Shown: piece after piece, positions 1 through 64,000 of the stretch | How positions within the stretch are numbered: position 1 is the stretch's first letter | Layout: each line of letters opens with the position of its first letter | Origin: Bacilli bacterium | GTDB lineage: Bacteria; Bacillota_I; Bacilli_A; ML615J-28; CAG-313 | Assembly: GCA_017501465.1 (NCBI GenBank) | Contig: JAFVWY010000012.1 | Location: 74,191-138,190, forward strand | Direction: 5' to 3' | DNA: 64,000 nt | The notes under the pieces: generated by a model | Database searches by the model: none | What the model was told of the DNA's origin: nothing | The model's input: the letters and a program-made list of their open reading frames with translations, nothing else | Position numbers and translations under genes: made by a program

Positions 1-150
1 TAATGGTGTAAAAACAAAATAACCTTTTCTTAAAAATGTACATTTAATCACCAATTAAAAATATGAAATATATAACTAAATTAGAATAAAAATTACCATT
101 TGTATTTATAAAATGTTTATAAAATGATACAATTACTAAGAGGTGATAAT

Positions 151-1029
151 ATGCAATATACTATTAAAGATCAAAATACTATTGTTACAATTAACTCTAA
201 AGGAGCAGAATTAAAATCTTTCAATGTTAATGGAAAAGAGTTTATGCATGATGCTAATCCTAAATATTGGGGTAGAACTGCACCATATTTATTCCCTAAC
301 ATTGGTACAATTAAAGATGGTTATGTAACAATTGAAGGTAAAGATTACAAATTTTCAAAACATGGTTTCTTAAGAGATACTGAAATGGAACTTTATGAAC
401 AAAAAGAAAATTACATTTCTTTCATTCTTAATAGTTCTGAAGTTACTCTATCAAGCTTCCCATACGAATTCAAATTAATAATTAGCTATCTTTTAGAAGG
501 TCAAACTCTTACAGTTAAGCTATTTGTTAAAAATTGTGGTGAAAATCCGATGTATTTTAATTTTGGGCTACATCCAGCATTTAAAATTCCTTGGAATGAT
601 ACAGAAGCTTTTGAAGATTACAAGATAGATCTAGGTGAAGAAATTTCATCAAAACTTCCAACTGTTTTATTAGATAGTGGCTTAATTGATTGGAAACAAA
701 CTTATAAAGAATTTAATAATGTACGTGTAATCAAATTAGATCATGAAGATTACTCTCACGATGCATTATGTATAGAACCATATCCTAAACATGATATTAA
801 ACTAATTTCTCCTAGCAAAGAAAGCATTACATTATCTGCACCGGGATTTAAAACTTTAGGCATTTGGACTCCATATCCAAACAAAGCACCTTTTATTTGT
901 TTAGAACCTTGGTATGGATGTGCAGATAATCCTGAAACAGATCATAATTATTTAAATAAAAAAGATCTCATCAGATTAGAATCTAATGAGATCTGGTTAA
1001 ATACTTATCAATTAACTATTAATTGTTAA
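151..1029 (+). CDS. Aldose 1-epimerase family protein (LacX-like)
   Basis: The 292-residue product resembles LacX-type galactose mutarotase homologues, which interconvert alpha and beta anomers of sugars in the cytoplasm. Visible family features are the N-terminal GAELKSF segment, the HGFLRD motif near residue 70 and a central FGLHPAF segment carrying a His typical of the mutarotase beta-sandwich. The start at 151 is chosen over an in-frame ATG at 124 because AGGTGAT lies just upstream. It stands alone on the plus strand and its last 11 bases overlap the end of the convergent rsmH. No sugar operon adjoins it in the window, so the substrate is unknown. Confidence 0.85.
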   Translation: MQYTIKDQNTIVTINSKGAELKSFNVNGKEFMHDANPKYWGRTAPYLFPNIGTIKDGYVTIEGKDYKFSKHGFLRDTEMELYEQKENYISFILNSSEVTLSSFPYEFKLIISYLLEGQTLTVKLFVKNCGENPMYFNFGLHPAFKIPWNDTEAFEDYKIDLGEEISSKLPTVLLDSGLIDWKQTYKEFNNVRVIKLDHEDYSHDALCIEPYPKHDIKLISPSKESITLSAPGFKTLGIWTPYPNKAPFICLEPWYGCADNPETDHNYLNKKDLIRLESNEIWLNTYQLTINC

Positions 1030-1945
1030 TTCTTTCGATAACTCTTAATTTTGCACTATGTGAGCGATTATTGATTGCAAGTTCTTCTTGTGATGCAGTA
1101 ATCGCTTTTTTATTTACTAATTCAAAATCAATATGGTATCCTACTGGAATAATTGGTAAATCATGTGGTAAATCCAAAGTACATTTTTCTTTAAACATAT
1201 GTTTACAAATTCTATCTTCTAATGAGTGGAAGGTAATTACACATATTCTACCATTTTTATTTAATAAATCAAAAGCATCCATTAAAGACTTTCTAAATAC
1301 AATTAGTTCCTTGTTTACTTCAATTCTAATAGCTTGAAATGTTTTTTTAGCAGGATGTTTTTCTTTTCTTAAAACTGCAGCAGGTAAAGCACTTTTAATA
1401 ACTTCGACTAATTGATAAGTTGTTTCAATTGGTCTATTTTTAATGATCTTTTTGACGATAAGGCCAGCAAATTTTTCTTCGCCATATTCTAAAAGCACTT
1501 TGCGTAATTCATTTTCTGAATACATATTCACAACATCATACGCAGAAAAATCCTTTGTTTGATCCATTCTCATATCTAACGGCGCATCATGTTGGTAACT
1601 AAATCCACGTTCAGGAATATCTAATTGAAAACTAGAAACTCCTAAATCATATAAAATACCATCAACATGTGTAATACCCAGATTTTCTAAACCAGATTTA
1701 ATATTAACAAAATTATCTTGTATAATTGTAAAATTAGAACCTACTTCTTCTAATCTTTTTTTAGACTTTTCTATTACCATTTGATCTTGATCAAAACAAT
1801 ATAAATGACCCGTTGTTAATCTTTTTAATATTTCAGATGAATGTCCTGCTCCACCCATCGTACAATCAACATAAATACCATCTTTTTTAATATTTAGTCC
1901 TTCTATTGTTTCATTTAATAACACTGGTATATGTTTATATTCCAT
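1019..1945 (-). CDS. rsmH: 16S rRNA (cytosine-1402-N4)-methyltransferase RsmH
   Basis: RsmH (MraW) methylates N4 of C1402 in the decoding centre of 16S rRNA using S-adenosylmethionine. The 308-residue length is normal. The SAM-binding segment VDCTMGGAGHS is near residue 30, and the conserved C-terminal HSLEDR motif is followed by the SAKLR segment near the end. The ATG at 1945 is preferred because AAGGTGAT precedes it by the right distance; the frame extends five codons further. A good promoter lies upstream (1963-1991). In most Bacilli rsmH sits between mraZ and ftsL in the cell-division cluster; here it is alone, with no mraZ, ftsL or pbp beside it. Confidence 0.95.
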   Translation of the reverse strand: MEYKHIPVLLNETIEGLNIKKDGIYVDCTMGGAGHSSEILKRLTTGHLYCFDQDQMVIEKSKKRLEEVGSNFTIIQDNFVNIKSGLENLGITHVDGILYDLGVSSFQLDIPERGFSYQHDAPLDMRMDQTKDFSAYDVVNMYSENELRKVLLEYGEEKFAGLIVKKIIKNRPIETTYQLVEVIKSALPAAVLRKEKHPAKKTFQAIRIEVNKELIVFRKSLMDAFDLLNKNGRICVITFHSLEDRICKHMFKEKCTLDLPHDLPIIPVGYHIDFELVNKKAITASQEELAINNRSHSAKLRVIERINN

Positions 1946-1962
1946 AATATCACCTTCCATTT

Positions 1963-1991
1963 ATTATAACACAATAGTATGAATTTGTAAA
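1963..1991 (-). promoter_or_regulatory. SigA-type promoter of rsmH
   Basis: On the minus strand TTTACA (1986-1991) and TATAAT (1963-1968) are separated by 17 bases and end 18 bases before the rsmH ATG. Confidence 0.7.
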
Positions 1992-2004
1992 ATTACATGA
2001 AAAG

Positions 2005-2032
2005 AAAAACGAACCCCTAGGGGTTCGTTTTT
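2005..2032 (-). terminator. Terminator after the giant lipoprotein gene
   Basis: A perfect 28-base palindrome with GAACCCC/GGGGTTC core and A/T flanks lies just past the stop of the 9.3 kb gene. It is symmetric, so it could also act in the other direction, but no plus-strand gene ends here. Confidence 0.85.
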
Positions 2033-2048
2033 AGAATCTAAATTCTAA

Positions 2049-5000
2049 TTAGTCTCTTTCGTAAGCACCAGGAATGATAGAGTAAAGAGTTACAGTTTCA
2101 GTATTACCATTATTTGTTACAGTAACAGTATAAGAAACAGCTCTTGACATATCAGGTGTATTAATAACACGTCCGTTATCATCTACGAAATCTTTATCAT
2201 TAGATACACATGTAATTGTAGCATCTTTAAACTTAGTTAATAATTCATATTCAGCTTCAACTAATTCTAAGAATTTCCACCAAATACATAAATCATTTTC
2301 TAACATTGGTTGTGGACAATCTTTACCTGAGAAGAAATGATGTCCTCTTACTCTTGTAATATCAAGACCAAGTTCTTCCATTAATGAAGCTACTAATTGA
2401 GCAGTCATTTGCCATGTTAACCATAAGTCTGAACCTTGATTTACACATGATTCAATACCGATAGAGTTTCTATTACCACCAGTAGAACAAATTCTACCTT
2501 CGTAAACTTGAGTGTAGCACCACCAAGTAGTACCCATGTAATATTCACCATCAATAATAGTGAATGGTAAACTTTGATCATTAATAAATGATTCAGGAGT
2601 TCTATTTTGGAATCCAGATTGACCGAAGTCAGATTGAGATGAAATAGTACCATCAGCATTTAAGATATGATCAGTACCTCTTGAATCATAATCCCAAGGT
2701 CTTGGCATTGGAACACTAGTCTTAGCACCGTTAATTTCATAATAGAAATCATCAGAAATTGTGAATACTGGATATAATGGATCAGTAGCTTGAGCTTGAA
2801 CTCCTGTTGCAATCCATTGGAATGTACCAACTTGATCTAAAGCACCTGAGTCACCAGCATGCCATGCACCTAATTCATGAGGTAAGCATTGGAAGATACC
2901 ATCATTACCAGTTGTATAGTGAATAGATACAGCATTATCACCAATGAAGTATTTAGCATTAGCTTCTGAGTCAGCACCACTACTCATATTACCAGTGTAG
3001 TGAACAGTGATAAATTCAATTGAAGTCATAGCGTCGAAGTAATCGCCAGTTGCACCTGAGACTTCTCTATCTTTCAATGAATCATCAATTGTTAAATCAT
3101 GGTTAAATAAAATCTTATTAACACTTCCAAAGATATCCATGTAGTAAGTTGGAATACCAGCACCAATACCTAAATCCCAATCAGTGAATACATTACTTTC
3201 ATGAGAATCTAATACTAATTGTAATGCAGCAGAAATTTCGCTAGCTAATACAGTAACAGGGAATTCAAAGTAAACACTTGCATCACTTGCTAAAGCACAA
3301 CGAATAGTTGCAGTACCTTGAGCAATACCAAATACGTTACCATTTTCATCAACGTTAGCAATATTAGAATCAGAGCTTGTCCATACGTATGCTAATTCAG
3401 CATCAGCATAGTCTTCATATTCAGCATTTAATTTAATAGATTCATTGATACCAACATAAGAATTAGTTTCATATGAAGCTACGAAATGTCCTGGAGAATA
3501 TACAGTTAATTCAAATGAATAGTCAATAGTTCTGTTAGCATATACCTTAACAGTAATTGTAGTAGTACCATTACTCATAGCTGTAATTAAGCCTTTTAAT
3601 GAAGTAACAGTAGCAACTTCAGGGTTACTTGAGAAGAATTCAACAGATGGATCTGTAATATTATCTGGTGTCATACTCCATACTAATTGATATGTTTCAT
3701 ATCTCTTTAATGAAGTAGGATGTTCAACAGTAATAGTTTCAGGAATAATTTCAGGTTCCCATTTAGCATAGAATGTCTTATCCCCAGTATCTGTTGAATA
3801 AATATGAGTAATTGGAGTACCATTGTATTCAGGGTTATCATACCAGCCTAAGAAAGCTAGACCTTTATCATGTGTTAATAATGGTAATTCAGCTATTTGA
3901 CCACCTTGATATTGAGTCATGATTTCTTTTTCAATTTGAACAGCTTTAAACATCTTAGATAGGTAACCATTGAAATATGATTTACCAGTTGAACTCCAAG
4001 ATACGAATTGATATAATCTTACGAATGTTGCATAGTCATCTGTATAGAAGCTTTGGCCACTATTAACAGCTAACATTGCTTCATGGAAGATTGCAAAGAA
4101 TTCTTTCCATTTTGCATAATACTTAGGAACATTGAAGAAATATTCAGTAGAACCATCTTCTGCAGGGTAGTTACCTAAATCAGTATTTCTTAAATTGAAT
4201 CCTTCGTAAGATTTTAATTGAGCATCAATGTATGCATAATATTCTTCTCTAGATTTAGTAGTATATTCATTATCTGTTGCCCATTCATATAAATCAGCAT
4301 ATAATTCAGCAATGATTTCTTCTCTTGAAGCAGCGTCTCTAGTAGGGAAGCTACCTTTATCAGTTACAAATGTAACATCATAGAATTCACCTTCTAATAA
4401 TTGCCATTGAGCAACTAAATGTAAGTTACCACTAGCATCAGCAGGTAATTCAGTAACAACAGTACCATTATATGACCAACCTAAGAAATTATGGTTAGGT
4501 TTAGTTAATGTTGGTAATGCGATTACAGCACTATTAAATGAATTATATTTAGTAGTGAATGAATCATAAGTAGTTCCACCAGCTAAATCATAACTAATTG
4601 AATAGAAGTGTAATGGTTTAGCAGCTTCAAATGTAGGTTTAGAAGCCATTGCAGTTCCTTTATCAGCTACTTGTTTGAAGTAAGATTCATAAGCAGCTAA
4701 GTCAGTAATTACAGCACCATTATTATCTTCATAATAGTTAGCACCAAATTTAGCTAAAATAGGATTTTCAGTTGCATTAGTATCACTAGCATTCCATACA
4801 GCAAAGTAATTAGCAGCAGGAACACCATAGAATTCATTATTAGCAACCATTACATCCCAAGCATTAGCAGCATGGTTAGGAGCAGTAGCATTATTTCTGA
4901 ATCTGATGTAGTTTAGACATCCGTCAAATACGTTATCAGTAATATCTAGATCTAAACCTTTTTCTTGATAGTTTCTAGCACTAATTGCACCTGAATATAA

Positions 5001-8000
5001 TCCAGCGCTTGAAGTACCAATATTTTCGAACTTGTTGTTATCGATGATGATACGGCAACCAACACCAGCAGCACCACCATAAATTCTAAAGTAAATACCA
5101 TTGTATCCACCCATAGAATCTTGAACGAATTCATTATTAGTGAATGATAATAATCCACCAATATAACCGTTATTGAATCTGATTGCATCGTAACCAAAGT
5201 TATGGAATACGTTACCATCGAATGTAACATTAGTTACATAAGAAATATTTAAGTTATCATCAGCAACATTTTCAAATACGTTGTAATGGAATTGTAAGTT
5301 TTGACTTAATGTTGTATTAGATGATGAGATGTAAATAAAGCCAGCTTTATAAGCATTACTTTCAGCCCATGCACCTGCAGGAGCATTAGTGTCATAAACT
5401 TTATTGTTGATGAATGTGAAGTCTTCAACTTGTGTACCAGTAATCTTAGCAGCACCAGTGAATGCAACACCATCAATTGTTAAGCCAGTAGCAGATGTAG
5501 CAAGTGTAATAGCACCTGTAATAACTGCTTCTTGTCCTCTTGTAGCTTTAGCATTATTTAGGCCTGCATTTGGACCAGCAATTGTTAAATTAGCTACTGA
5601 GATTGTTAAAGCTTCATTATATGTACCTGGAAGTAAGATAATCTTATCGCCAGCTTTTGCAGCAGCTAAAGCTTCAGCAATTGTAGCATATAAGTATTCT
5701 TCTTCACCAGCACCTACATAAAGAGCATCTTCTCTCCATTGAGCTGTAAGTTTAATAGCACCTTGGATACCAGCTTCTAAACCAGTTACAAGTTTGCCTT
5801 CATAGTACCAACCTAAGAATACATGATTTTCATAAGTTGGAACTGGTAATTGTGATAAACCAGTAATCTTATTATAGTATTGAGCAGCATCTTCTGGTAA
5901 TTGACCACCGTTTAATTCATAATTAATTAATACTGAGTTTTCTAAGTCAACGAATTCAGGAAGATCTTCTAATTTTTCGATATATGGACTCCAAGTAGCA
6001 TTTAAGAATTTATCAGCAGTAGGAGTTTCATCATACCAGTTATTTGTAGCATCGATATTATAGCCGTTAGCATTGTTAACGAAATAAGTAGCGATACAAT
6101 TTAATAATTTATTGTAATGAACTGTAACGATTTGATTAGTTGCAGTTCTATTTTCACTCTTATCAAATCTAATTAATGAGAATGCATTATCAACAGTATT
6201 ATAACTGAAATCGATATTTACAAGACCATTTTCTTCACCAACATATGAAGCAAATCTAGCTGCACAGTGGCTAGCTGGAGTTTGACCACAGTTCTTGAAT
6301 GTGTTATTAACGATCTTATATGAACCTTCAGCATAACTAATTGCCCAAATTACATATTGAGTGTAATTTTCGAATAAGTTACCTTGGAATAATACATTAC
6401 CTTTAATACCAAATTCAGCTTTATTACCAGTTTCATTATCACTTGAATCAATCTTAACAGCGTCATTATATGTACCACCATTAGATGAGAAATGACAGCT
6501 AACAACTTTTAAGTTAACGATTTGGGCACCATAGAATGCCATTGGACGTCCACTAGCACCTTCGTATCTTAAATTGATTAATTCAACATTTTCAAAGTAT
6601 ACACCAGCTTCAACAGTATGTAGATGAATTGGAGCTGTATAACTATCAGATGAAGTTGGGTTAAGAGTAGAAGCATATGAATATACGTTCTTAACTACTA
6701 AGTTCTTAGCACCAGTAGCAGCATTACCAATAATGCGGCCTTTACCAATTAATTTAATACCATCAATTGTTACATTATCAGCTGAGATAATAACATCAGC
6801 ATTAAATGAAGCTTCAGGTAATCTTTCAGCATCATTAGGGTTAACACCAGCATTTGGACCAGCTAATGTAACACCTTTAGTGATTTCAACACCGCCCCAT
6901 GCGCCAGCGCATACAACGATAGTATCACCAGTATTAGCAGCTTCTAAAGCAGCTTCAATTGAATCATAGCATTCAGGATCTTCAGGATTTACATAAAGAA
7001 CCTTAGTTTCACCTTCTTCAATGATTTCTTCCCATTTAGCAACTAATACATAGTCTTTATTAGTAATAGCTGATACTTGAGTCTTATCTTCGTACCAACC
7101 TAAGAAATTATAACCTTCTCTTACAGGGTTTAATAATTGAACTTCTTCGTTCCAACCAAATTCAACAGTTGGAGTTTCACCTTCAGCCCATTCACCACCG
7201 TTTAAATCATAAGAGATAGTATATCTTACTGTAGCTAAATCTAACCATTGAGCAACAAGAGTCCAATTACCTCTAACTTTAGTGATAATTTCACCATCAT
7301 GAGCCCAACCTAAGAATAAATTACCATCTTTAATTGGAGTAGGTAAAGTTTCTTTAGCTGTAAATGTTAAATCTTGAGATGCAGCTGTATATTCAGCAAT
7401 AAATCTTGCCATATTTTCAGCATTTGAATAGTCAACCATGAACTTGTCATATAAACCTGTACCAGTACGTTTAGTTGAATTGATTAAACCTTCAATCCAC
7501 CAACGTAAAGCAGTTCTACCATCAGCGTAACTACCACCTACTGCAGCAGTATCACCAGCGATCATCTTTTCTAACATTTCTTTAGTATTTATAAAGGCAG
7601 CTTCTGATGTAACACCTTGAAGAGTAGCTTCATTTGTCATTTCTTCTAAAGCAAATTCTAAGAACCATTTATAAGTAGCAAGATTTTCAGCTTTATTAAA
7701 TACATATTTAATATTTGGATGAGTAGTACCTTTAAAGTTTTCTCTAGTTGTTGTTAATGCATCACTTGCACCAGTTGAATTGAATAAATCAACGATTTCT
7801 TTTGCAAATGTATCTATAGTAACACCAGCAAATGAACCACCGTTTAAATCAAATTCTACTGTCCATTCATAATCATCTACATGAATCCATTGAGCAACTA
7901 ATACATCATCTCCAGTAGCATATTCAACCTTTTCACCATCTAAGAACCAACCTAAGAAGAAATGGTCTTCTTTAATAGCAGTTGGTAAAGCTTGTCCTGG

Positions 8001-11000
8001 TTCAATTGTACGTTCAACTGGACCAAATACAGCATCAAATCTAGCAAAATTAGAAGCTTTAGAATAATCAATAACTAATTTATCATATGTTGCACGGCCA
8101 GTAGGTAATTTTTTATTAATTAAACCTTCTAACCAGTAACGTAAGATAGTTCTTCCGTTTGCATATGAACCACCAATAGCAGTAGTATCACCAGCAATCA
8201 TCTTTTCTAACATTTCTTTAACTTCTGTATAGTAAGATGAGCTTGTAGCACCATTGTTAGTAACAGCAATAGTGATTTCTTGTAATGCGAATTCTAATAA
8301 CCATTGATATTTAGCTAAGTTTTCAGAATTGTTAAATACATATTTAACATTTGGATGAGTAGTTCCACAGAAGTCTTCTCTTGTAGTTACAACTGCATCA
8401 GATTTACCAGTATTATTGAAATCATATAGTAAATCAGTAACAAATGCTTCGAAACTATATTCCCAAGTACCGCCATTTAAGTCAAAAATAACTTCATAAC
8501 CAGTTTGAGTATTAGATTTCCATTTAGCAACTAATTCATAATCAGCATTTTCAATTTCAGTAACATATTTACTTAATTGAGTCCAACCTAAGAATGTGTA
8601 ACCTTCTTTTACAGGAGTTGGAAGAGTTACTTCTTGATTGTATTCGAATTCAACTACGCCTTCTTGACCTTCAGCCCAAGCACCACCAACTAAGTCGTAA
8701 GAAATTTCAAATTTGATAATTTCCCATTCAGCTACTAATGTTTGGTTTCCTGTAGCGTGTTCTACTTTTTGACCATCTAAGAACCAACCTTGGAAGATAT
8801 AACCTTCTTTTTCAGCTTTTGGTAATTGATCATTAATAGTTAATTCAAATACACCACAAGCTGCATAGTAAGCTTCCATGAATCTAGCCATGTTTTCAGC
8901 AACTGCGTAATCAACCATGTACTTATCATATAAACCAGTACCAGTACGTTTAGTTTCATTGATTAAACCTTCAATCCACCAACGTAAAGCAGTTCTACCA
9001 TCAGCGTAACTACCACCTACAGCAGCAGTATCACCAGCAATCATCTTTTCTAACATTTCTTTAGTATTAATGAATGCATCTTCTCCTGTAGCAGCATTTG
9101 CTGTAGCAGCATTAGTCATTTCTTCTAAAGCAAATTCTAAGAACCATCTGTATTCATCTAATGTTTCAGTGTTATTGAAAACATATTTAATATTTGGATG
9201 AGAAGTAGCTTTAAATGTTTCTTTTAAAGTAGTAACAGCATCAGATTTACCAGTAGAATTGAATAATTCAATTAAAGCAGTAGTGAAATCAGCTAATGTT
9301 AAGCCTTCAATTGAACCACCTTGAGCATCAAATTGAACTTTGTATACTTCTTCTTTCCATTCAGCAACTAATGTACAATCGCCAGAAATAGATTCTACTT
9401 TAGTACCGTTTTCAAACCAACCTAAGAATACATAACCAGGTCTAGAAGCAACTGGTAAAGTATCTTCAACAGTTAATTTGCTTGAAGGCATTTGTTCACC
9501 TTGAGCAGCAAAGAATCTTTCTTGATTTTCAGCAATTGAGTAGTCAACTAAGAAATGATCATAAACACCAGAACCACTAGGTAATTTAGAATTGATTAAG
9601 CCTTCAATCCAACAACGGAATCCAGTTCTTCCATCAGCATACGCACCACCAATAGCAGTAGTATCACCAGCGATCATCTTTTCTAACATTTCTTTAGTAT
9701 TCTTAAATGCATCTTCAGATAAAGCACCTTGACGAGTAGCTTCATTAACCATTTCTTCTAATGCAAATTCTAAGAACCATTTATATTTAGCTAAAGTTTC
9801 AGCATTATTAAATACATATTTAATATTTGGATGAGATGTTGATTTAAAGTTTTCTCTAGTTGTAGTAACCGCATCAGATTTGCCTGTTGCATTAAATAAA
9901 TCAACTAATTCTTTTGCGAAATCATCAATAGATTGAACAGTTTCAACATAATCAGTTCCATCATTATAATTGAATTTAACAGTGTATTGAGTTAATTTCC
10001 AAACAGCAACTAAAGTAACATCACCAGATGTACCAGCAGCAATTTCCTTAACAGCAACACCATTTAATTGCCATTCAACGAATTCATAATGTTCTCTTAC
10101 AGGAGCGTCTAAAACAACAGCTTCATTATAAGTATATTTAACAGGGTTAGAACTAGAATTTTCTCCACCAGCTAAATCATAAGTAACATTATAAACTTTG
10201 CCTGTAAATTTAGCATATAAACAAGTGATTTCTAAATTTTGTGCATTTAATTCAGTAACAGCTTCGCCACTGAAATCAGCATTAGCATACCAACCAACGA
10301 AATCGTAATTTGCAAGTTCAGCTTGTGGTAAAACGAACGCTGCATCTTCAATTGTTCTAGCAGTTGGTAATGTTGCAGAAACTAAACCACCATTTAATTC
10401 AAAACTAATTGGATAAGAGATTACTTCCCAAGTTGCAACAAGAGTAATTTCTCCCATCATACCTTCGATTTTTTCAATTGGATTACCTTCATATGTCCAG
10501 CCTTTGAATGAGTAACCAGCTTTTTCAGCAGCCACTAATTCTACAACTTCTCCAAATGCATATTGACTTGGATTTGGATTAGAAGTAGCTCCTGCTAAAT
10601 CGTAAGTAATATCATATTTAGTAGGAACAAAGCAAGCATATAGATTAGTAATATCTAAATTTTCATGATTTAAAAGAACTACTGGTTCACCAGTAAATTC
10701 AGGATCTTCAAACCATCCAACAAAATCATGTCCGTGCATAGTAGCTTGTGGTAAAGTGTAAGCTACATCTTCGATATTTCTTTCTGTTGGAAGTTGAACT
10801 GAAACAGAACCGCCATTTAATTCAAAAGCGATTGGATATTCAATAATTTCCCATGCTGCATAGAAAGTTAAGTTTTCTTTAACTTCTTTAATAGAAGTAA
10901 CTACTTCTCCTTCTAACTCAGCATTGTCATAGAAACCTTTAAATACATAACCTTCTCTAACTGGTTGAGTAAGTGCAATTTCTCCAGCACCTTCTACATA

Positions 11001-11387
11001 TTCAACCACTAAAGGATTATTAGTATCTTCTACACCATTATTAAGAACATAATCAATAACATAAACATATCTATTACGAACAATAATATGTCTAATATCT
11101 TTATCTTCTCCTAATGTTGCAGTAAGGTTAAATGAACCTTCGGCAATAGGGACAATTTTGCCATCAACGAATTCAACAACTTCATTGTTGTCGATACTCC
11201 ATTCTACTTCAGAAGCACTACCACTTAAAACATTAACTTTAAGTTCGTATTCTTCTCCTAAGTACATAACTCTTTCCATGTCAATTGAAAGAGGTTTTTC
11301 ATTTGTAGAAAATTGACAACCGATAAGCGCAACTAAACTTATGGCACCAACAGCTACAAACATAAAAAAGCGTTTAAGTAACTTCAT
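2049..11387 (-). CDS. Giant modular surface lipoprotein with InlB B-repeats, beta-helices and a C-terminal PGRP/amidase_2 domain
   Basis: The 3112-residue protein starts with a lipoprotein signal (lipobox LIGC, Cys24) and an Ig-like (BIG2) domain. About 14 InlB B-repeats (GYxFxGW, LVAxW) follow. Five copies of a roughly 150-residue helical module are inserted in loops of these repeats at about residues 486-632, 696-848, 977-1122, 1187-1337 and, diverged, 2347-2499. Two right-handed beta-helix domains (about 1459-1790 and 1887-2232) begin with a YxSIxxALxAAxxGDTI-like motif. Two BIG2 domains (about 2547-2712) precede an N-acetylmuramoyl-L-alanine amidase type 2 domain whose zinc ligands should be His2796, His3016 and Cys3024 (T7 lysozyme pattern). 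It is probably membrane-anchored, cutting peptidoglycan while binding surface or host polymers; the target is inferred only. AAGGAGG precedes the ATG. The gene looks less AT-rich than its neighbours, which may reflect strong expression. Confidence 0.9.
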   Translation of the reverse strand: MKLLKRFFMFVAVGAISLVALIGCQFSTNEKPLSIDMERVMYLGEEYELKVNVLSGSASEVEWSIDNNEVVEFVDGKIVPIAEGSFNLTATLGEDKDIRHIIVRNRYVYVIDYVLNNGVEDTNNPLVVEYVEGAGEIALTQPVREGYVFKGFYDNAELEGEVVTSIKEVKENLTFYAAWEIIEYPIAFELNGGSVSVQLPTERNIEDVAYTLPQATMHGHDFVGWFEDPEFTGEPVVLLNHENLDITNLYACFVPTKYDITYDLAGATSNPNPSQYAFGEVVELVAAEKAGYSFKGWTYEGNPIEKIEGMMGEITLVATWEVISYPISFELNGGLVSATLPTARTIEDAAFVLPQAELANYDFVGWYANADFSGEAVTELNAQNLEITCLYAKFTGKVYNVTYDLAGGENSSSNPVKYTYNEAVVLDAPVREHYEFVEWQLNGVAVKEIAAGTSGDVTLVAVWKLTQYTVKFNYNDGTDYVETVQSIDDFAKELVDLFNATGKSDAVTTTRENFKSTSHPNIKYVFNNAETLAKYKWFLEFALEEMVNEATRQGALSEDAFKNTKEMLEKMIAGDTTAIGGAYADGRTGFRCWIEGLINSKLPSGSGVYDHFLVDYSIAENQERFFAAQGEQMPSSKLTVEDTLPVASRPGYVFLGWFENGTKVESISGDCTLVAEWKEEVYKVQFDAQGGSIEGLTLADFTTALIELFNSTGKSDAVTTLKETFKATSHPNIKYVFNNTETLDEYRWFLEFALEEMTNAATANAATGEDAFINTKEMLEKMIAGDTAAVGGSYADGRTALRWWIEGLINETKRTGTGLYDKYMVDYAVAENMARFMEAYYAACGVFELTINDQLPKAEKEGYIFQGWFLDGQKVEHATGNQTLVAEWEIIKFEISYDLVGGAWAEGQEGVVEFEYNQEVTLPTPVKEGYTFLGWTQLSKYVTEIENADYELVAKWKSNTQTGYEVIFDLNGGTWEYSFEAFVTDLLYDFNNTGKSDAVVTTREDFCGTTHPNVKYVFNNSENLAKYQWLLEFALQEITIAVTNNGATSSSYYTEVKEMLEKMIAGDTTAIGGSYANGRTILRYWLEGLINKKLPTGRATYDKLVIDYSKASNFARFDAVFGPVERTIEPGQALPTAIKEDHFFLGWFLDGEKVEYATGDDVLVAQWIHVDDYEWTVEFDLNGGSFAGVTIDTFAKEIVDLFNSTGASDALTTTRENFKGTTHPNIKYVFNKAENLATYKWFLEFALEEMTNEATLQGVTSEAAFINTKEMLEKMIAGDTAAVGGSYADGRTALRWWIEGLINSTKRTGTGLYDKFMVDYSNAENMARFIAEYTAASQDLTFTAKETLPTPIKDGNLFLGWAHDGEIITKVRGNWTLVAQWLDLATVRYTISYDLNGGEWAEGETPTVEFGWNEEVQLLNPVREGYNFLGWYEDKTQVSAITNKDYVLVAKWEEIIEEGETKVLYVNPEDPECYDSIEAALEAANTGDTIVVCAGAWGGVEITKGVTLAGPNAGVNPNDAERLPEASFNADVIISADNVTIDGIKLIGKGRIIGNAATGAKNLVVKNVYSYASTLNPTSSDSYTAPIHLHTVEAGVYFENVELINLRYEGASGRPMAFYGAQIVNLKVVSCHFSSNGGTYNDAVKIDSSDNETGNKAEFGIKGNVLFQGNLFENYTQYVIWAISYAEGSYKIVNNTFKNCGQTPASHCAARFASYVGEENGLVNIDFSYNTVDNAFSLIRFDKSENRTATNQIVTVHYNKLLNCIATYFVNNANGYNIDATNNWYDETPTADKFLNATWSPYIEKLEDLPEFVDLENSVLINYELNGGQLPEDAAQYYNKITGLSQLPVPTYENHVFLGWYYEGKLVTGLEAGIQGAIKLTAQWREDALYVGAGEEEYLYATIAEALAAAKAGDKIILLPGTYNEALTISVANLTIAGPNAGLNNAKATRGQEAVITGAITLATSATGLTIDGVAFTGAAKITGTQVEDFTFINNKVYDTNAPAGAWAESNAYKAGFIYISSSNTTLSQNLQFHYNVFENVADDNLNISYVTNVTFDGNVFHNFGYDAIRFNNGYIGGLLSFTNNEFVQDSMGGYNGIYFRIYGGAAGVGCRIIIDNNKFENIGTSSAGLYSGAISARNYQEKGLDLDITDNVFDGCLNYIRFRNNATAPNHAANAWDVMVANNEFYGVPAANYFAVWNASDTNATENPILAKFGANYYEDNNGAVITDLAAYESYFKQVADKGTAMASKPTFEAAKPLHFYSISYDLAGGTTYDSFTTKYNSFNSAVIALPTLTKPNHNFLGWSYNGTVVTELPADASGNLHLVAQWQLLEGEFYDVTFVTDKGSFPTRDAASREEIIAELYADLYEWATDNEYTTKSREEYYAYIDAQLKSYEGFNLRNTDLGNYPAEDGSTEYFFNVPKYYAKWKEFFAIFHEAMLAVNSGQSFYTDDYATFVRLYQFVSWSSTGKSYFNGYLSKMFKAVQIEKEIMTQYQGGQIAELPLLTHDKGLAFLGWYDNPEYNGTPITHIYSTDTGDKTFYAKWEPEIIPETITVEHPTSLKRYETYQLVWSMTPDNITDPSVEFFSSNPEVATVTSLKGLITAMSNGTTTITVKVYANRTIDYSFELTVYSPGHFVASYETNSYVGINESIKLNAEYEDYADAELAYVWTSSDSNIANVDENGNVFGIAQGTATIRCALASDASVYFEFPVTVLASEISAALQLVLDSHESNVFTDWDLGIGAGIPTYYMDIFGSVNKILFNHDLTIDDSLKDREVSGATGDYFDAMTSIEFITVHYTGNMSSGADSEANAKYFIGDNAVSIHYTTGNDGIFQCLPHELGAWHAGDSGALDQVGTFQWIATGVQAQATDPLYPVFTISDDFYYEINGAKTSVPMPRPWDYDSRGTDHILNADGTISSQSDFGQSGFQNRTPESFINDQSLPFTIIDGEYYMGTTWWCYTQVYEGRICSTGGNRNSIGIESCVNQGSDLWLTWQMTAQLVASLMEELGLDITRVRGHHFFSGKDCPQPMLENDLCIWWKFLELVEAEYELLTKFKDATITCVSNDKDFVDDNGRVINTPDMSRAVSYTVTVTNNGNTETVTLYSIIPGAYERD
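7375..9930 (-). repeat. Four long imperfect coding repeats of the helical insert module
   Basis: Within the giant gene, four segments of about 440 bases (about 9490-9930, 8845-9300, 8020-8455, 7375-7825) encode the same module, with motifs such as GKSDAV, HPNIKYVFNN, FALEEM, EMLEKMIAGDT and WIEGLIN. Stretches around the EMLEKMIAGD codons are nearly identical at DNA level. The spacing is about 630, 845 and 630 bases, so duplication of module plus B-repeat units is likely. Confidence 0.85.
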
Positions 11388-11427
11388 ATAGCCCTCCTTA
11401 TTACTTTATTGCCTATTTTACTGTATT

Positions 11428-11456
11428 ATTCTAACATAAAAATTATTACAAATCAA
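11428..11456 (-). promoter_or_regulatory. SigA-type promoter of the giant lipoprotein gene
   Basis: TTGATT (11451-11456) and TAGAAT (11428-11433) with 17-base spacing, about 40 bases upstream of the ATG at 11387. Confidence 0.7.
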
Positions 11457-11463
11457 GCGATTT

Positions 11464-11478
11464 ATGAAAGCGTTTGTA
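11464..11478. promoter_or_regulatory. Possible cre-like operator upstream of the giant gene promoter
   Basis: ATGAAAGCGTTTGTA matches the Bacilli CcpA-binding consensus at 13 of 15 positions by eye. It lies 8 bases upstream of the -35 box, a location compatible with CcpA activation. The two mismatches are at the conserved right end, and no ccpA gene is visible, so this is tentative. Confidence 0.3.
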
Positions 11479-11562
11479 TTTTCATAACATTTTCATTGTA
11501 AAAATTTTCAAATTTTATATATTTTATTTGCCGATTTTTTCCTATCAAAAATACTAAATAAA

Positions 11563-11590
11563 ACAAAAAACTCTTCTTAACGAAGAGTTC
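11563..11590 (-). terminator. Terminator after rpmF
   Basis: Eight-base stem AACTCTTC/GAAGAGTT with a five-base loop, followed on the minus strand by a run of T, directly downstream of the rpmF stop. Confidence 0.85.
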
Positions 11591-11602
11591 TGTTTTTTTA
11601 GA

Positions 11603-11803
11603 TTATTCAGCTTCTTTTTTAGCTTTAATCTCTTTAACTTGACGACCATTATAGTAACCACAAACAGGACATACACGGTGAGATAATTTGTATTCACCAC
11701 AGTTAGAACAAATTACCATTCCAGGAACTGTTAGTTTATAATGAGTGCGTCTTTTTAATTTACGTGTTTTAGATACACGACGTTGTTGAGCAATTGCTCC
11801 CAT
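11603..11803 (-). CDS. rpmF: 50S ribosomal protein L32
   Basis: L32 is a small protein of the large ribosomal subunit. The 66-residue sequence has the conserved basic N-terminal half (SKTRKLKRR) and a zinc ribbon made of CSNC and CPVC pairs around residues 32-48, so this is the zinc-binding form. An AGAGGTG motif precedes the ATG. It lies 14 bases after the YceD-family gene, the usual arrangement in bacteria, and shares that gene's consensus promoter. Confidence 0.97.
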
Positions 11804-11817
11804 TTTATAACACCTCT

Positions 11818-12282
11818 CTAATCTTCTTCTGGGATGTCTTCATCAAGAACAATATTACGTTTCTTTAGAATTTCATATGCGTCATCTCTTACAACTCTAA
11901 TAGGAATATTCAATAAAATATTACTCCAAACTATCGCTTTTGTATCGATTGTATTTCCTTCAATTGGAAAGATTTCATCATCTTCTTCTGAAAGATCTGT
12001 GCTATACGTTTCAGAAACTTGAAAGTCCAAACTATATGGGACTGGTTCTAGCGTAAGAGCACATGCAATTAATAAATTTGCAGTTATGTGATAATCAAAC
12101 TTAAATGTTTCCATGTCAAGTTTAACTATTGACACAATAGCTTTAGCAGTTTGAACTTCTAAAATATCAGTTTCAGAACCTGAATTTTTAAGTTCATCTA
12201 AATAATCATCAAAATTATATTCGATTTCAAATATATTTGAAGGTTTATATAATTTCTGTAATTGTTGTAATGACCACTTCAT
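11818..12282 (-). CDS. YceD family protein (DUF177)
   Basis: The 154-residue acidic protein matches the YceD/DUF177 family, which is almost always encoded directly before rpmF and is implicated in 23S rRNA accumulation. The family core [14 protein letters not shown], near residue 75, lacks the family's usual CxxC-like cysteine pair except for one Cys; the C-terminus is rich in Asp and Glu. A consensus SigA promoter lies about 20 bases upstream. Function here is inferred from family and synteny with rpmF. Confidence 0.85.
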
Positions 12283-12302
12283 AAGCCACCCCTGACCAAT
12301 AT

Positions 12303-12331
12303 ATTATACTCCATTTGGCTAAAATTGTCAA
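12303..12331 (-). promoter_or_regulatory. Consensus SigA promoter for yceD-rpmF
   Basis: TTGACA (12326-12331), 17-base spacer and TATAAT (12303-12308): a perfect match to the vegetative consensus. Confidence 0.9.
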
Positions 12332-12362
12332 TTGAATACATACTAATTTTATTATAAAAGTG

Positions 12363-13280
12363 TTATTCATTGCTTTCTTCTATAGGCTTATCAATAAAAT
12401 TATAAAAATAATTTTCTAAAGAAACAAATATCTGATCAAAATCTTTATATACTTCATGTAACTCATTACTAACATTTAATCTCTTAATATAGATTAACAA
12501 AACTAAAAACCTAAAGTAGTCATAATAAAAATCCGAATCATAAGATTGAAGAGTTTCAATAATAATCTTCTTAAAATCGACGTTTAACCCTTCATTTTCT
12601 ACATAAAATTTGGCGAAATCCAATGATTCTATACCTAATTGACCTTTATCAATACTAACAATATATTTACTTCCTTTAATATATAATAAATGTTCTAATT
12701 TAGGATTATTATGAATAAAAACATAGTTAACACTTTCATGATCTTTAACATTTAATATGATTCTTTTTTGTAACCTAATGAGTTCGTTTTTAGCATCTAA
12801 TACTCGATAATACCTTCTTAGTATTTCAAATTCTAATTCACCAATTTGACTAGATTCCAAACTCCTAATAAATTCTTCTATCACTTTAAATTTATAATCT
12901 AATTGTTTAGTCAACTCATCAAATTTATATCTACTATTAACCGGACTTAGTTGTCTTGGAAATTGAGTGTTTCTATGAATATTCGTTAATTCTTCAAATA
13001 AATCTACCGCTTTTTTCTCAGGAACTACTTCTAACGAATCATAATATTGTGTTAAATAATAGTTCTCATCATTTACAGTAGTTAAATATTTTTTATTTAT
13101 ATTAAACTCGGGATAAATAATGTTATTTAAACCCATACTAGATAAATAATTAAACTTAGTATCAATACCATTTTTTGTTTTCTTTAGTAAGTAACAATTT
13201 CCTTCTTCACAATTTAATAAAGTAGTTTTTTTGGTATAGTCATTAAAATTAATAATTTTTAAATCATAATTATCTAAAAT
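12363..13280 (-). CDS. CotS/YsxE-like spore-coat kinase-fold protein with no ordinary start codon
   Basis: The first ATG in this frame is at 13136, but the frame is open back to 13343 and the residues before that ATG (ILDNYDLKIIN, then CYLLKK) align with the N-terminus of the CotS/YutH/YsxE family, which have an aminoglycoside-phosphotransferase fold. I therefore extend to an ATT at 13280, giving about 305 residues. The catalytic-loop region reads IHNNPKLEHLL and the metal-binding site DKG, so both are degenerate against the usual HGD and DFD; it is probably not an active kinase. It follows the SpoVID-like gene, as ysxE follows spoVID in Bacillus subtilis. No Shine-Dalgarno is seen before 13280. 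Alternatives are initiation by coupling, a +1 frameshift from the upstream gene, or a decayed start. Confidence 0.6.
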   Translation of the reverse strand: MLDNYDLKIINFNDYTKKTTLLNCEEGNCYLLKKTKNGIDTKFNYLSSMGLNNIIYPEFNINKKYLTTVNDENYYLTQYYDSLEVVPEKKAVDLFEELTNIHRNTQFPRQLSPVNSRYKFDELTKQLDYKFKVIEEFIRSLESSQIGELEFEILRRYYRVLDAKNELIRLQKRIILNVKDHESVNYVFIHNNPKLEHLLYIKGSKYIVSIDKGQLGIESLDFAKFYVENEGLNVDFKKIIIETLQSYDSDFYYDYFRFLVLLIYIKRLNVSNELHEVYKDFDQIFVSLENYFYNFIDKPIEESNE

Positions 13281-13296
13281 TATATTATGTAAATTG

Positions 13297-13767
13297 TTAG
13301 AATTTGATTCTAATTTTAATGGTTTGTTCAGTGGTGGGTAAGTTTAATGATTCACTGTGATCAAAAACATCTAATGATTCATTTAATTTTTGTTCTACTT
13401 CTTTTTTAATGTTGTCATATTCATCAGTATTATTTAAAGAAGATCCAAAATCATCTGATTCATACTCTATAGTAAGTGTGAACTCAGTTTCGATTCCTCT
13501 TCTTTCAACTTCAAAATATTCAAAATCCTTTAATGTAACATTATTAACTATGTTAACTGGCATAGTAAATAATATTTCAAAAGGAATTTCTTCTTCAAAA
13601 TCTTGAAATCGATCTATTGTATCTTTAATATATTTACCCTTTATGATAAAAATTCCACTAATTCTATTATTGTTGAATTCATAATCTTTTAAATCAGCTT
13701 TAATATTTACTACTTTAATTAAATTAGTTAAATTGACAAAATTATTATTCTTTACTTCTAATTGCAT
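13297..13767 (-). CDS. SpoVID N-terminal-like protein (short)
   Basis: The 156-residue product has an all-beta pattern (ISGIFIIKGKYI, then a patch EEEIPFEILFTMPVNI, then FEVERRGIETEFTLTIEYE) that fits the N-terminal domain of SpoVID, which helps the coat encase the forespore. It is far shorter than Bacillus SpoVID (about 575 residues) and lacks the long acidic linker and C-terminal LysM. The identification rests on this loose similarity plus position: EngB (YsxC) upstream and a YsxE-like gene downstream, the Bacillus order with the hem genes missing. Start 13767 has GGTGAT just upstream. It could be another SPOCS/DUF3794-like coat domain. Confidence 0.5.
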   Translation of the reverse strand: MQLEVKNNNFVNLTNLIKVVNIKADLKDYEFNNNRISGIFIIKGKYIKDTIDRFQDFEEEIPFEILFTMPVNIVNNVTLKDFEYFEVERRGIETEFTLTIEYESDDFGSSLNNTDEYDNIKKEVEQKLNESLDVFDHSESLNLPTTEQTIKIRIKF

Positions 13768-13810
13768 ATAATCACCAATATATTATATGCTTAAATTGAA
13801 CTATTAATTA

Positions 13811-14380
13811 CTATTTAATTATTTCTTCAACCTCTAGAACACCCTGTTTAGTTTCAGAAGAAAAGACAATTAATTGTCCTTCATTTAAATGTAAAATCTT
13901 CTTTATTTTAGAAGCATTAGAATGAATTTGATTTTTACTTAATTTATCCGCTTTAGTTGCAATTACATAAATAGGTATCTCAAATTGTTGTAGAAAATCA
14001 AAAACTAATTGATCATCCTCAGTAGGATCATGTCTAATATCAATAATATGAAACACACCACTTATATTAACATCAGAATTTAAATATCTTTCTAATAAAG
14101 AACCAAAATCAACTCTTTTTTCTTTCGCCTTCTTTGCATAACCATAACCTGGAGCATCAACAAGCATCATTTTATCATTACAAAGATAAAAGTTTAATGT
14201 TTCTGTTTTACCAGGTTTACTAGATGTAAAAGCTAGATTTTTTCTATTTGTTAACGCATTGATGAAACTACTTTTCCCAACATTACTTCTACCCATCAAT
14301 AAAAATTGAGGAAGTTCGGGATGTGGAAATTGTTTTACCGCAACTGCACTAATTAAATATTCTGATTTTGTAATTAACAT
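13811..14380 (-). CDS. engB: Ribosome biogenesis GTP-binding protein EngB (YsxC)
   Basis: EngB is an essential TRAFAC GTPase needed for late assembly of the 50S subunit. The 189-residue sequence has G1 GRSNVGKSS at about residue 30, G3 DAPGYGYA near 77, G4 TKAD near 145 and G5 SSETKQG near 175. The start at 14380 is set by AAGGAGG with a 4-base spacer; an upstream ATG at 14440 falls inside the 3' end of the RNase P RNA gene. It is the first protein gene after the rnpB terminator. Confidence 0.95.
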   Translation of the reverse strand: MLITKSEYLISAVAVKQFPHPELPQFLLMGRSNVGKSSFINALTNRKNLAFTSSKPGKTETLNFYLCNDKMMLVDAPGYGYAKKAKEKRVDFGSLLERYLNSDVNISGVFHIIDIRHDPTEDDQLVFDFLQQFEIPIYVIATKADKLSKNQIHSNASKIKKILHLNEGQLIVFSSETKQGVLEVEEIIK

Positions 14381-14394
14381 ACATCCTCCTTGAT

Positions 14395-14423
14395 AAAAAA
14401 TTCTCACCATTAAGGTGAGAATA
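14395..14423 (-). terminator. Terminator of rnpB
   Basis: Stem TTCTCACC/GGTGAGAA with loop ATTAA (as written on the plus strand), followed on the minus strand by TTTTTT; it separates rnpB from engB. Confidence 0.85.
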
Positions 14424-14431
14424 TTATGATA

Positions 14432-14772
14432 ATAACACACTATAAGCCATATTCTGTACCGTTACCGGTGGTAACCATTTATCTCACTTTCGTGTAGTAT
14501 CTTCGTTCATTTCCGAATCAACCATGCCCCTACCAAAATTTGGGTTGCTAGCTTGTGGGGTTTACCCGTTCCACTTCTTTGTTTCCAAAGGTATCGTCAC
14601 TGTGGCACTTTCAAAGCTGTCACCATGCAAAAAATGTTTAGGGTTCAGCTTGCCGTCAGTTATCAGCTGCCTTAATTTATTTTTTCATTAAGCACAATCA
14701 CTACAAGCATCTCAGCTTGTGCTAGTATGGACTTTCCTAACAATAATAATTGCTCAGTTACCCATGTGTTAT
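14432..14772 (-). ncRNA. rnpB: RNase P RNA (Bacillus-type, class B)
   Basis: The minus strand carries the conserved RNase P blocks in order: AGGAAAGTCCATACTAGC with GCTGAGATGC, GACGGCAAGC, GAAAGTGCCACAGTGACG, GGTAAACCCC, then CCCAAATTTTGGTAGGGG and finally CAGAATATGGCTTAT. The last but one block is nearly identical to B. subtilis. Helix P1 is formed by ATAACACA at 14765-14772 and TGTGTTAT at 14432-14439, giving about 341 nt. The 5' end overlaps the stop codon of degV. The RNA is the catalytic subunit that matures tRNA 5' ends. Confidence 0.95.
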
Positions 14773-15647
14773 ATTAATTCGTTATGTTCTAAATTATCTA
14801 CAGGTATGCAAGTAATACCAATTACACCGCTACCAATATGTGCACCAACTGTAGAAGTAATTGTTGTGACTTCAACACGTCTTGCATTATTAACTAACTT
14901 ACTTAAGTCCTCAGCAATCTTGTTTGCTTCCTCTAAGCGATTGGAATGTAAAACTACGTAAATTACATCTTGATAATTTAAGCCGTTTTCAACTGTCAAT
15001 TGTTTTATACGTTCAATGGCCTTGCCTTTTGTACGTACTTTTTCAAATGGAACAATTTTACCTTCTTTATTTACTTGTAAAACTGGTTTAATATTTGCTA
15101 ATGTCCCAATAAAACCCGCAACACTAGTTAATCTACCATTCTTCACTAAATATTTTAAATTATCAACAATAAAATGTGTAGATATTCTATTTTGAAATTC
15201 TTCACATAATTGAATAATTTCTTCAGGTGTTTTTCCAATTTGAGCTAATTTCTCTCCATAATGTGCAACGTATCCTTGCATAATACATGCTTGTTTTGAA
15301 GGAAAGAAATGAACATTAATTCCTTCAAATAATTCATCTGCTAAGTTACTCATATTTAATCCATACGGACTCAATCCAAAAGAAATAGGAAAATGAATAA
15401 CATCACTACATCCTTCTTTTTTCCATTCTTCAACTCGTGCAGTAATTTCACCAATTGAAGGAGCAGCAGTTGATGGAACTTCTTCTACATTTTCTAACAT
15501 TTTATAAAATTCATCAACTGTAATGTCAATACCATCCACTAAAGTCTTATCTTTAAAATTAATAGTGGTTCTAGTAATTTTAACATTATGCTCAAAAGGA
15601 GCATATTCTAAGCCAGAACTACAATCTGCCGTAATTCCGATTTTCAT
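14769..15647 (-). CDS. DegV family fatty-acid-binding protein
   Basis: DegV proteins bind fatty acids; in Gram-positives FakB-type members present them to FakA kinase. The 292-residue product has the N-terminal ADCSSGL segment (usual D-S/C-x-x-D/G), the TTINF strand and a PSIGE loop near residue 60, plus a second-half PISFGLSPYGLNMS lipid-binding segment. AAGGAGAA before the ATG at 15647 fixes the start and places it one base from the pnp stop, so it is co-transcribed with pnp. Its stop codon is inside helix P1 of rnpB. No fakA is in the window, so a FakB role is inference. Confidence 0.88.
   Translation of the reverse strand: MKIGITADCSSGLEYAPFEHNVKITRTTINFKDKTLVDGIDITVDEFYKMLENVEEVPSTAAPSIGEITARVEEWKKEGCSDVIHFPISFGLSPYGLNMSNLADELFEGINVHFFPSKQACIMQGYVAHYGEKLAQIGKTPEEIIQLCEEFQNRISTHFIVDNLKYLVKNGRLTSVAGFIGTLANIKPVLQVNKEGKIVPFEKVRTKGKAIERIKQLTVENGLNYQDVIYVVLHSNRLEEANKIAEDLSKLVNNARRVEVTTITSTVGAHIGSGVIGITCIPVDNLEHNELI
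14793..14821 (-). promoter_or_regulatory. Candidate rnpB promoter inside degV
   Basis: TTGGTA (14816-14821), 17 bases, GATAAT (14793-14798) within the last codons of degV, about 20 bases before the start of RNase P RNA. It would allow strong rnpB transcription independent of pnp-degV. Confidence 0.45.
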
Positions 15648-15648
15648 A

Positions 15649-17790
15649 TTATTCTCCTTTTTCCACATTTTCAGAGGCTTTTGGAGCTAAAACTTCTTTA
15701 CGTGATAATAGAACTTTTCCTTTTTCATCAAATCCCATAACTTTAACCACAATTTCATCGCCTTCTCTAACTACATCTTCTACTTTAGCTACACGTTCTT
15801 GTGCAAGTTGAGAGATATGAACTAAACCTTCATAACCAGGCCATAATTCAACAAAAGCACCAAATTTCATAATTTTTACGACTTTAGCTTCATAAATTTC
15901 GCCAACTTGAGCTTCTCTTGTCAAACTCTTAATAATTTCAATAGCCTTATCAATCCAACAAGTTTCAGCATGCATAACGAATACGCGGCCATCTTGTTCA
16001 ATATCGATTTTAACTTCATTACATTCTTTAATGATATCTTGAATAATCTTACCACCAGCACCGATAACATCTTTAATTTTATCAGGACTAATTCTAATCA
16101 TTTTTACTTTTGGTGCAAACGCACTTAATTCAGGTCTAACTTCAGCAATAGTAGTTTGTAAATGATCTAAAATTTGCATTCTACCTTTTTTAGCTTGCGC
16201 TAAAGCTTCTTTTAAAATTTCATAAGTAATACCATGAATCTTAATATCCATTTGTAAAGCTGTAATACCATTTCTAGTACCAGCTACTTTAAAGTCCATA
16301 TCGCCATAGTGGTCTTCTAAACCTTGAATATCTGTTAAGATTGTATATTTATCGCCATCACTAATTAATCCCATTGCAATACCAGCAACTGGAGCTTTAA
16401 TTGGAACACCAGCAGCCATTAATGCTAATGTGCCAGCACAAATAGATGCTTGTGATGAAGAACCATTAGATTCAAGAATTTCACTTACAACACGAATAGT
16501 ATAAGGGAATTCATCTTCAGAAGGAATTACTTGTGCTAATGCTCTTTCGCCTAATGCACCATGACCTACTTCTCTTCTACCTGGACTTCCGTATTTACCA
16601 GTTGAACCTACACAAAATTGTGGGAAGTTATAGTGAAGCATAAATCTCTTGCCTTCATCAACACCTAAACCATCAATGATTTGATATTCACTAATTGAAC
16701 CCAATGTAACAACAGATAAAGCTTGTGTTTGTCCTCTTGTAAATAAAGATGAACCATGTGTTCTTTCAAAAATATCTACTCTTGAAGATAACGGTCTAAT
16801 TTCATCTACTTGTCTACCATCTGGACGAATCTTGTCTTCAGTGATCAATCTTCTAACTTCATCCGCAGTAAATTGTTCTAATAACATATTTACGTAACGA
16901 ATTTTCTTTTCTAATTCAGCATCTTGAGCCCATTCAACTTCAAAATGAGCAATTGTATCAGCAATAATAGCATCACATGCATCTTGTCTTGCCAATTTTT
17001 CATGGATTGAAATAGCTTTCACTAAATCTTCTTTAGCATACTCAGCAACTGCATTTTGAATTTCATCAGGAATTGCAAATAAGCTAACTTCCATTTTTTC
17101 TTTTCCACATGCTTTGATAATCTCTTCTTCAAATGCACATAAACGTTTAATTTCTTCATGACCAAACATTAATGCACCTAGCATGTCATCTTCTGAAACT
17201 TGTTTAGCACCGGCTTCAACCATATTAATAGCATTTTTAGTTCCAGCTAGTGTTAAATTAATATCAGATTGTTCTAATTGTTCAGTTGTTGGATTTAATA
17301 CATATTCACCATTAATTCTACCAACCACAACACCTGCAATCGGTCCATCAAAAGGAATATCAGAAACGCATAAAGCAATACTAGAACCCAACATAGCTGC
17401 CATAGCAGATGAATAATCAGGGTTAGCACACATTACCATATTTACAACTTGAACTTCATTTCTAAAACCTTCTGCAAATAAAGGTCTAATTGGTCTATCA
17501 ATTAAACGTGAAACTAGAGTTTCATGTTCTGTAGGACGGCCTTCACGTTTTAAAAATCCACCAGGAATTTTACCTGCTGCATATAAACGTTCTTGATAAA
17601 GAACTGTTAGTGGGAAGAAATCTGTATCTAGGAAGTTTTTGCTTCCTACAGCAGCTGATAAAACAGCAGTATCATTATATCTTACAAAACATGATCCACT
17701 TGCTTGTTTAGCAACTTCACCAATTTCAACCACAAATTTACGTTCACCTTCTAAACAATGTTGAACGTATTCAAAAACTTGTTTTTCCAT
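15649..17790 (-). CDS. pnp: Polyribonucleotide nucleotidyltransferase (PNPase)
   Basis: PNPase degrades RNA 3' to 5' phosphorolytically in the cytoplasm. The 713-residue product has two RNase PH domains (about 1-220 and 310-550) with the conserved [11 protein letters not shown] and [10 protein letters not shown]-type segments of the active core, a KH domain with VIGAGGK near residue 565 and an S1 domain ([11 protein letters not shown] onward). The ATG at 17790 is used because AGAAGG lies just ahead; the in-frame GTG at 17799 overlaps that site. It is downstream of rpsO, a classic rpsO-pnp pairing, and overlaps none of its neighbours. Confidence 0.97.
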
Positions 17791-17860
17791 ATTTTTCACC
17801 TTCTAAATTGTTATAAATTATATTATATATTGAAAAGATTTCGATAATCTTTGAATTTTC

Positions 17861-17910
17861 AAAAAATAAAGCACATAATCATAGAAGAAAATAATTCTAT
17901 AAATATGTGC
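17861..17910 (-). terminator. Hairpin between rpsO and pnp
   Basis: GCACATA pairs with TATGTGC around an inner imperfect TATAGAA/TTCTATG stem, followed on the minus strand by a T-rich tract. It lies between the rpsO stop and pnp, so it may terminate or protect the rpsO message while a fraction reads into pnp. Confidence 0.65.
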
Positions 17911-17926
17911 CATTTTTTTAAAGCAA

Positions 17927-18199
17927 TTACTTTCTTAAGCCTAATTGTGCAATAAGTTCACGATATCTTTGAACATCTTTGTCTTTAAGATAAGCTAGTA
18001 AATTACGACGATGACCGATTTTCTTTAAAAGACCACGACGTGTATGAAAGTCATGTGGATGATCTTTCATATGTTGGTTGATCTTGTTAATTTCAGCTGT
18101 TAAAATCGCAATTTGAACTTCTGGAGAACCAGTATCTCCTTCTGCACGAGCAAATTTAGCAATAATTTCTGCTTTTTGTTCCTTGTTAATACAAGCCAT
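17927..18199 (-). CDS. rpsO: 30S ribosomal protein S15
   Basis: S15 is a primary 16S rRNA-binding protein of the small subunit. The 90-residue sequence has the family signature GDTGSPEVQ near residue 21, [11 protein letters not shown] near 47 and [10 protein letters not shown] near 63. AGGAGG precedes the ATG. Upstream are a good promoter and a 46-base hairpin leader that could mediate S15 autoregulation. The gene lies between truB and pnp, as in many bacteria. Confidence 0.97.
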
Positions 18200-18228
18200 T
18201 TTTGTTTCCTCCTATTATATTTTGACAT

Positions 18229-18274
18229 CCTTAAGCAACGATAACGTCGGAAGACTCGATAACCTTGCTTAAGG
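18229..18274 (-). promoter_or_regulatory. Hairpin leader of rpsO, candidate S15 autoregulatory element
   Basis: A ten-base perfect stem CCTTAAGCAA/TTGCTTAAGG starts almost at the predicted 5' end of the mRNA. It encloses 26 bases with a GTC-TTCC-GAC mini-hairpin and two GTTATCG direct copies. Position and size fit an rpsO leader; such leaders differ greatly between lineages, and I could not match it to a known S15 motif. No T tract follows, so it is not a simple terminator. Confidence 0.5.
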
Positions 18275-18282
18275 TCTTTATT

Positions 18283-18311
18283 ATTATACTACTTTTTGAA
18301 TAAAAAATCAA
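18283..18311 (-). promoter_or_regulatory. SigA-type promoter of rpsO
   Basis: TTGATT (18306-18311), 17 bases, TATAAT (18283-18288), lying just upstream of the leader hairpin. Confidence 0.75.
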
Positions 18312-18339
18312 GAAAAAATACAACAATATTCAACATTTA

Positions 18340-19221
18340 TTATAACCAAACTCTAGTTGCTTTATAACATGGAAATTGTTCATCATTAAATTCATATATT
18401 GCCAATAATTCAGTTTGATAAATAAAGGCAATTTTATCATATTTTTCATCAAAAGTACTTAATGAAAGTTTCATTCCATTTTTAATTTTATTAAATATTT
18501 CAGAATTGTTTGTTATATCAATCTTTTCAAAATCCAAACAATCAAGCATTTTTACAAGACGACTTTTTCCTAGTTTAACTTCATCTAAACTATAACTTTG
18601 AGAAATATCGAACAAGCCGCTTTTCACTCTTTTTAACTCAGCCATACAGCACGGAATTTGTAATTCTTTTCCTATATCGTTAACGATTGATCTAATATAA
18701 GTCCCCTTACTAACATGACTATAAAATGAAAAATATACTTGTCCATCAATTATTTCAATTGGATTTGTTCTATAAATTTCATAAACTTCAACATTACGAG
18801 GTTCAATTATAACCTCTTGTTTACTTCTAGCGTATTGATACAATTTTTTTCCATTTACTTTTATTGCTGAATAAATAGGAGGAAATTGTGACAACTTACC
18901 TTTAAATTTAGTTAACGTATTATCTATTAACTCCTCCGTAATTGTAACTGAATCCAATTTTTTAGTAATATTACCAGTAATATCATATGTATCGGTAGAC
19001 TGTCCAACCAAAACTTTGCACACATAAATTTTATCATCACTTTCTAAAAAAGGAGCTAGTTTAGTTGCTTGGTTCACACACACCACTAAAACACCTTCCG
19101 CAATCGGATCTAAAGTTCCAACATGTCCTACTTTTTTTGTATTATACGCTCTTCTGACTTCATTTACCACATCATGGCTAGTAATACCGATAGGTTTATT
19201 TACCACTAAAATTCCATTCAT
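18340..19221 (-). CDS. truB: tRNA pseudouridine(55) synthase TruB
   Basis: TruB forms pseudouridine 55 in the T loop of tRNAs. The 293-residue protein has the N-terminal NGILVVNKPIGITSHDVV segment and the catalytic-Asp motif KVGHVGTLDPIAEGVLVV near residue 40, then the YSAIKVNGKKLYQYAR and SHVSKGTYIRSI segments. The ATG at 19221 is preferred because AGGTGAT precedes it, and the in-frame GTG three codons earlier is part of that site. It begins 10 bases after the DUF368 gene stop, so they are probably one transcript. Confidence 0.95.
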   Translation of the reverse strand: MNGILVVNKPIGITSHDVVNEVRRAYNTKKVGHVGTLDPIAEGVLVVCVNQATKLAPFLESDDKIYVCKVLVGQSTDTYDITGNITKKLDSVTITEELIDNTLTKFKGKLSQFPPIYSAIKVNGKKLYQYARSKQEVIIEPRNVEVYEIYRTNPIEIIDGQVYFSFYSHVSKGTYIRSIVNDIGKELQIPCCMAELKRVKSGLFDISQSYSLDEVKLGKSRLVKMLDCLDFEKIDITNNSEIFNKIKNGMKLSLSTFDEKYDKIAFIYQTELLAIYEFNDEQFPCYKATRVWL

Positions 19222-19230
19222 AATAATCAC

Positions 19231-20022
19231 CTATTTGATTTTATCATATTTAATTTTTTTTCTCAAATGTTTACTACTGATTTTTATTATAAATCCTACC
19301 ATTATAATACTAAAAGTATAAAGCACTTTAGTCGATAAATTCGAAAAACATTTAACAATTTCATTTCCTAGCAAAAAGAGATTACCCATGAACATTCCTT
19401 CTAAAATGGAAGTAAAAATATTATTACTCTTTTTTATTAAATCATTAAAGAGTTTAGACCATATAATAATGCCCATTACTAATGAAACCAAAAAAAATAT
19501 AAATGTTATATCTAAAAAATTTCTCGCCTTAAACATTATATAAATCATTTCATAAATACCAAGATTAAACATTAACAAGGAGCCACTTAACCCTGGCAAT
19601 ACAAATCCTAACGCAACAATCAATCCATAAAAAAGAAAAATTATGTTATTAGTAACACCAATAGAAGTAAGTTTTAAAGTAAAAAATAATAATAGTATAA
19701 ATCCAATGGCCTCAAAGACGAAATTTTTAAAATTGGATAATGATAAATTAAAATTTAATAAATTAATTATAAAAAAAATTGTCAATATAAACCATGGAAT
19801 AATATTAAACAACTTCATAACCAAAACAAATGCAAAAACCATTCCTAACAAAATACCGAATATAAGAAATAAATGTTTTTTTACTGTTTTAAATTTATAA
19901 AAGTTACCCATTAATTCTAATATATTATCATATTCCTTAAGTGAAATAGCAGTACTTGCACTACAAACACCTGGAATTACATATGAACAACCAATAATTA
20001 AACCTTTAAAAAAACGGCTCAT
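19231..20022 (-). CDS. DUF368 membrane protein, polyprenyl-phosphate transporter type (PopT-like)
   Basis: DUF368 proteins have been reported to recycle undecaprenyl phosphate across the cytoplasmic membrane. The 263-residue product has the two family signatures, IPGVCSASTAI near residue 18 and PGLSGSLLM near residue 145, and about eight hydrophobic segments. The first signature normally reads PGVSGGT; Cys-Ser-Ala-Ser is a divergent version. GGTGATT precedes the start. Co-transcribed with truB. The transport function is taken from the family, not seen in the sequence. Confidence 0.85.
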   Translation of the reverse strand: MSRFFKGLIIGCSYVIPGVCSASTAISLKEYDNILELMGNFYKFKTVKKHLFLIFGILLGMVFAFVLVMKLFNIIPWFILTIFFIINLLNFNLSLSNFKNFVFEAIGFILLLFFTLKLTSIGVTNNIIFLFYGLIVALGFVLPGLSGSLLMFNLGIYEMIYIMFKARNFLDITFIFFLVSLVMGIIIWSKLFNDLIKKSNNIFTSILEGMFMGNLFLLGNEIVKCFSNLSTKVLYTFSIIMVGFIIKISSKHLRKKIKYDKIK

Positions 20023-20067
20023 TTAATCACCACTATATAATATAATAGAATATTTTAAATTATTACA

Positions 20068-20103
20068 TAAAAAATAATGCCTCAAATATTTGAGGCATTA
20101 TTA
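20068..20103 (-). terminator. Terminator after the phosphodiester glycosidase gene
   Basis: Perfect palindrome with GCCTCAAA/TTTGAGGC core flanked by AT tracts, just downstream of the stop at 20108. Confidence 0.85.
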
Positions 20104-20107
20104 TTTG

Positions 20108-22225
20108 TTAAATAGATTTTCTTTTTAAAATAATAACAGCTAAACCAAGTGGAATTAAAGAACTAATAATATAAGCTCCCGCTTTACAACCGCTCTTCTT
20201 ATCATCAACTTGCGGTCCATCTGGAAGTTCAGGTTCAACAGTAGAGAATCTTCCATTATAAGTTATTTTATCATCAACTTTAGATTTTAATTCATTAAGT
20301 TTATATGTAACGCTAATAGTACATTCATAACTATCCCCGGCTGGTCTAGCAATTTTAATTGGGCCATCTTCAGGATCTGGGTCTAATGAATATACAACAC
20401 GTTTACCACCAACATTAATAATAATTAATGATATAGCATTATCTGGGTCCACTATATTCAATGAAGGATAAATATATTGATCATCAAATGTAAATTCATT
20501 AGTCGTTACTGTCGGTTTTATTTTGTCAGTAGCAAAACTTACTTTTGATGTAGTAGGAACAAAAGCTCCATCTCCTATTTGATAATATAACGCTCCACTA
20601 TAATTTGTATTGTTCTTTAATTGATCAACAATAATTTTACCATTTTCTGCGTAGTAAACTTCATCTTCAATTTTTAGATAAGCATTAGTAATATTTTCAA
20701 CAGTTGTTTCAACATCTAATTCAACTTTATTAGTATCAGTATTAATATTAGATACTTTTACTGATTCGTCCTTCTTCGTAACAATTAAAATACCATTAGA
20801 AACTGATCTAACATGTTTATCACTTGGAGAATTTTTAACAACAAACTTATCATTTTCACGAACAAAGAAAGTTGAAGAACCTCCACCATCTAATAAATAT
20901 GCTTCAGTAATATCTAATTGTTCTAAAATTGTATTTATTTCTTCTTGATTTGTTCCATAATAATTCTTATCTGGTTGTCTTCCATCCATTGTCAATAAAC
21001 ATACAGTACCATCAGCTTTGCAGCCAACGATAGTTCTTGGTGCACGTGTTGTCAAATAAGAGTCAGTACTATATTCTGGGAAAGCACCTTTATCTGCTAA
21101 AGTGATATAACATCCGATGGCATTTTCAATACCTTCAAAAATACCTGTAAGGTTTCTTTGAACACGAATTTCCTTACCTAGAGCTAATAATTCTTTTACA
21201 TGATCATTTTTAGTAACAATCGCAAAAGAGTTATTAATTACGGAAGTATTATCATTAACATTTGTAATAGTACCTTTTCCATAGTAACTGTCATCAGCAG
21301 CCTGATAAATGACTTTAGATCCATCAATTACGTAATATGCATCTCCTTCAGCTAAAGTCGGTGCATGATATACTCTATTAGTAATTGTAGGTTCACCATA
21401 TGAGTTTGGAACATGTATTTTATTACCTTTTTCATCCAAAACAAAAACAGTATTTCCATTTTCATCTACTGTAGTTTGGTAAAGGTAGATTCTTTCTAAG
21501 TGACCAAAATATGCGCTAGTTTGACCTTCTTCTAAGCTGCCCATATTCATACCATCTAACTCTATTTCTTCAACAACAGTACCATTTTCATCATAAACAG
21601 AAAGATAAAATGAACTTGAAATTTCTGAATATGAAGGAACCCAATCATATACTAATTGATCATTATTGTTATCATTATTAAAACCTACAATACCCCAATC
21701 ATCAAAAACTGTTCTTAAAACTTCTCCATTTGAAACTTCGATTCCATTACCTGAGTTTGGATAGTCATTAGTTGTATGCCAATCGTAGAAATCACCATTG
21801 ATACCACCAATTACCATATAATCTGGATTGTGTCTTTCAAAATCTTCTGCCATTTTAGTTACACTAGCAAAATCCCATTGTTCATCCCCTTGTATACTCC
21901 ACACAATAAGTTCGAATTTTTGTTCGCCATTTGCCATTTCCATTCTTGGCACTTCTAATAAATTAACTTGTTGTCCATACCACTTATTAACATCAATGGT
22001 ACCATCTGTACCATAACCACCAACATTACCTACGGGACGAGTTGTTTTAGTATTTAAAATAATATTAGTCCAATCAACGCCTTCAGTAATAGTTATTTTT
22101 TCTCTTGATATTTCATCATATAGGTGATCATATTGTTGTTCATCAGCACTAACTACAACATTCGAAATCATAATAGCTATAAAAATAAAACATAAGTATA
22201 AAGATCTTTTAATTATTCTGTTCAT
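20108..22225 (-). CDS. Secreted phosphodiester glycosidase family protein (NAGPA domain) with C-terminal membrane anchor
   Basis: The 705-residue protein has an N-terminal signal peptide (ending about residue 27), a NAGPA domain (about 90-490) related to the enzyme that removes the covering GlcNAc from phosphodiester-linked sugars, a beta-rich stretch, and a C-terminal hydrophobic helix with a basic tail. Family hallmarks are RTIVGC, LLTMDGRQ and YLLDGGGSSTFF. The tail has a single Cys in a KKSGCKAG motif right before the helix, which recalls cysteine-bearing sorting tails of other low-GC bacteria. Bacterial members act on cell-wall or glycan phosphodiesters; the substrate here is unknown. 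It has its own promoter and follows the pilus operon. Confidence 0.85.
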   Translation of the reverse strand: MNRIIKRSLYLCFIFIAIMISNVVVSADEQQYDHLYDEISREKITITEGVDWTNIILNTKTTRPVGNVGGYGTDGTIDVNKWYGQQVNLLEVPRMEMANGEQKFELIVWSIQGDEQWDFASVTKMAEDFERHNPDYMVIGGINGDFYDWHTTNDYPNSGNGIEVSNGEVLRTVFDDWGIVGFNNDNNNDQLVYDWVPSYSEISSSFYLSVYDENGTVVEEIELDGMNMGSLEEGQTSAYFGHLERIYLYQTTVDENGNTVFVLDEKGNKIHVPNSYGEPTITNRVYHAPTLAEGDAYYVIDGSKVIYQAADDSYYGKGTITNVNDNTSVINNSFAIVTKNDHVKELLALGKEIRVQRNLTGIFEGIENAIGCYITLADKGAFPEYSTDSYLTTRAPRTIVGCKADGTVCLLTMDGRQPDKNYYGTNQEEINTILEQLDITEAYLLDGGGSSTFFVRENDKFVVKNSPSDKHVRSVSNGILIVTKKDESVKVSNINTDTNKVELDVETTVENITNAYLKIEDEVYYAENGKIIVDQLKNNTNYSGALYYQIGDGAFVPTTSKVSFATDKIKPTVTTNEFTFDDQYIYPSLNIVDPDNAISLIIINVGGKRVVYSLDPDPEDGPIKIARPAGDSYECTISVTYKLNELKSKVDDKITYNGRFSTVEPELPDGPQVDDKKSGCKAGAYIISSLIPLGLAVIILKRKSI

Positions 22226-22252
22226 AAGTATACCTTCTTCCTTCTATACTTA

Positions 22253-22281
22253 ATTATACACTTAATTTTATTTTTTTTCAA
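22253..22281 (-). promoter_or_regulatory. SigA-type promoter of the phosphodiester glycosidase gene
   Basis: TTGAAA (22276-22281), 17 bases, TATAAT (22253-22258), about 27 bases before the ATG at 22225. Confidence 0.75.
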
Positions 22282-22296
22282 GAATTATTTATTTTT

Positions 22297-22851
22297 TTAT
22301 AACATTGATATTGTTTTAGTATTATCAAATTCATCTGTAAAAGTAAATGAATCAAAATAAGCATAATCTTTATAACTAATACTGTTATCATAAACACTAA
22401 ATTTAAAAATAAACTTTTCTTTTGTTTTAAGATTAACAAAATACTCAACAACACAAGTTCCATTATTAAAACTAGTTGTTATCATACTATGACTTTCAAT
22501 ATTATTATAGTATTTTATTGCAGTAGTATTATTTAACATTGCAACAACAAATGAATAGAAAGTATTTTGGTTAATATTCAAAAAATTTACTGTATCAGTA
22601 GTAATGGTCCCGATTATCGGATATTTAAAACTCTTATATGTTTGAAAATTATTAAGCGAATCAAAAAAATCATTTTCTAACATTAATACTCTTTTTTCAA
22701 ATTCTAGCTTATTTTTCTTATCATTAAGATAACTATAAGTTGGTATTAGGGTTGCACTCATCACCCCAATAATGGATACTGTCATTATCACTTCAATTAA
22801 GGAAAATCCACTTCTTCTATTCCACAGATAGCGCTTTAGTTTTGAAATCAT
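22297..22851 (-). CDS. Type IV pilin-like protein (minor prepilin)
   Basis: The 184-residue product has a class III signal: basic leader MISKLKRYLWNRRSG, then FSLIEV with Glu at +5 and a hydrophobic helix (VIMTVSIIGVMSATLIPTY). The remainder is a short beta-rich head. The start overlaps the preceding pilin gene by 35 bases; no clear ribosome binding site is visible, so the start is uncertain (22851 or 22866) and translation is probably coupled. It is the last gene of the pilus operon. Confidence 0.82.
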   Translation of the reverse strand: MISKLKRYLWNRRSGFSLIEVIMTVSIIGVMSATLIPTYSYLNDKKNKLEFEKRVLMLENDFFDSLNNFQTYKSFKYPIIGTITTDTVNFLNINQNTFYSFVVAMLNNTTAIKYYNNIESHSMITTSFNNGTCVVEYFVNLKTKEKFIFKFSVYDNSISYKDYAYFDSFTFTDEFDNTKTISML

Positions 22852-23182
22852 ATGTGGCTGTAACATCACGTTTAGTTAATGTTAAAACATAATTATTATA
22901 TGATAATTCACCAGAGTCAAATGGCAAATCATATCCTGTAATTGTTTTATAAGTGGTTTTTAGTGAATCAAATGTTATTGTACTATCAGAATTTTCAAAT
23001 TCTTCATTTAACACACCAATCTCGTAAGCTTGTGCAACTTGGACAAGTTCTTGTTTTGTTGCAGACTCATTAGATACTTTAACATAATTCTTATATGACA
23101 AAATACTTACAGATGTCATAATTCCGATTATTGTAACTGTTATTAAAACCTCAATTAATGTAAAACCTTTGTTTTTTCTCAT
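22817..23182 (-). CDS. Major pilin, ComGC/PilA-like
   Basis: A 121-residue prepilin with a short leader MRKNKG, cleavage site G|FTLIEV, Glu at +5 and the helix LITVTIIGIMTSVSILSY. This is the closest to a canonical major pilin in the operon and, with ComGC, the likely filament subunit. AAGGAAGG precedes the ATG at 23182; the frame upstream of it carries no leader features. It lies 62 bases after the GspE-like ATPase gene. Confidence 0.88.
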   Translation of the reverse strand: MRKNKGFTLIEVLITVTIIGIMTSVSILSYKNYVKVSNESATKQELVQVAQAYEIGVLNEEFENSDSTITFDSLKTTYKTITGYDLPFDSGELSYNNYVLTLTKRDVTATYDFKTKALSVE

Positions 23183-23244
23183 TTTAATAATTCCTTCCTT
23201 ATTATATATAATATTGTGCAACCTATTAATAATCAAAAAAAGAA

Positions 23245-24753
23245 TTAATCAGTTAATCCTAATTGAATTAACTCTTCATATAAAATGTTATTATTTTCTA
23301 ATAACGGTTTACATACATTCTTAAACAAATCCTCTTGTTTGTATTTTAAAATCAAATCTTTATAATTATCTTTTTCCAAAAATTCCTTTATGACATTATC
23401 TATTTTGATAACTTCAGCAATCATCTTTCTACCACTATATCCCGTACCAAAACAATCTTTACAATTGTCACTACTGATTCCATGACAACTATTACACTTA
23501 TTTCTGATTAAGCGTTGAGAAATAATTAATTTTATCGTATCATGAATTAAATATCTTTTTAAACCAAGATTTTCTAGTCTTAATAAAACCCCCAAACTAT
23601 CTTTAGAATGTATTGTTGTTAAAACCAAATGACCAGTTTGAGCAAGTTTAATTGCCATTTGAGCTGTTTCACTATCTCTAATTTCCCCTATCATAATAAC
23701 ATCAGGATCTTGTCTAATTATATTTTTTAAAATCTCAGAATAATCTAAAGAATTAAGTGGAATTTGAGAAATACCTTCAACTTTTTTTTCAATTGGATCT
23801 TCCACTGTCATTATATTTTTATTATGATTTTTAATGAATTCTAAAATTGAATAAAGCGTTGTCGTTTTCCCACTACCTGTAGGACCAGTTAAAAAAATAA
23901 TACCTCCGCCATTTAAACAACTAATTATATCTTGATATTGTTTATTGGTAAAACCCAATTCTTTTAAACTTTTATTTTTGCTTTGATAATTTAATAATCT
24001 TAAAACTACTCTTTCACCATCAATAGTAGGTATCATCGATACTCTAATATCTATTTTATTTTTACCTCTGATATAGTGCCAATACCCATCCAAAGGTTTA
24101 TTTGTTAATGTTATATCTAAATTAGATTCTAACTTTATTTTGTTAATAATTTTATTATATAATGATAAATCAAAATCCATAAATTTAAACAATATACCGT
24201 CTTTTCTAAAAAATAATTGTCCTTTATTATTTTTTATATCAAAATGTAAATCACTCACATTATGGTTACAAGCAGAAATAATAATGGAATCTAATATTTT
24301 TTCTACTTTCTTTTTGTCTAAATTATGCTCAAAATTATTATTTACAGATAATAAATTAATTAATTGTTGTATTTCAATTAGATTGTCACAATAAACTTCT
24401 ACTTGTTTATTGTATAGTTTTTCAATTAAACAAATGGGTTCAACATCAAAAGGGTCTGATATTATAACAGATACTTTTTTAGGTGTCTCATTAAAAGGAA
24501 TAACCTTGTAATGTTCTATCCAATTTAAACCTACCTTTTCAATGGTACTTCTATTTATATCAAAAAAACTAATAGTTTCATTACTAACTTCAAATAATTT
24601 AGACCATAAATCCATAATTTCTTCCTTTGTTAGTATCTTTTCCTCTAAAAGATATTTGTCTAATCTACGATAAATAATCTTATTCAAATCAACATTATAA
24701 ACTCTATCCCCAAAATTTAATAATATATATTTAATAATTTTATTAGATATCAT
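23245..24753 (-). CDS. Type II/IV secretion ATPase GspE/PilB family
   Basis: The ATPase drives pilus or pseudopilus assembly at the inner face of the membrane. The 502-residue protein has an N-terminal GspE-N-like region (about 60-150), Walker A GPTGSGKTTT near residue 288, an Asp box VEDPIE near 320, Walker B IRQDPDVIMIGEIRD near 350, a His box TTIHSKD, and a C-terminal four-cysteine zinc site (CNSC and CKDC). It is longer than ComGA (about 350 residues) and closer to PilB/GspE. Its ATG overlaps the GspF stop (ATGTGATG). Confidence 0.93.
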   Translation of the reverse strand: MISNKIIKYILLNFGDRVYNVDLNKIIYRRLDKYLLEEKILTKEEIMDLWSKLFEVSNETISFFDINRSTIEKVGLNWIEHYKVIPFNETPKKVSVIISDPFDVEPICLIEKLYNKQVEVYCDNLIEIQQLINLLSVNNNFEHNLDKKKVEKILDSIIISACNHNVSDLHFDIKNNKGQLFFRKDGILFKFMDFDLSLYNKIINKIKLESNLDITLTNKPLDGYWHYIRGKNKIDIRVSMIPTIDGERVVLRLLNYQSKNKSLKELGFTNKQYQDIISCLNGGGIIFLTGPTGSGKTTTLYSILEFIKNHNKNIMTVEDPIEKKVEGISQIPLNSLDYSEILKNIIRQDPDVIMIGEIRDSETAQMAIKLAQTGHLVLTTIHSKDSLGVLLRLENLGLKRYLIHDTIKLIISQRLIRNKCNSCHGISSDNCKDCFGTGYSGRKMIAEVIKIDNVIKEFLEKDNYKDLILKYKQEDLFKNVCKPLLENNNILYEELIQLGLTD

Positions 24754-25946
24754 CACATTACCACCTTAAATCCATTTAAAATTGGGATAAAAATAACTAA
24801 TATTAACGATAAAACAAAAACTGATAAAACCATAATAAATAATGGCTCAACTAATTTTAAAAGCTTATCAATATAAAAATTCATTTTATCTTTATAATAG
24901 TTAGCAGCATGCATCAAATTATTTTCAACACAGTTATTATTTTCTCCCATCATAATCATACGACAAAAAGTTTCATCTAAAATATGACTTTCGTTAAATG
25001 AATCCCCTAAAGTTTGACCACTTTTAATATTTTCAATCATTTTCCTTATTTTCTTTTTATAATAAACATTATCAATCACTTCTTCTAATAAAGAGATACT
25101 TTCAATTTTATTAAAACCATTATTCCAGTATAAACACAATGTACTAGAAATTAAGGATGTAAAGTATAAAATGTAGTATTTTTTAAATATTAAAATTTTT
25201 AAAAAATCCGCTGTTTTCCTATAAATATAAAGATTCTTGATACTTTTTAATGTTAAAATTATTATTATAAGTATCCCAAAAAAATAAATTACATTATTAC
25301 CAATAAAATTCATTATATTTAATACATTTTTAGTGATATTATTAATTTCTACATAACTTTTAGAAAATAGTTCTATAAAAGAAGGAATAATAAATTTTGA
25401 TATAACTAGAAATACTATTACTAACAAAAATGATAATAATTTAGGATATAAAAGGGAGTTTTTTAATTTGTTTGTATAGATTAATTTATTCTTATAATAA
25501 TCTTTTAACAAAACTAAAGTATTATACAAATTTCCTTTCGATATTCCATTACAAATTTGCGTAATAAATAGCTTAGGAAAATAATGTTCATATGATAAAA
25601 AACCTGTTGATAAAAAATCACCAAATTGAGTATTAATTAAAATATTTGTTAATACCATTTTAAGTTGTTTATCTGTCGCATTATTCTTTATAATCTCTAA
25701 ACAATCTTGTGTAACTATATTTGCTTTTTCTAAATTAATCCATTCTTCAATAAAATTTACTAATAATTCTAATCTTATAGGTTTTTCTTTAATCAATTTA
25801 TAATCTTTATATATTTTTTTAATATAAAATTCATTAAGTTTTAATTCCATCAATGCTTCTTCTTTAGAATTCGCCTTAATATAACCTTTAACTTTTTTGC
25901 TATCCGATGAAATTCCTTTATAAAAGAATGTGGTTTTTTTATTCAA
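24753..25946 (-). CDS. Type II secretion/type IV pilus inner membrane protein GspF/PilC family
   Basis: The 397-residue protein is the platform on which the ATPase acts. An N-terminal YKGIS...VKGYIKANSKEEAL region is followed by two GspF repeats, each with membrane helices (about 170-215, 245-260, 370-395). The second half has GQTLGDSFNES and FCRMIMMGENNN, the family's typical GExTG-like region. I prefer TTG at 25946, 9 bases after GGAGG; the in-frame ATGs upstream overlap the ribosome binding site or lie inside the previous gene. Confidence 0.85.
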   Translation of the reverse strand: MNKKTTFFYKGISSDSKKVKGYIKANSKEEALMELKLNEFYIKKIYKDYKLIKEKPIRLELLVNFIEEWINLEKANIVTQDCLEIIKNNATDKQLKMVLTNILINTQFGDFLSTGFLSYEHYFPKLFITQICNGISKGNLYNTLVLLKDYYKNKLIYTNKLKNSLLYPKLLSFLLVIVFLVISKFIIPSFIELFSKSYVEINNITKNVLNIMNFIGNNVIYFFGILIIIILTLKSIKNLYIYRKTADFLKILIFKKYYILYFTSLISSTLCLYWNNGFNKIESISLLEEVIDNVYYKKKIRKMIENIKSGQTLGDSFNESHILDETFCRMIMMGENNNCVENNLMHAANYYKDKMNFYIDKLLKLVEPLFIMVLSVFVLSLILVIFIPILNGFKVVM

Positions 25947-26340
25947 ACAAATACCCCTCCTCATAAATAACATATTCATAACTTTTATTTATTGTATAGT
26001 TGCTATTAAACTTTTGATAATATATCAATTTTGGATATTTAGTGTTAACCCCATATATAGTGTAATAACCATCATTTTTTTCGACTTTATACTGATAATA
26101 TTGATCATATTCAATAAACCCGAGCCCTACATTCTGCACTACATTATAATTTGCCGCAACAAAACATGTGCTTGTTTCAACCTCATATTTTAATTCTAAT
26201 AATTCTAAACTATTGATATTTCTATTATTAATATAGTTATTAACCGCTAAGCACATCCCACAAATAATAAAAATTATCGAACTAATTATTAACACATAAG
26301 CCATTATAAAACCGTTAGTTTTTCTCCATTTTGTAAAAAT
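25939..26340 (-). CDS. Minor pseudopilin lacking Glu+5 (GspK/ComGG-like), probable ATT start
   Basis: The leader FTKWRKTNG|FIMAYVLIISSIIFIICGM has the prepilin basic region, Gly at -1 and the hydrophobic helix, but no Glu at +5, as in GspK-type tip pseudopilins. No ATG, GTG or TTG lies between the ribosome binding site GGAGGG and the leader; an ATT at 26340 is seven bases after it and would give 133 residues. The only ATG, at Met-Ala-Tyr, would delete the signal. The gene overlaps the previous pilin and the next GspF gene. Confidence 0.7.
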   Translation of the reverse strand: MFTKWRKTNGFIMAYVLIISSIIFIICGMCLAVNNYINNRNINSLELLELKYEVETSTCFVAANYNVVQNVGLGFIEYDQYYQYKVEKNDGYYTIYGVNTKYPKLIYYQKFNSNYTINKSYEYVIYEEGYLFE

Positions 26341-26785
26341 AGTTATACCCTCCAATATCTTTATCTACTTGATTAATTACTTTTTCTTTCATTAAAATAT
26401 TATAATATAAAAGATTGTGAGTTTTATAAGAAAATACATTACAACTAATAATCGCATATAAACGATGAAAACCATTTTCCGTTAATTCGTTATAATCGTT
26501 AAAATATAAATAGATACTATAGTTTTTATTAATATTTTTAGTTTCTATATAACCATTTTTGTCTTCAAAATATAATTCTGGATGTAGATAAAAGTAACCA
26601 TCACTTTTTATAATTTGTAATAAATTATATTTTAGCTGCATTGCGGAATAATGAATACGTTTATTCTTATCATTAATTGAGTTTTTATATCCGACAAATA
26701 AACACATTTGCGACAATAACAAAATAATAGAAATTGAAATCATTGTTTCAACAATACTAAATCCTTTATTTAATCTTTTCAACAA
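26315..26785 (-). CDS. Minor pilin (prepilin N-terminus)
   Basis: A 156-residue prepilin: MLKRLNKG|FSIVETMISISIILLLS, with Glu at +5. The start is TTG at 26785 (a second TTG follows directly), seven bases after AGGTG. The tail overlaps the next gene by 26 bases. The C-terminal part is a beta-rich, Tyr/Asn-rich head with no recognised domain. Confidence 0.8.
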   Translation of the reverse strand: MLKRLNKGFSIVETMISISIILLLSQMCLFVGYKNSINDKNKRIHYSAMQLKYNLLQIIKSDGYFYLHPELYFEDKNGYIETKNINKNYSIYLYFNDYNELTENGFHRLYAIISCNVFSYKTHNLLYYNILMKEKVINQVDKDIGGYNYFYKMEKN

Positions 26786-27446
26786 TAATTTTCACCTGCT
26801 TCTCTACTTTTGTCTTTAATGATGAAATTAATAATTCAATTTGTTCATCTTCTGTATCCTTATAAACGATTCTTAATTCTTTTTTATATAATTTATCATA
26901 TAAACACATCAATATATTTTTTACCACTTCTTCTATCTTTTTTGTATTGAAACTATTAATTAATAAAACTTCCTTTTCTAAAACAAACATAATTTCATGT
27001 TGATCAATATAAATAAGTGTTTCTTCTTTATTGATGAATTTTTTTATAGAATCTGATAAAATACAATGAAATTTGGCTTTTTTATAAATCTTTCTAAGAC
27101 TATTAACTAAGGTTTTTAAAACTAAAAAGGCGCTTACACATTTGTTTTTTTCAAGTTTGGATATTAAATAATCTAAAATAATATATTTAGATTGATAAAT
27201 TTCATCAATAATCTTTTTACTTTCATTTAACACAAAACCATTACTCATCATAGGGTAGAAATTGTTGAAAATAATGATTGAAGATGAATCAAAATAAATT
27301 TCTTTTATTATATTGGAAAACTCGGCTAATTCAATATTACGTTCTAAATTACTAACTTTATCAATAATTACCCTCTTTAACATTTTATTATTTTCATAAT
27401 AATCAAAAACATAATTTTTTCTTATAAAACTAATTTTAAGCTTCAC
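26766..27446 (-). CDS. Unrecognised cytoplasmic protein of the pilus operon
   Basis: The 226-residue, lysine-rich product has no signal peptide, no membrane helix and no motif I recognise. Alternating beta and helical segments, and its position between pilin genes with overlaps on both sides, make an assembly-platform or PilM/GspL-like cytoplasmic role possible, but this is position only. Start is GTG at 27446 with AGGAGG eight bases ahead; it overlaps the previous pilin gene by 11 bases. Confidence 0.7.
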   Translation of the reverse strand: MKLKISFIRKNYVFDYYENNKMLKRVIIDKVSNLERNIELAEFSNIIKEIYFDSSSIIIFNNFYPMMSNGFVLNESKKIIDEIYQSKYIILDYLISKLEKNKCVSAFLVLKTLVNSLRKIYKKAKFHCILSDSIKKFINKEETLIYIDQHEIMFVLEKEVLLINSFNTKKIEEVVKNILMCLYDKLYKKELRIVYKDTEDEQIELLISSLKTKVEKQVKIIVEKIK

Positions 27447-27864
27447 TGACTATTCCTCCTATATAAAAATATCTAACATATTTAATCTCATTCAATATAC
27501 TTTCGAACTTAATAAGATGTTTATTAACATAAACTAAGCTCGTTTCAACATTAAAAACGGTTTTATTTGTGACATCATTTAAAAAATAAAATGTATAAGT
27601 TTTCTGATTAAACTCTAGTATTTTTTTATCATTAATACTAATAGACTCAGCACTCATTACCCAATCATTCATACTACTATAGTCACTTATTAACTGATTA
27701 AAATTTTTTTCAAATTGATACAGATCATATTCAATTAGTTGATAATTTTTTTCCATTTCTAAGTTCTTGTTCATTTGAATAATCATAATTGATAAAGATA
27801 ATATCATAATGGTAATCAATGAAATACAAACAATGGTTTCTAATAATGTCATCCCTCTTCTCAT
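27436..27864 (-). CDS. Minor pilin, first gene of the pilus operon
   Basis: A 142-residue prepilin with the very short leader MRRG|MTLLETIVCISLITIM and Glu at +5; cleavage would leave N-terminal Met. GGTGAG precedes the ATG. It is the first gene after the terminator at 27945-27978, so transcription of the pilus operon should start in the AT-rich stretch 27865-27944, where I see no clear consensus promoter. Confidence 0.8.
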   Translation of the reverse strand: MRRGMTLLETIVCISLITIMILSLSIMIIQMNKNLEMEKNYQLIEYDLYQFEKNFNQLISDYSSMNDWVMSAESISINDKKILEFNQKTYTFYFLNDVTNKTVFNVETSLVYVNKHLIKFESILNEIKYVRYFYIGGIVSEA

Positions 27865-27944
27865 ACTCTCACCAATGACATTTTACCAAATTTATTTATG
27901 CTTAACTTTATATTTATCTAGATATTTAAAATTTACAATTTTTT

Positions 27945-27978
27945 ATAAAAAAAAGAGAAAGTATCTATACTTTCTCTT
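27945..27978 (-). terminator. Terminator after the 96-residue gene
   Basis: Thirteen-base stem AAAGAGAAAGTAT/ATACTTTCTCTTT around C or CT, with a T run on the minus strand, immediately after the stop at 27979. Confidence 0.85.
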
Positions 27979-28269
27979 TCAAATTACAACATCGATAGGC
28001 ATATATTGGAAATTAGATGTTTTAAATATAATCTTATTATTATTGATAAATAATAAACAAGGACTTTTTGATAATTTATTGTCCTTGATATTTCCTTCAT
28101 CAACTAATACATTAAAACTCTTTAAATCCATTTTAAAACAATTTAAACTTTTATCATACATATTAATGTATTCAATTGCTTTACAGTATAATAAATCAGA
28201 TAAAATCCGATTAAAATCATCTTCTATCAAAACTATAAATTTTTTAATTTTTAAAATATCTTTATTCAT
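27979..28269 (-). CDS. Small hypothetical protein
   Basis: A 96-residue soluble product with no recognised domain. GGTGATGAT precedes the ATG, and a terminator follows directly, which argues for a real single-gene unit. It is divergent from tmcAL and separated by a terminator from the pilus operon downstream. The sequence is mixed alpha/beta (FIVLIEDDFN, LLFINNNKIIF) without signal or membrane segment. Confidence 0.65.
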   Translation of the reverse strand: MNKDILKIKKFIVLIEDDFNRILSDLLYCKAIEYINMYDKSLNCFKMDLKSFNVLVDEGNIKDNKLSKSPCLLFINNNKIIFKTSNFQYMPIDVVI

Positions 28270-28332
28270 ATCATCACCATTTATATTTTATAAAGAATTA
28301 AATAAATTATCTGTCAAAATAAGAGTTTTAGT

Positions 28333-28361
28333 TTGATAAATTACTTAAAATTTGATATAAT
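28333..28361 (+). promoter_or_regulatory. SigA-type promoter of tmcAL-mrp
   Basis: TTGATA (28333-28338), 17 bases, TATAAT (28356-28361), about 23 bases before the ATG at 28384. Confidence 0.85.
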
Positions 28362-28383
28362 ACATAAGATAGGAGAAAATAAC

Positions 28384-29514
28384 ATGAAAATATTTGGGGT
28401 AATAATTGAGGCCAATCCTTTTCATAATGGTCATCAATATCTTATTAATAAAATAAAAGCAGATTATTCACCAGAATTGACCATAGCAGTATGTTCAGGT
28501 TATTTCTCAATGCGGGGCGAAATATCTGTTTTACCAAAACTTGAAAAAACTGAAATATTATTAAAATCAGGATTTGATTTAATTATTGATTTGCCACTTT
28601 ACTCTTCATTAAATAGTTCTTTAAAATTTGGTGAAAATAGCATTTACTTACTGAATCAAGCAAAGATTACTGATTTAGTTTTTGGCATTGAGGAAGGATC
28701 TAAAGAAGATTTGGAAAAAATACTAGAAATTGAAAAAAACTCTTTATTTAAGGAAACTTTAATAAGTAATTTAAACACCGAATATAGTTACAAAAAAGCA
28801 TATTCTAAAACAATCTTGAACCTATCACATGATCAAAGACTGTATCAACTATCTTTACTACCAAACATCACTTTAGCTTTAGATTATATCAGAATTATTC
28901 ATACAAAATACCCTCATATTCAAATTCACACAATTCAAAGAATCGGAAATAATGATAATTCGATTGAATTAACATCTATACCTAGTGGTTCTGCACTAAG
29001 AGAAGCTATTAAAAATCATATTCCTATCGACCAATATATTAATTATAATTCAGATAAACTAATTAATTTAACAACATCAAATCAAATTTTAACAAGTTTA
29101 TTACACTCTCTAATAATTACAAATAATGACCATTTTAAAAATATTCATTTGGTTAGTGAAGGTATTGAAAATTATATATTGAATAATATTGATGTTAATA
29201 TAGATTACGAACAAAACATTAATAAACTTGCTAATAAAAAATATACAAAATCTAGAATTAAAAGAACTATCATCTCGATGTTGCTTAATTTAGAGGGAAA
29301 CATTACTGAAGATTTACCATTACGAGTTCTAGGATTCAGTAAAAAAGGTGAAAATCATTTTAAAAATTTAAGAAATGTCAATTTATGTAATAATATAAAA
29401 ACAATTGATTCGAAATACTTTGACTACGAGTTAAAAGCAAGTAAATTATACAACATAATCACTAAATCCAATTCATATAAAAATGAATTCAAATTTCCCA
29501 TAAAGGAGAATTAA
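28384..29514 (+). CDS. tmcAL: tRNA(Met) cytidine acetate ligase TmcAL (YlbM)
   Basis: TmcAL uses acetate and ATP to make N4-acetylcytidine at the wobble base of elongator tRNA-Met. The 376-residue protein begins FGVIIEANPFHNGHQYLI, with the nucleotidyltransferase HxGH-type motif FHNGH, followed by CSGYFSMRGE and PSGSALREAI as in YlbM. The start is fixed by ATAGGAG; the frame upstream spans the promoter. It forms a two-gene plus-strand unit with mrp, three bases apart. Confidence 0.92.
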   Translation: MKIFGVIIEANPFHNGHQYLINKIKADYSPELTIAVCSGYFSMRGEISVLPKLEKTEILLKSGFDLIIDLPLYSSLNSSLKFGENSIYLLNQAKITDLVFGIEEGSKEDLEKILEIEKNSLFKETLISNLNTEYSYKKAYSKTILNLSHDQRLYQLSLLPNITLALDYIRIIHTKYPHIQIHTIQRIGNNDNSIELTSIPSGSALREAIKNHIPIDQYINYNSDKLINLTTSNQILTSLLHSLIITNNDHFKNIHLVSEGIENYILNNIDVNIDYEQNINKLANKKYTKSRIKRTIISMLLNLEGNITEDLPLRVLGFSKKGENHFKNLRNVNLCNNIKTIDSKYFDYELKASKLYNIITKSNSYKNEFKFPIKEN

Positions 29515-29517
29515 AAT

Positions 29518-30519
29518 ATGGAAAAATTAAGAGAAGATTTATTAAATTTAATTGACCCATCTGTTAATTTAACATTAAGAGAAACTAATGGACTTACTCA
29601 CCTAGGTCTTGATGACGAAAAAGATACCGTTCTAATTGAAGTATTAGTTGAAAAAAATGTTGAGGAAACAGAAAGTCTTCGTAAAGAAATTATCAAACTA
29701 GTAAAAATTAAACATAACCACAAAGGAATTAAACTAAACTTAACTGAAAAAAGAGTTCATTATAGTATTGTAAATTCCGGCATTACTTGTATTGGTATTA
29801 TCAGTGGCAAGGGTGGAGTCGGAAAAAGCAGTGTTGCAGCAAACCTCGCTTATCGTTTTATGAAAAAAGGTTATAATACAGCTGTAATTGATGCTGACAT
29901 TTATGGTTCTAGCATCCCTGATTTATTAGAAACTGGTCATCAACAACCATATGCTAATGAAGAACAAAAAATAATTCCTATTAAAAAAGATAATATAGAA
30001 GTAATGTCAACAGAGTTTTTTACTCAAGAACATGAACCCGTTATTTGGCGTGCTGGAATGCTTCATAGTATGTTAGACTACTTCTTCTATGAAACCGCTT
30101 GGAATCCTAAGACAAATGTCATTATTATTGACTTCCCACCTGGAACCGGTGATGTAATGTTAGACATCAAACAATACATTAAAAATCCTAAAATGCTATT
30201 AGTAACCACACCACATCCAGCTGCAGCCAATGTAGCTATCAAAGCCGGAATTGCTGCTCAAAAGATGGAGCAAGATGTTGTCGGAATTATTGAAAACATG
30301 GCATATTATACTGATCCTGATACTAATAAAAAACATTACATTTTTGGACAAAATGGAGGATTAACGGCAGCTCAAAACTTAAATGCTGAATTAATTGCAC
30401 AAATTCCAATCGAAGTACCAAAACATCATCAATGTTTATACGAAATAACAGAACCAGCTGGTAAAATTTATAATGACATTGTAGATTATTTAGTTTATAT
30501 TTTAGATATTAAAAAATAG
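29518..30519 (+). CDS. Mrp/NBP35-family P-loop ATPase without the CPxC motif
   Basis: Mrp/ApbC proteins are Fe-S carrier ATPases. The 333-residue product has an N-terminal MIP18/DUF59 domain (about 1-80) and a MinD-like ATPase with deviant Walker A GKGGVGKSSVAANLA near residue 101, DADIYGSS, and the DFPPGTGD motif. Where the family has CPHCG-type cysteines after ENM, this protein reads ENMAYYTDPDTNKKH, so both bridging cysteines are absent. Fe-S carriage in the usual way is therefore doubtful. AAGGAG precedes the ATG. Confidence 0.9.
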   Translation: MEKLREDLLNLIDPSVNLTLRETNGLTHLGLDDEKDTVLIEVLVEKNVEETESLRKEIIKLVKIKHNHKGIKLNLTEKRVHYSIVNSGITCIGIISGKGGVGKSSVAANLAYRFMKKGYNTAVIDADIYGSSIPDLLETGHQQPYANEEQKIIPIKKDNIEVMSTEFFTQEHEPVIWRAGMLHSMLDYFFYETAWNPKTNVIIIDFPPGTGDVMLDIKQYIKNPKMLLVTTPHPAAANVAIKAGIAAQKMEQDVVGIIENMAYYTDPDTNKKHYIFGQNGGLTAAQNLNAELIAQIPIEVPKHHQCLYEITEPAGKIYNDIVDYLVYILDIKK

Positions 30520-30544
30520 ACCTTATTTAAAGGTCTATTTTTTT
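30511..30544. terminator. Bidirectional terminator between mrp and the DUF1292 gene
   Basis: AAATAGACCTT/AAGGTCTATTT stem with a six-base loop and T tracts on both strands, placed between convergent genes. Confidence 0.88.
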
Positions 30545-30545
30545 A

Positions 30546-31016
30546 CTATTCGTGATGTTTACAACAGCAATGACACTCTTCTTCGTCATCATCTTCGCAA
30601 TCGCAGTCGCAATCACATTCACATACTTCAGTACCATCTTGATCACAATGACAATGTTCATGATTACAGCAACATTCATGTTCATGTTCTTCAGCTAATG
30701 TTTCATACATTTCATCAAATTCTTGAATAGCTTGAGAAACAATTTCCCAATCTTCATCATCAGTAATTTGGAATAATTCACCATCACCATTCTCATCTTC
30801 TTTGAATAAAGCTGCACCTACTTCAATACGATCATCGCCTTCTTCAGAGTATGATCTTTCAATATCTGCTACTCTAGAAAAAACTACAAAAGTTTTTTTA
30901 TATTCTTCAGAAACAACTGAGAATAAAATTTGGCATAGTTCTTCATTACCTTCTTCATTTAAAATATTAATATACTTTTCAGTTTCAGGTACAAGTTCAA
31001 ATTTTTTATAATCCAT
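30546..31016 (-). CDS. DUF1292 protein (YrzB-like) with a Cys/His-rich tail
   Basis: Residues 1-105 match the DUF1292/YrzB family (NEEGNEELCQILFSV, DDEDWEIVSQAIQEF), found after ruvX in Bacilli. Family members end there, near 90 residues. Here about 47 more residues carry 14 Cys and 8 His in CCC, CxC and DCDCDC runs mixed with Asp and Glu, an evident soft-metal ligand set resembling a metallothionein. Roles in metal storage or sensing are inference. It is the third gene of the alaS-ruvX unit. Confidence 0.85.
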   Translation of the reverse strand: MDYKKFELVPETEKYINILNEEGNEELCQILFSVVSEEYKKTFVVFSRVADIERSYSEEGDDRIEVGAALFKEDENGDGELFQITDDEDWEIVSQAIQEFDEMYETLAEEHEHECCCNHEHCHCDQDGTEVCECDCDCDCEDDDEEECHCCCKHHE

Positions 31017-31032
31017 AATAATAAATCTCCTA

Positions 31033-31449
31033 TTAAAATTTCTTACTATCTAAGTAAGATTGTAAAATTACAACAGCAGCAAGTTTATCTACTTGTTGTT
31101 TTCTTTTTTGTCTAGATAAATCAGCATCGATCATAATTTTAGTTACTTGAACAGTAGATAATCTTTCATCGAATAAATCAACTTCAATTCCTTCATTTTC
31201 AAGCATAGTCTTAAATTCCAATACGTATTCAGATTGGAAGCCTAGACTACCATCCATATTTTTAGGAAGGCCCAAAACAACCTTATCAATCTTTCTATCA
31301 GCACAAATCATTTTAACATAATTTAGGACATTTTGCAAGTCTTTTTCCTTAAAACGATAAGTTTCAATTCCTGTTGCAACAATTCCTAAACTATCACTAA
31401 CCGCAATACCAACTGTTCTATTGCCTAAATCTAATCCTAAGTATCTCAT
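31033..31449 (-). CDS. ruvX: Holliday junction resolvase-like protein RuvX (YqgF)
   Basis: YqgF/RuvX is an RNase H-fold nuclease implicated in processing the 5' end of 16S pre-rRNA. The 138-residue protein has YLGLDLGNRTVGIAVSD at the start (first catalytic Asp), GLPKNMDGS in the middle and the DERLSTVQ motif near residue 97. The start overlaps the alaS stop at one base, so it is co-translated in the alaS transcript. Confidence 0.94.
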   Translation of the reverse strand: MRYLGLDLGNRTVGIAVSDSLGIVATGIETYRFKEKDLQNVLNYVKMICADRKIDKVVLGLPKNMDGSLGFQSEYVLEFKTMLENEGIEVDLFDERLSTVQVTKIMIDADLSRQKRKQQVDKLAAVVILQSYLDSKKF

Positions 31450-34139
31450 TATAAACCTATAATATCCTTAACTTTTTGTAAAGCATCGTTAACTTTTGAT
31501 AGATCTTTACCACCAGCTTGAGCAAAGTCTGGTCGCCCTCCACCATTACCACCAGTAATAATGGCTGCTTCTTTAACAAGCATACCTGCATTAAAGCTAG
31601 TATTTTTATTTTTTGCAACAAAGATAATTTTATCATTTACAATATTAGCAAACATTATAAATGCTTTATCTAAATTTGCTGTTATTTTATCAATAATATC
31701 TTTTAATACATTGATATCTAAGTTTTCCACTTTTTCTACCAATAAAGAAGTACCATTAACAATACTAATTTTTTCTAGATAACTATCAAAACCTGATGAA
31801 TTTTTATTTCGATATTTTTGATCATATTCTTTTTCTAAGTCTTTTAAACTTTTTTGAACACTGGCAAGTTCTTCTCGTTTATTTAAAATATCTTGATAAC
31901 TTCCTAATAATGGTTTACTTTCATATTTTGTATAAACCAATTCAATTCCATTATCTTTTGCTTTCGAAATAACATCAATAATTTTATTATTTAATTCAAT
32001 AATACTATTATTTACATTACTTATTACTTCTGAAATTTCACTAAAAATATTTTGATTAGTTGCAGCTTCTATTCTAAAAATTCCAGATCCTTTACTTTCA
32101 ATACTTAATATAGCAAATTTACTAATTTCCCCAGTTGATTGTACATGAGTACCACCACATAGTTCTTTACTATAATCCATATCAACAACTCTTACAACGT
32201 CTCCATACTTTTCGCTAAATTGAGCTTGAGCACCAAGTTTAACAGCCTCATCAATAGAAGTAGAAATAGTTTTAACTTCATAATTAGCTTGAATAGCTTT
32301 ATTAGTTAATTCTTCAATTTTTAAAATTTCTTCATTACTTAAATTAGTAAAATGGTTAAAGTCAAATCTAAGTCTCTTATTTGTATTTAGTGACCCCTGT
32401 TGAACCACATGTTTTCCTAAAACATTTCTTAAAGATTGATTCATTAAATGAGTAGCTGAATGATTATGCGTAACATTCATACGATAATTTTTATCAACAT
32501 CTAAAATTACTGTGTCACCAACACTAATTGTTAAATCATCTGTTTCTACTAGGATAGCATTTTGTCCATTTGGCATTTTAATACTATCGATTACATTACA
32601 AACATTACCATCGATTGTAATTGTACCCTTATCTCCTACTTGGCCACCACTTTCACCATAAAAAGGTGTTTTATCACATACTACTAATACTTCACCACTA
32701 GCAGAATTTACGGACTTATTGTTTTGGAATAGTGCAATAACTTTACTTTGACTATGAAGTTCATGATAACCAATAAATTCTACTTCATCCTTAAAATTCA
32801 AGTATGCTTCGACTTGGGTATTCATTGATTGGATTGAAGTTCTAGCTCCTCTTGCACGAACTTTTTGTTGAATTAAGAATTCTTTAAAACCTTCTTCATC
32901 AACGCTGATTCCTTTTTCAGCAGCAGCTTCTATTGTTAACTCTAGTGGGAATCCAAATGTATCATATAATAAGAAAGCATCTTCTCCTTTTAATACACAA
33001 TCTTGCATATTCGCAATTATATCATTAAGTTTCTTTTCACCTTTTTCTAAAGTTTTCCAGAAGTTTTCTTCTTCTATTTTGATTAATTTTGAAACTAATG
33101 CACATTGTTCTTGTAAATATGGATAATACTCTTTCATATTCTCAGCTACTAAGCTAACCATGTTAAATAAAAAAGGTTCTGTAATATTTAATTTACGTGC
33201 ATATCGAACAGCTCTTCTTAAAATTCGTCTTAATACATAACCTCTTCCACTATTACCAAACGTTGCACCATCAGCCAAGGCAAATGTAATACTTCTAATA
33301 TGATCTACAATAACCTTAAATGACATTTGACCTTCATATTTAATTCCAGTTTTATCTTCAATAAATTGAATATATGGATAAAACAAATCAGATTCATAGT
33401 TAGTTTCAGTTTCTTGCATAACACAAGCAAGTCTTTCTAAACCTGCTCCAGTATCAATATTTTTACTTGGTAGTTCTTTATATTCTTCTCTTTTCTTACC
33501 CGGTTCAGAATTAAATTGACTAAATACAATATTCCAAATTTCAATGTATCTATCATTTTCAATATCTTCTTTTAACATCTTAATTCCAATATTTTCGGGA
33601 TCATATTTTGGTCCTCTATCATAGAAGATTTCAGTATCAGGCCCACATGGTCCTTCGCCTATTTCCCAGAAGTTATCATCTAAAGGAATCAAGTGATCAG
33701 CTTCTACACCAAGAGATACCCATTTATTAAAAGTATCAGTATCTTTTGTGTAATATGTAATATAGATTAAATTTTTGTCAAATCCAAACCATTTATCATC
33801 AAATAATAGCTCATATGCCCATGTAAGTACTTCTTCTCTAAAATAATCACCAATTGAAAAATTACCTAACATTTCAAAGAAAGTATGATGTCTTGCAGTT
33901 TTCCCTACATTTTCAATATCATTAGTTCTAATTGATTTTTGAGCATTAGTTAATCTTGGATTTTGTGGTTTTTCACGTCCATCAAAATACTTTTTTAAAG
34001 GTGCCACCCCTGCATTAATCCATAATAATGTTGGATCATCTTGAGGTAATAAAGATGCACTGGGAATTATTTCATGTTTTTTTGAATTAAAAAAATCTAA
34101 CCACATTTGTCTAATTTCATATGCTTTTAATTTTTTCAT
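31449..34139 (-). CDS. alaS: Alanine-tRNA ligase
   Basis: AlaRS charges tRNA-Ala. The 896-residue, full-length protein has the class II catalytic core (FFEMLGNFSIGDYF near residue 85, GAGLERL near 230), the editing domain with HNHSATHLMNQSLR near 560 and CGGTHVQSTG near 663 that bind zinc, and a C-terminal coiled region and C-Ala domain with a terminal GGGRPDFAQAGG motif. AAGGAAA precedes the ATG. It is controlled by an alanine T-box directly upstream. Confidence 0.97.
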   Translation of the reverse strand: MKKLKAYEIRQMWLDFFNSKKHEIIPSASLLPQDDPTLLWINAGVAPLKKYFDGREKPQNPRLTNAQKSIRTNDIENVGKTARHHTFFEMLGNFSIGDYFREEVLTWAYELLFDDKWFGFDKNLIYITYYTKDTDTFNKWVSLGVEADHLIPLDDNFWEIGEGPCGPDTEIFYDRGPKYDPENIGIKMLKEDIENDRYIEIWNIVFSQFNSEPGKKREEYKELPSKNIDTGAGLERLACVMQETETNYESDLFYPYIQFIEDKTGIKYEGQMSFKVIVDHIRSITFALADGATFGNSGRGYVLRRILRRAVRYARKLNITEPFLFNMVSLVAENMKEYYPYLQEQCALVSKLIKIEEENFWKTLEKGEKKLNDIIANMQDCVLKGEDAFLLYDTFGFPLELTIEAAAEKGISVDEEGFKEFLIQQKVRARGARTSIQSMNTQVEAYLNFKDEVEFIGYHELHSQSKVIALFQNNKSVNSASGEVLVVCDKTPFYGESGGQVGDKGTITIDGNVCNVIDSIKMPNGQNAILVETDDLTISVGDTVILDVDKNYRMNVTHNHSATHLMNQSLRNVLGKHVVQQGSLNTNKRLRFDFNHFTNLSNEEILKIEELTNKAIQANYEVKTISTSIDEAVKLGAQAQFSEKYGDVVRVVDMDYSKELCGGTHVQSTGEISKFAILSIESKGSGIFRIEAATNQNIFSEISEVISNVNNSIIELNNKIIDVISKAKDNGIELVYTKYESKPLLGSYQDILNKREELASVQKSLKDLEKEYDQKYRNKNSSGFDSYLEKISIVNGTSLLVEKVENLDINVLKDIIDKITANLDKAFIMFANIVNDKIIFVAKNKNTSFNAGMLVKEAAIITGGNGGGRPDFAQAGGKDLSKVNDALQKVKDIIGL

Positions 34140-34154
34140 AACATTTCCTTTCCA

Positions 34155-34335
34155 AAAGAAAATCGTCCCTAGAAATCTAGGAACGATTAAAATCGCGGTA
34201 CCATCCTAGTTCATAGAAAAATCTATCTATGCACTTAATAGTTTTAACGCTTCAAGCGGGAATTTTTAATTCCACTCAGAAGGAGCTTCAAATATACTTA
34301 TAATCATTTCACACCACCCAATGACTCTCTGAATA
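34155..34335 (-). promoter_or_regulatory. Alanine T-box riboswitch of alaS
   Basis: On the minus strand AGAGAGTC starts Stem I, GGGTGGTGTGAAAT fits the AG-bulge/GNUG region, GAAGCTCC carries specifier GCU (34284-34286, alanine) and CTGAGTGG closes it. The T-box AGGATGGTACCGCG (34194-34207) has UGGU to pair with the tRNA 3' end, and the terminator stem AATCGT..ACGATT (34161-34188) follows with a T-rich run. Uncharged tRNA-Ala should favour antitermination. Confidence 0.93.
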
Positions 34336-34367
34336 TAAATTATATTTTACTAATCTTCATCAACGTA

Positions 34368-36950
34368 TTATGCTGCTTTTTCTTGTTCTTTAGCCTTTTG
34401 AGCAGCTAATTTTTCTTTTTCTTTTTCCTTAGCCTTTTGAGCAGCTAATTTTTCTTTTTCTTTTTGTTTTTGAGCAGCTAACTTAGCTTTTTCCTTTTCC
34501 TTAGCTTTTTGAGCAGCTAATTTTTCTTTTTCTTTTTGTTTTTCAGCAGCTAATCTAGCTTGTTCTTTTTCTTTAGCCTTTTGAGCAGCTAATTTTTCTT
34601 TTTCTTTTTGCTTTTCAGCAGCTAATCTAGCTTGTTCTTTTTCTTTGGCTTTTTGAGCAGCTAATTTTTCTTTTTCTTTTTGTTTTTCAGCAGCTAACTT
34701 AGCTTGTTCTTTTTCTTTAGCTTTTTGAGCAGCTAATTTTTCTTTTTCTTTTTGTTTTTCAGCAGCTAACTTAGCTTGTTCTTTTTCTTTAGCCTTTTGA
34801 GCAGCTAATTTTTCTTTTTCTTTTTGTTTTTCAGCAGCTAACTTAGCTTGTTCTTTTTCTTTAGCTTTTTGTGCAGCTAATTTTTCTTTTTCTTTTTGCT
34901 TTTCAGCAGCTAATCTAGCTTGTTCTTTTTCTTTAGCCTTTTGAGCAGCTAATTTTTCTTTTTCTTTTTCCTTAGCCTTTTGTGCAGCTAATTTTTCTTT
35001 TTCTTTTTGTTTTTGAGCAGCCAATTTAGCTTTTTCTTTTTCTTTAGCTTTTTGAGCAGCTAATTTTTCTTTTTCTTTTTGTTTTTCAGCAGCTAATCTA
35101 GCTTCTTCTTTTTCTTTTGCTAATCTTTCTTTTTCTAAAGCTTTAGCTTCAGCTTCAGCAGCCTTAGCTTCTTCTTTTTCTTTTGCTAATCTTTCTTTTT
35201 CTAAAGCTTTAGCTTCAGCTTCGGCAGCCTTAGCTTCTTCTTTTTCTTTTGCTAATCTTTCTTTTTCTAAAGCTTTAGCTTCAGCTTCAGCAGCCTTAGC
35301 TTCTTCTTTTTCTTTAGCTAATCTTTCTTTTTCTAAAGCTTTAGCTTCTGCTTCTGCTGCTTTAGCAGCTTTAGCTTCTTCTTTTGCTCTTGCTTCAGCT
35401 TCTTCTTTAGCAGCTCTTTCTTCTGGAGTCATAGCTTCTAGTTCACGTTTCTTTTCAAGTCTTGCAAGATATTTAACTCTTTGTTCTTCAGTCATTTCAG
35501 CAAGTTTAGCTTGCAAACGTTCTTCAGCTTTTTGAGCTTTTAAAGCTTCTTTAGCAGCAATTTCTCTATCTTTAATAATATCAACCATTTCATAAGAACC
35601 TTTAATGATTCCTTTAATAGTTTCTTCATCGAATTCACCTTTACTTACAAGTTTAAATGAGTAAGCACCTTTAGGACTCTTAGCTTTAGAGAAAGCTAAA
35701 ATTTGTGCATATTCAGCAGCTTTTGGTAAATCCATTAAGAATGTTAATCTGTAATCTCTAGGAGTATCATTTAAGATTAAGAATACTTTTTTACCAAGTA
35801 AGAATTTGTAGTTAGTACCTTGTTCATTACCTTGGAAAGTAACACCTTTTAATGATTTTGCATATTTAATCATATCTGCAAATGAAGGTTTAAATTCTTT
35901 TGGAGGTAATACAGATTTAATTTCTTCTTCAACTACTTCTTCAACAGCAGTTAATTCTTCTTTTAATTTTAATAATTCACTGATTTTTTCATCTGCTTGC
36001 GCAAGTAAAGTAGGATCGATTTCTTCTTCAACTACTTGTGTAACTTCTTCAACAGGTTGTTCGATAACTTCTTCAACTACTTCTTCTTGAACTTCTTGAA
36101 CATCTTCAACAACTTCTTCAACAGGTTCAGTTACAGTTTCAGGCATTTGTTCAGCTTCATTTTCTTGAATAGCTTCTTCATCATCTTCAACAACAACGAT
36201 TTCTTCAATACCTAATTCATTTTTAGAGAAATCATATAAATTATAAAGAATATCTAATTCAGCTTGACGATATACAGCTTCTCTACCTTCATACCATTTT
36301 GTTAATAACTCTTTACGAGAAGCATAAACAAATTTTTCATTGTAATTTAAGTAATTTAACATTACAAACACTAAAAATACTACAACAGCAAAACCTATCA
36401 TTGCAGGAATACCAATACTTTGTAACATATCTGATTCCATAGCAACACCAACGTGTTTAGCAAAGAATGCTTTTAAAACAGCAGTAACAGCAATAATTAT
36501 TACAAAAATTGAAATATCTAAGAAAATATTTTCTTTAGTATTAATTAAAATAATAAATCTACCAATGAAAATTGAGATAACTGCAAAAATCACAGCAGCT
36601 GCTACAAATACAAATGTAAGAGGAATCCATGATTCAACATCATAAACACTTCCTGCACCAGTTCTTAACATAACTATAGCAGCAAAACCTAAAATACCAA
36701 CTAAATAAAGGAATACTGGTAGATATGCTGAAAATGTAGTATATTTATAAGCATTAGAACCAATAACATATTTAATATAAGAATTAATTGCAAATAAAAC
36801 ACATGCTGCTATTGGAGCAATTAAACATTTTACTAATAATTCATTATCATTCATTGAAGATTTTCCATAAGGAATTAACACAATTAAGAATAAAATAAAT
36901 GCAAGGATATTAGTAATCAATGTAAAGATTTTTTCTTTTTTAGACATCAT
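34368..36950 (-). CDS. Six-helix membrane protein with YjbR-like domain and long Lys/Glu/Ala repeat tail
   Basis: The 860-residue protein has six membrane helices (about 10-210), an acidic linker rich in Glu and Val, a folded domain (about 345-455) and a 400-residue charged tail. The folded domain (KKVFLILNDTPRDYRL, later GIIKGSYEMVDII) resembles MmcQ/YjbR folds; this is inference. The tail has four 22-residue units (AEAEAKALEKERLAKEKEEA) then nine 24-residue units (KLAAQKAKEKEQ and LAAEKQKEKE), with heptad-free charge alternation expected to form a long single alpha helix. It shares a domain plan with the gene 13 bases upstream. Function unknown. Confidence 0.8.
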   Translation of the reverse strand: MMSKKEKIFTLITNILAFILFLIVLIPYGKSSMNDNELLVKCLIAPIAACVLFAINSYIKYVIGSNAYKYTTFSAYLPVFLYLVGILGFAAIVMLRTGAGSVYDVESWIPLTFVFVAAAVIFAVISIFIGRFIILINTKENIFLDISIFVIIIAVTAVLKAFFAKHVGVAMESDMLQSIGIPAMIGFAVVVFLVFVMLNYLNYNEKFVYASRKELLTKWYEGREAVYRQAELDILYNLYDFSKNELGIEEIVVVEDDEEAIQENEAEQMPETVTEPVEEVVEDVQEVQEEVVEEVIEQPVEEVTQVVEEEIDPTLLAQADEKISELLKLKEELTAVEEVVEEEIKSVLPPKEFKPSFADMIKYAKSLKGVTFQGNEQGTNYKFLLGKKVFLILNDTPRDYRLTFLMDLPKAAEYAQILAFSKAKSPKGAYSFKLVSKGEFDEETIKGIIKGSYEMVDIIKDREIAAKEALKAQKAEERLQAKLAEMTEEQRVKYLARLEKKRELEAMTPEERAAKEEAEARAKEEAKAAKAAEAEAKALEKERLAKEKEEAKAAEAEAKALEKERLAKEKEEAKAAEAEAKALEKERLAKEKEEAKAAEAEAKALEKERLAKEKEEARLAAEKQKEKEKLAAQKAKEKEKAKLAAQKQKEKEKLAAQKAKEKEKEKLAAQKAKEKEQARLAAEKQKEKEKLAAQKAKEKEQAKLAAEKQKEKEKLAAQKAKEKEQAKLAAEKQKEKEKLAAQKAKEKEQAKLAAEKQKEKEKLAAQKAKEKEQARLAAEKQKEKEKLAAQKAKEKEQARLAAEKQKEKEKLAAQKAKEKEKAKLAAQKQKEKEKLAAQKAKEKEKEKLAAQKAKEQEKAA
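34380..35105 (-). repeat. Nine-copy 72-base tandem repeat coding the Lys/Glu/Ala helix
   Basis: Near-identical 72-base units encode KLAAQKAKEKEQAKLAAEKQKEKE-like blocks, including many exact copies of long AG-rich stretches. High identity makes copy number likely to vary. Confidence 0.88.
35106..35372 (-). repeat. Four-copy 66-base tandem repeat
   Basis: Four 66-base units encode EAKALEKERLAKEKEEAKAA blocks (22 residues) and differ in only a few third positions. Confidence 0.85.
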
Positions 36951-36963
36951 AGTTACTTACCTC

Positions 36964-38568
36964 CTATTTATTTTCTTTTGCTTCTTTAGCTTGTTGTCTT
37001 GCTAAAGCTCTTTTTTCTTTCTTTTCTTGAGCGATTCTTTCAACTTCTTGTTGTACAAATTCACGAGATGATTTGATAATATCAAATAGTAATTCTTCAG
37101 TAAATGAACCTTTATTAATTAATTTAAACCAGTTATCAGATTTATTAGAACGAGGTCTAATTTCACTATTTAAATTCCACCATTCTAATATTTTCATAGG
37201 ATCAGCCATAAATTGTAAACGATAATCTTTAGGATTATCCGCCATGATTAAGAATACTTTCTTACCATATAAGAATCTGATTTGTTTCTTTTCTGTATTT
37301 TCAATAAAACTTACTTCTTCTAAAGATTTTGCAAATTGAACTAACTTTTTGAATGATGGTTCCATTTCCTCTTTATTCTTTAAAGCTTTTTCTTCAGCAA
37401 TTCTTTGAGCTTCCAAACGAGCAGCTTGTTTTTCTGCTTCTTCTTTTGCTCTAGCTTCCTCTTCAGCAATTTTAGCTAATCTAATTTCTTCAATTTCAGT
37501 TTCTAATTTTTCAATTTCATCTTGCTTAGCTTCTAATTCTTCGTTTGGAACATATTCAACATGAACAACTGGTACTGACTCAACAGGTTGTTCCATTATT
37601 TCTTCTTGGACTGGAGATTCTTCAACAGCCTCTTCAGGTTGAACTTCTTCAACAGTTTCTTCAGGTTGAACTTCCTCAACAGCTTCTTCAGGTTGAACTT
37701 CCTCAACAGCTTCTTCAGGTTGAACTTCTTCAACAGCTGCTTCTTCTTCAACTTCTTCTAAAGCTTCTTCAATTTCTTCAACTTCCATAAATTCTTCATC
37801 TGCAAAATGATCTTCAAATCGATCCATGATGTCATTATAAGCTCTATTATATTCAGCCATTTTTGAAACATAAGCTGTAGCATCTAAATCGTTGAATCTT
37901 AAACAAATGTTAACTTCATCTGCTCTGATTACACCAATTAATGAACGGAAATGAATACCTAGGCCAATTAATCCGCATAGATATACTACAAATAAATATG
38001 GATCTCCACTACCAGCTTCTTTTAAGAAGATTCCATGAGTTGCTTTAGAAATTAAATAATATAAAGCTCCGAAACATACCATTACAACGAAAGTAATAAT
38101 ATCAAAAATAATATGTTCCTTTACGTCAAGTTGCATTTCTACGCTTGGCAATACACAATAGAAAGCAGTAATAGCAATTAAGAATACTATTAATGCAACA
38201 AACCATAAAGACCAAGGTAATGGTCCAAGTGGTGGTTGGCCATTAATAACATACCCACGTGCTAATAAATATATAGATTCAGTAATAATAGTAGTTAAAT
38301 AAATAACTACAGGCATGTAACTTACTACAGAAACAATTTTTGATTGATTTCTAGCGCCTCTAACTTGAATATATTTATACTTATTTGGGTAAATTGAAAG
38401 TAATAGAATAATAGCAGGAATAACTCCAAGCTTCACTATCATTTCATATAAGAAAATCTTTTCATGAGTAAAGATTGATTTGAATGGAATTAAAACCACT
38501 GCGCCAAGTAGCAATGATAAAAACCCAATGCAAAACATCCAAAATCTTTGACCTTTTGTAGTTAACAT
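36964..38568 (-). CDS. Six-helix membrane protein with YjbR-like domain, paralogue of the downstream gene
   Basis: The 534-residue protein has six membrane helices (about 8-225), an acidic linker containing a 10-residue VEEVQPEEAV repeat five times, a short coiled segment and a C-terminal domain (about 410-510) with KKVFLIMADNPKDYRL and LFDIIKSSREFV that aligns with the next gene's domain. The frame opens earlier, but AAAGGAGA before ATG 38568 decides the start. It stops 13 bases before the larger paralogue, so tandem duplication followed by tail growth is likely. Function unknown; the charged tails would face the cytoplasm if both ends are inside. Confidence 0.78.
   Translation of the reverse strand: MLTTKGQRFWMFCIGFLSLLLGAVVLIPFKSIFTHEKIFLYEMIVKLGVIPAIILLLSIYPNKYKYIQVRGARNQSKIVSVVSYMPVVIYLTTIITESIYLLARGYVINGQPPLGPLPWSLWFVALIVFLIAITAFYCVLPSVEMQLDVKEHIIFDIITFVVMVCFGALYYLISKATHGIFLKEAGSGDPYLFVVYLCGLIGLGIHFRSLIGVIRADEVNICLRFNDLDATAYVSKMAEYNRAYNDIMDRFEDHFADEEFMEVEEIEEALEEVEEEAAVEEVQPEEAVEEVQPEEAVEEVQPEETVEEVQPEEAVEESPVQEEIMEQPVESVPVVHVEYVPNEELEAKQDEIEKLETEIEEIRLAKIAEEEARAKEEAEKQAARLEAQRIAEEKALKNKEEMEPSFKKLVQFAKSLEEVSFIENTEKKQIRFLYGKKVFLIMADNPKDYRLQFMADPMKILEWWNLNSEIRPRSNKSDNWFKLINKGSFTEELLFDIIKSSREFVQQEVERIAQEKKEKRALARQQAKEAKENK
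37610..37745 (-). repeat. Tandem 30-base coding repeats (Val-Glu-Glu-Val-Gln-Pro-Glu-Glu-Ala)
   Basis: About four to five units of 30 bases in the acidic linker of the membrane protein; the unit is nearly invariant at nucleotide level. Confidence 0.8.
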
Positions 38569-38780
38569 ACTTAATTCTCCTTTATCTTCAAAAGTTATCA
38601 AATCGAAATGCATATAGTACACAACTATATAAATCTACATTTTATTATAACATAACTTTAAACTTTTTGTGTGAAATATTATATAATTTTTTTGTTTTTT
38701 TTAGGAAAATTTTGACAAAAATTGTTTTTTTAGTTTTTAATGGTAAAAAGGTCTTTTTTTATATCGTTTTATATGAATTA

Positions 38781-39821
38781 TTAAATGCTTTTTTTTAGAA
38801 TAAAAACGTCAAAAATCGTTTGGAAAAGTGATAAAACAGGTATAGAAATTAACATTCCAAAGATTCCTAATAGTTTACCCATCAATATTATAGTGATCAA
38901 TAAATAGAAAGGTTTAATATTTAATTTTTTGCTTTGAATCTTTGGCGTTAAAAAATAATTTTCAAATAATTGCAAAAAAACCACAATAATGAATGATAGA
39001 ATAGCCGTTTGGATCGATACGGTTATACCACTAGTAACTGCAAATATACCGCCGATATATGGTCCCACATATGGTATTAAATTTGTTATAGCAAATATCA
39101 ATCCAAGAACAACCCAATAATCCAATCCAATTAGCCAGAACATAAGAGATGAAATAATAAACATAAATACAAATACAACTAGTACGCCCGAAATATAAGA
39201 ATACATTAATTCTTTCATTTTTGCTAAACATAATCTGATTTTTTGGTACTTTTTATCTTTTGTTTTTTCTTTAAGCCAATTAACAATATTGTCAAAATCA
39301 ATTAAAATATATGCTGAAATAATAATCGTCAGTACTAAAATTAATAAGATCGAAAATATAGATTTGATTAGTTTTAATCCAACTTCTTCTATTACTATCA
39401 ATTTGGTACTGATATATTCTTCAAAATCAAAATATTTATTAAAGAAATTTATAATTTTAGATATGTTAATATTATTTGATAATAATTTTGACTCCGCCAT
39501 ATCAATTAACGATGGTAAATTTTCAAATAAACTAATTAATTCATTTAAAATATAAGGTATTATAATAATAATTAAACAAAATATAATCACTATAAAAATT
39601 ATAAATGACAAAAATAAAGATATTTTATGAGAAAATTTCTTTTCTAATTTTTTCACTAATGGATTTAAAATAAATGCACACACAAATCCTAGTATTACTG
39701 GTAAAACAAGTAAAAAGATATTATGTGCTAACTTTAAAATCGGATTTATACATAAAATAATTAAATTTATTATAATTAAGATAAAAATTACAGTTAATAA
39801 TTTGTTATTTTTTTTATTCAT
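38781..39821 (-). CDS. AI-2E family transporter
   Basis: The 346-residue product fits the AI-2E/YdbI/PerM family of eight-helix membrane proteins with unknown or varied substrates (TqsA exports AI-2; others export ions). Family motifs are the early FILNPLVKKLEKKF segment and the C-terminal ITNLIPYVGPYIGGIFA loop near residue 250, then QLFENYFLTPKI. The start at 39821 has AAGAGGTG just ahead. Next to gap, with a terminator between. Confidence 0.88.
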   Translation of the reverse strand: MNKKNNKLLTVIFILIIINLIILCINPILKLAHNIFLLVLPVILGFVCAFILNPLVKKLEKKFSHKISLFLSFIIFIVIIFCLIIIIIPYILNELISLFENLPSLIDMAESKLLSNNINISKIINFFNKYFDFEEYISTKLIVIEEVGLKLIKSIFSILLILVLTIIISAYILIDFDNIVNWLKEKTKDKKYQKIRLCLAKMKELMYSYISGVLVVFVFMFIISSLMFWLIGLDYWVVLGLIFAITNLIPYVGPYIGGIFAVTSGITVSIQTAILSFIIVVFLQLFENYFLTPKIQSKKLNIKPFYLLITIILMGKLLGIFGMLISIPVLSLFQTIFDVFILKKSI

Positions 39822-39915
39822 TCTTACACCTCTTAATATTTTATGCAGTTTAAATATAAATAAACTCACAAAAAAAGGTGCATTTTGCTGAACAAATTTT
39901 TCCCTATAAGTACAC

Positions 39916-39944
39916 AAAAAAAAAGACATTTCTAATGAAATGTC
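39916..39944 (-). terminator. Terminator after gap
   Basis: GACATTTC/GAAATGTC stem, loop TAAT, followed on the minus strand by nine T, right after the gap stop. Confidence 0.9.
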
Positions 39945-39958
39945 TCTATTTTATATAA

Positions 39959-41032
39959 TTATTTTAATTCTGCTAAATATTTAGCTGTACGAACCATTTG
40001 TGAAGTATAACTATTTTCGTTATCATACCAAGAAACAACTTGTACTTCGTATAATCCTTCAGCAATTGGAGCAACCATAGTTTGAGTAGCATCGAATAAT
40101 GAACCATATCTCATACCAATAACGTCTGAAGAAACGATTTGATCTTCATTATATCCATAAGATTCATTAGCAGCGGCTTTCATAGCAGCGTTAATTGATT
40201 CTTTAGTAATGTCATTACCTTTAACTACAGCAGTTAAAATTGTAGTTGAACCAGTAGGAACTGGAACACGTTGTGCAGAACCGATTAATTTTCCATTTAA
40301 TTCAGGGATAACTAAACCAATAGCTTTTGCAGCACCAGTTGAGTTAGGAACAATATTAGCAGCACCAGCACGAGCTCTTCTTAGATCGCCTTTTCTATGT
40401 GGTCCATCTAAAATCATTTGGTCACCAGTATAAGCATGGATAGTAGCCATAATACCAGATTGGATTGGAGCATAATCATTTAATGCTTTAGCCATTGGAG
40501 CTAAGCAGTTTGTAGTACATGAAGCAGCAGAGATAATATGATCTTCAGCTGTTAATGTTTTTTCATTAACACCATAAACAATAGTAGGTAAATCATTACC
40601 TGCAGGTGCAGAAATGATAACTTTTTTAGCACCAGCTTGTAAATGAGCTTCTGATTTAGCTTTTGAACAATAGAAACCAGTACATTCTAATACTACGTCA
40701 ACATCTAATTCTCCCCGAGGAAGTAATTCAGCTTTTGGTTGAGCATAAATAGTAATTTCTTTTCCATCAACAGTGATTGATCCAGGAACTTTAACAGTTT
40801 TTCCATCTTCTTCAAAAACTGGTTCTTTAGATGAAACAGTGTGTAAATTTTCACCAATGTGACCTGCGAAACCGCCTTGAGCAGTATCGTATTTTAATAA
40901 ATTTGCTAGCATTTTAGGGCTAGTTAAATCGTTAATAGCAACGATTTCATAACCTTCAGCATCAAACATTTGTCTGAAAGCTAAACGACCAATACGGCCA
41001 AAACCATTAATTGCAACTTTTACATTTGCCAT
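39959..41032 (-). CDS. gap: Glyceraldehyde-3-phosphate dehydrogenase
   Basis: GAPDH oxidises glyceraldehyde 3-phosphate with NAD in glycolysis. The 357-residue protein has the NAD motif [12 protein letters not shown], the active-site SCTTNCLAP (catalytic Cys near residue 169) and C-terminal [13 protein letters not shown]. It is about 20 residues longer than the usual 335, with an extra segment around residues 65-90 ([18 protein letters not shown]). AGGAGG and a good promoter precede it. Codon choice looks optimised, as expected for an abundant enzyme. Confidence 0.97.
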
Positions 41033-41063
41033 TTTAAAAATCCTCCTAAAAATTTTTCAACAT

Positions 41064-41092
41064 ATTATACCATAATTAAATGTTTTATTCAA
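41064..41092 (-). promoter_or_regulatory. SigA promoter of gap
   Basis: TTGAAT (41087-41092), 17 bases, TATAAT (41064-41069), about 32 bases before the ATG. Confidence 0.85.
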
Positions 41093-41105
41093 GAAATAAA
41101 CATTA

Positions 41106-41867
41106 TTAGTTTCTACTTGAACGACCAAACAATATAATGATCAAGCGTAAAACTTCATAGAATAACCATATCAAATTTAAAATAATACCAAATGCCGCAT
41201 ACCATTCAAAATTTTTATCAAGGCCTGCTTCTACGATTTTAGCGGCATTATCTAAAGTAATCAAAGAGTAAGCACCAGCAATCAATACAGATATAATAGC
41301 CAACACTAATGATAAATTACCTAAGCCATAAAACACATCATAAATATATGGTGAGAAAATACCAATAATTGAAATAGTCACTGAACTTATAATAACACCA
41401 AGTAAAGTAATCCATAAAAATCTTCTAAAACCTGTTGTTACTCTAACAAGACCAGTAGCATATAAAACAGATGCTCCTAAAAAGAAGGCAAGTGTAATAA
41501 CTAATGCCAAGCCTACTAAAACACCAGCTACATCGCCAAAGGCAATTTGCATGATTCCAGCCAAAGTTCCAATACTAATCCCTTCTAATATAGAATATGG
41601 AATAGCCAAAGATTTGGCAGCCAAAGGATTATAACTCATAACAAATGATAAAACCATTGTAATAATTGGTGAAATTAAATAGCCAAATATGACAACGCCA
41701 GTTGATTCAACCTCGTATTTGCCAACAAAAGACATACAAAGGATTGAAGATAATATAGCACTTAATAACATTATAATTGATTTTATAGCAACGCCCTTTA
41801 GTGTGGCCGTATTATCGCCATAAAATTCATTTGCACGTTGAAATACAATATTTCTTCCATAACGCAT
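41106..41867 (-). CDS. Bax inhibitor-1/YccA family membrane protein
   Basis: The 253-residue protein has about seven hydrophobic helices and the late LIAGAYSLITLDNA segment with acidic residues between helices, typical of the Bax inhibitor-1 (TMBIM/YccA) family, which includes membrane calcium-leak channels and FtsH modulators. It begins RANEF, as many bacterial members do. AAGGAG precedes the ATG. Single gene between polC and gap. Confidence 0.85.
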   Translation of the reverse strand: MRYGRNIVFQRANEFYGDNTATLKGVAIKSIIMLLSAILSSILCMSFVGKYEVESTGVVIFGYLISPIITMVLSFVMSYNPLAAKSLAIPYSILEGISIGTLAGIMQIAFGDVAGVLVGLALVITLAFFLGASVLYATGLVRVTTGFRRFLWITLLGVIISSVTISIIGIFSPYIYDVFYGLGNLSLVLAIISVLIAGAYSLITLDNAAKIVEAGLDKNFEWYAAFGIILNLIWLFYEVLRLIIILFGRSSRN

Positions 41868-41950
41868 AAATAAACAACTCCTTAATAAATAAAAATATTA
41901 TATTATTATTATACTCTAATTCTTAATATTTTACAATATGGTTCACATTT

Positions 41951-44900
41951 TTATAACAAAGATTTCATATCATCATCAGGAAGACTATCTAAAGCTCCTA
42001 ATCTTAATAATCTATTAAAAGTAGTTTTGTTTAGTTTAGTTCTTCTTTCGACATCTTTTTTAGATACAAATGGATGCTCATTTCTAGCTTCAATCACAGA
42101 ATAAGCAGCAGCATCGCCCAAGTTATCTATTGTACTAAAAGGCAAAATTAGAGACTTCTTATCATCAGATAAAATAAATGTAGTTGCATCTGACTTTTGA
42201 ATATCTACTTGTTGAATAGTATATCCTCTTAGATACATTTCTAGCGCTATGTGAAGTTCATTAACTAAATCTTTTTCTTTATTACTTGCAGTTTTAGCAG
42301 CAATTTTTTCATTAATTTCATTAATTTTATTTCGAATAGCATTTTTTCCACCTGCTAATACTTCTGCGTCAAAGGCACTAGCACGACAAGAAAAATATGC
42401 TGCATAATAATAAATCGGTCTAAACACTTTAAACCAAGCAATTCTTAAAGCCATTATAACATATGCAGTCGCATGAGCTTTAGGGAACATATACTTAATC
42501 TTTTGGCATGAAGCTTGATACCATTGTGGAACATTATGTTCACTCATTATTTCTTTTTCTTGAGTAGTCAAACCTTTACCCTTTCTTACGTGTTCCATAA
42601 TTGAGAATGCGTCAGAATCATCCAAACCATATGCTATTAAATCAGTCATAATATCATCACGACATCCGATAATCTTAGAAGCTGGAATAGGTTCATCTGT
42701 CATACTAAGGGCAAATAGCAAATCTCTAGCATTTCCTAACCAAACATCAGTACCATGTGATAGCCCAGAAATTCTAACTAAGTCAGCAAAAGTTTTTGGT
42801 GATATGTCATTTAAAATATCACGGACAAAGTTAGTTCCAAATTCCGGAATTCCTCTTGTACCACTAGGTAGCGTATCAACTTCTTCACCTTTTAATTCCA
42901 AAGCATCTTTACTAGAAAAGATGGAAAGAACTTTAGGGTCGCAAAATGGAATATCTTGAACAGTACTAAACGGGAATTCTTCAGGATATTTTTCAACAAA
43001 ATCCATTAGTTTTCTAATAACGGTTGGATCATCATGACCAAGAATATCTAATTTTAGTAAATTTGATTCAAAACTATGATAATCATAATGAGTTGTACGC
43101 CAAGTTGAAGTTGTATCATCAGCAGGATATTGAACAGGGAAAATATCTGTATACTCAATATTATCTGGAACAACGACTATTCCACCAGGATGCTGACCGG
43201 TTGTTCTCTTCGAATCAATAATCGCATCTGCGATTCTTCTAATTTCTGCTTCTCTAAGCGGAATATTTTTTTCTTCATAGTAATTCTTTACAAAGCCGTA
43301 AGCATTTTTTTCAGCAACTGTCGAAATAGTACCAGCTCTAAAAGAATTATCTATACCAAACACTTCTCTACAGAATAAGTGAGCCTTATCCTGATATTCT
43401 CCAGAGAAGTTTAAATCAATATCTGGAATTTTATCACCATGGAAACCAAGGAAGGTTTCAAATGGAATATCAATACCATATCCTGACATGATTGCTCCAC
43501 ATTTAGGACATCTACACTCAGGTAGATCATATCCAGATTGTACATTATGTAATTTATTTAAAATATCTTCAGGAATTAAATCCTCTTCAATTGTTTTAAA
43601 AGCAGAGTAATTACATTGTTTACAAACATAATGTGGTTTTAACGGATTAACTTCAGTAATGTTCATAACTGTTGCAACAAAACTACTACCAACTGAACCT
43701 CTACTACCTACAATATAACCATTTTTGTTAGAATCATTAACTAACATATGAGAAATATAATAAACAGATGAGAATCCATTACCAATAATACTCTTCAATT
43801 CTTGTTGTAATCTATTTTCGATATACTTCGGTAGTGGGTTTCCATATATCTTTTTAGCATTTTGATAAGATACATCTTGTACAGCTTGTGACATTGAAGG
43901 AACGCCATATTTTGACATAAAATCATCACGTGGAACAAACAATTCTTTAGGGAACAAATCATATTCTTCAATCATATCATTAATAATATTTGTATTAGTT
44001 ACAACAATATCATAAGCGACTTTTTCCGGTAAGAAATTAAATGAATCTATCATTTCTGATGTTGTACGATAGTGCATCTTAGGCAATTCATTAACCCTAG
44101 CTAATTCATGTAAACCGCCACCAGGTCTTGCTGCATTAGTGTAAATCTTACGATATTTAACATCCTCTGGATTAATTTGATGAACATCGCCAGTAGCAAC
44201 AACTAATTTACCCATTTTTTCAGCAGTGTCAATAATTAATTTAATTGTTGTTTTAACATGTTCATTAGCTAAAGGAGTTCCACTCAACTCTTGTAAATGA
44301 GAATAGCATTCTAAAGGTTGTACTTCAATATAATCATAATAAGCCATCTTTTGTTCTAGTTTTTCTTTACTTCCTTCGTGAGCTGCTTTGAAAATCTCAC
44401 CATTAACGCAACCACTACCAATCAATAAACCTTCACGATATTGGTCGATAACAGATTTTAACATTCTAGCTTCTTTATAAAAATGAGTTGTATGACTATC
44501 AGATATTATACGATAGAAATTTTTTAATCCTTCTTTATTTTTAACTAAAATGTTAATATGAGATGGAATCATATATTTGAAAGCTTCATCTTTATTAGTA
44601 ATACTATTAATTTGGTTATAATTAGTAACATGTTTATCTGATAAATCACCTAACATTCTCATGAAAGCATTTGTTGTTGTATGAGAATCTGATAAAGCTC
44701 TATGTTGTTCTTCTACTTCTACTTTTAGGCCTTTAGCGACATCTTTTAAATTAAATCTTTTTAAAATGTTACTATACATAGCTTTTGCTAATTGCAATGT
44801 GTCTATACAAGGTAATTTCTTTTCAAAAATACCTAGTCTTTTCATATTTTCATAGATAAACTCAGTATCAAATGTAGCATTATGAGCAACCAATATTGAG

Positions 44901-46417
44901 TCTTTAATAAATTCAGCAAATTTCGGCAATACGACATCAATGCTATCAGCATCAGCAACATCTTCATTAGTGATACCAGTTAAATCAGTAATAACTTTAT
45001 TAATTAAATTCTTTGGTTTTACAAAAGAACTAAATTCAGCTATAGGCATTCCTTTATAAATTTTAACTGCACCAATTTCAATAATTTCGTTATAATTTAC
45101 ACTAAATCCTGTAGTTTCAATATCAAATACAACAAAAGTTGCATCATGTAATTCAATATTTTCATCAGTTAAGGCAATTGGATATTTATAGTCATCAATC
45201 AAATAACCTTCAACGCCTGCAATAGGTTTAATACCATTTTTCTTACATAGTGAAAAAAACTCAGGCAAAACATGACAATTGGCATGGTCTGTTACCGCAA
45301 TTGCTTTGTGTCCAAAACTTTTTGCCAGTGATACATAATCTGCAACATCCATTACACTATCTAATACAGACATCTTAGTATGAGCATGTAGTTCTACTCT
45401 CTTAACTTGTGCCGCATCAATTCTTATTTCTCTATCATCCATACCAAGAGTAGTTATTTCACGACACATAACAACTACATCATTCATGTATGTATCATAT
45501 TGAATAGATCCTTTACATGAAATTTTCATTTTTTCAATTAAATCCGATGTATAGAACTTTTTATCATAGTCAGTTAAGAAATGTTTAATTGTAATAGAAT
45601 CTTTATAGTTTGTAACAAGTCCTGTAAATAATTGATATTTTCCGGCAGCTCTAATTTCTTTTTTAACCAATACTCCTTCAAAAATTACTTGGTCAGTTGT
45701 ATTTTTTTGTCTAAACTCCTGAATTTCCATCGAAGTAGTAGGCATATTTTGAATGTCAATTTTGATTGCGTTTTGGGATCTTTTTTCTTTATTTTGTTTT
45801 TTATCTCTTTCAAAACGTCTTATTTCAATATCTTTAACTTGTCTTTCATATGAACGTAAATCAGCTTGTTCATCTTGAATAATTTTTGATTTGTTCTTTT
45901 GATCAACATAATCAATCTCTGTTTTAGATATCTTAACTTCATATTCTAACTTATCAAAGCCAAAATCAATAAAGAAATGTTTCAAATAGTTCATTGCTTC
46001 AATAACCATCTCTTTATCACTTTCAGATGCCACATAATAAGTGATTTTATTTGTACTAAACGTTTTAGAATATCTTTTTAAAACAGATAACGTTTTATTC
46101 TTTTTTAGCATTATATCAATACCTTTATTTAGGTATTCTTCAACCATTGAAGAACTAAAATCACTTTGTTCATAATGCCAAGAGAATCTAACCAAACTAA
46201 TATCAGAAACACTATAAAAATATTGAGAGACTCTATTCATGACTAAAAAGATATCTTCTACAGATATCACTTCTTTTAATAAAATGTGTAAATGCCAAAC
46301 AGATTTATTTTCCAATAAATCAACAAATTGAATTTTACCACTATTTAAAATAGGATTAATATTAATTGCATCAGATTCAATTAAAATTTGATACCATTTA
46401 GTTTGATTATTTTCCAT
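41951..46417 (-). CDS. polC: DNA polymerase III PolC
   Basis: PolC is the Gram-positive replicative polymerase with built-in proofreading. The 1488-residue product has an OB-fold region (about 235-330), a PHP domain (HAHTKMS near 342) interrupted by a DnaQ-type 3'-5' exonuclease (VFDIETTGFS near 424), a zinc-binding module (CKQC, CRCPKCG, about 930-970), and the palm with GDKIPDIDLNFSGEYQ near 1000, followed by tRNA-like fingers and a C-terminal helix-hairpin region. AGAGG precedes the ATG and overlapping promoters lie upstream. Full-length and apparently intact. Confidence 0.97.
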   Translation of the reverse strand: MENNQTKWYQILIESDAININPILNSGKIQFVDLLENKSVWHLHILLKEVISVEDIFLVMNRVSQYFYSVSDISLVRFSWHYEQSDFSSSMVEEYLNKGIDIMLKKNKTLSVLKRYSKTFSTNKITYYVASESDKEMVIEAMNYLKHFFIDFGFDKLEYEVKISKTEIDYVDQKNKSKIIQDEQADLRSYERQVKDIEIRRFERDKKQNKEKRSQNAIKIDIQNMPTTSMEIQEFRQKNTTDQVIFEGVLVKKEIRAAGKYQLFTGLVTNYKDSITIKHFLTDYDKKFYTSDLIEKMKISCKGSIQYDTYMNDVVVMCREITTLGMDDREIRIDAAQVKRVELHAHTKMSVLDSVMDVADYVSLAKSFGHKAIAVTDHANCHVLPEFFSLCKKNGIKPIAGVEGYLIDDYKYPIALTDENIELHDATFVVFDIETTGFSVNYNEIIEIGAVKIYKGMPIAEFSSFVKPKNLINKVITDLTGITNEDVADADSIDVVLPKFAEFIKDSILVAHNATFDTEFIYENMKRLGIFEKKLPCIDTLQLAKAMYSNILKRFNLKDVAKGLKVEVEEQHRALSDSHTTTNAFMRMLGDLSDKHVTNYNQINSITNKDEAFKYMIPSHINILVKNKEGLKNFYRIISDSHTTHFYKEARMLKSVIDQYREGLLIGSGCVNGEIFKAAHEGSKEKLEQKMAYYDYIEVQPLECYSHLQELSGTPLANEHVKTTIKLIIDTAEKMGKLVVATGDVHQINPEDVKYRKIYTNAARPGGGLHELARVNELPKMHYRTTSEMIDSFNFLPEKVAYDIVVTNTNIINDMIEEYDLFPKELFVPRDDFMSKYGVPSMSQAVQDVSYQNAKKIYGNPLPKYIENRLQQELKSIIGNGFSSVYYISHMLVNDSNKNGYIVGSRGSVGSSFVATVMNITEVNPLKPHYVCKQCNYSAFKTIEEDLIPEDILNKLHNVQSGYDLPECRCPKCGAIMSGYGIDIPFETFLGFHGDKIPDIDLNFSGEYQDKAHLFCREVFGIDNSFRAGTISTVAEKNAYGFVKNYYEEKNIPLREAEIRRIADAIIDSKRTTGQHPGGIVVVPDNIEYTDIFPVQYPADDTTSTWRTTHYDYHSFESNLLKLDILGHDDPTVIRKLMDFVEKYPEEFPFSTVQDIPFCDPKVLSIFSSKDALELKGEEVDTLPSGTRGIPEFGTNFVRDILNDISPKTFADLVRISGLSHGTDVWLGNARDLLFALSMTDEPIPASKIIGCRDDIMTDLIAYGLDDSDAFSIMEHVRKGKGLTTQEKEIMSEHNVPQWYQASCQKIKYMFPKAHATAYVIMALRIAWFKVFRPIYYYAAYFSCRASAFDAEVLAGGKNAIRNKINEINEKIAAKTASNKEKDLVNELHIALEMYLRGYTIQQVDIQKSDATTFILSDDKKSLILPFSTIDNLGDAAAYSVIEARNEHPFVSKKDVERRTKLNKTTFNRLLRLGALDSLPDDDMKSLL

Positions 46418-46454
46418 AGTAACCTCTCAATTTTTTTACTATCTTATTATATAC

Positions 46455-46483
46455 ATTATATCAATTTTGACAAATTTAGTCAA
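46455..46483 (-). promoter_or_regulatory. Promoter of polC
   Basis: TTGACT (46478-46483), 17 bases, TATAAT (46455-46460). A second TTGTCA-16-TATAAT pair overlaps it slightly downstream, so there may be two start sites. Confidence 0.8.
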
Positions 46484-46505
46484 ATAAAGGAATGATTTAA
46501 TAAAA

Positions 46506-46533
46506 GAAAAAAAGTTTCTAAATCGAAACTTTT
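46506..46533 (-). terminator. Terminator after the C39-like lipoprotein gene
   Basis: AAAGTTTC/GAAACTTT stem with loop TAAATC and a T run on the minus strand; its base overlaps the stop codon. Confidence 0.8.
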
Positions 46534-48199
46534 AATCTACATTTTCTATAACATAAGCAATATTACGCCATACGTTAGCAATTGTTTGATAAGTATACTC
46601 AACTTCTACATTTTTAATATTAGGATCATTGCAAATAAAAATATATTCTCCATTTACAACCTTATATCCTTTACATACTAATAAATGACCAGCAGTGTTA
46701 TAATATCCTTGCATATTTCCTTTAACACTTAAAGCAACAGGTCCAATACTTTCTAAATGATTAATTAAATCATTAGGACCAGTAAATCTTTTAACATATG
46801 CGTACTCTCCATATGCGCCCATAACAGCGACATTATAAGTCCAGTTTCCGTATACTGAACCACCAAAGTCATATACAGCATGAGCCATATATTCATGTTC
46901 ATATACATAACCTTTATCTGAAAAACTATGGCCAAAATATTTTAATAACATCGTTGTAGATGTAGGACTACAAATGCTATTGCCAATACCAGGAACAATA
47001 TTTTGATTCAATTGAGGAACATCATATACCACTTCTTGTTTAGTTGCCGTAATATTAACATCAGATAATCCCAAATCTAAAGCAGAACCAACACAAATCA
47101 ATAAAGGTGATGACTGTTCTTCATTTCTTTCGAAAGAAACTTTATATTGATATGCTGATGCATGTTTAGAATTTAAAATTTCAATAATATCTAGATCAAT
47201 TCTTACTAGTTTATCGCTAGTAGTTTTAGTTTTGCTATAATTTCTTCCACCAAGTTTCCAAGCGCCATATGACACATAATCGCTCCAAACCCCTTCAACT
47301 AAAACACGATATTGAAGTTCTACTGTACCACTCTCGCTTGATGTAATTGCACTCCAAGAGCCTACGATTTCTGTAAAATCAGCAGAATAAATAGGTGATA
47401 AATATTCACCGGATAAACCTTTCATCTCTAAATAATTATCTTCATTTAATTGTAAATTAATCATTGTACCTAAAGTAAAATCATTATAATCATGTACTGC
47501 AGTAGAATAATTAGGATGATTTAACTCAAGACTTGTAAAACAACTCATAACAAACTCCTTTTCCAAAGTTTCTCCCGCTAACTTAAGTTGTAATGTTAAA
47601 GTTACTTCCGTTAATTCATGCGGAATATTTTTAACGCCATCCATCGTGATAATTTCCGGATGACTTGATTGCCAACTAACTTCTATTTCTTTATCTGAAA
47701 CAGTAGTTGGTAATTTATAGTTCTCATTAAAAGTTAATGGCAAACTAAATTTATTCATCTCAACTGATAATCTTTCTATTGCGGAATATTTTAAAACTGT
47801 AACTGAATATACTTTACTATATGAAAACTCATTGTAACGAAAAGTAGCCTTTAATTCTCCAACACGATCTTCATTAGTTCTAATAACTGAACCACTATGG
47901 CTAATAATTGTTGGTGTATTACTACGCCAAGTAATTTGAATCTTCGCACCATGATAATCATATTCACTAGGTAAATTTAATCGATTAGTAGTAGATGTAA
48001 CAAACTCCATATTTTCAACAATCTTCACAAAATTATCAATAGTCAAATTATCAATATCAATTACGTCTTCAAAGTTTGGATCTTTTTCTCCACAAGCACA
48101 TTTTCCGTCAATATAATCATGAGTATGTTTACCATTATCGCAAGAAATGATGAAAAAAAGCATAAAAATAATAACCAATATTTTCCAAGTATTCTTCAT
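46532..48199 (-). CDS. Lipoprotein with Ig-like domains and C39-like cysteine peptidase domain
   Basis: Signal peptide ending in lipobox IISC (Cys20) is followed by a His/Cys motif HTHDYIDGKCACGEKDP, two Ig-like (aBig-type) segments (about 40-220), a beta-rich middle (about 225-380) and a C-terminal peptidase C39-like domain (PF13529 type). In that domain the likely catalytic Cys is in NSICSPTS near residue 410, the His in AGHLLVCKGY near 512 and the third residue in FICNDPN near 525. It probably acts on the cell surface; target unknown. An extended -10 (TGATATAAT) lies upstream, back to back with the tRNA-Cys promoter. Confidence 0.85.
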   Translation of the reverse strand: MKNTWKILVIIFMLFFIISCDNGKHTHDYIDGKCACGEKDPNFEDVIDIDNLTIDNFVKIVENMEFVTSTTNRLNLPSEYDYHGAKIQITWRSNTPTIISHSGSVIRTNEDRVGELKATFRYNEFSYSKVYSVTVLKYSAIERLSVEMNKFSLPLTFNENYKLPTTVSDKEIEVSWQSSHPEIITMDGVKNIPHELTEVTLTLQLKLAGETLEKEFVMSCFTSLELNHPNYSTAVHDYNDFTLGTMINLQLNEDNYLEMKGLSGEYLSPIYSADFTEIVGSWSAITSSESGTVELQYRVLVEGVWSDYVSYGAWKLGGRNYSKTKTTSDKLVRIDLDIIEILNSKHASAYQYKVSFERNEEQSSPLLICVGSALDLGLSDVNITATKQEVVYDVPQLNQNIVPGIGNSICSPTSTTMLLKYFGHSFSDKGYVYEHEYMAHAVYDFGGSVYGNWTYNVAVMGAYGEYAYVKRFTGPNDLINHLESIGPVALSVKGNMQGYYNTAGHLLVCKGYKVVNGEYIFICNDPNIKNVEVEYTYQTIANVWRNIAYVIENVD

Positions 48200-48239
48200 T
48201 TTATAATACCATCCTTATTTTTTAATTATATCATATGAC

Positions 48240-48268
48240 TTGACTATTTTCCACAAATATTATATAAT
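48240..48268 (+). promoter_or_regulatory. Consensus promoter of tRNA-Cys
   Basis: TTGACT (48240-48245), 17 bases, TATAAT (48263-48268), 12 bases before the tRNA 5' end. Confidence 0.88.
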
Positions 48269-48280
48269 AATAAAGGTAAT

Positions 48281-48354
48281 GGCTCTGTAGCCAAGCGGTA
48301 AGGCGTGGGTCTGCAACACCCTGATCATCGGTTCAAATCCGATCGGAGCCTCCA
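48281..48354 (+). tRNA. tRNA-Cys (GCA)
   Basis: The 74-nt gene folds as a cloverleaf: acceptor GGCTCTG/CGGAGCC, anticodon stem-loop GGGTCTGCAACACCC with anticodon GCA, T arm ATCGGTTCAAATCCGAT. The discriminator base is T, as required for cysteine, and CCA is encoded. It is a single tRNA gene with its own promoter and a terminator inside the neighbouring convergent CDS. Confidence 0.98.
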
Positions 48355-49194
48355 TTACAAAGAAATTTTATGACTTACATTAATTGTAAGTCTTTTTTTA
48401 TTCATTGGATGAATAAATGTTACCTGTGAGGCTTGAAGTTGTAGTTCTTCACCCTTTTTATTTCCATATATTATATCACCGACAACCGGAAATAAATGAT
48501 GTGCCATATGAACCCTAATTTGATGAGTGCGTCCAGTTTCTAAAAAAAGATCAACTAATGTTCTACCTTTGTTTATTTTTTTTACTTCATAATTAGTAAT
48601 TGCAGGTTTACCATTTTTAGAAATAACCATCTTACCATTAACATGACGATTTTTAGATATTGGACTTGATATAGTTCCACTTCTATCATTAATAATACCA
48701 TCAATTATAGCTGTATATACCTTTTTCAATTCTTTTGTTTCCACTTGTTTTGATAAATATGATAAAGTTAGTGGGTCTTTAGCATAAACCATACATCCAA
48801 TAGTATCTTTATCTAAGCGATAAGTATGTCTTGGAATCGAATCTTGTCCACAAGTTTTTAAATAACCTGCCACAATTCTATCCAAAGTTACCTCATCTTG
48901 ATCACTATGTATAATAATATTTCTTGGCTTATCAACAACTAAAATATACTCATCTTCATATAAAATATCGATATTTTGAAAAATTGGTAAGACAGAATTC
49001 TCATTAAAGACACTTTTATAAATTAAAAGTTCATCATCTTTTTTCAAACAACTGTTTTTATCAATTTTTCCATTAAGCAAAAATTTGCCTTCATTAATAA
49101 TTCGATTAATTTTACTCATACTTAGATGAAAACACATTAAAAATTCTTTTAGTGAGTAACCTTCATATGTTTCAGTTATTAAATATCGATACAT
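48355..49194 (-). CDS. RluA family pseudouridine synthase
   Basis: RluA/RluD-type enzymes make pseudouridine in 23S rRNA or tRNA. The 279-residue protein has an N-terminal S4-like segment (MSKINRIINEGKFLLNG), the catalytic Asp motif YRLDKDTIGCMVYAK near residue 125 (usually HRLDKDTSG) and the late GRTHQIRVHMAH motif. AGGAGG precedes the ATG. The stop codon directly abuts the end of tRNA-Cys, and the last codons form that tRNA's terminator. Confidence 0.9.
   Translation of the reverse strand: MYRYLITETYEGYSLKEFLMCFHLSMSKINRIINEGKFLLNGKIDKNSCLKKDDELLIYKSVFNENSVLPIFQNIDILYEDEYILVVDKPRNIIIHSDQDEVTLDRIVAGYLKTCGQDSIPRHTYRLDKDTIGCMVYAKDPLTLSYLSKQVETKELKKVYTAIIDGIINDRSGTISSPISKNRHVNGKMVISKNGKPAITNYEVKKINKGRTLVDLFLETGRTHQIRVHMAHHLFPVVGDIIYGNKKGEELQLQASQVTFIHPMNKKRLTINVSHKISL
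48372..48399 (+). terminator. Terminator of tRNA-Cys inside the rluA-type CDS
   Basis: GACTTACA/TGTAAGTC stem, loop TTAAT, then seven T on the plus strand. The same bases encode the C-terminal residues of the convergent pseudouridine synthase. Confidence 0.85.
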
Positions 49195-49211
49195 AATTGC
49201 CTCCTAATATG

Positions 49212-49242
49212 AAAAATCATATGACAATGTCATATGATTTTT
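49212..49242 (-). terminator. Terminator between spoIIIAH and the rluA-type gene
   Basis: Long stem AAAATCATATGAC/GTCATATGATTTT with a three-base loop directly after the SpoIIIAH stop; the minus-strand T run has five to six T. Confidence 0.8.
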
Positions 49243-49749
49243 TTATTGATAATCTTCTAATCTAGAAAAATTTACTACTACTGACTCAGCATCTGTATCA
49301 AAACTATTTAAAGTCATAAGGATAATTTCATTAGCTTTAGACGCACTTACTTCTTCAGAAATTACTGTAACTTCTACGCCATTTGTGACCACATGAACAA
49401 AAGCATCTCTATATCCTAAATTAATAACTTGTAATTCTAACAAAAGTTCTTTTTCTGTTAATGAAGAAATTCGATCTTTAGAATTTAAAGCAACTGCCTT
49501 TTCTTCAAGGCTTGCAGCCTCATCAGCCAATATACTGTCATATTTAGCAGTCTCAATACTTCTTTCTTGGCGCACAACTTCCCTTAAGTCTTGAAAAACG
49601 TCTAATCTTGTCGTTTCACTAATTGTTTCATCAACATTATCATTTAACTCATTATTGGTTTGAGCAGTAGTAGGTGTTTTTATATACCACACAGCTAAAA
49701 TTGTGACTATCGTTAAAAAAATTAAAACAAATTGATTTTTTTTAATCAT
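49243..49749 (-). CDS. spoIIIAH: SpoIIIAH-like protein
   Basis: SpoIIIAH is the mother-cell membrane protein whose extracellular ring-building (YscJ/FliF-like) domain pairs with SpoIIQ in the forespore channel. The 168-residue product has one N-terminal membrane helix (FVLIFLTIVTILAVWYI), then LREVVRQERSIETAKYDSIL, a LLLELQVINLGYRDAFVHV and a SEEVSASKANEIILMTL segment that align with the B. subtilis protein from the helix onward. The SpoIIIAA-AG partners are not adjacent. An upstream hairpin covers its ribosome binding site (49757-49786). Confidence 0.85.
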   Translation of the reverse strand: MIKKNQFVLIFLTIVTILAVWYIKTPTTAQTNNELNDNVDETISETTRLDVFQDLREVVRQERSIETAKYDSILADEAASLEEKAVALNSKDRISSLTEKELLLELQVINLGYRDAFVHVVTNGVEVTVISEEVSASKANEIILMTLNSFDTDAESVVVNFSRLEDYQ

Positions 49750-49756
49750 TTAGAAC

Positions 49757-49786
49757 CTCCCATATAATCAATAAACTATATGAGAG
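49757..49786 (-). promoter_or_regulatory. Hairpin sequestering the spoIIIAH ribosome binding site
   Basis: The minus strand has CTCTCATATA (49777-49786) complementary (one T-G pair) to TATATGGGAG (49757-49766), loop GTTTATTGAT. The 3' arm contains GGGAG of the spoIIIAH Shine-Dalgarno, six bases before the ATG. Read-through RNA from the upstream gene could fold it shut. Confidence 0.6.
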
Positions 49787-49803
49787 ATGTCCTAAATTTA
49801 TTA
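49775..49803 (-). promoter_or_regulatory. Possible SigE-like promoter of spoIIIAH
   Basis: TAATAAA (49797-49803), 14 bases, CATATAGT (49775-49782) resemble the mother-cell SigE consensus. Transcripts from it would begin beyond the 5' arm of the hairpin. Match is by eye and partial. Confidence 0.3.
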
Positions 49804-51060
49804 CTCAATTATACTAGGTTTTCTATTTTCTGTATTATCTTCTAAAACTTCTTGTACAGGTCTAGTTTTAATGTCTTCATGTACTGGTGTAACATCAATA
49901 ACTTCTTCTTTTTGTTTAGGCGGATTCTTTGTTTTAACGGCATTAATTCTAGATACGACAATAAAGTAGAATACCGCTTGTGCAATCATAATAATTCTTG
50001 AAATAATAGTATATGGAACAAATAAAGTTACAATACCACCTATTAAAGAAGGGAATAAGAAAGATGCAGCACAAATTGAATAATATTCTCTAAATCTAGT
50101 AATTTCAGCATTTTTACGCATTAAAAGCCATATTACAAATACCCATAAAATAGGTAATACTACTACATAGAAGAAACTTAAAATATATCCATAAATACTT
50201 ACAGATTCTTTACAAGTATTAATCATAATATTTGCACAATCATGTAATGGATTTTCAAACTTTGTATAAGTAGCATTATTCTTATCTAATTCTAAATAAG
50301 AAAAAATACCAACATTACGTTCACCACCATTAGTAAATAACTGATTTATATTTCTAGTGTACTCTTTATTTTCAGCATTAGGCAAATAAATTAAATCACC
50401 ATTAGTATCTTTAACAATATTACCTTCAGTATCCCTTTGAACTTTGTACATACTCCAATTTTTTGCTAAAGCCCATTTTTCAACATTAAGATAGTGATGA
50501 GCCTCTAAAGTATCTTGTTCTGAAGGTTTATAACCCAAAGTATAGCCTCTATTAAAGATATAATAGAAAATATCTTGTGTGTATACCACTAAAATATCAC
50601 GTGAGATTAAATTACCATTGCCATCATACGGATTAACTTGTAAATATGCATTCAAATCAAAATCTAAATCATCTTTAGTAGTCTTATCAAATTCATACAC
50701 TAAAGTCATATTTACATCTAAGCCATCTTCAGCTTTATAAGTCAAATTGTAAACTGATTGTTGAACTCCATTAGGCCAAACAATATTTTCAGCCTTGTAT
50801 GTTTCTTCATTCATTGTAAATGAAGGTAACATTGAAGAATCAAAATTTTCTAATGTTAGGTCAAATGTATCTTCATAGCTATAGCATTCGCCTAGATAAC
50901 CATTTTTCAAAACAGTTTTTAATCTAAAATTCCCAATACCAGCACACAATACAGCACTTAGTAAAAATAAAAGTACAGCAACAAATAAATTCATATCTCT
51001 ATGTACTTCCATTTTTTTAGGAATGATAAATGTTGATAAATATTGTAATACTTTTTTCAT
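49801..51060 (-). CDS. Membrane protein, weak resemblance to DUF1189/Yip1-type proteins
   Basis: The 419-residue product has a helix near the N-terminus (about 24-45), a large extracellular part (about 50-285), then four helices (about 288-375) and a Pro/Glu-rich cytoplasmic tail. The helical end, with a charged break MRKNAEITRFREYYSICAASF, recalls DUF1189. AGGAGAT precedes the ATG. It lies between an atypical EAL/GGDEF-like gene and spoIIIAH and reads toward the latter. Function not recognised. Confidence 0.65.
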   Translation of the reverse strand: MKKVLQYLSTFIIPKKMEVHRDMNLFVAVLLFLLSAVLCAGIGNFRLKTVLKNGYLGECYSYEDTFDLTLENFDSSMLPSFTMNEETYKAENIVWPNGVQQSVYNLTYKAEDGLDVNMTLVYEFDKTTKDDLDFDLNAYLQVNPYDGNGNLISRDILVVYTQDIFYYIFNRGYTLGYKPSEQDTLEAHHYLNVEKWALAKNWSMYKVQRDTEGNIVKDTNGDLIYLPNAENKEYTRNINQLFTNGGERNVGIFSYLELDKNNATYTKFENPLHDCANIMINTCKESVSIYGYILSFFYVVVLPILWVFVIWLLMRKNAEITRFREYYSICAASFLFPSLIGGIVTLFVPYTIISRIIMIAQAVFYFIVVSRINAVKTKNPPKQKEEVIDVTPVHEDIKTRPVQEVLEDNTENRKPSIIE

Positions 51061-51070
51061 TTTTTATCTC

Positions 51071-52720
51071 CTAAATACAAATCATCATAATATTTTTATT
51101 ATTATATTTAATTATATCATTTTGTGCCACTTTAACCAATACTTTCGCAAAATGTTTCACACAAAAATCAGTAATTTCGAAAGCAGCAGGATCAGCATCT
51201 TTTACAAGCATTTGATAGTAATCACTTCCTAAACAAACACCTTTTACTTCATTTGCGATGGTTAAAATTTCTAAAAAATTATTATCTTCTTCTTTTATAA
51301 TACAAAATTCCTTAAAAGAGTCCCATAATTGAGTGATCTTATAAAAAGCCTCTTTATCAAAATCAATTAAAAAATAACAACTAGAACTAAGTTTTTTCAA
51401 AACATTCAAATAAGCAATATGAACACGGTCTTCATGTAAAATATCTTTAACCTTTAAATCAATAATAACTTTTGCATTAGGATATTCATCAACTAATTTT
51501 GAAATAGCTTTAATACTTTTTAATTTATTTTCTCTTAATGCATTTGTTAAATCATATAAATCTTTTATTATGTAACCTGCTAAAGACATATTTTCAGCAT
51601 TAACAACTGGCTTCATTTCTATTTTGGAAGATGTATAATTAGATAATACTTGTTCTTTCTTCTCACTCAAAAGGCTTTGAATATAATATTGATAATAATC
51701 ATAGTTAAATTCTTCTATTGGTGAAAGATTCAAATATTCACATAAAATATTAAAATCCGGTTGTTTCTTAACTTCATAATGACTTCTAATTAAAATATAA
51801 GGAATACTATTAAATAAATCAAATACTTCTTTTTTAGTTAATTCTTCAAAATATACAATAGAAATTGAATTGTTAGATGTTTGATAAATATCATAAGCGC
51901 CTAACTTTCCATCAATTTTTTCGATAATTTCGTTTATTTTAATTGATAATTCAATTAGATTTTCATTATCAGCACATCTACAATAAATTATTGTAAATGA
52001 TTTAGGTTTTAATTTTTGAAACTCAATAATACTTTTTATCTTTTCTTTTGTAATAGGCATATAAACTCTTACCTTACCATTACAATAATCAAATTCATCA
52101 ATTTGTTTCAAAGATTTACCAGAAATATTAAAACTTGTATTATACATTGGAACATTTAAAGATTTAGCCAATTCATTAGATAAATAATTTCCAATATTAG
52201 TGTATATCCAAAAAGGATAGTTTGCCTTGTTACTAATATCATCTATAATCGTCTCAGATTGTGCATTTTCTAAATTATCCAAAAAATTAAAAACTTTATT
52301 TTCATTAAATTGCCATATAATTTGATAATTACTATAAACAAAAAAACCACCTAAAAGTTGTTGTTCTTTATAGATAGGGTAAATAACCAAATACTTACAA
52401 TTTAAATCATAAATTGGTTTTCCATTATAAAGATCAAGATACTTTTTAAGATCATTATCAGGTTTTGATATTTCTAAAACTTGTGGCTTATCAGTTATAA
52501 ATAAAAGATTTGCAACAGTATCATTTAACTGACTAAAAGAAATCTTTTTGTAAAAAGTTTGCGCATTCTTTACTTGATACAAATCGATACTTTCTTTATC
52601 GTTAATTACTTTTAAGATATTATCCTGTTGATTATTTTCAAACAACAATAATTGAAAACTATCAAAGTGATATTCTCGATAATATGACAAAAATTCTAAA
52701 AATAAAGTTCTATAATTCAT
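51071..52720 (-). CDS. Putative degenerate GAF-GGDEF-EAL-like protein
   Basis: The 549-residue soluble protein has three regions. Residues 1-155 look GAF-like. Residues 215-310 resemble a GGDEF fold, with IIYCRCADNENLIELSIKINE and GKLGAYDIYQTSNNSISIVYF, but the GGDEF active-site motif is absent. Residues 360-540 resemble an EAL fold: KPVVNAENMSLAGYIIKDL matches the QPIVD...GYEALLRW start and FLIDF the DDFG strand, but EAL, the catalytic Glu and Asp-Asp are replaced. It may bind a nucleotide or ligand without turning it over. It is in the dtd-rel operon, two bases from dtd. The domain assignment is inference. Confidence 0.5.
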   Translation of the reverse strand: MNYRTLFLEFLSYYREYHFDSFQLLLFENNQQDNILKVINDKESIDLYQVKNAQTFYKKISFSQLNDTVANLLFITDKPQVLEISKPDNDLKKYLDLYNGKPIYDLNCKYLVIYPIYKEQQLLGGFFVYSNYQIIWQFNENKVFNFLDNLENAQSETIIDDISNKANYPFWIYTNIGNYLSNELAKSLNVPMYNTSFNISGKSLKQIDEFDYCNGKVRVYMPITKEKIKSIIEFQKLKPKSFTIIYCRCADNENLIELSIKINEIIEKIDGKLGAYDIYQTSNNSISIVYFEELTKKEVFDLFNSIPYILIRSHYEVKKQPDFNILCEYLNLSPIEEFNYDYYQYYIQSLLSEKKEQVLSNYTSSKIEMKPVVNAENMSLAGYIIKDLYDLTNALRENKLKSIKAISKLVDEYPNAKVIIDLKVKDILHEDRVHIAYLNVLKKLSSSCYFLIDFDKEAFYKITQLWDSFKEFCIIKEEDNNFLEILTIANEVKGVCLGSDYYQMLVKDADPAAFEITDFCVKHFAKVLVKVAQNDIIKYNNKNIMMICI

Positions 52721-52721
52721 T

Positions 52722-53162
52722 TTAAAACTCCAAATTAATTGTTACAGGGCCATCACATACGGGATGTAAATACATATGAGCCCCAAATACTCCTCCCTTA
52801 GTAGGAATTTGATATTCTTCATTTAATATTTTAATCATTTCTAGATATAAACTATTTGCTAATTCACTCTTCATACTATTAATAAATGAAGGTCGGTTTC
52901 CCTGTGAACTATCAGCATATAATGTAAACTGTGAAATCGCTAAAATTTCTCCTGATACATCTTTAATAGATAAATTCATTTTTTCATTGATGTCTTCAAA
53001 AATACGCATATTGGCAATTTTTTTACACATCTTTTTTACATTTTCGATTGTATCTTCATGAGTAAAACCAATCAATAACATAAAGCCTTTAGAAATTTTA
53101 CTAACAACTTTATTATCAACTACACATGAAGCTTCTAAAACTCTTTGAACCGTTACTCTCAT
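52722..53162 (-). CDS. dtd: D-aminoacyl-tRNA deacylase Dtd
   Basis: Dtd removes D-amino acids (and glycine from tRNA-Ala) from mischarged tRNA. The 146-residue product has the N-terminal MRVTVQRVLEASC strand, SQFTLYADSSQGNRPSF near residue 78 and the Pro motif GPVT near the end. The usual Asn before that motif is a Cys (CDGPVT). Start overlaps the rel stop (TAATG). The apt-rel-dtd order is as in Bacillus. Confidence 0.94.
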   Translation of the reverse strand: MRVTVQRVLEASCVVDNKVVSKISKGFMLLIGFTHEDTIENVKKMCKKIANMRIFEDINEKMNLSIKDVSGEILAISQFTLYADSSQGNRPSFINSMKSELANSLYLEMIKILNEEYQIPTKGGVFGAHMYLHPVCDGPVTINLEF

Positions 53163-55348
53163 TATTTAACCACTCTTTCAATTCCGATAATTTCTTTCAT
53201 ATTTCCAAGAGCAACAATTACGTGATTCAAATCTTCTAAATTAGCCACTTGTAATTTAAATTTTGTCACGCATTCATTTGCATCATTCTTAGATGAAGTA
53301 ACAGAGGCTATATTAGCTTTAGTTGAGTTAATTATGTTAATCATTTCAGCAACTATATTCTTTTTATCAAAGGCAATAATTTTTAATGTTGTATCAAAAT
53401 AACAACCTTTGAATTCTTTATCCCAAGAAACTTCTATGGTTCTTTCAGTACCATTAACGGCCAGATTTGGACAATCCACGCGATGAACCACTATACCTTT
53501 TCCTTTAACTACATAACCAGTAATCGAATCTCCTGGTACTGGTTGACAACAGTTTGCAAGTTTTACTTGAACTCTATCTAAACCTTCAACAATAATTCCG
53601 TAACAATTAGTAACTTTTTGTCTTCTCTTTTCAAGATTTTCTTCACTGTATTGTTTAAGTGCAGCCTCATCATCAAGTTTAGCATCAGTCAAACCACAAA
53701 TACGATTTAAAACACCAATACAACTATAATTTCCCTTAGCAATTTCATAATGTAGTTCTTCTACTGTTTTTATATTATTCTTAGCAAAGAAATCTTTAAC
53801 TAGCTTATCTGTAAGTTCAGGAACTGGAACACTAAATTGTTCAATAGCTTTTTCAAGTTCGCTTTGCCCTTTAGCAATTAGTTCATCTCGATTCTTTTTA
53901 TTAATAAATGCTTTAATCTTATGTCTAGCATGTGATGTTTTACAGTGTTTCAACCACTCTTTAGTTGGACCAGGGGAATTTTTATTAGTTTTAATTTCAA
54001 CTACATCTGCTGTTTTTAATTTATAACTAAGGGGAACAATTTTACCATTAACAATTGCACCAACAGTAGTTTCACCAATTCGAGAGTGAATACGATATGC
54101 GAAATCTAATGGCATCGATCCAGTAGGCAAATCTATAACCTGTCCTTTTGGTGTGAAGATATAAACACTTTCACTAAATAAATCACCAATTAAGTTATCA
54201 ATTGGATCATTTGAACCACTCATTTCCACATAAGTAGCTAAGTCTTTATACCATTTTAACTTATTTACAATTTCATTTTGTTGTGTTTCTTGATTATAAT
54301 TAGCGCCTTCTTTATAAGCCCAGTGTGCAGCAACCCCAAGTTCGGCAACCCTATCCATCTCTTCAGTTCTAATTTGTATTTCAAAAATCTTACCACCAAT
54401 ACCAACAATAGTAGTATGTAATGATTGATACATATTAGCCTTAGGAACTGCAATATAATCTTTAAAGCGCATTGGAAGTGGAGTCCATTCCCCATGAATG
54501 ATACCTAACACGCGATAACATTCTTCTACGCTAGGGACAATAACCCTTAATGCTAATAAGTCATATATTTCATCGATTGTTTTATTTTTAGAGATGATTT
54601 TTTTATAAATACTATAAATATTTTTAATTCTGCCCTTAATATCAAAATTATTTAAGTTATGCTCTTTTAAAATTTTCTCAATACTTGAGATCATCAAAGC
54701 AATATCTTCATCTCTTTCACTTTTTTTATCTTTGATAGCACTAGCAATTTCCTTATAATCATCTGGATAAATGTATTTAAGGCTTAAATCTTCTAATTCA
54801 GCCTTTATTCTATACATCCCTAAACGATGGGCTAATGGAGCATAAAGTTCAAGTGTTTCCTTTGATATTTTAGCTTGTTTTTCAACATTATCATGAAACT
54901 CTAAAGTGCGCATATTGTGCAATCTATCACAAATTTTAACTAACAACACTCTGATATCGTTAGCCATCGCAAGCAAGATTTTTTGATGATCTTGTGCAAG
55001 TGCCTTATCAACTGTCATATATTTTAATTTGGAAATTCGCGTTACACCATCAACAATATGTGTAACGTCTTCTCCTAGCGCTTTTGTCATTTCTTCCATG
55101 CTCATTGCTGTGTCTTCCAAAACATCATGAACTAAAGCAGCAGCTATCGTACTAGGAGCAGTATGTAAAGTTGCTAAAATATAAGCAACCTCAATAGGGT
55201 GTTGAACATATGGATCACCTGATTTACGGAATTGGCCTTCATGCATCTTTTCAGCCATTTCATATGCTCTTTTAATTACCTCAATGCTCTCAACATTAGA
55301 TATGTAAGTTTTAGCAACATCTAAAATATCATTAATATTGTGACCCAT
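53162..55348 (-). CDS. rel: Bifunctional (p)ppGpp synthetase/hydrolase, RelA/SpoT family
   Basis: Makes and degrades (p)ppGpp in the stringent response. The 728-residue protein has an HD hydrolase domain (HPIEVAYIL, LVHDVLEDT near residue 70), a synthetase domain (RFKDYIAVPKANMYQSLHTT near 300), TGS (about 385-445, FTPKGQVIDLPTGS), a zinc-finger region and a C-terminal ACT domain (about 655-728). The hydrolase HD motif is intact, so both activities are expected. Transcribed after apt, before dtd. Confidence 0.96.
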   Translation of the reverse strand: MGHNINDILDVAKTYISNVESIEVIKRAYEMAEKMHEGQFRKSGDPYVQHPIEVAYILATLHTAPSTIAAALVHDVLEDTAMSMEEMTKALGEDVTHIVDGVTRISKLKYMTVDKALAQDHQKILLAMANDIRVLLVKICDRLHNMRTLEFHDNVEKQAKISKETLELYAPLAHRLGMYRIKAELEDLSLKYIYPDDYKEIASAIKDKKSERDEDIALMISSIEKILKEHNLNNFDIKGRIKNIYSIYKKIISKNKTIDEIYDLLALRVIVPSVEECYRVLGIIHGEWTPLPMRFKDYIAVPKANMYQSLHTTIVGIGGKIFEIQIRTEEMDRVAELGVAAHWAYKEGANYNQETQQNEIVNKLKWYKDLATYVEMSGSNDPIDNLIGDLFSESVYIFTPKGQVIDLPTGSMPLDFAYRIHSRIGETTVGAIVNGKIVPLSYKLKTADVVEIKTNKNSPGPTKEWLKHCKTSHARHKIKAFINKKNRDELIAKGQSELEKAIEQFSVPVPELTDKLVKDFFAKNNIKTVEELHYEIAKGNYSCIGVLNRICGLTDAKLDDEAALKQYSEENLEKRRQKVTNCYGIIVEGLDRVQVKLANCCQPVPGDSITGYVVKGKGIVVHRVDCPNLAVNGTERTIEVSWDKEFKGCYFDTTLKIIAFDKKNIVAEMINIINSTKANIASVTSSKNDANECVTKFKLQVANLEDLNHVIVALGNMKEIIGIERVVK

Positions 55349-55366
55349 ATAGTCTCCTTTCTAGAA

Positions 55367-55891
55367 TTATTCAAATTCTTTATATTCTAATAATGTAAAC
55401 ACATCATATCCTTCGAAAAGTTTACGAGGATTTAAATCAACTAGTTCTATAACAGCACAAATCCCGACAACAATTCCACCAAGTTTTTCAATTAAATTAA
55501 TAGTGGCTTTAATTGTTCCTCCAGTAGCCAACAAATCATCGATAATAACTACTTTTTGTCCAGGCTTAATGGCATCTTTATGCATAGATAACACATTTTT
55601 GCCATACTCTAAATCATAGCTTTCATTTATGCATTCTCTAGGTAATTTTCCTGGTTTACGAACTGGTACAAATCCTTTTCCCATCATAGTAGCAACAGGG
55701 CAACCAAAGATAAATCCTCTAGCCTCTGGTCCACAAATTATATCAGCACCTTTAGACTCTGCAAAATTTACGAAATCTTGACACACACTTCGAAATGCTT
55801 CACCATCCTCAACTAATGGAGTAACATCTCTAAACAATATTCCTTTAATAGGAAAATCAGGTATATTTGCTATATATTTACTATAATCCAT
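55367..55891 (-). CDS. apt: Adenine phosphoribosyltransferase
   Basis: Apt makes AMP from adenine and PRPP in purine salvage. The 174-residue protein has [17 protein letters not shown] near the start, [10 protein letters not shown], and the PRPP loop [14 protein letters not shown] near residue 118. The ATG at 55891 has GGAGG seven bases ahead; an in-frame ATG five codons upstream overlaps that site. First gene of the apt-rel-dtd unit. Confidence 0.96.
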
Positions 55892-56016
55892 AAAAAACCT
55901 CCACATTTACTATTTATTATAACATTTTTTGCACTTTTTATAAAGACATTAATAAAAAAATTATTTTGTACCCATATAATTAACCTCTTCTACATAAAAT
56001 AAATTAGGTGAAAAAC

Positions 56017-57534
56017 GTGAAAATTAATCGATTTAAAAACACTTTCTTTTTAAATACTTTACTTATTATCATTAGTGGTTTTATAGTAAAATCATTAGGT
56101 CTTTTAAATAAAATAGTAATAACTAGGCTATTAGGTACTGAAGGGATGAGTATTTATATTTTAGCCTTTCCTACGATTATATTATTTATTAATTTAGCAG
56201 GGTTTAGTTTAAATATTACGACTAGTAAATTAATTGCCGAATCATTAAAAACAAAAAAAATTTCTCCTAAAAGCATTATCAAATCTTCAATAAAGATCGC
56301 ATTAAAATTATCCATAATCATAGAATTAATATACATTTTGCTATTAAGGATAATTGTCTTTAGATTATTAAAAAATCCCGATTTATATTACCCTCTCCTA
56401 ACAATAGTTTTTTTAATTCCTTTAGTCGGAGTAACAGATACGTTAAGAGGAACTTTCTCAGGATATAAAAAAATGTCTACCGTCGCAACAGTAAACATTT
56501 TAGAACAAGTCTTTAGAATACTTTTCTCAATAATTGGATTATTAATCTTTTCGAAATATAATGTAATTTTAAGTGTAAGTATAACAATTTTTGCATTAAC
56601 AATAGGGGAAGCTGCATCTTTAGTATATTTATTAATTAAAATAAAAAATTTAAAAATTGATAACTATTCCGTTAACTTAGCCGATAAAGAAATCTATAAA
56701 ATAGCAGTCCCTAATACCTTTTCGAAACTAATGGGTAGTTTCACTTACTTTTTAGAACCGATTGTAAATACAAGCATTTTACTTTTTTTAGGATTCTCAT
56801 TGGATAAAATAAATTATGACTACACTGTTATCAACGCTTATATTATCCCTTTATTAACAATTTGTTCTTTTTTATCAACTAGTTTAGCAGTTGTATCTAT
56901 TCCTTCTATCTCTGAAAATCATGCCTTAAACAACAAACAAAACATAAATTATTTAATAAATAAAATATTCATGTTTTCTATTGTTCCTGGTATTTTAATT
57001 TCCATTTTGTTATATTTTTTTCCAAAAGAATATATGAACTTATTTTTCGCAACGACAAAAGGGAGCGAAATTATTAAAAAGTTTGTATTTCTATTTTTAA
57101 TTCATTACCTTCAAGCACCAGGCATTTCCATTCTTCAAGCTATTGGAAAATCAAAATTAGTATTCTATATAACAACCTTTTTCAATTTTTTAAAATTACT
57201 TCTTATCATTTTACTATCAAATATAAATTTTATAAACACATACGCAATTTTTTATTCAATTATTATCACAATGACATTAGAAACATTTGTTATTTGGATA
57301 TTCATATACATCAAAACTAGTTTTGTTTTAAACAAACAAAAGTTTATAAATTTATGTTTAATCAGTATAATCACTTTTTCAATAGGATACATTTTCACAA
57401 TTTTAAGTACTTATCACTTTTTATTTATCTCATTTTCATTAAGTTTAATCTATTTAATATTAATATGGTACAACAAAATAATTGAAATAAATAGCTTAAC
57501 TCATTCATCTAAAGATTTAACAACACAAATTTGA
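56017..57534 (+). CDS. spoVB: Polysaccharide/oligosaccharide flippase family protein, SpoVB-like
   Basis: SpoVB and relatives (MVF/MurJ-like family) flip lipid-linked intermediates for spore cortex or cell-wall synthesis. The 505-residue protein has about 14 hydrophobic helices. Early NTLLIISGFIVKSLGLLNKIVITRLLGTEG fits the family start and RGTFSGYKKM the first cytoplasmic loop. The start is probably GTG at 56017 with AGGTG six bases ahead; another GTG at 56008 overlaps that site. The next genes are a DUF421 and a TIGR04086 protein, as in the Bacillus spoVB-yrbG-yrzE row. MurJ-like vegetative use cannot be excluded. Confidence 0.8.
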   Translation: MKINRFKNTFFLNTLLIIISGFIVKSLGLLNKIVITRLLGTEGMSIYILAFPTIILFINLAGFSLNITTSKLIAESLKTKKISPKSIIKSSIKIALKLSIIIELIYILLLRIIVFRLLKNPDLYYPLLTIVFLIPLVGVTDTLRGTFSGYKKMSTVATVNILEQVFRILFSIIGLLIFSKYNVILSVSITIFALTIGEAASLVYLLIKIKNLKIDNYSVNLADKEIYKIAVPNTFSKLMGSFTYFLEPIVNTSILLFLGFSLDKINYDYTVINAYIIPLLTICSFLSTSLAVVSIPSISENHALNNKQNINYLINKIFMFSIVPGILISILLYFFPKEYMNLFFATTKGSEIIKKFVFLFLIHYLQAPGISILQAIGKSKLVFYITTFFNFLKLLLIILLSNINFINTYAIFYSIIITMTLETFVIWIFIYIKTSFVLNKQKFINLCLISIITFSIGYIFTILSTYHFLFISFSLSLIYLILIWYNKIIEINSLTHSSKDLTTQI

Positions 57535-58136
57535 TTATTTACTAAATAACCACAAATTATTTTCCTAATATCCAAATGATTTTTTCCTAAATAATCCATT
57601 ACCCAAGTTCTTGTTTTATCAGTTATTTCTAAGGCTTTTGGATTGATTTCCCCCGAAATAATGATAGGAATGGGACAAAAATTTTCTATAGGATCTTGAT
57701 AAACGCTTAAATTCCCATTCGTTTCTAATATTGCTAAAGAGACATCTTCTATGTTGTAAATTTCTTTTTCTCTTAATTGTAGAATTAAATCCTCTATATT
57801 ATAAGACTGCTTACTCATTTCTTTAACACAAATCTTACCCTTCTTTATAATAATTGAAGGTGACCCATCAATTAATTTTCTAATTTTATTACTTTTCATT
57901 AAAATAAAGGCAACAATTTTTTGTATTAGCGTTAATAAAATTACTGGCACCAAGGATAACAACCAATTATCTTTATAATTTTCAATACCAATTATCATAA
58001 TATCAGCAATTGAAAGTAAAATTATTAAATCAAATAAATTTAATTGACCAATCTCTCTTTTCCCCATTATTCTTAAGGATATAACCAATATAAAATAGCT
58101 TAATATCGTTCTAATACTAATTTGAATTATTTCCAT
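57501..58136 (-). CDS. DUF421 membrane protein (YrbG/YetF-like)
   Basis: Three N-terminal membrane helices and a soluble C-terminal DUF421 domain of 211 residues in all. Family signs are LRIMGKREIGQLNLFDLIILLSIADI and the later LREKEIYNIEDVSLAILETNGNLSV. In Bacillus such proteins affect spore germination or are general membrane proteins of unknown activity. Start 58136 has GAAGGGG just ahead. The last 34 bases overlap the convergent spoVB-like gene. Confidence 0.87.
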   Translation of the reverse strand: MEIIQISIRTILSYFILVISLRIMGKREIGQLNLFDLIILLSIADIMIIGIENYKDNWLLSLVPVILLTLIQKIVAFILMKSNKIRKLIDGSPSIIIKKGKICVKEMSKQSYNIEDLILQLREKEIYNIEDVSLAILETNGNLSVYQDPIENFCPIPIIISGEINPKALEITDKTRTWVMDYLGKNHLDIRKIICGYLVNNQICVVKSLDE

Positions 58137-58188
58137 ATAACCCCTTCTATTTTTTATGTTATCAACATATAATCTTAATGGTGATGAC

Positions 58189-58557
58189 ATGAAATTAATT
58201 AAAAATTTAAAAAAATATCTATTAACTTTTCTTATTTTGTTACTTTTAAATATATTTTATACTATACTTTTATATTTTAAAATTTTAGACACAAATAACA
58301 TAACCTTTAAAATCTTCACTCATTTTTTAGCATTAATAACATTCTTTATAATCACCTTTTTAATTACTTCTAAGGCCAAGAAAAAAGGATGGTTAAAAGG
58401 CTTACTTGTTGGCATAATTTTATTAATGATTCCTTTAATGTATAATATAACATCAAAAAATCCTTTTAATATAGGAATTATTATTAAATATTTATCTTTA
58501 CTAAGCAGTTCTATACTAGCCGGCATTATAAATGTAAATAAAAATAAGGAAAAGTAA
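58189..58557 (+). CDS. TIGR04086 family membrane protein (YrzE-like)
   Basis: The 122-residue product has four membrane helices with the interhelical KAKKKGWLKGLLVGI segment typical of TIGR04086/YrzE proteins. GGTGATGAC precedes the ATG at 58189. It is divergent from the DUF421 gene and close to spoVB, matching the Bacillus neighbourhood. Function unknown. Confidence 0.82.
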   Translation: MKLIKNLKKYLLTFLILLLLNIFYTILLYFKILDTNNITFKIFTHFLALITFFIITFLITSKAKKKGWLKGLLVGIILLMIPLMYNITSKNPFNIGIIIKYLSLLSSSILAGIINVNKNKEK

Positions 58558-58571
58558 TCTTACTTTTCCTT
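58546..58571. terminator. Bidirectional terminator made of two stop-codon regions
   Basis: AAGGAAAAGTAA/TTACTTTTCCTT with a two-base loop spans the ends of the convergent YrzE-like and DUF1667 genes; both stop codons are in the stem. Confidence 0.75.
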
Positions 58572-58907
58572 TAATACTCTTGTACTAATGATATCAACAT
58601 TTAAACCAAGTACATTTTCGATAATGACAGAGTTTATTGGTAGAGGTCCGCGGACTTCTACTTTTTTTATTTCATTCATCACATCAAATATTTTTTCTTT
58701 AGGTATTGGTTTACTCGTTGCAACACTAAGTCTTTTTAAATCACCAGATAATACCTTAACAGTGCTAGTAATCATTCTTTCCGGATGAGATAATTCATTA
58801 ATAGCATATTTTACTCCTCGTGGGCAAAAATTACCAGTGACATTATTATTTTCATCAATTTCTAAATGACATCCTCTAGGGCAAACAATACAAATCATCT
58901 TATCCAT
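58560..58907 (-). CDS. DUF1667 protein, glycerol-3-phosphate dehydrogenase accessory
   Basis: The 115-residue product has two CxxxxC-type pairs, CIVCPRGCHLE and GNFCPRG, and matches DUF1667, which is encoded after FAD enzymes of glycerol-3-phosphate oxidation. It may bind an iron-sulphur cluster; this is inference from the four cysteines. GGAGG precedes the ATG at 58907, inside the end of the previous gene (8-base overlap). Last gene of the operon. Confidence 0.88.
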   Translation of the reverse strand: MDKMICIVCPRGCHLEIDENNNVTGNFCPRGVKYAINELSHPERMITSTVKVLSGDLKRLSVATSKPIPKEKIFDVMNEIKKVEVRGPLPINSVIIENVLGLNVDIISTRVLKEK

Positions 58908-60147
58908 CAACTACCTCCACTGTTAAATAGTCTAGATTTTGTAATAAGTCTTTTTTTATAACTACTTTTTCCATTTCAGACGGAACCAAATAAGGTTTTT
59001 TAATTGTCTTAATAACCTTATCACCATTTTTCACAATTATATAACATGTTTTAAATGGTTTCACACATCTGAAATTAATTTGTAATTCATCGATATTTTG
59101 AATATCAACTTGCGTAGGTAATACATAAGACACCCCAACACCATTTTTGATATCAACTTTTTGATTAGTGCATAATTCATTTTTAATATATTTTGCCGCA
59201 AAAAATCCAGCTTTTTTACCTTCCAAGCTAACAAAATCAACTAAATCGTGTACATGCAAAGAATTACCACAAGAAAAAATACCTGGAATAGATGTTTGAT
59301 AAGATTCATCAACAATAGGCCCTTTTGTTCTTGGATGTATTTCTACTCCTAAATTTTCAATTAATGGGTTAGAAGGGATTAGACCAACTGATAGAAGTAA
59401 TGTATCAACGGATATTTCCTGTTCTGTACCATCAATATATTGAAGTTTATCATCAACTTTACAAATAACAATTTTTTCTAACTTGCCTTGACCTTTAATT
59501 TCTTTAACAGTATGACTTAAGTATAGAGGAATATTATAATCATTCAAACATTGCACAATATTTCTATTTAATCCATTAGAATAAGGCATAATCTCTGCAA
59601 CACCTAATACTTCTGCTCCTTCAAGAACCATTCTTCTAGCCATGATTAAGCCAATATCTCCACTACCTAAAATGAATACTTTCTTTCCTACCATGTAGCC
59701 TTCAATATTCAAATATTTTTGAGCTTGTCCAGCCGACATAACACCTTGCGGGCGATCTCCCGGGATGGCTATTGCGCCCCTGCTTCTTTCACTACACCCT
59801 GTCGCACAAATAATTGCTTTAGCTTTAACTTGTTGATAACCCTCTTCTTTATTAGTGTAAGTGACAACAAAATCAGGAGTAATATCAATTACCATAGAAT
59901 TTAATTTATAATTAATTTTTCTTTTTAATAATTCACTAGAAGCGCGATTTGCATATTCAGGTCCCGTCAATTCTTCCTTGTAAGTGTGTAGTCCAAATCC
60001 ATTATGAATACATTGTAATAGGATACCACCCAAATATGCTTCTTTTTCTATTAAAAGAATTGAAGAAATACCATTATCATAAGCAGAAACAGCAGCCGCA
60101 ATACCGCCACTTCCACCACCAATTATAATTAAATCATAATTAGTCAT
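58900..60147 (-). CDS. NAD(P)/FAD-dependent oxidoreductase of the glycerol-3-phosphate operon
   Basis: The 415-residue protein has an FAD Rossmann motif IIIGGGSGGIAAA at the start, a CATGCSERSRGAIAIPGDRP segment, a second NAD motif ILGSGDIGLIMARRM near residue 155 and the late FSCGNSLHVHDLVDFVSLEG segment. In such operons this partner passes electrons with the BFD-domain dehydrogenase and DUF1667. GGGAGG precedes the ATG at 60147, which overlaps the previous gene by 8 bases. Confidence 0.9.
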   Translation of the reverse strand: MTNYDLIIIGGGSGGIAAAVSAYDNGISSILLIEKEAYLGGILLQCIHNGFGLHTYKEELTGPEYANRASSELLKRKINYKLNSMVIDITPDFVVTYTNKEEGYQQVKAKAIICATGCSERSRGAIAIPGDRPQGVMSAGQAQKYLNIEGYMVGKKVFILGSGDIGLIMARRMVLEGAEVLGVAEIMPYSNGLNRNIVQCLNDYNIPLYLSHTVKEIKGQGKLEKIVICKVDDKLQYIDGTEQEISVDTLLLSVGLIPSNPLIENLGVEIHPRTKGPIVDESYQTSIPGIFSCGNSLHVHDLVDFVSLEGKKAGFFAAKYIKNELCTNQKVDIKNGVGVSYVLPTQVDIQNIDELQINFRCVKPFKTCYIIVKNGDKVIKTIKKPYLVPSEMEKVVIKKDLLQNLDYLTVEVVDG

Positions 60148-61564
60148 TTGAGGCACCTCCCATTTTATTAGAAACAACATTTGAACCTTTTTTGCCATAT
60201 TCTATATCTAATATATTCTTATTGAGTTCTCTACTTAATATATTAACAACAGAAACCTCACAAAATCCACCCTGACATTTTCCAAAACCAGGTCTAACTC
60301 TTTTTTTAACACCTTTTACTGTAGTTGCTCCACAATTTCTATTAATTGCATCAACAATTTCACCTTCTGATATCTTTTCACATCTACAAATTATATTTCC
60401 ATATCTTGGATCTTGTTTAACAAGTGCATTACGTTCCTCTAAAGACAAATTTTTCATTCTTACAATAGGTTTTCTTCGAGGATTATATGTTACTTTCAAT
60501 TCTTTTTCTTCAATAAATTTAGCTACATCAATAGCAATGGCAGGTGCAGCCGTAAGTCCCGGAGATTGAATACCAGTTACATTAATAAAACCTTTTTTAG
60601 GAGAATCAATAACAAAATCTTTAGTACTAGAAACTGCTCTTAACCCTGCAAATTGTCGGATTTGTTTAGAATAATCAATATTATCTACTAAATTTGTAGC
60701 AGATTTCTTAATTTGATTTAAAGTAATATAATCTGTGGATACATCATCTTTTGAATCAACAAATTCACTTGAAGGTCCAACAATATAATTATAACTAGTA
60801 GTAGGTGCAACTATTACACCCTTTCCTTTTGAAGATGGTACATTAAATAAAGTATGTTTAATAAAATCATTATCAAAATGATCTAATACAAAGTATTCAC
60901 CTTTTCTTGCCTTAATTTCGAAATATGATTTATTAATTGTATCATTAATTTCATCACCGAAAACACCAGACGCATTAATTAAATATTTTGAATGATACAC
61001 ACTCTTTGTTGTATTTACTTGATAATTACCAAATTCACCAGATATTTTTAAAACTTTATCATTTAAGCTTAGCTCAACTCCATTATCCATAGCATTTTCC
61101 ATCAATGCAACATTTAATTCAAATGGATTAATTATCCCAGCGGTTGGTGCTAGTAGACCTTTAATTGCTTTTTTAGTAATGTTCGGTTCAATTTCTTGTA
61201 ATTCCTGTTGATTTAAAATTTTTACTTCAACATTATTTAGGCGAGCTCGTTCTACAAGTTCATCCAAAATTTTTGCTTCTTCATCATCAACAGCTATCGT
61301 AATAGAACCATTTCTTCTAAAAGAAACATCTAATTCTTGACAAATTTTATCATACATTTTATTCCCTAAAACATTATAATAGGCTTTTTTAGTGTTTGGT
61401 TCTGGATCATATCCAGAATGAATAATTGCAGAATTAGCGCTTGTAGTTCCTTCACAAACATCATTTTCTTTTTCAATAACAAGGACCTTTAAAGTATATT
61501 TAGATAACTCTCTAGCTATTGATGCTCCAATGACGCCAGCACCAATTATAATAACGTCATACAT
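60140..61564 (-). CDS. FAD-dependent glycerol-3-phosphate dehydrogenase with BFD-like [2Fe-2S] domain (GlpA type)
   Basis: The 474-residue protein begins with FAD motif DVIIIGAGVIGASIARELS and EGTTSANSAIIHSGYD, as in GlpA/GlpO-type enzymes. The C-terminal segment ICRCEKISEGEIV, GVKKRVRPGFGKCQGGFCE is a BFD-like cluster site (CxC and CxxxxC). It probably oxidises glycerol 3-phosphate to dihydroxyacetone phosphate, feeding electrons through the next two gene products. Adjacent to glpK (2-base gap). Confidence 0.9.
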   Translation of the reverse strand: MYDVIIIGAGVIGASIARELSKYTLKVLVIEKENDVCEGTTSANSAIIHSGYDPEPNTKKAYYNVLGNKMYDKICQELDVSFRRNGSITIAVDDEEAKILDELVERARLNNVEVKILNQQELQEIEPNITKKAIKGLLAPTAGIINPFELNVALMENAMDNGVELSLNDKVLKISGEFGNYQVNTTKSVYHSKYLINASGVFGDEINDTINKSYFEIKARKGEYFVLDHFDNDFIKHTLFNVPSSKGKGVIVAPTTSYNYIVGPSSEFVDSKDDVSTDYITLNQIKKSATNLVDNIDYSKQIRQFAGLRAVSSTKDFVIDSPKKGFINVTGIQSPGLTAAPAIAIDVAKFIEEKELKVTYNPRRKPIVRMKNLSLEERNALVKQDPRYGNIICRCEKISEGEIVDAINRNCGATTVKGVKKRVRPGFGKCQGGFCEVSVVNILSRELNKNILDIEYGKKGSNVVSNKMGGASND

Positions 61565-61566
61565 TA

Positions 61567-63072
61567 TTAATCCTCCTCTATTTTAAAGCATCTAGTTGCT
61601 TCTATGGCTTTTTGCCAACCACTATATAATTTTTCTCGTTCTTCATCTCTCATATGTGGCATAAATAAGCGTTCAACATTTTGAAGTTTAATTAATTCAT
61701 CATAATCTTTCCAAACGCCAACAGCAAGGCCAGCTAAAAAAGCAGCCCCTTTTGCAGTAGTTTCGAAAACCTTAGGTCTCGTAATACAACAATTTAAAAT
61801 ATCAGCCTGAAATTGCATTAAATAATTGTTTGTACTTGCTCCTCCATCCACAGCTAAATTATGGATTGGAAAACCTGTTTCTTTTATCATAACTTCCATA
61901 ACATCTTTAGATTGATATGCTATTGATTCTACAACAGCATTAATAAAATGCTCTCTTTTTGTTGCTCTAGTTAATCCAAAAGTTGTACCTCTAACATCAT
62001 TATCCCAATATGGAGTTCCTAATCCTACAAAGGCAGGAACAAAATATACACCATTACTTCCTTTAACAATGTTACTTGAATTTTCTACTTCGCTAGACTT
62101 TTCAATGATTCGCATACCATCTCGTAACCACTGAACAGCAGATCCAGCCACAAACACAGAACCTTCAATAGCATATTCTACGTGATTATTAATCTTCCAA
62201 GCAACTGTCGTTAATAAGCCATTCTTTGACTTAATAAGCTTATCTTTTATGTTCATCAACATAAAGCAGCCTGTACCATAAGTATTTTTAACATCACCTT
62301 CATTAAAACAACATTGTCCAAATAACGAAGCCTGTTGGTCCCCAATCATTGAAGCTATTGGTATTTTATATCCGTTTGTTAATTTACAAAGAGCAGTAGC
62401 ATATCCATGTATCATGCTAGAATCTCTAACTTCGGGTAAAATTTGTTTTGGAACATTGAAAAGTTCTAATAAATCATTTTCCCAAGTTAAAGAGTTGATA
62501 TTATATAACATTGTTCTAGAAGCATTAGATGCATCCGTAGCGTGTACTTCTCCTTCAGTTAATTTCCAAAGTAGATAAGTATCTACAGTTCCAAATAAAA
62601 TTTCTCCTTTGATAGCTCTTTCTAATAAATGAGGATTCTGATCAAAAATAAATTTAATCTTAGAAGCTGAAAAATAAGGGTTTATGATCAAACCAGTTTT
62701 ATTTTGAATAAAATCTTGATACCCATTTTTAATCAAATCATCACAAATTCCTTGAGACTGACGAGACTGCCAAACTATTGCTGGGCATACCGGTTTACCA
62801 GTGATTTTATCCCATAGAATTGTTGTTTCACGTTGATTGGTGATACCAATTGCTTTGATATTTTCAATATCAATAGCAGAATCAAGTATAATTTCTTTTA
62901 AAACTTCATACACACTTTTCCAAATTTCTTCTGCATTTTGTTCAACCCATCCACTTTTTGGATAACTTAAACTAATTTCCATTTGTTTAATATTTAAGAT
63001 ATTACACTTTTCATCAAATAAAATTGCACGGCTACTTGTAGTACCTTGGTCAATTGATATTATGTATCTCAT
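61567..63072 (-). CDS. glpK: Glycerol kinase
   Basis: GlpK makes glycerol 3-phosphate from glycerol and ATP. The 501-residue product has the nucleotide-binding SIDQGTTSSRAILFD start, ITNQRETTILWD, a DASNASRTMLYNI loop, GDQQASLFGQCC, and YGTGCFMLMN. AAGGAGG precedes the ATG. It leads the glycerol catabolic cluster; no glycerol facilitator is visible in the window. Confidence 0.97.
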   Translation of the reverse strand: MRYIISIDQGTTSSRAILFDEKCNILNIKQMEISLSYPKSGWVEQNAEEIWKSVYEVLKEIILDSAIDIENIKAIGITNQRETTILWDKITGKPVCPAIVWQSRQSQGICDDLIKNGYQDFIQNKTGLIINPYFSASKIKFIFDQNPHLLERAIKGEILFGTVDTYLLWKLTEGEVHATDASNASRTMLYNINSLTWENDLLELFNVPKQILPEVRDSSMIHGYATALCKLTNGYKIPIASMIGDQQASLFGQCCFNEGDVKNTYGTGCFMLMNIKDKLIKSKNGLLTTVAWKINNHVEYAIEGSVFVAGSAVQWLRDGMRIIEKSSEVENSSNIVKGSNGVYFVPAFVGLGTPYWDNDVRGTTFGLTRATKREHFINAVVESIAYQSKDVMEVMIKETGFPIHNLAVDGGASTNNYLMQFQADILNCCITRPKVFETTAKGAAFLAGLAVGVWKDYDELIKLQNVERLFMPHMRDEEREKLYSGWQKAIEATRCFKIEED

Positions 63073-63092
63073 AATACCTCCTTTGGTATTTT

Positions 63093-64000
63093 TTATTTAA
63101 AAACTTTTTTCATTAATGCATATGTTTGTACAATCTTAAAACCGGCACCCATATAAATATATCTTGCATGATTATTTAAGCCAGTATAAAAAGTCATAAA
63201 TTTTGCACCATTTTGTTTAGAACGATAAGCTAGCATAGAGAACAAAGCTTTACCTAAACCTCTTCCTCTTACAGATTCACTAATAATGATACCGTCAAAA
63301 TGACCTCTTCCACTATTTTCATTCCATAAAGCACCTGTCCATCCCTTAATTTTACCATGTTCTGAAACTACTAAAAAAGGATTAGGCTTTTCAAGTGCTA
63401 AATTAGCTCTGATACATTTTTCGAAATCAATCGCATTTATATCATCATAAAATTCTTGTAATCCATAATGTTTATTGGCATCGTAAAATTCTATTTCAAT
63501 TCCATCTTCTTTATTACGTTCTAAAATTTCTTGAATACTAGGAGAAATTTCATAATCTGAAAGTGGCAAATGGAACGCATCTTCAAATCCCACAGCTGCA
63601 TAACCTCTATGTAATAAGAATAAATATTCTTCACTATTAACTCGAATACCAGGTGCACAAGGATGATCATGACCAGGATAATTAGGAATATACCAACTAT
63701 AACATAATGGTAAATAACTAGCAGCCATAATTGACTTTTTGCCTTTTGATTTTGCAAATTCTTCTATCTTTTTAACTAATGCATCACCAATACCTTGTTT
63801 TCTATAATCTTTTTTTACTATAAAAGCATTTAAATAAGCAGGAGAATTTTCATTACTTAATGTTTGTTTTCTAATAAAACCCATTGCGTAACCAATTAAT
63901 TTATCTTCATCAAAAGCACCAAAAACGCCATCAAATGAAAAATCAGTATCATTTACAAAAACTTTTGTAAAATGTTCCACAGTCATTGGTTTAAAATATC
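63093..64000 (-). CDS. GNAT family N-acetyltransferase with two GNAT domains, 5' end outside the window
   Basis: The visible part has two acetyltransferase domains: the first with VKKDYRKQGIGDALVKKIEEFA near visible residue 55, the second with SESVRGRGLGKALFSMLAY near residue 240, both with the R/Q-x-x-G-x-G/A acetyl-CoA loop. The frame stays open through the ATG at 63986 to the edge (TyrPheLysPro precede), so the gene is probably truncated here. It is 20 bases before glpK and may share its transcript. Substrate unknown. Confidence 0.85.
   Translation of the reverse strand, partial: YFKPMTVEHFTKVFVNDTDFSFDGVFGAFDEDKLIGYAMGFIRKQTLSNENSPAYLNAFIVKKDYRKQGIGDALVKKIEEFAKSKGKKSIMAASYLPLCYSWYIPNYPGHDHPCAPGIRVNSEEYLFLLHRGYAAVGFEDAFHLPLSDYEISPSIQEILERNKEDGIEIEFYDANKHYGLQEFYDDINAIDFEKCIRANLALEKPNPFLVVSEHGKIKGWTGALWNENSGRGHFDGIIISESVRGRGLGKALFSMLAYRSKQNGAKFMTFYTGLNNHARYIYMGAGFKIVQTYALMKKVFK

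Follow-up and report, generated by a model that had tools for sequence, protein, structure and literature searches.

Architecture of the locus

The window, which is the whole 64,000 nucleotide stretch of Bacilli bacterium DNA analysed here, contains a lipoprotein gene that is followed on the same strand by rsmH (Table 1). The lipoprotein has 14 B-repeats, five of which carry inserts, as well as two Big_2 domains and a C-terminal Amidase_2 domain; two stretches that resemble beta-helices were recognised by eye. As a whole the protein matches the PF09479 profile at 288 bits, and its C-terminus matches Amidase_2 (PF01510) at 64.4 bits against a cut-off of 26. Motifs of the metal-ligand type, HYTG, GHH, and KxCP, are present in the sequence of this domain. 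Matches of the whole protein to the Exo70, NigD, and Pyr_excise models of Pfam were below cut-off and the copies disagreed with one another, therefore these were rejected as chance.

Past rsmH there is a galM-like gene on the opposite strand, then a gene for a SpoVD-like penicillin-binding protein (PBP), an ABC-F gene, murE, mraY, and murD. The matches of murD, mraY, murE, and rsmH are above their cut-offs and that of SpoVD is below its own. As a marker of wall synthesis murG was rejected because it is ambiguous, its model also firing in archaeal controls, and mraY with the mur cluster was used instead. Since a mur cluster lies beside the lipoprotein gene, the organism from which the window comes probably makes peptidoglycan.

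Table 1. Features of the lipoprotein gene and of the adjoining rsmH, in window coordinates.
Feature	Residues	Position	Whole inserted B-repeat	Strand	Remarks
Lipoprotein ORF	3112 aa	2049-11387		minus	one open frame
Signal sequence	1-24	11316-11387		minus	lipobox LIGC; read from the sequence by eye
Insert M1	486-633	9489-9932	9357-9986	minus	
Insert M2	697-846	8850-9299	8724-9344	minus	
Insert M3	978-1124	8016-8456	7887-8498	minus	
Insert M4	1190-1338	7374-7820	7245-7865	minus	
Insert M5	2354-2498	3894-4328	3759-4382	minus	divergent fifth insert
Big_2	2552-2613	3549-3734		minus	best stretch; between last inserted B-repeat and amidase
Amidase_2		2307-3026		minus	two aligned stretches; VHYTG, GHHF, and KDCP motifs
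rsmH		1019-1960		minus	TIGR00006, above cut-off; 88 bases downstream of lipoprotein gene

Four similar inserts and a divergent fifth

Four of the B-repeats are interrupted by 147–150 residues each (M1 to M4). A preliminary description of this DNA had reported four B-repeats with an expanded loop at 7375–9930. All four are confirmed, the same loop being expanded each time in the window protein, and the span is correct to within 2 bases (7374–9932). The sequence landmarks that were listed for the expansion are present in 4 out of 4 copies, with GASDAL in place of GKSDAV in M4, and with FALQEI and WLEGLIN in place of FALEEM and WIEGLIN in M3. The loop had been placed after the first strand and before the LPxP part of the repeat, which is where it lies, but the position can be given more exactly: the break is at the β1–β2 turn, and a short β2 (FELTIND) precedes LPxP..F.GW.

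Pairwise identity among the M1–M4 inserts is 56–74%. Invariant columns make up 67 out of 145 in the insert (ungapped) and 15 out of 62 in the scaffold (Fisher p = 0.003, with columns treated as independent). Pairwise dN/dS values are 0.39–0.66, at dS of 0.44–0.63. This range of dN/dS indicates that M1–M4 are under purifying selection and are therefore real coding sequence rather than a chance occurrence. Enough time has passed for the four copies to diverge, and this selection has constrained them, the insert more strongly than its host repeat.

M5 occupies the same B-repeat site as the M1–M4 inserts but is so dissimilar in sequence that it is only a candidate homologue of them. Comparison of a 34-member M5 profile with the M1–M4 family gave a probability of 32%, over 29 columns only. 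The repeat that hosts M5 is the last B-repeat ahead of the Big_2 and Amidase_2 domains of the window protein.

Predicted structure of the inserted repeat

A model of M2 with its scaffold was made with AlphaFold2 from an input alignment of 35 inserted repeats (pLDDT 90.7, pTM 0.83). In this model a strand at 2–6 is followed by helices at 17–30, 52–56, 59–64, 66–82, 89–102, 114–128, and 149–163, and then by strands at 165–167, 186–189, 192–194, and 201–206. The lowest-scoring part is the loop past the first helix, at a pLDDT of about 70. The model of a Bacteroidales member (pLDDT 92.5) has the same order of elements, being β1, helices, β2, β3, and β4. The four strands of the B-repeat are thus predicted in their order in both, with a helical bundle breaking β1 from β2. 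This suggests that the insert is a separate helical bundle at the β1–β2 turn. The preliminary description had proposed a distinct helical domain, some 150 residues long, and the models agree with it, predicting a bundle that does not continue the β-sheet of the B-repeat.

Neither model had a match in a fold search of the PDB (Foldseek, E ≤ 0.001), the best E values being 1.1 and 1.2. For the Bacteroidales model the top two PDB entries were InlB B-repeats, aligned over 54 columns, in the scaffold, at a non-significant E of 1.2–1.7. There were likewise no fold matches to M2 among viral structure models. The predicted fold of the insert is absent among the solved structures searched and the scaffold is a well known one.

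The insert family and its distribution

Searches of Pfam, NCBIfam, PHROG, and PADLOC with the insert gave no match at a curated cut-off, and the best were at chance level (E of about 0.02 or worse); the earlier remark that it belongs to no known family therefore stands for these profile collections. Of the 35 inserted repeats, 34 match PF09479 only (E ≤ 0.1). M2 with its scaffold reaches 27.6 bits against this model, for which the cut-off is 27, and the match covers the C-terminal half only (173–205). Domain libraries score an interrupted repeat by its C-terminal half alone, and the version with the insert has been hidden as a result.

A profile of M1–M4 alone found no relatives in named-genome contigs or in viral contigs, and the module seemed an orphan until the genomes of the window's family yielded a related copy from another species of its genus (G008) and a partial copy from a different genus (G007). 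These made a wider profile possible. Many more inserts in the B-repeats of the window's family share a KWxWL helix. Aligned with hhalign to 12 other inserts, M1–M4 together with the copy from G008 gave a probability of 97% (E 3e-11, 119 columns), which was 94.7% when the G008 copy was left out. With the same insertion loop and homology across the insert, M1–M4 and the KWxWL inserts are one family. It is well supported that M1–M4 are members of an undescribed family, in which a B-repeat (beta-grasp-like) has an all-helical bundle of 120–150 residues at its β1–β2 turn.

The wider profile identified the module in 38 of the 395 Bacilli genomes sampled, 30 of these being in the window's order. It is present in 14 out of 15 genomes of the window's family, in 16 out of 28 of its sister family, and in 8 from the rest of the Bacilli sample. 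A scan of named genomes adds an Anaeroplasma bactoclasticum metagenome-assembled genome (MAG), uncultured Bacilli, and Acholeplasma, as well as the Bacteroidales carriers Paludibacteraceae, Dysgonomonadaceae, and Prevotellaceae. One match (L009, in G004) was rejected as noise, as no long surrounding ORF resembles the module.

The context of the module was called by regular expressions for 80 distinct copies, taken from loci selected for holding it. About 70 of the 80 have a B-repeat signature on a flank, and several of the failures are merely the ends of contigs or loci. Confinement of the module to B-repeat proteins, which the preliminary description had raised, is therefore the rule among these copies but has a clear exception in a Prevotellaceae protein (L084), where the module comes directly after the signal sequence. 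In L131 it is within another beta domain. The proteins at L133, L134, and L127 are GHL10 glycosidases, another carrier of the module, and any B-repeat there is degenerate. Those at L118–L124 are about 425 aa long and carry two inserted B-repeats, and they begin at the repeat and have no apparent signal sequence; an envelope role for the module fits these proteins poorly.

Association with Amidase_2 and cell-wall genes

Amidase_2 is the C-terminal domain in 8 out of 8 further proteins with the module that were scanned in the window's family, of which two come from the same genome and some are truncated by the end of a contig. It is also the C-terminal domain of one such protein in a different family. 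This share describes loci selected for the module rather than whole genomes. The last B-repeat before the amidase bears an insert in all 10 of the 10 ORFs in which the amidase was placed by its motifs, including that of the window. This insert is of the KWxWL type in five and of the M5 type in the other five, with orthologues among the ten.

The genome of the window also has module-bearing proteins without an amidase tail, for example one of 397 aa, which sit awkwardly with a binding module of hydrolases. Several of the Amidase_2 genes in this genome are short, at 354–659 aa.

In a genome of another genus (G010), three genes in tandem directly upstream of rsmH encode secreted proteins that have both inserts and an Amidase_2 domain. 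The neighbourhood was thus observed in just two genomes, and in the remaining ones compared no Amidase_2 match was found near rsmH.

Comparison with known systems

The inserted repeats have the same scaffold as the InlB B-repeat, or Listeria-Bacteroides repeat (PF09479 Flg_new, TIGR02543; 2y5p), but add about 120–150 helical residues between β1 and β2. The InlB B-repeat has no helix between these strands, and it is also without the usual beta-grasp helix between β2 and β3 (PMC8900821). In InlB, strand β2 with the loop next to it has been proposed as the patch by which the B-repeat binds, and the B-repeat has been described as arguably the least understood domain of InlB (PMC8900821).

Surface proteins that end in Amidase_2 and contain Big_2 and B-repeats have the same overall architecture as the window protein and its relatives. 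The difference is the helical insert in the repeats that precede the amidase, which is undescribed in the open-access literature searched; nor did any paper found there report B-repeats with helices inserted in them. Wall hydrolases can carry separate wall-binding domains, such as SH3b and LysM. The window protein is like these in joining a catalytic domain to repeated non-catalytic extracellular modules, and the likeness would extend to binding if the inserts take that part. A domain profile search detected none of the known wall-binding domains, such as SH3b and LysM, in the window protein.

B-repeats are common and poorly understood surface repeats, and a widespread type of them, whose helical insert is large and conserved, provides a defined unit that can be tested. 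Many proteins annotated as 'InlB B-repeat-containing protein' could be sorted on this basis, with plain repeats that form stalks set apart from those that putatively bind.

Possible function of the helical inserts

Computation has established the insert, a predicted fold separate from its scaffold, a family, an association with Amidase_2, and a place beside cell-wall genes, and these can be drawn together in a proposed mechanism. The lipid anchor would fix the N-terminus of the protein to the membrane, with the B-repeats and beta-helices forming a stalk. The inserted helical domains would hold a wall or glycan ligand and in this way place the C-terminal Amidase_2 at its substrate. The amidase would cut peptidoglycan, probably that of the cell itself, and the four copies of the insert may raise avidity. 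The likeliest role of the helical inserts, at about even odds, is that of a module by which extracellular hydrolases bind or are positioned, and within it we infer that a ligand is bound, what that ligand is, and what the number of copies does. A more specific reading is possible but is held only tentatively: that the insert is a new wall- or glycan-binding domain family, its predicted fold absent from solved structures, formed by a helical bundle inserted in the β1–β2 hairpin of a beta-grasp repeat, common to Mycoplasmatota of the Acholeplasmatales type and to Bacteroidales, and serving to aim envelope hydrolases.

The main rival to a binding module is a spacer, in which the insert thickens and stiffens the B-repeat stalk that lifts the amidase off the membrane and binds nothing. 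Flg_new has been treated as a stalk domain in work on fibrillar adhesins (PMC9210967), and the tandem repeats, Big_2 domains, and beta-helices are all stalk-like; the repeats might just as well build a plain stalk. However, the insert is conserved above its scaffold in the proportion of invariant columns. In many relatives there are just one or two inserts, and these keep a constant position next to the enzyme, while in one Bacteroidales group the module directly follows the signal sequence as the first domain. A role as spacer alone is thus considered unlikely.

Under a binding or positioning role, the target of the amidase could also be the wall of other bacteria, attacked in competition or for feeding, rather than that of the cell itself. 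The source of the window is probably an Anaeroplasma-like bacterium, and cultured Anaeroplasma are wall-less, which would favour this. The Anaeroplasmataceae have been called a peptidoglycan-deficient reference family, yet 40–60% of their genomes carry mur genes and the family may include walled or spore-forming species (PMC10868615). The presence of murD, mraY, and murE, all above their cut-offs, and of a SpoVD-like PBP gene adjoining the lipoprotein gene argues against an attack on other bacteria, and weakens in particular the idea of a wall-less cell that lyses them with the amidase. Action on foreign walls is therefore rated improbable. The locus points to unusual lipoprotein amidases beside cell-wall genes, in a group that is usually described as wall-less.

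Host recognition had also been suggested for the module, which would make the protein an adhesin whose helical modules bind host mucus or epithelium. The protein is a surface lipoprotein, and for many of the named relatives the source was the gut or faeces of animals, as far as habitat can be inferred from the titles of the records. By the same means, however, the carriers Paludibacter scnpilot, Acholeplasma AS05jafATM, and Bacilli STF1 do not look host-associated. The module is associated with amidases of peptidoglycan and with a cell-wall gene cluster, and occurs as well in the GHL10 enzymes and in the apparently signal-less proteins of about 425 aa. With this enzyme link, the signal-less proteins, and the carriers that look free of a host, recognition of host surfaces becomes less likely, and is rated slightly more improbable than attack on other bacteria.

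Evolution of the inserted repeats

In a tree of 38 rows, M1–M4 form one clade (99/98), which the copy from G008 joins at 100/99; the deeper branches are long and poorly supported. Among the C-terminal halves of the repeats in the window protein, similarity between inserted repeats is above that between inserted and plain repeats, with mean scores of 78.8 and 56.3, the inserted set in this comparison being M1, M2, M3, and M5, with M4 left out. Since the scaffold halves resemble one another more closely in inserted than in plain repeats, scaffold and insert were duplicated as one unit. In other proteins there is no such difference between inserted and plain scaffolds, which is consistent with an older divergence.

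The preliminary description had proposed that the module is mobile. That the insert spreads by itself into B-repeat loops would account for the recurrence of one site in many B-repeats and in two phyla, and for the few copies outside B-repeats, but this is very improbable given the single clade of M1–M4, the duplication of their scaffold along with them, the order of orthologous copies, and the lack of module matches in phage, plasmid, and viral-contig records. The pattern resembles vertical inheritance accompanied by local duplication rather than the spread of a mobile element. Among species of one genus (L069–L072) the orthologous copies are found in the same order, and the family is vertically inherited and diversified within the order of the window, being present also in the Bacteroidales.

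Insert groups and the proteins that carry them

The inserts of the M5 type, named after the fifth helical insert of the lipoprotein, form a second group within B-repeats, with 34 relatives of the window copy. These likewise adjoin Big_2-Amidase_2, and comparison of the sequences is suggestive, though not proof, of homology with the first (KWxWL) group.

Both types occur together in a conserved protein of approximately 425 aa in seven genomes (L118-L124; G026, G031, G032, G022, G024, G025, and G107), which consists of two B-repeats with a helical insert in each, the M5-type preceding the KWxWL-type. The N-terminus is the B-repeat itself, with no signal sequence visible, and from its sequence this B-repeat protein may be cytoplasmic. 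The Bacteroidales proteins of approximately 830 aa (L073-L085) have the inserted B-repeat as their leading domain, placed after a signal sequence and ahead of a region that is OB-like by eye, to which no Pfam model matched in L073.

In L131 / L109 (G006 C28), the module sits within another extracellular beta domain rather than a B-repeat. In the GHL10 glycosidases L133, L134, and L127, the helical module comes after a C-terminal 'GASIRT...GLRFY' domain; by eye, the G010 amidases open with a domain that looks similar.

Neighbouring cell-wall genes

The rsmH-to-murD wall cluster adjoins the lipoprotein gene. The group to which this organism belongs is commonly described as wall-less.

Locations of the features described
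Feature	Location	Note
M5 insert	window 3894-4328	
Wall cluster: rsmH, SpoVD-like PBP, ABC-F, murE, mraY, murD	window 1019-1960 and G000:C6:66886-74233 (= L139 8887-16234)	
Three tandem secreted amidases with inserts, 1336-1566 aa	L140 2907-16392 (G010)	immediately upstream of rsmH
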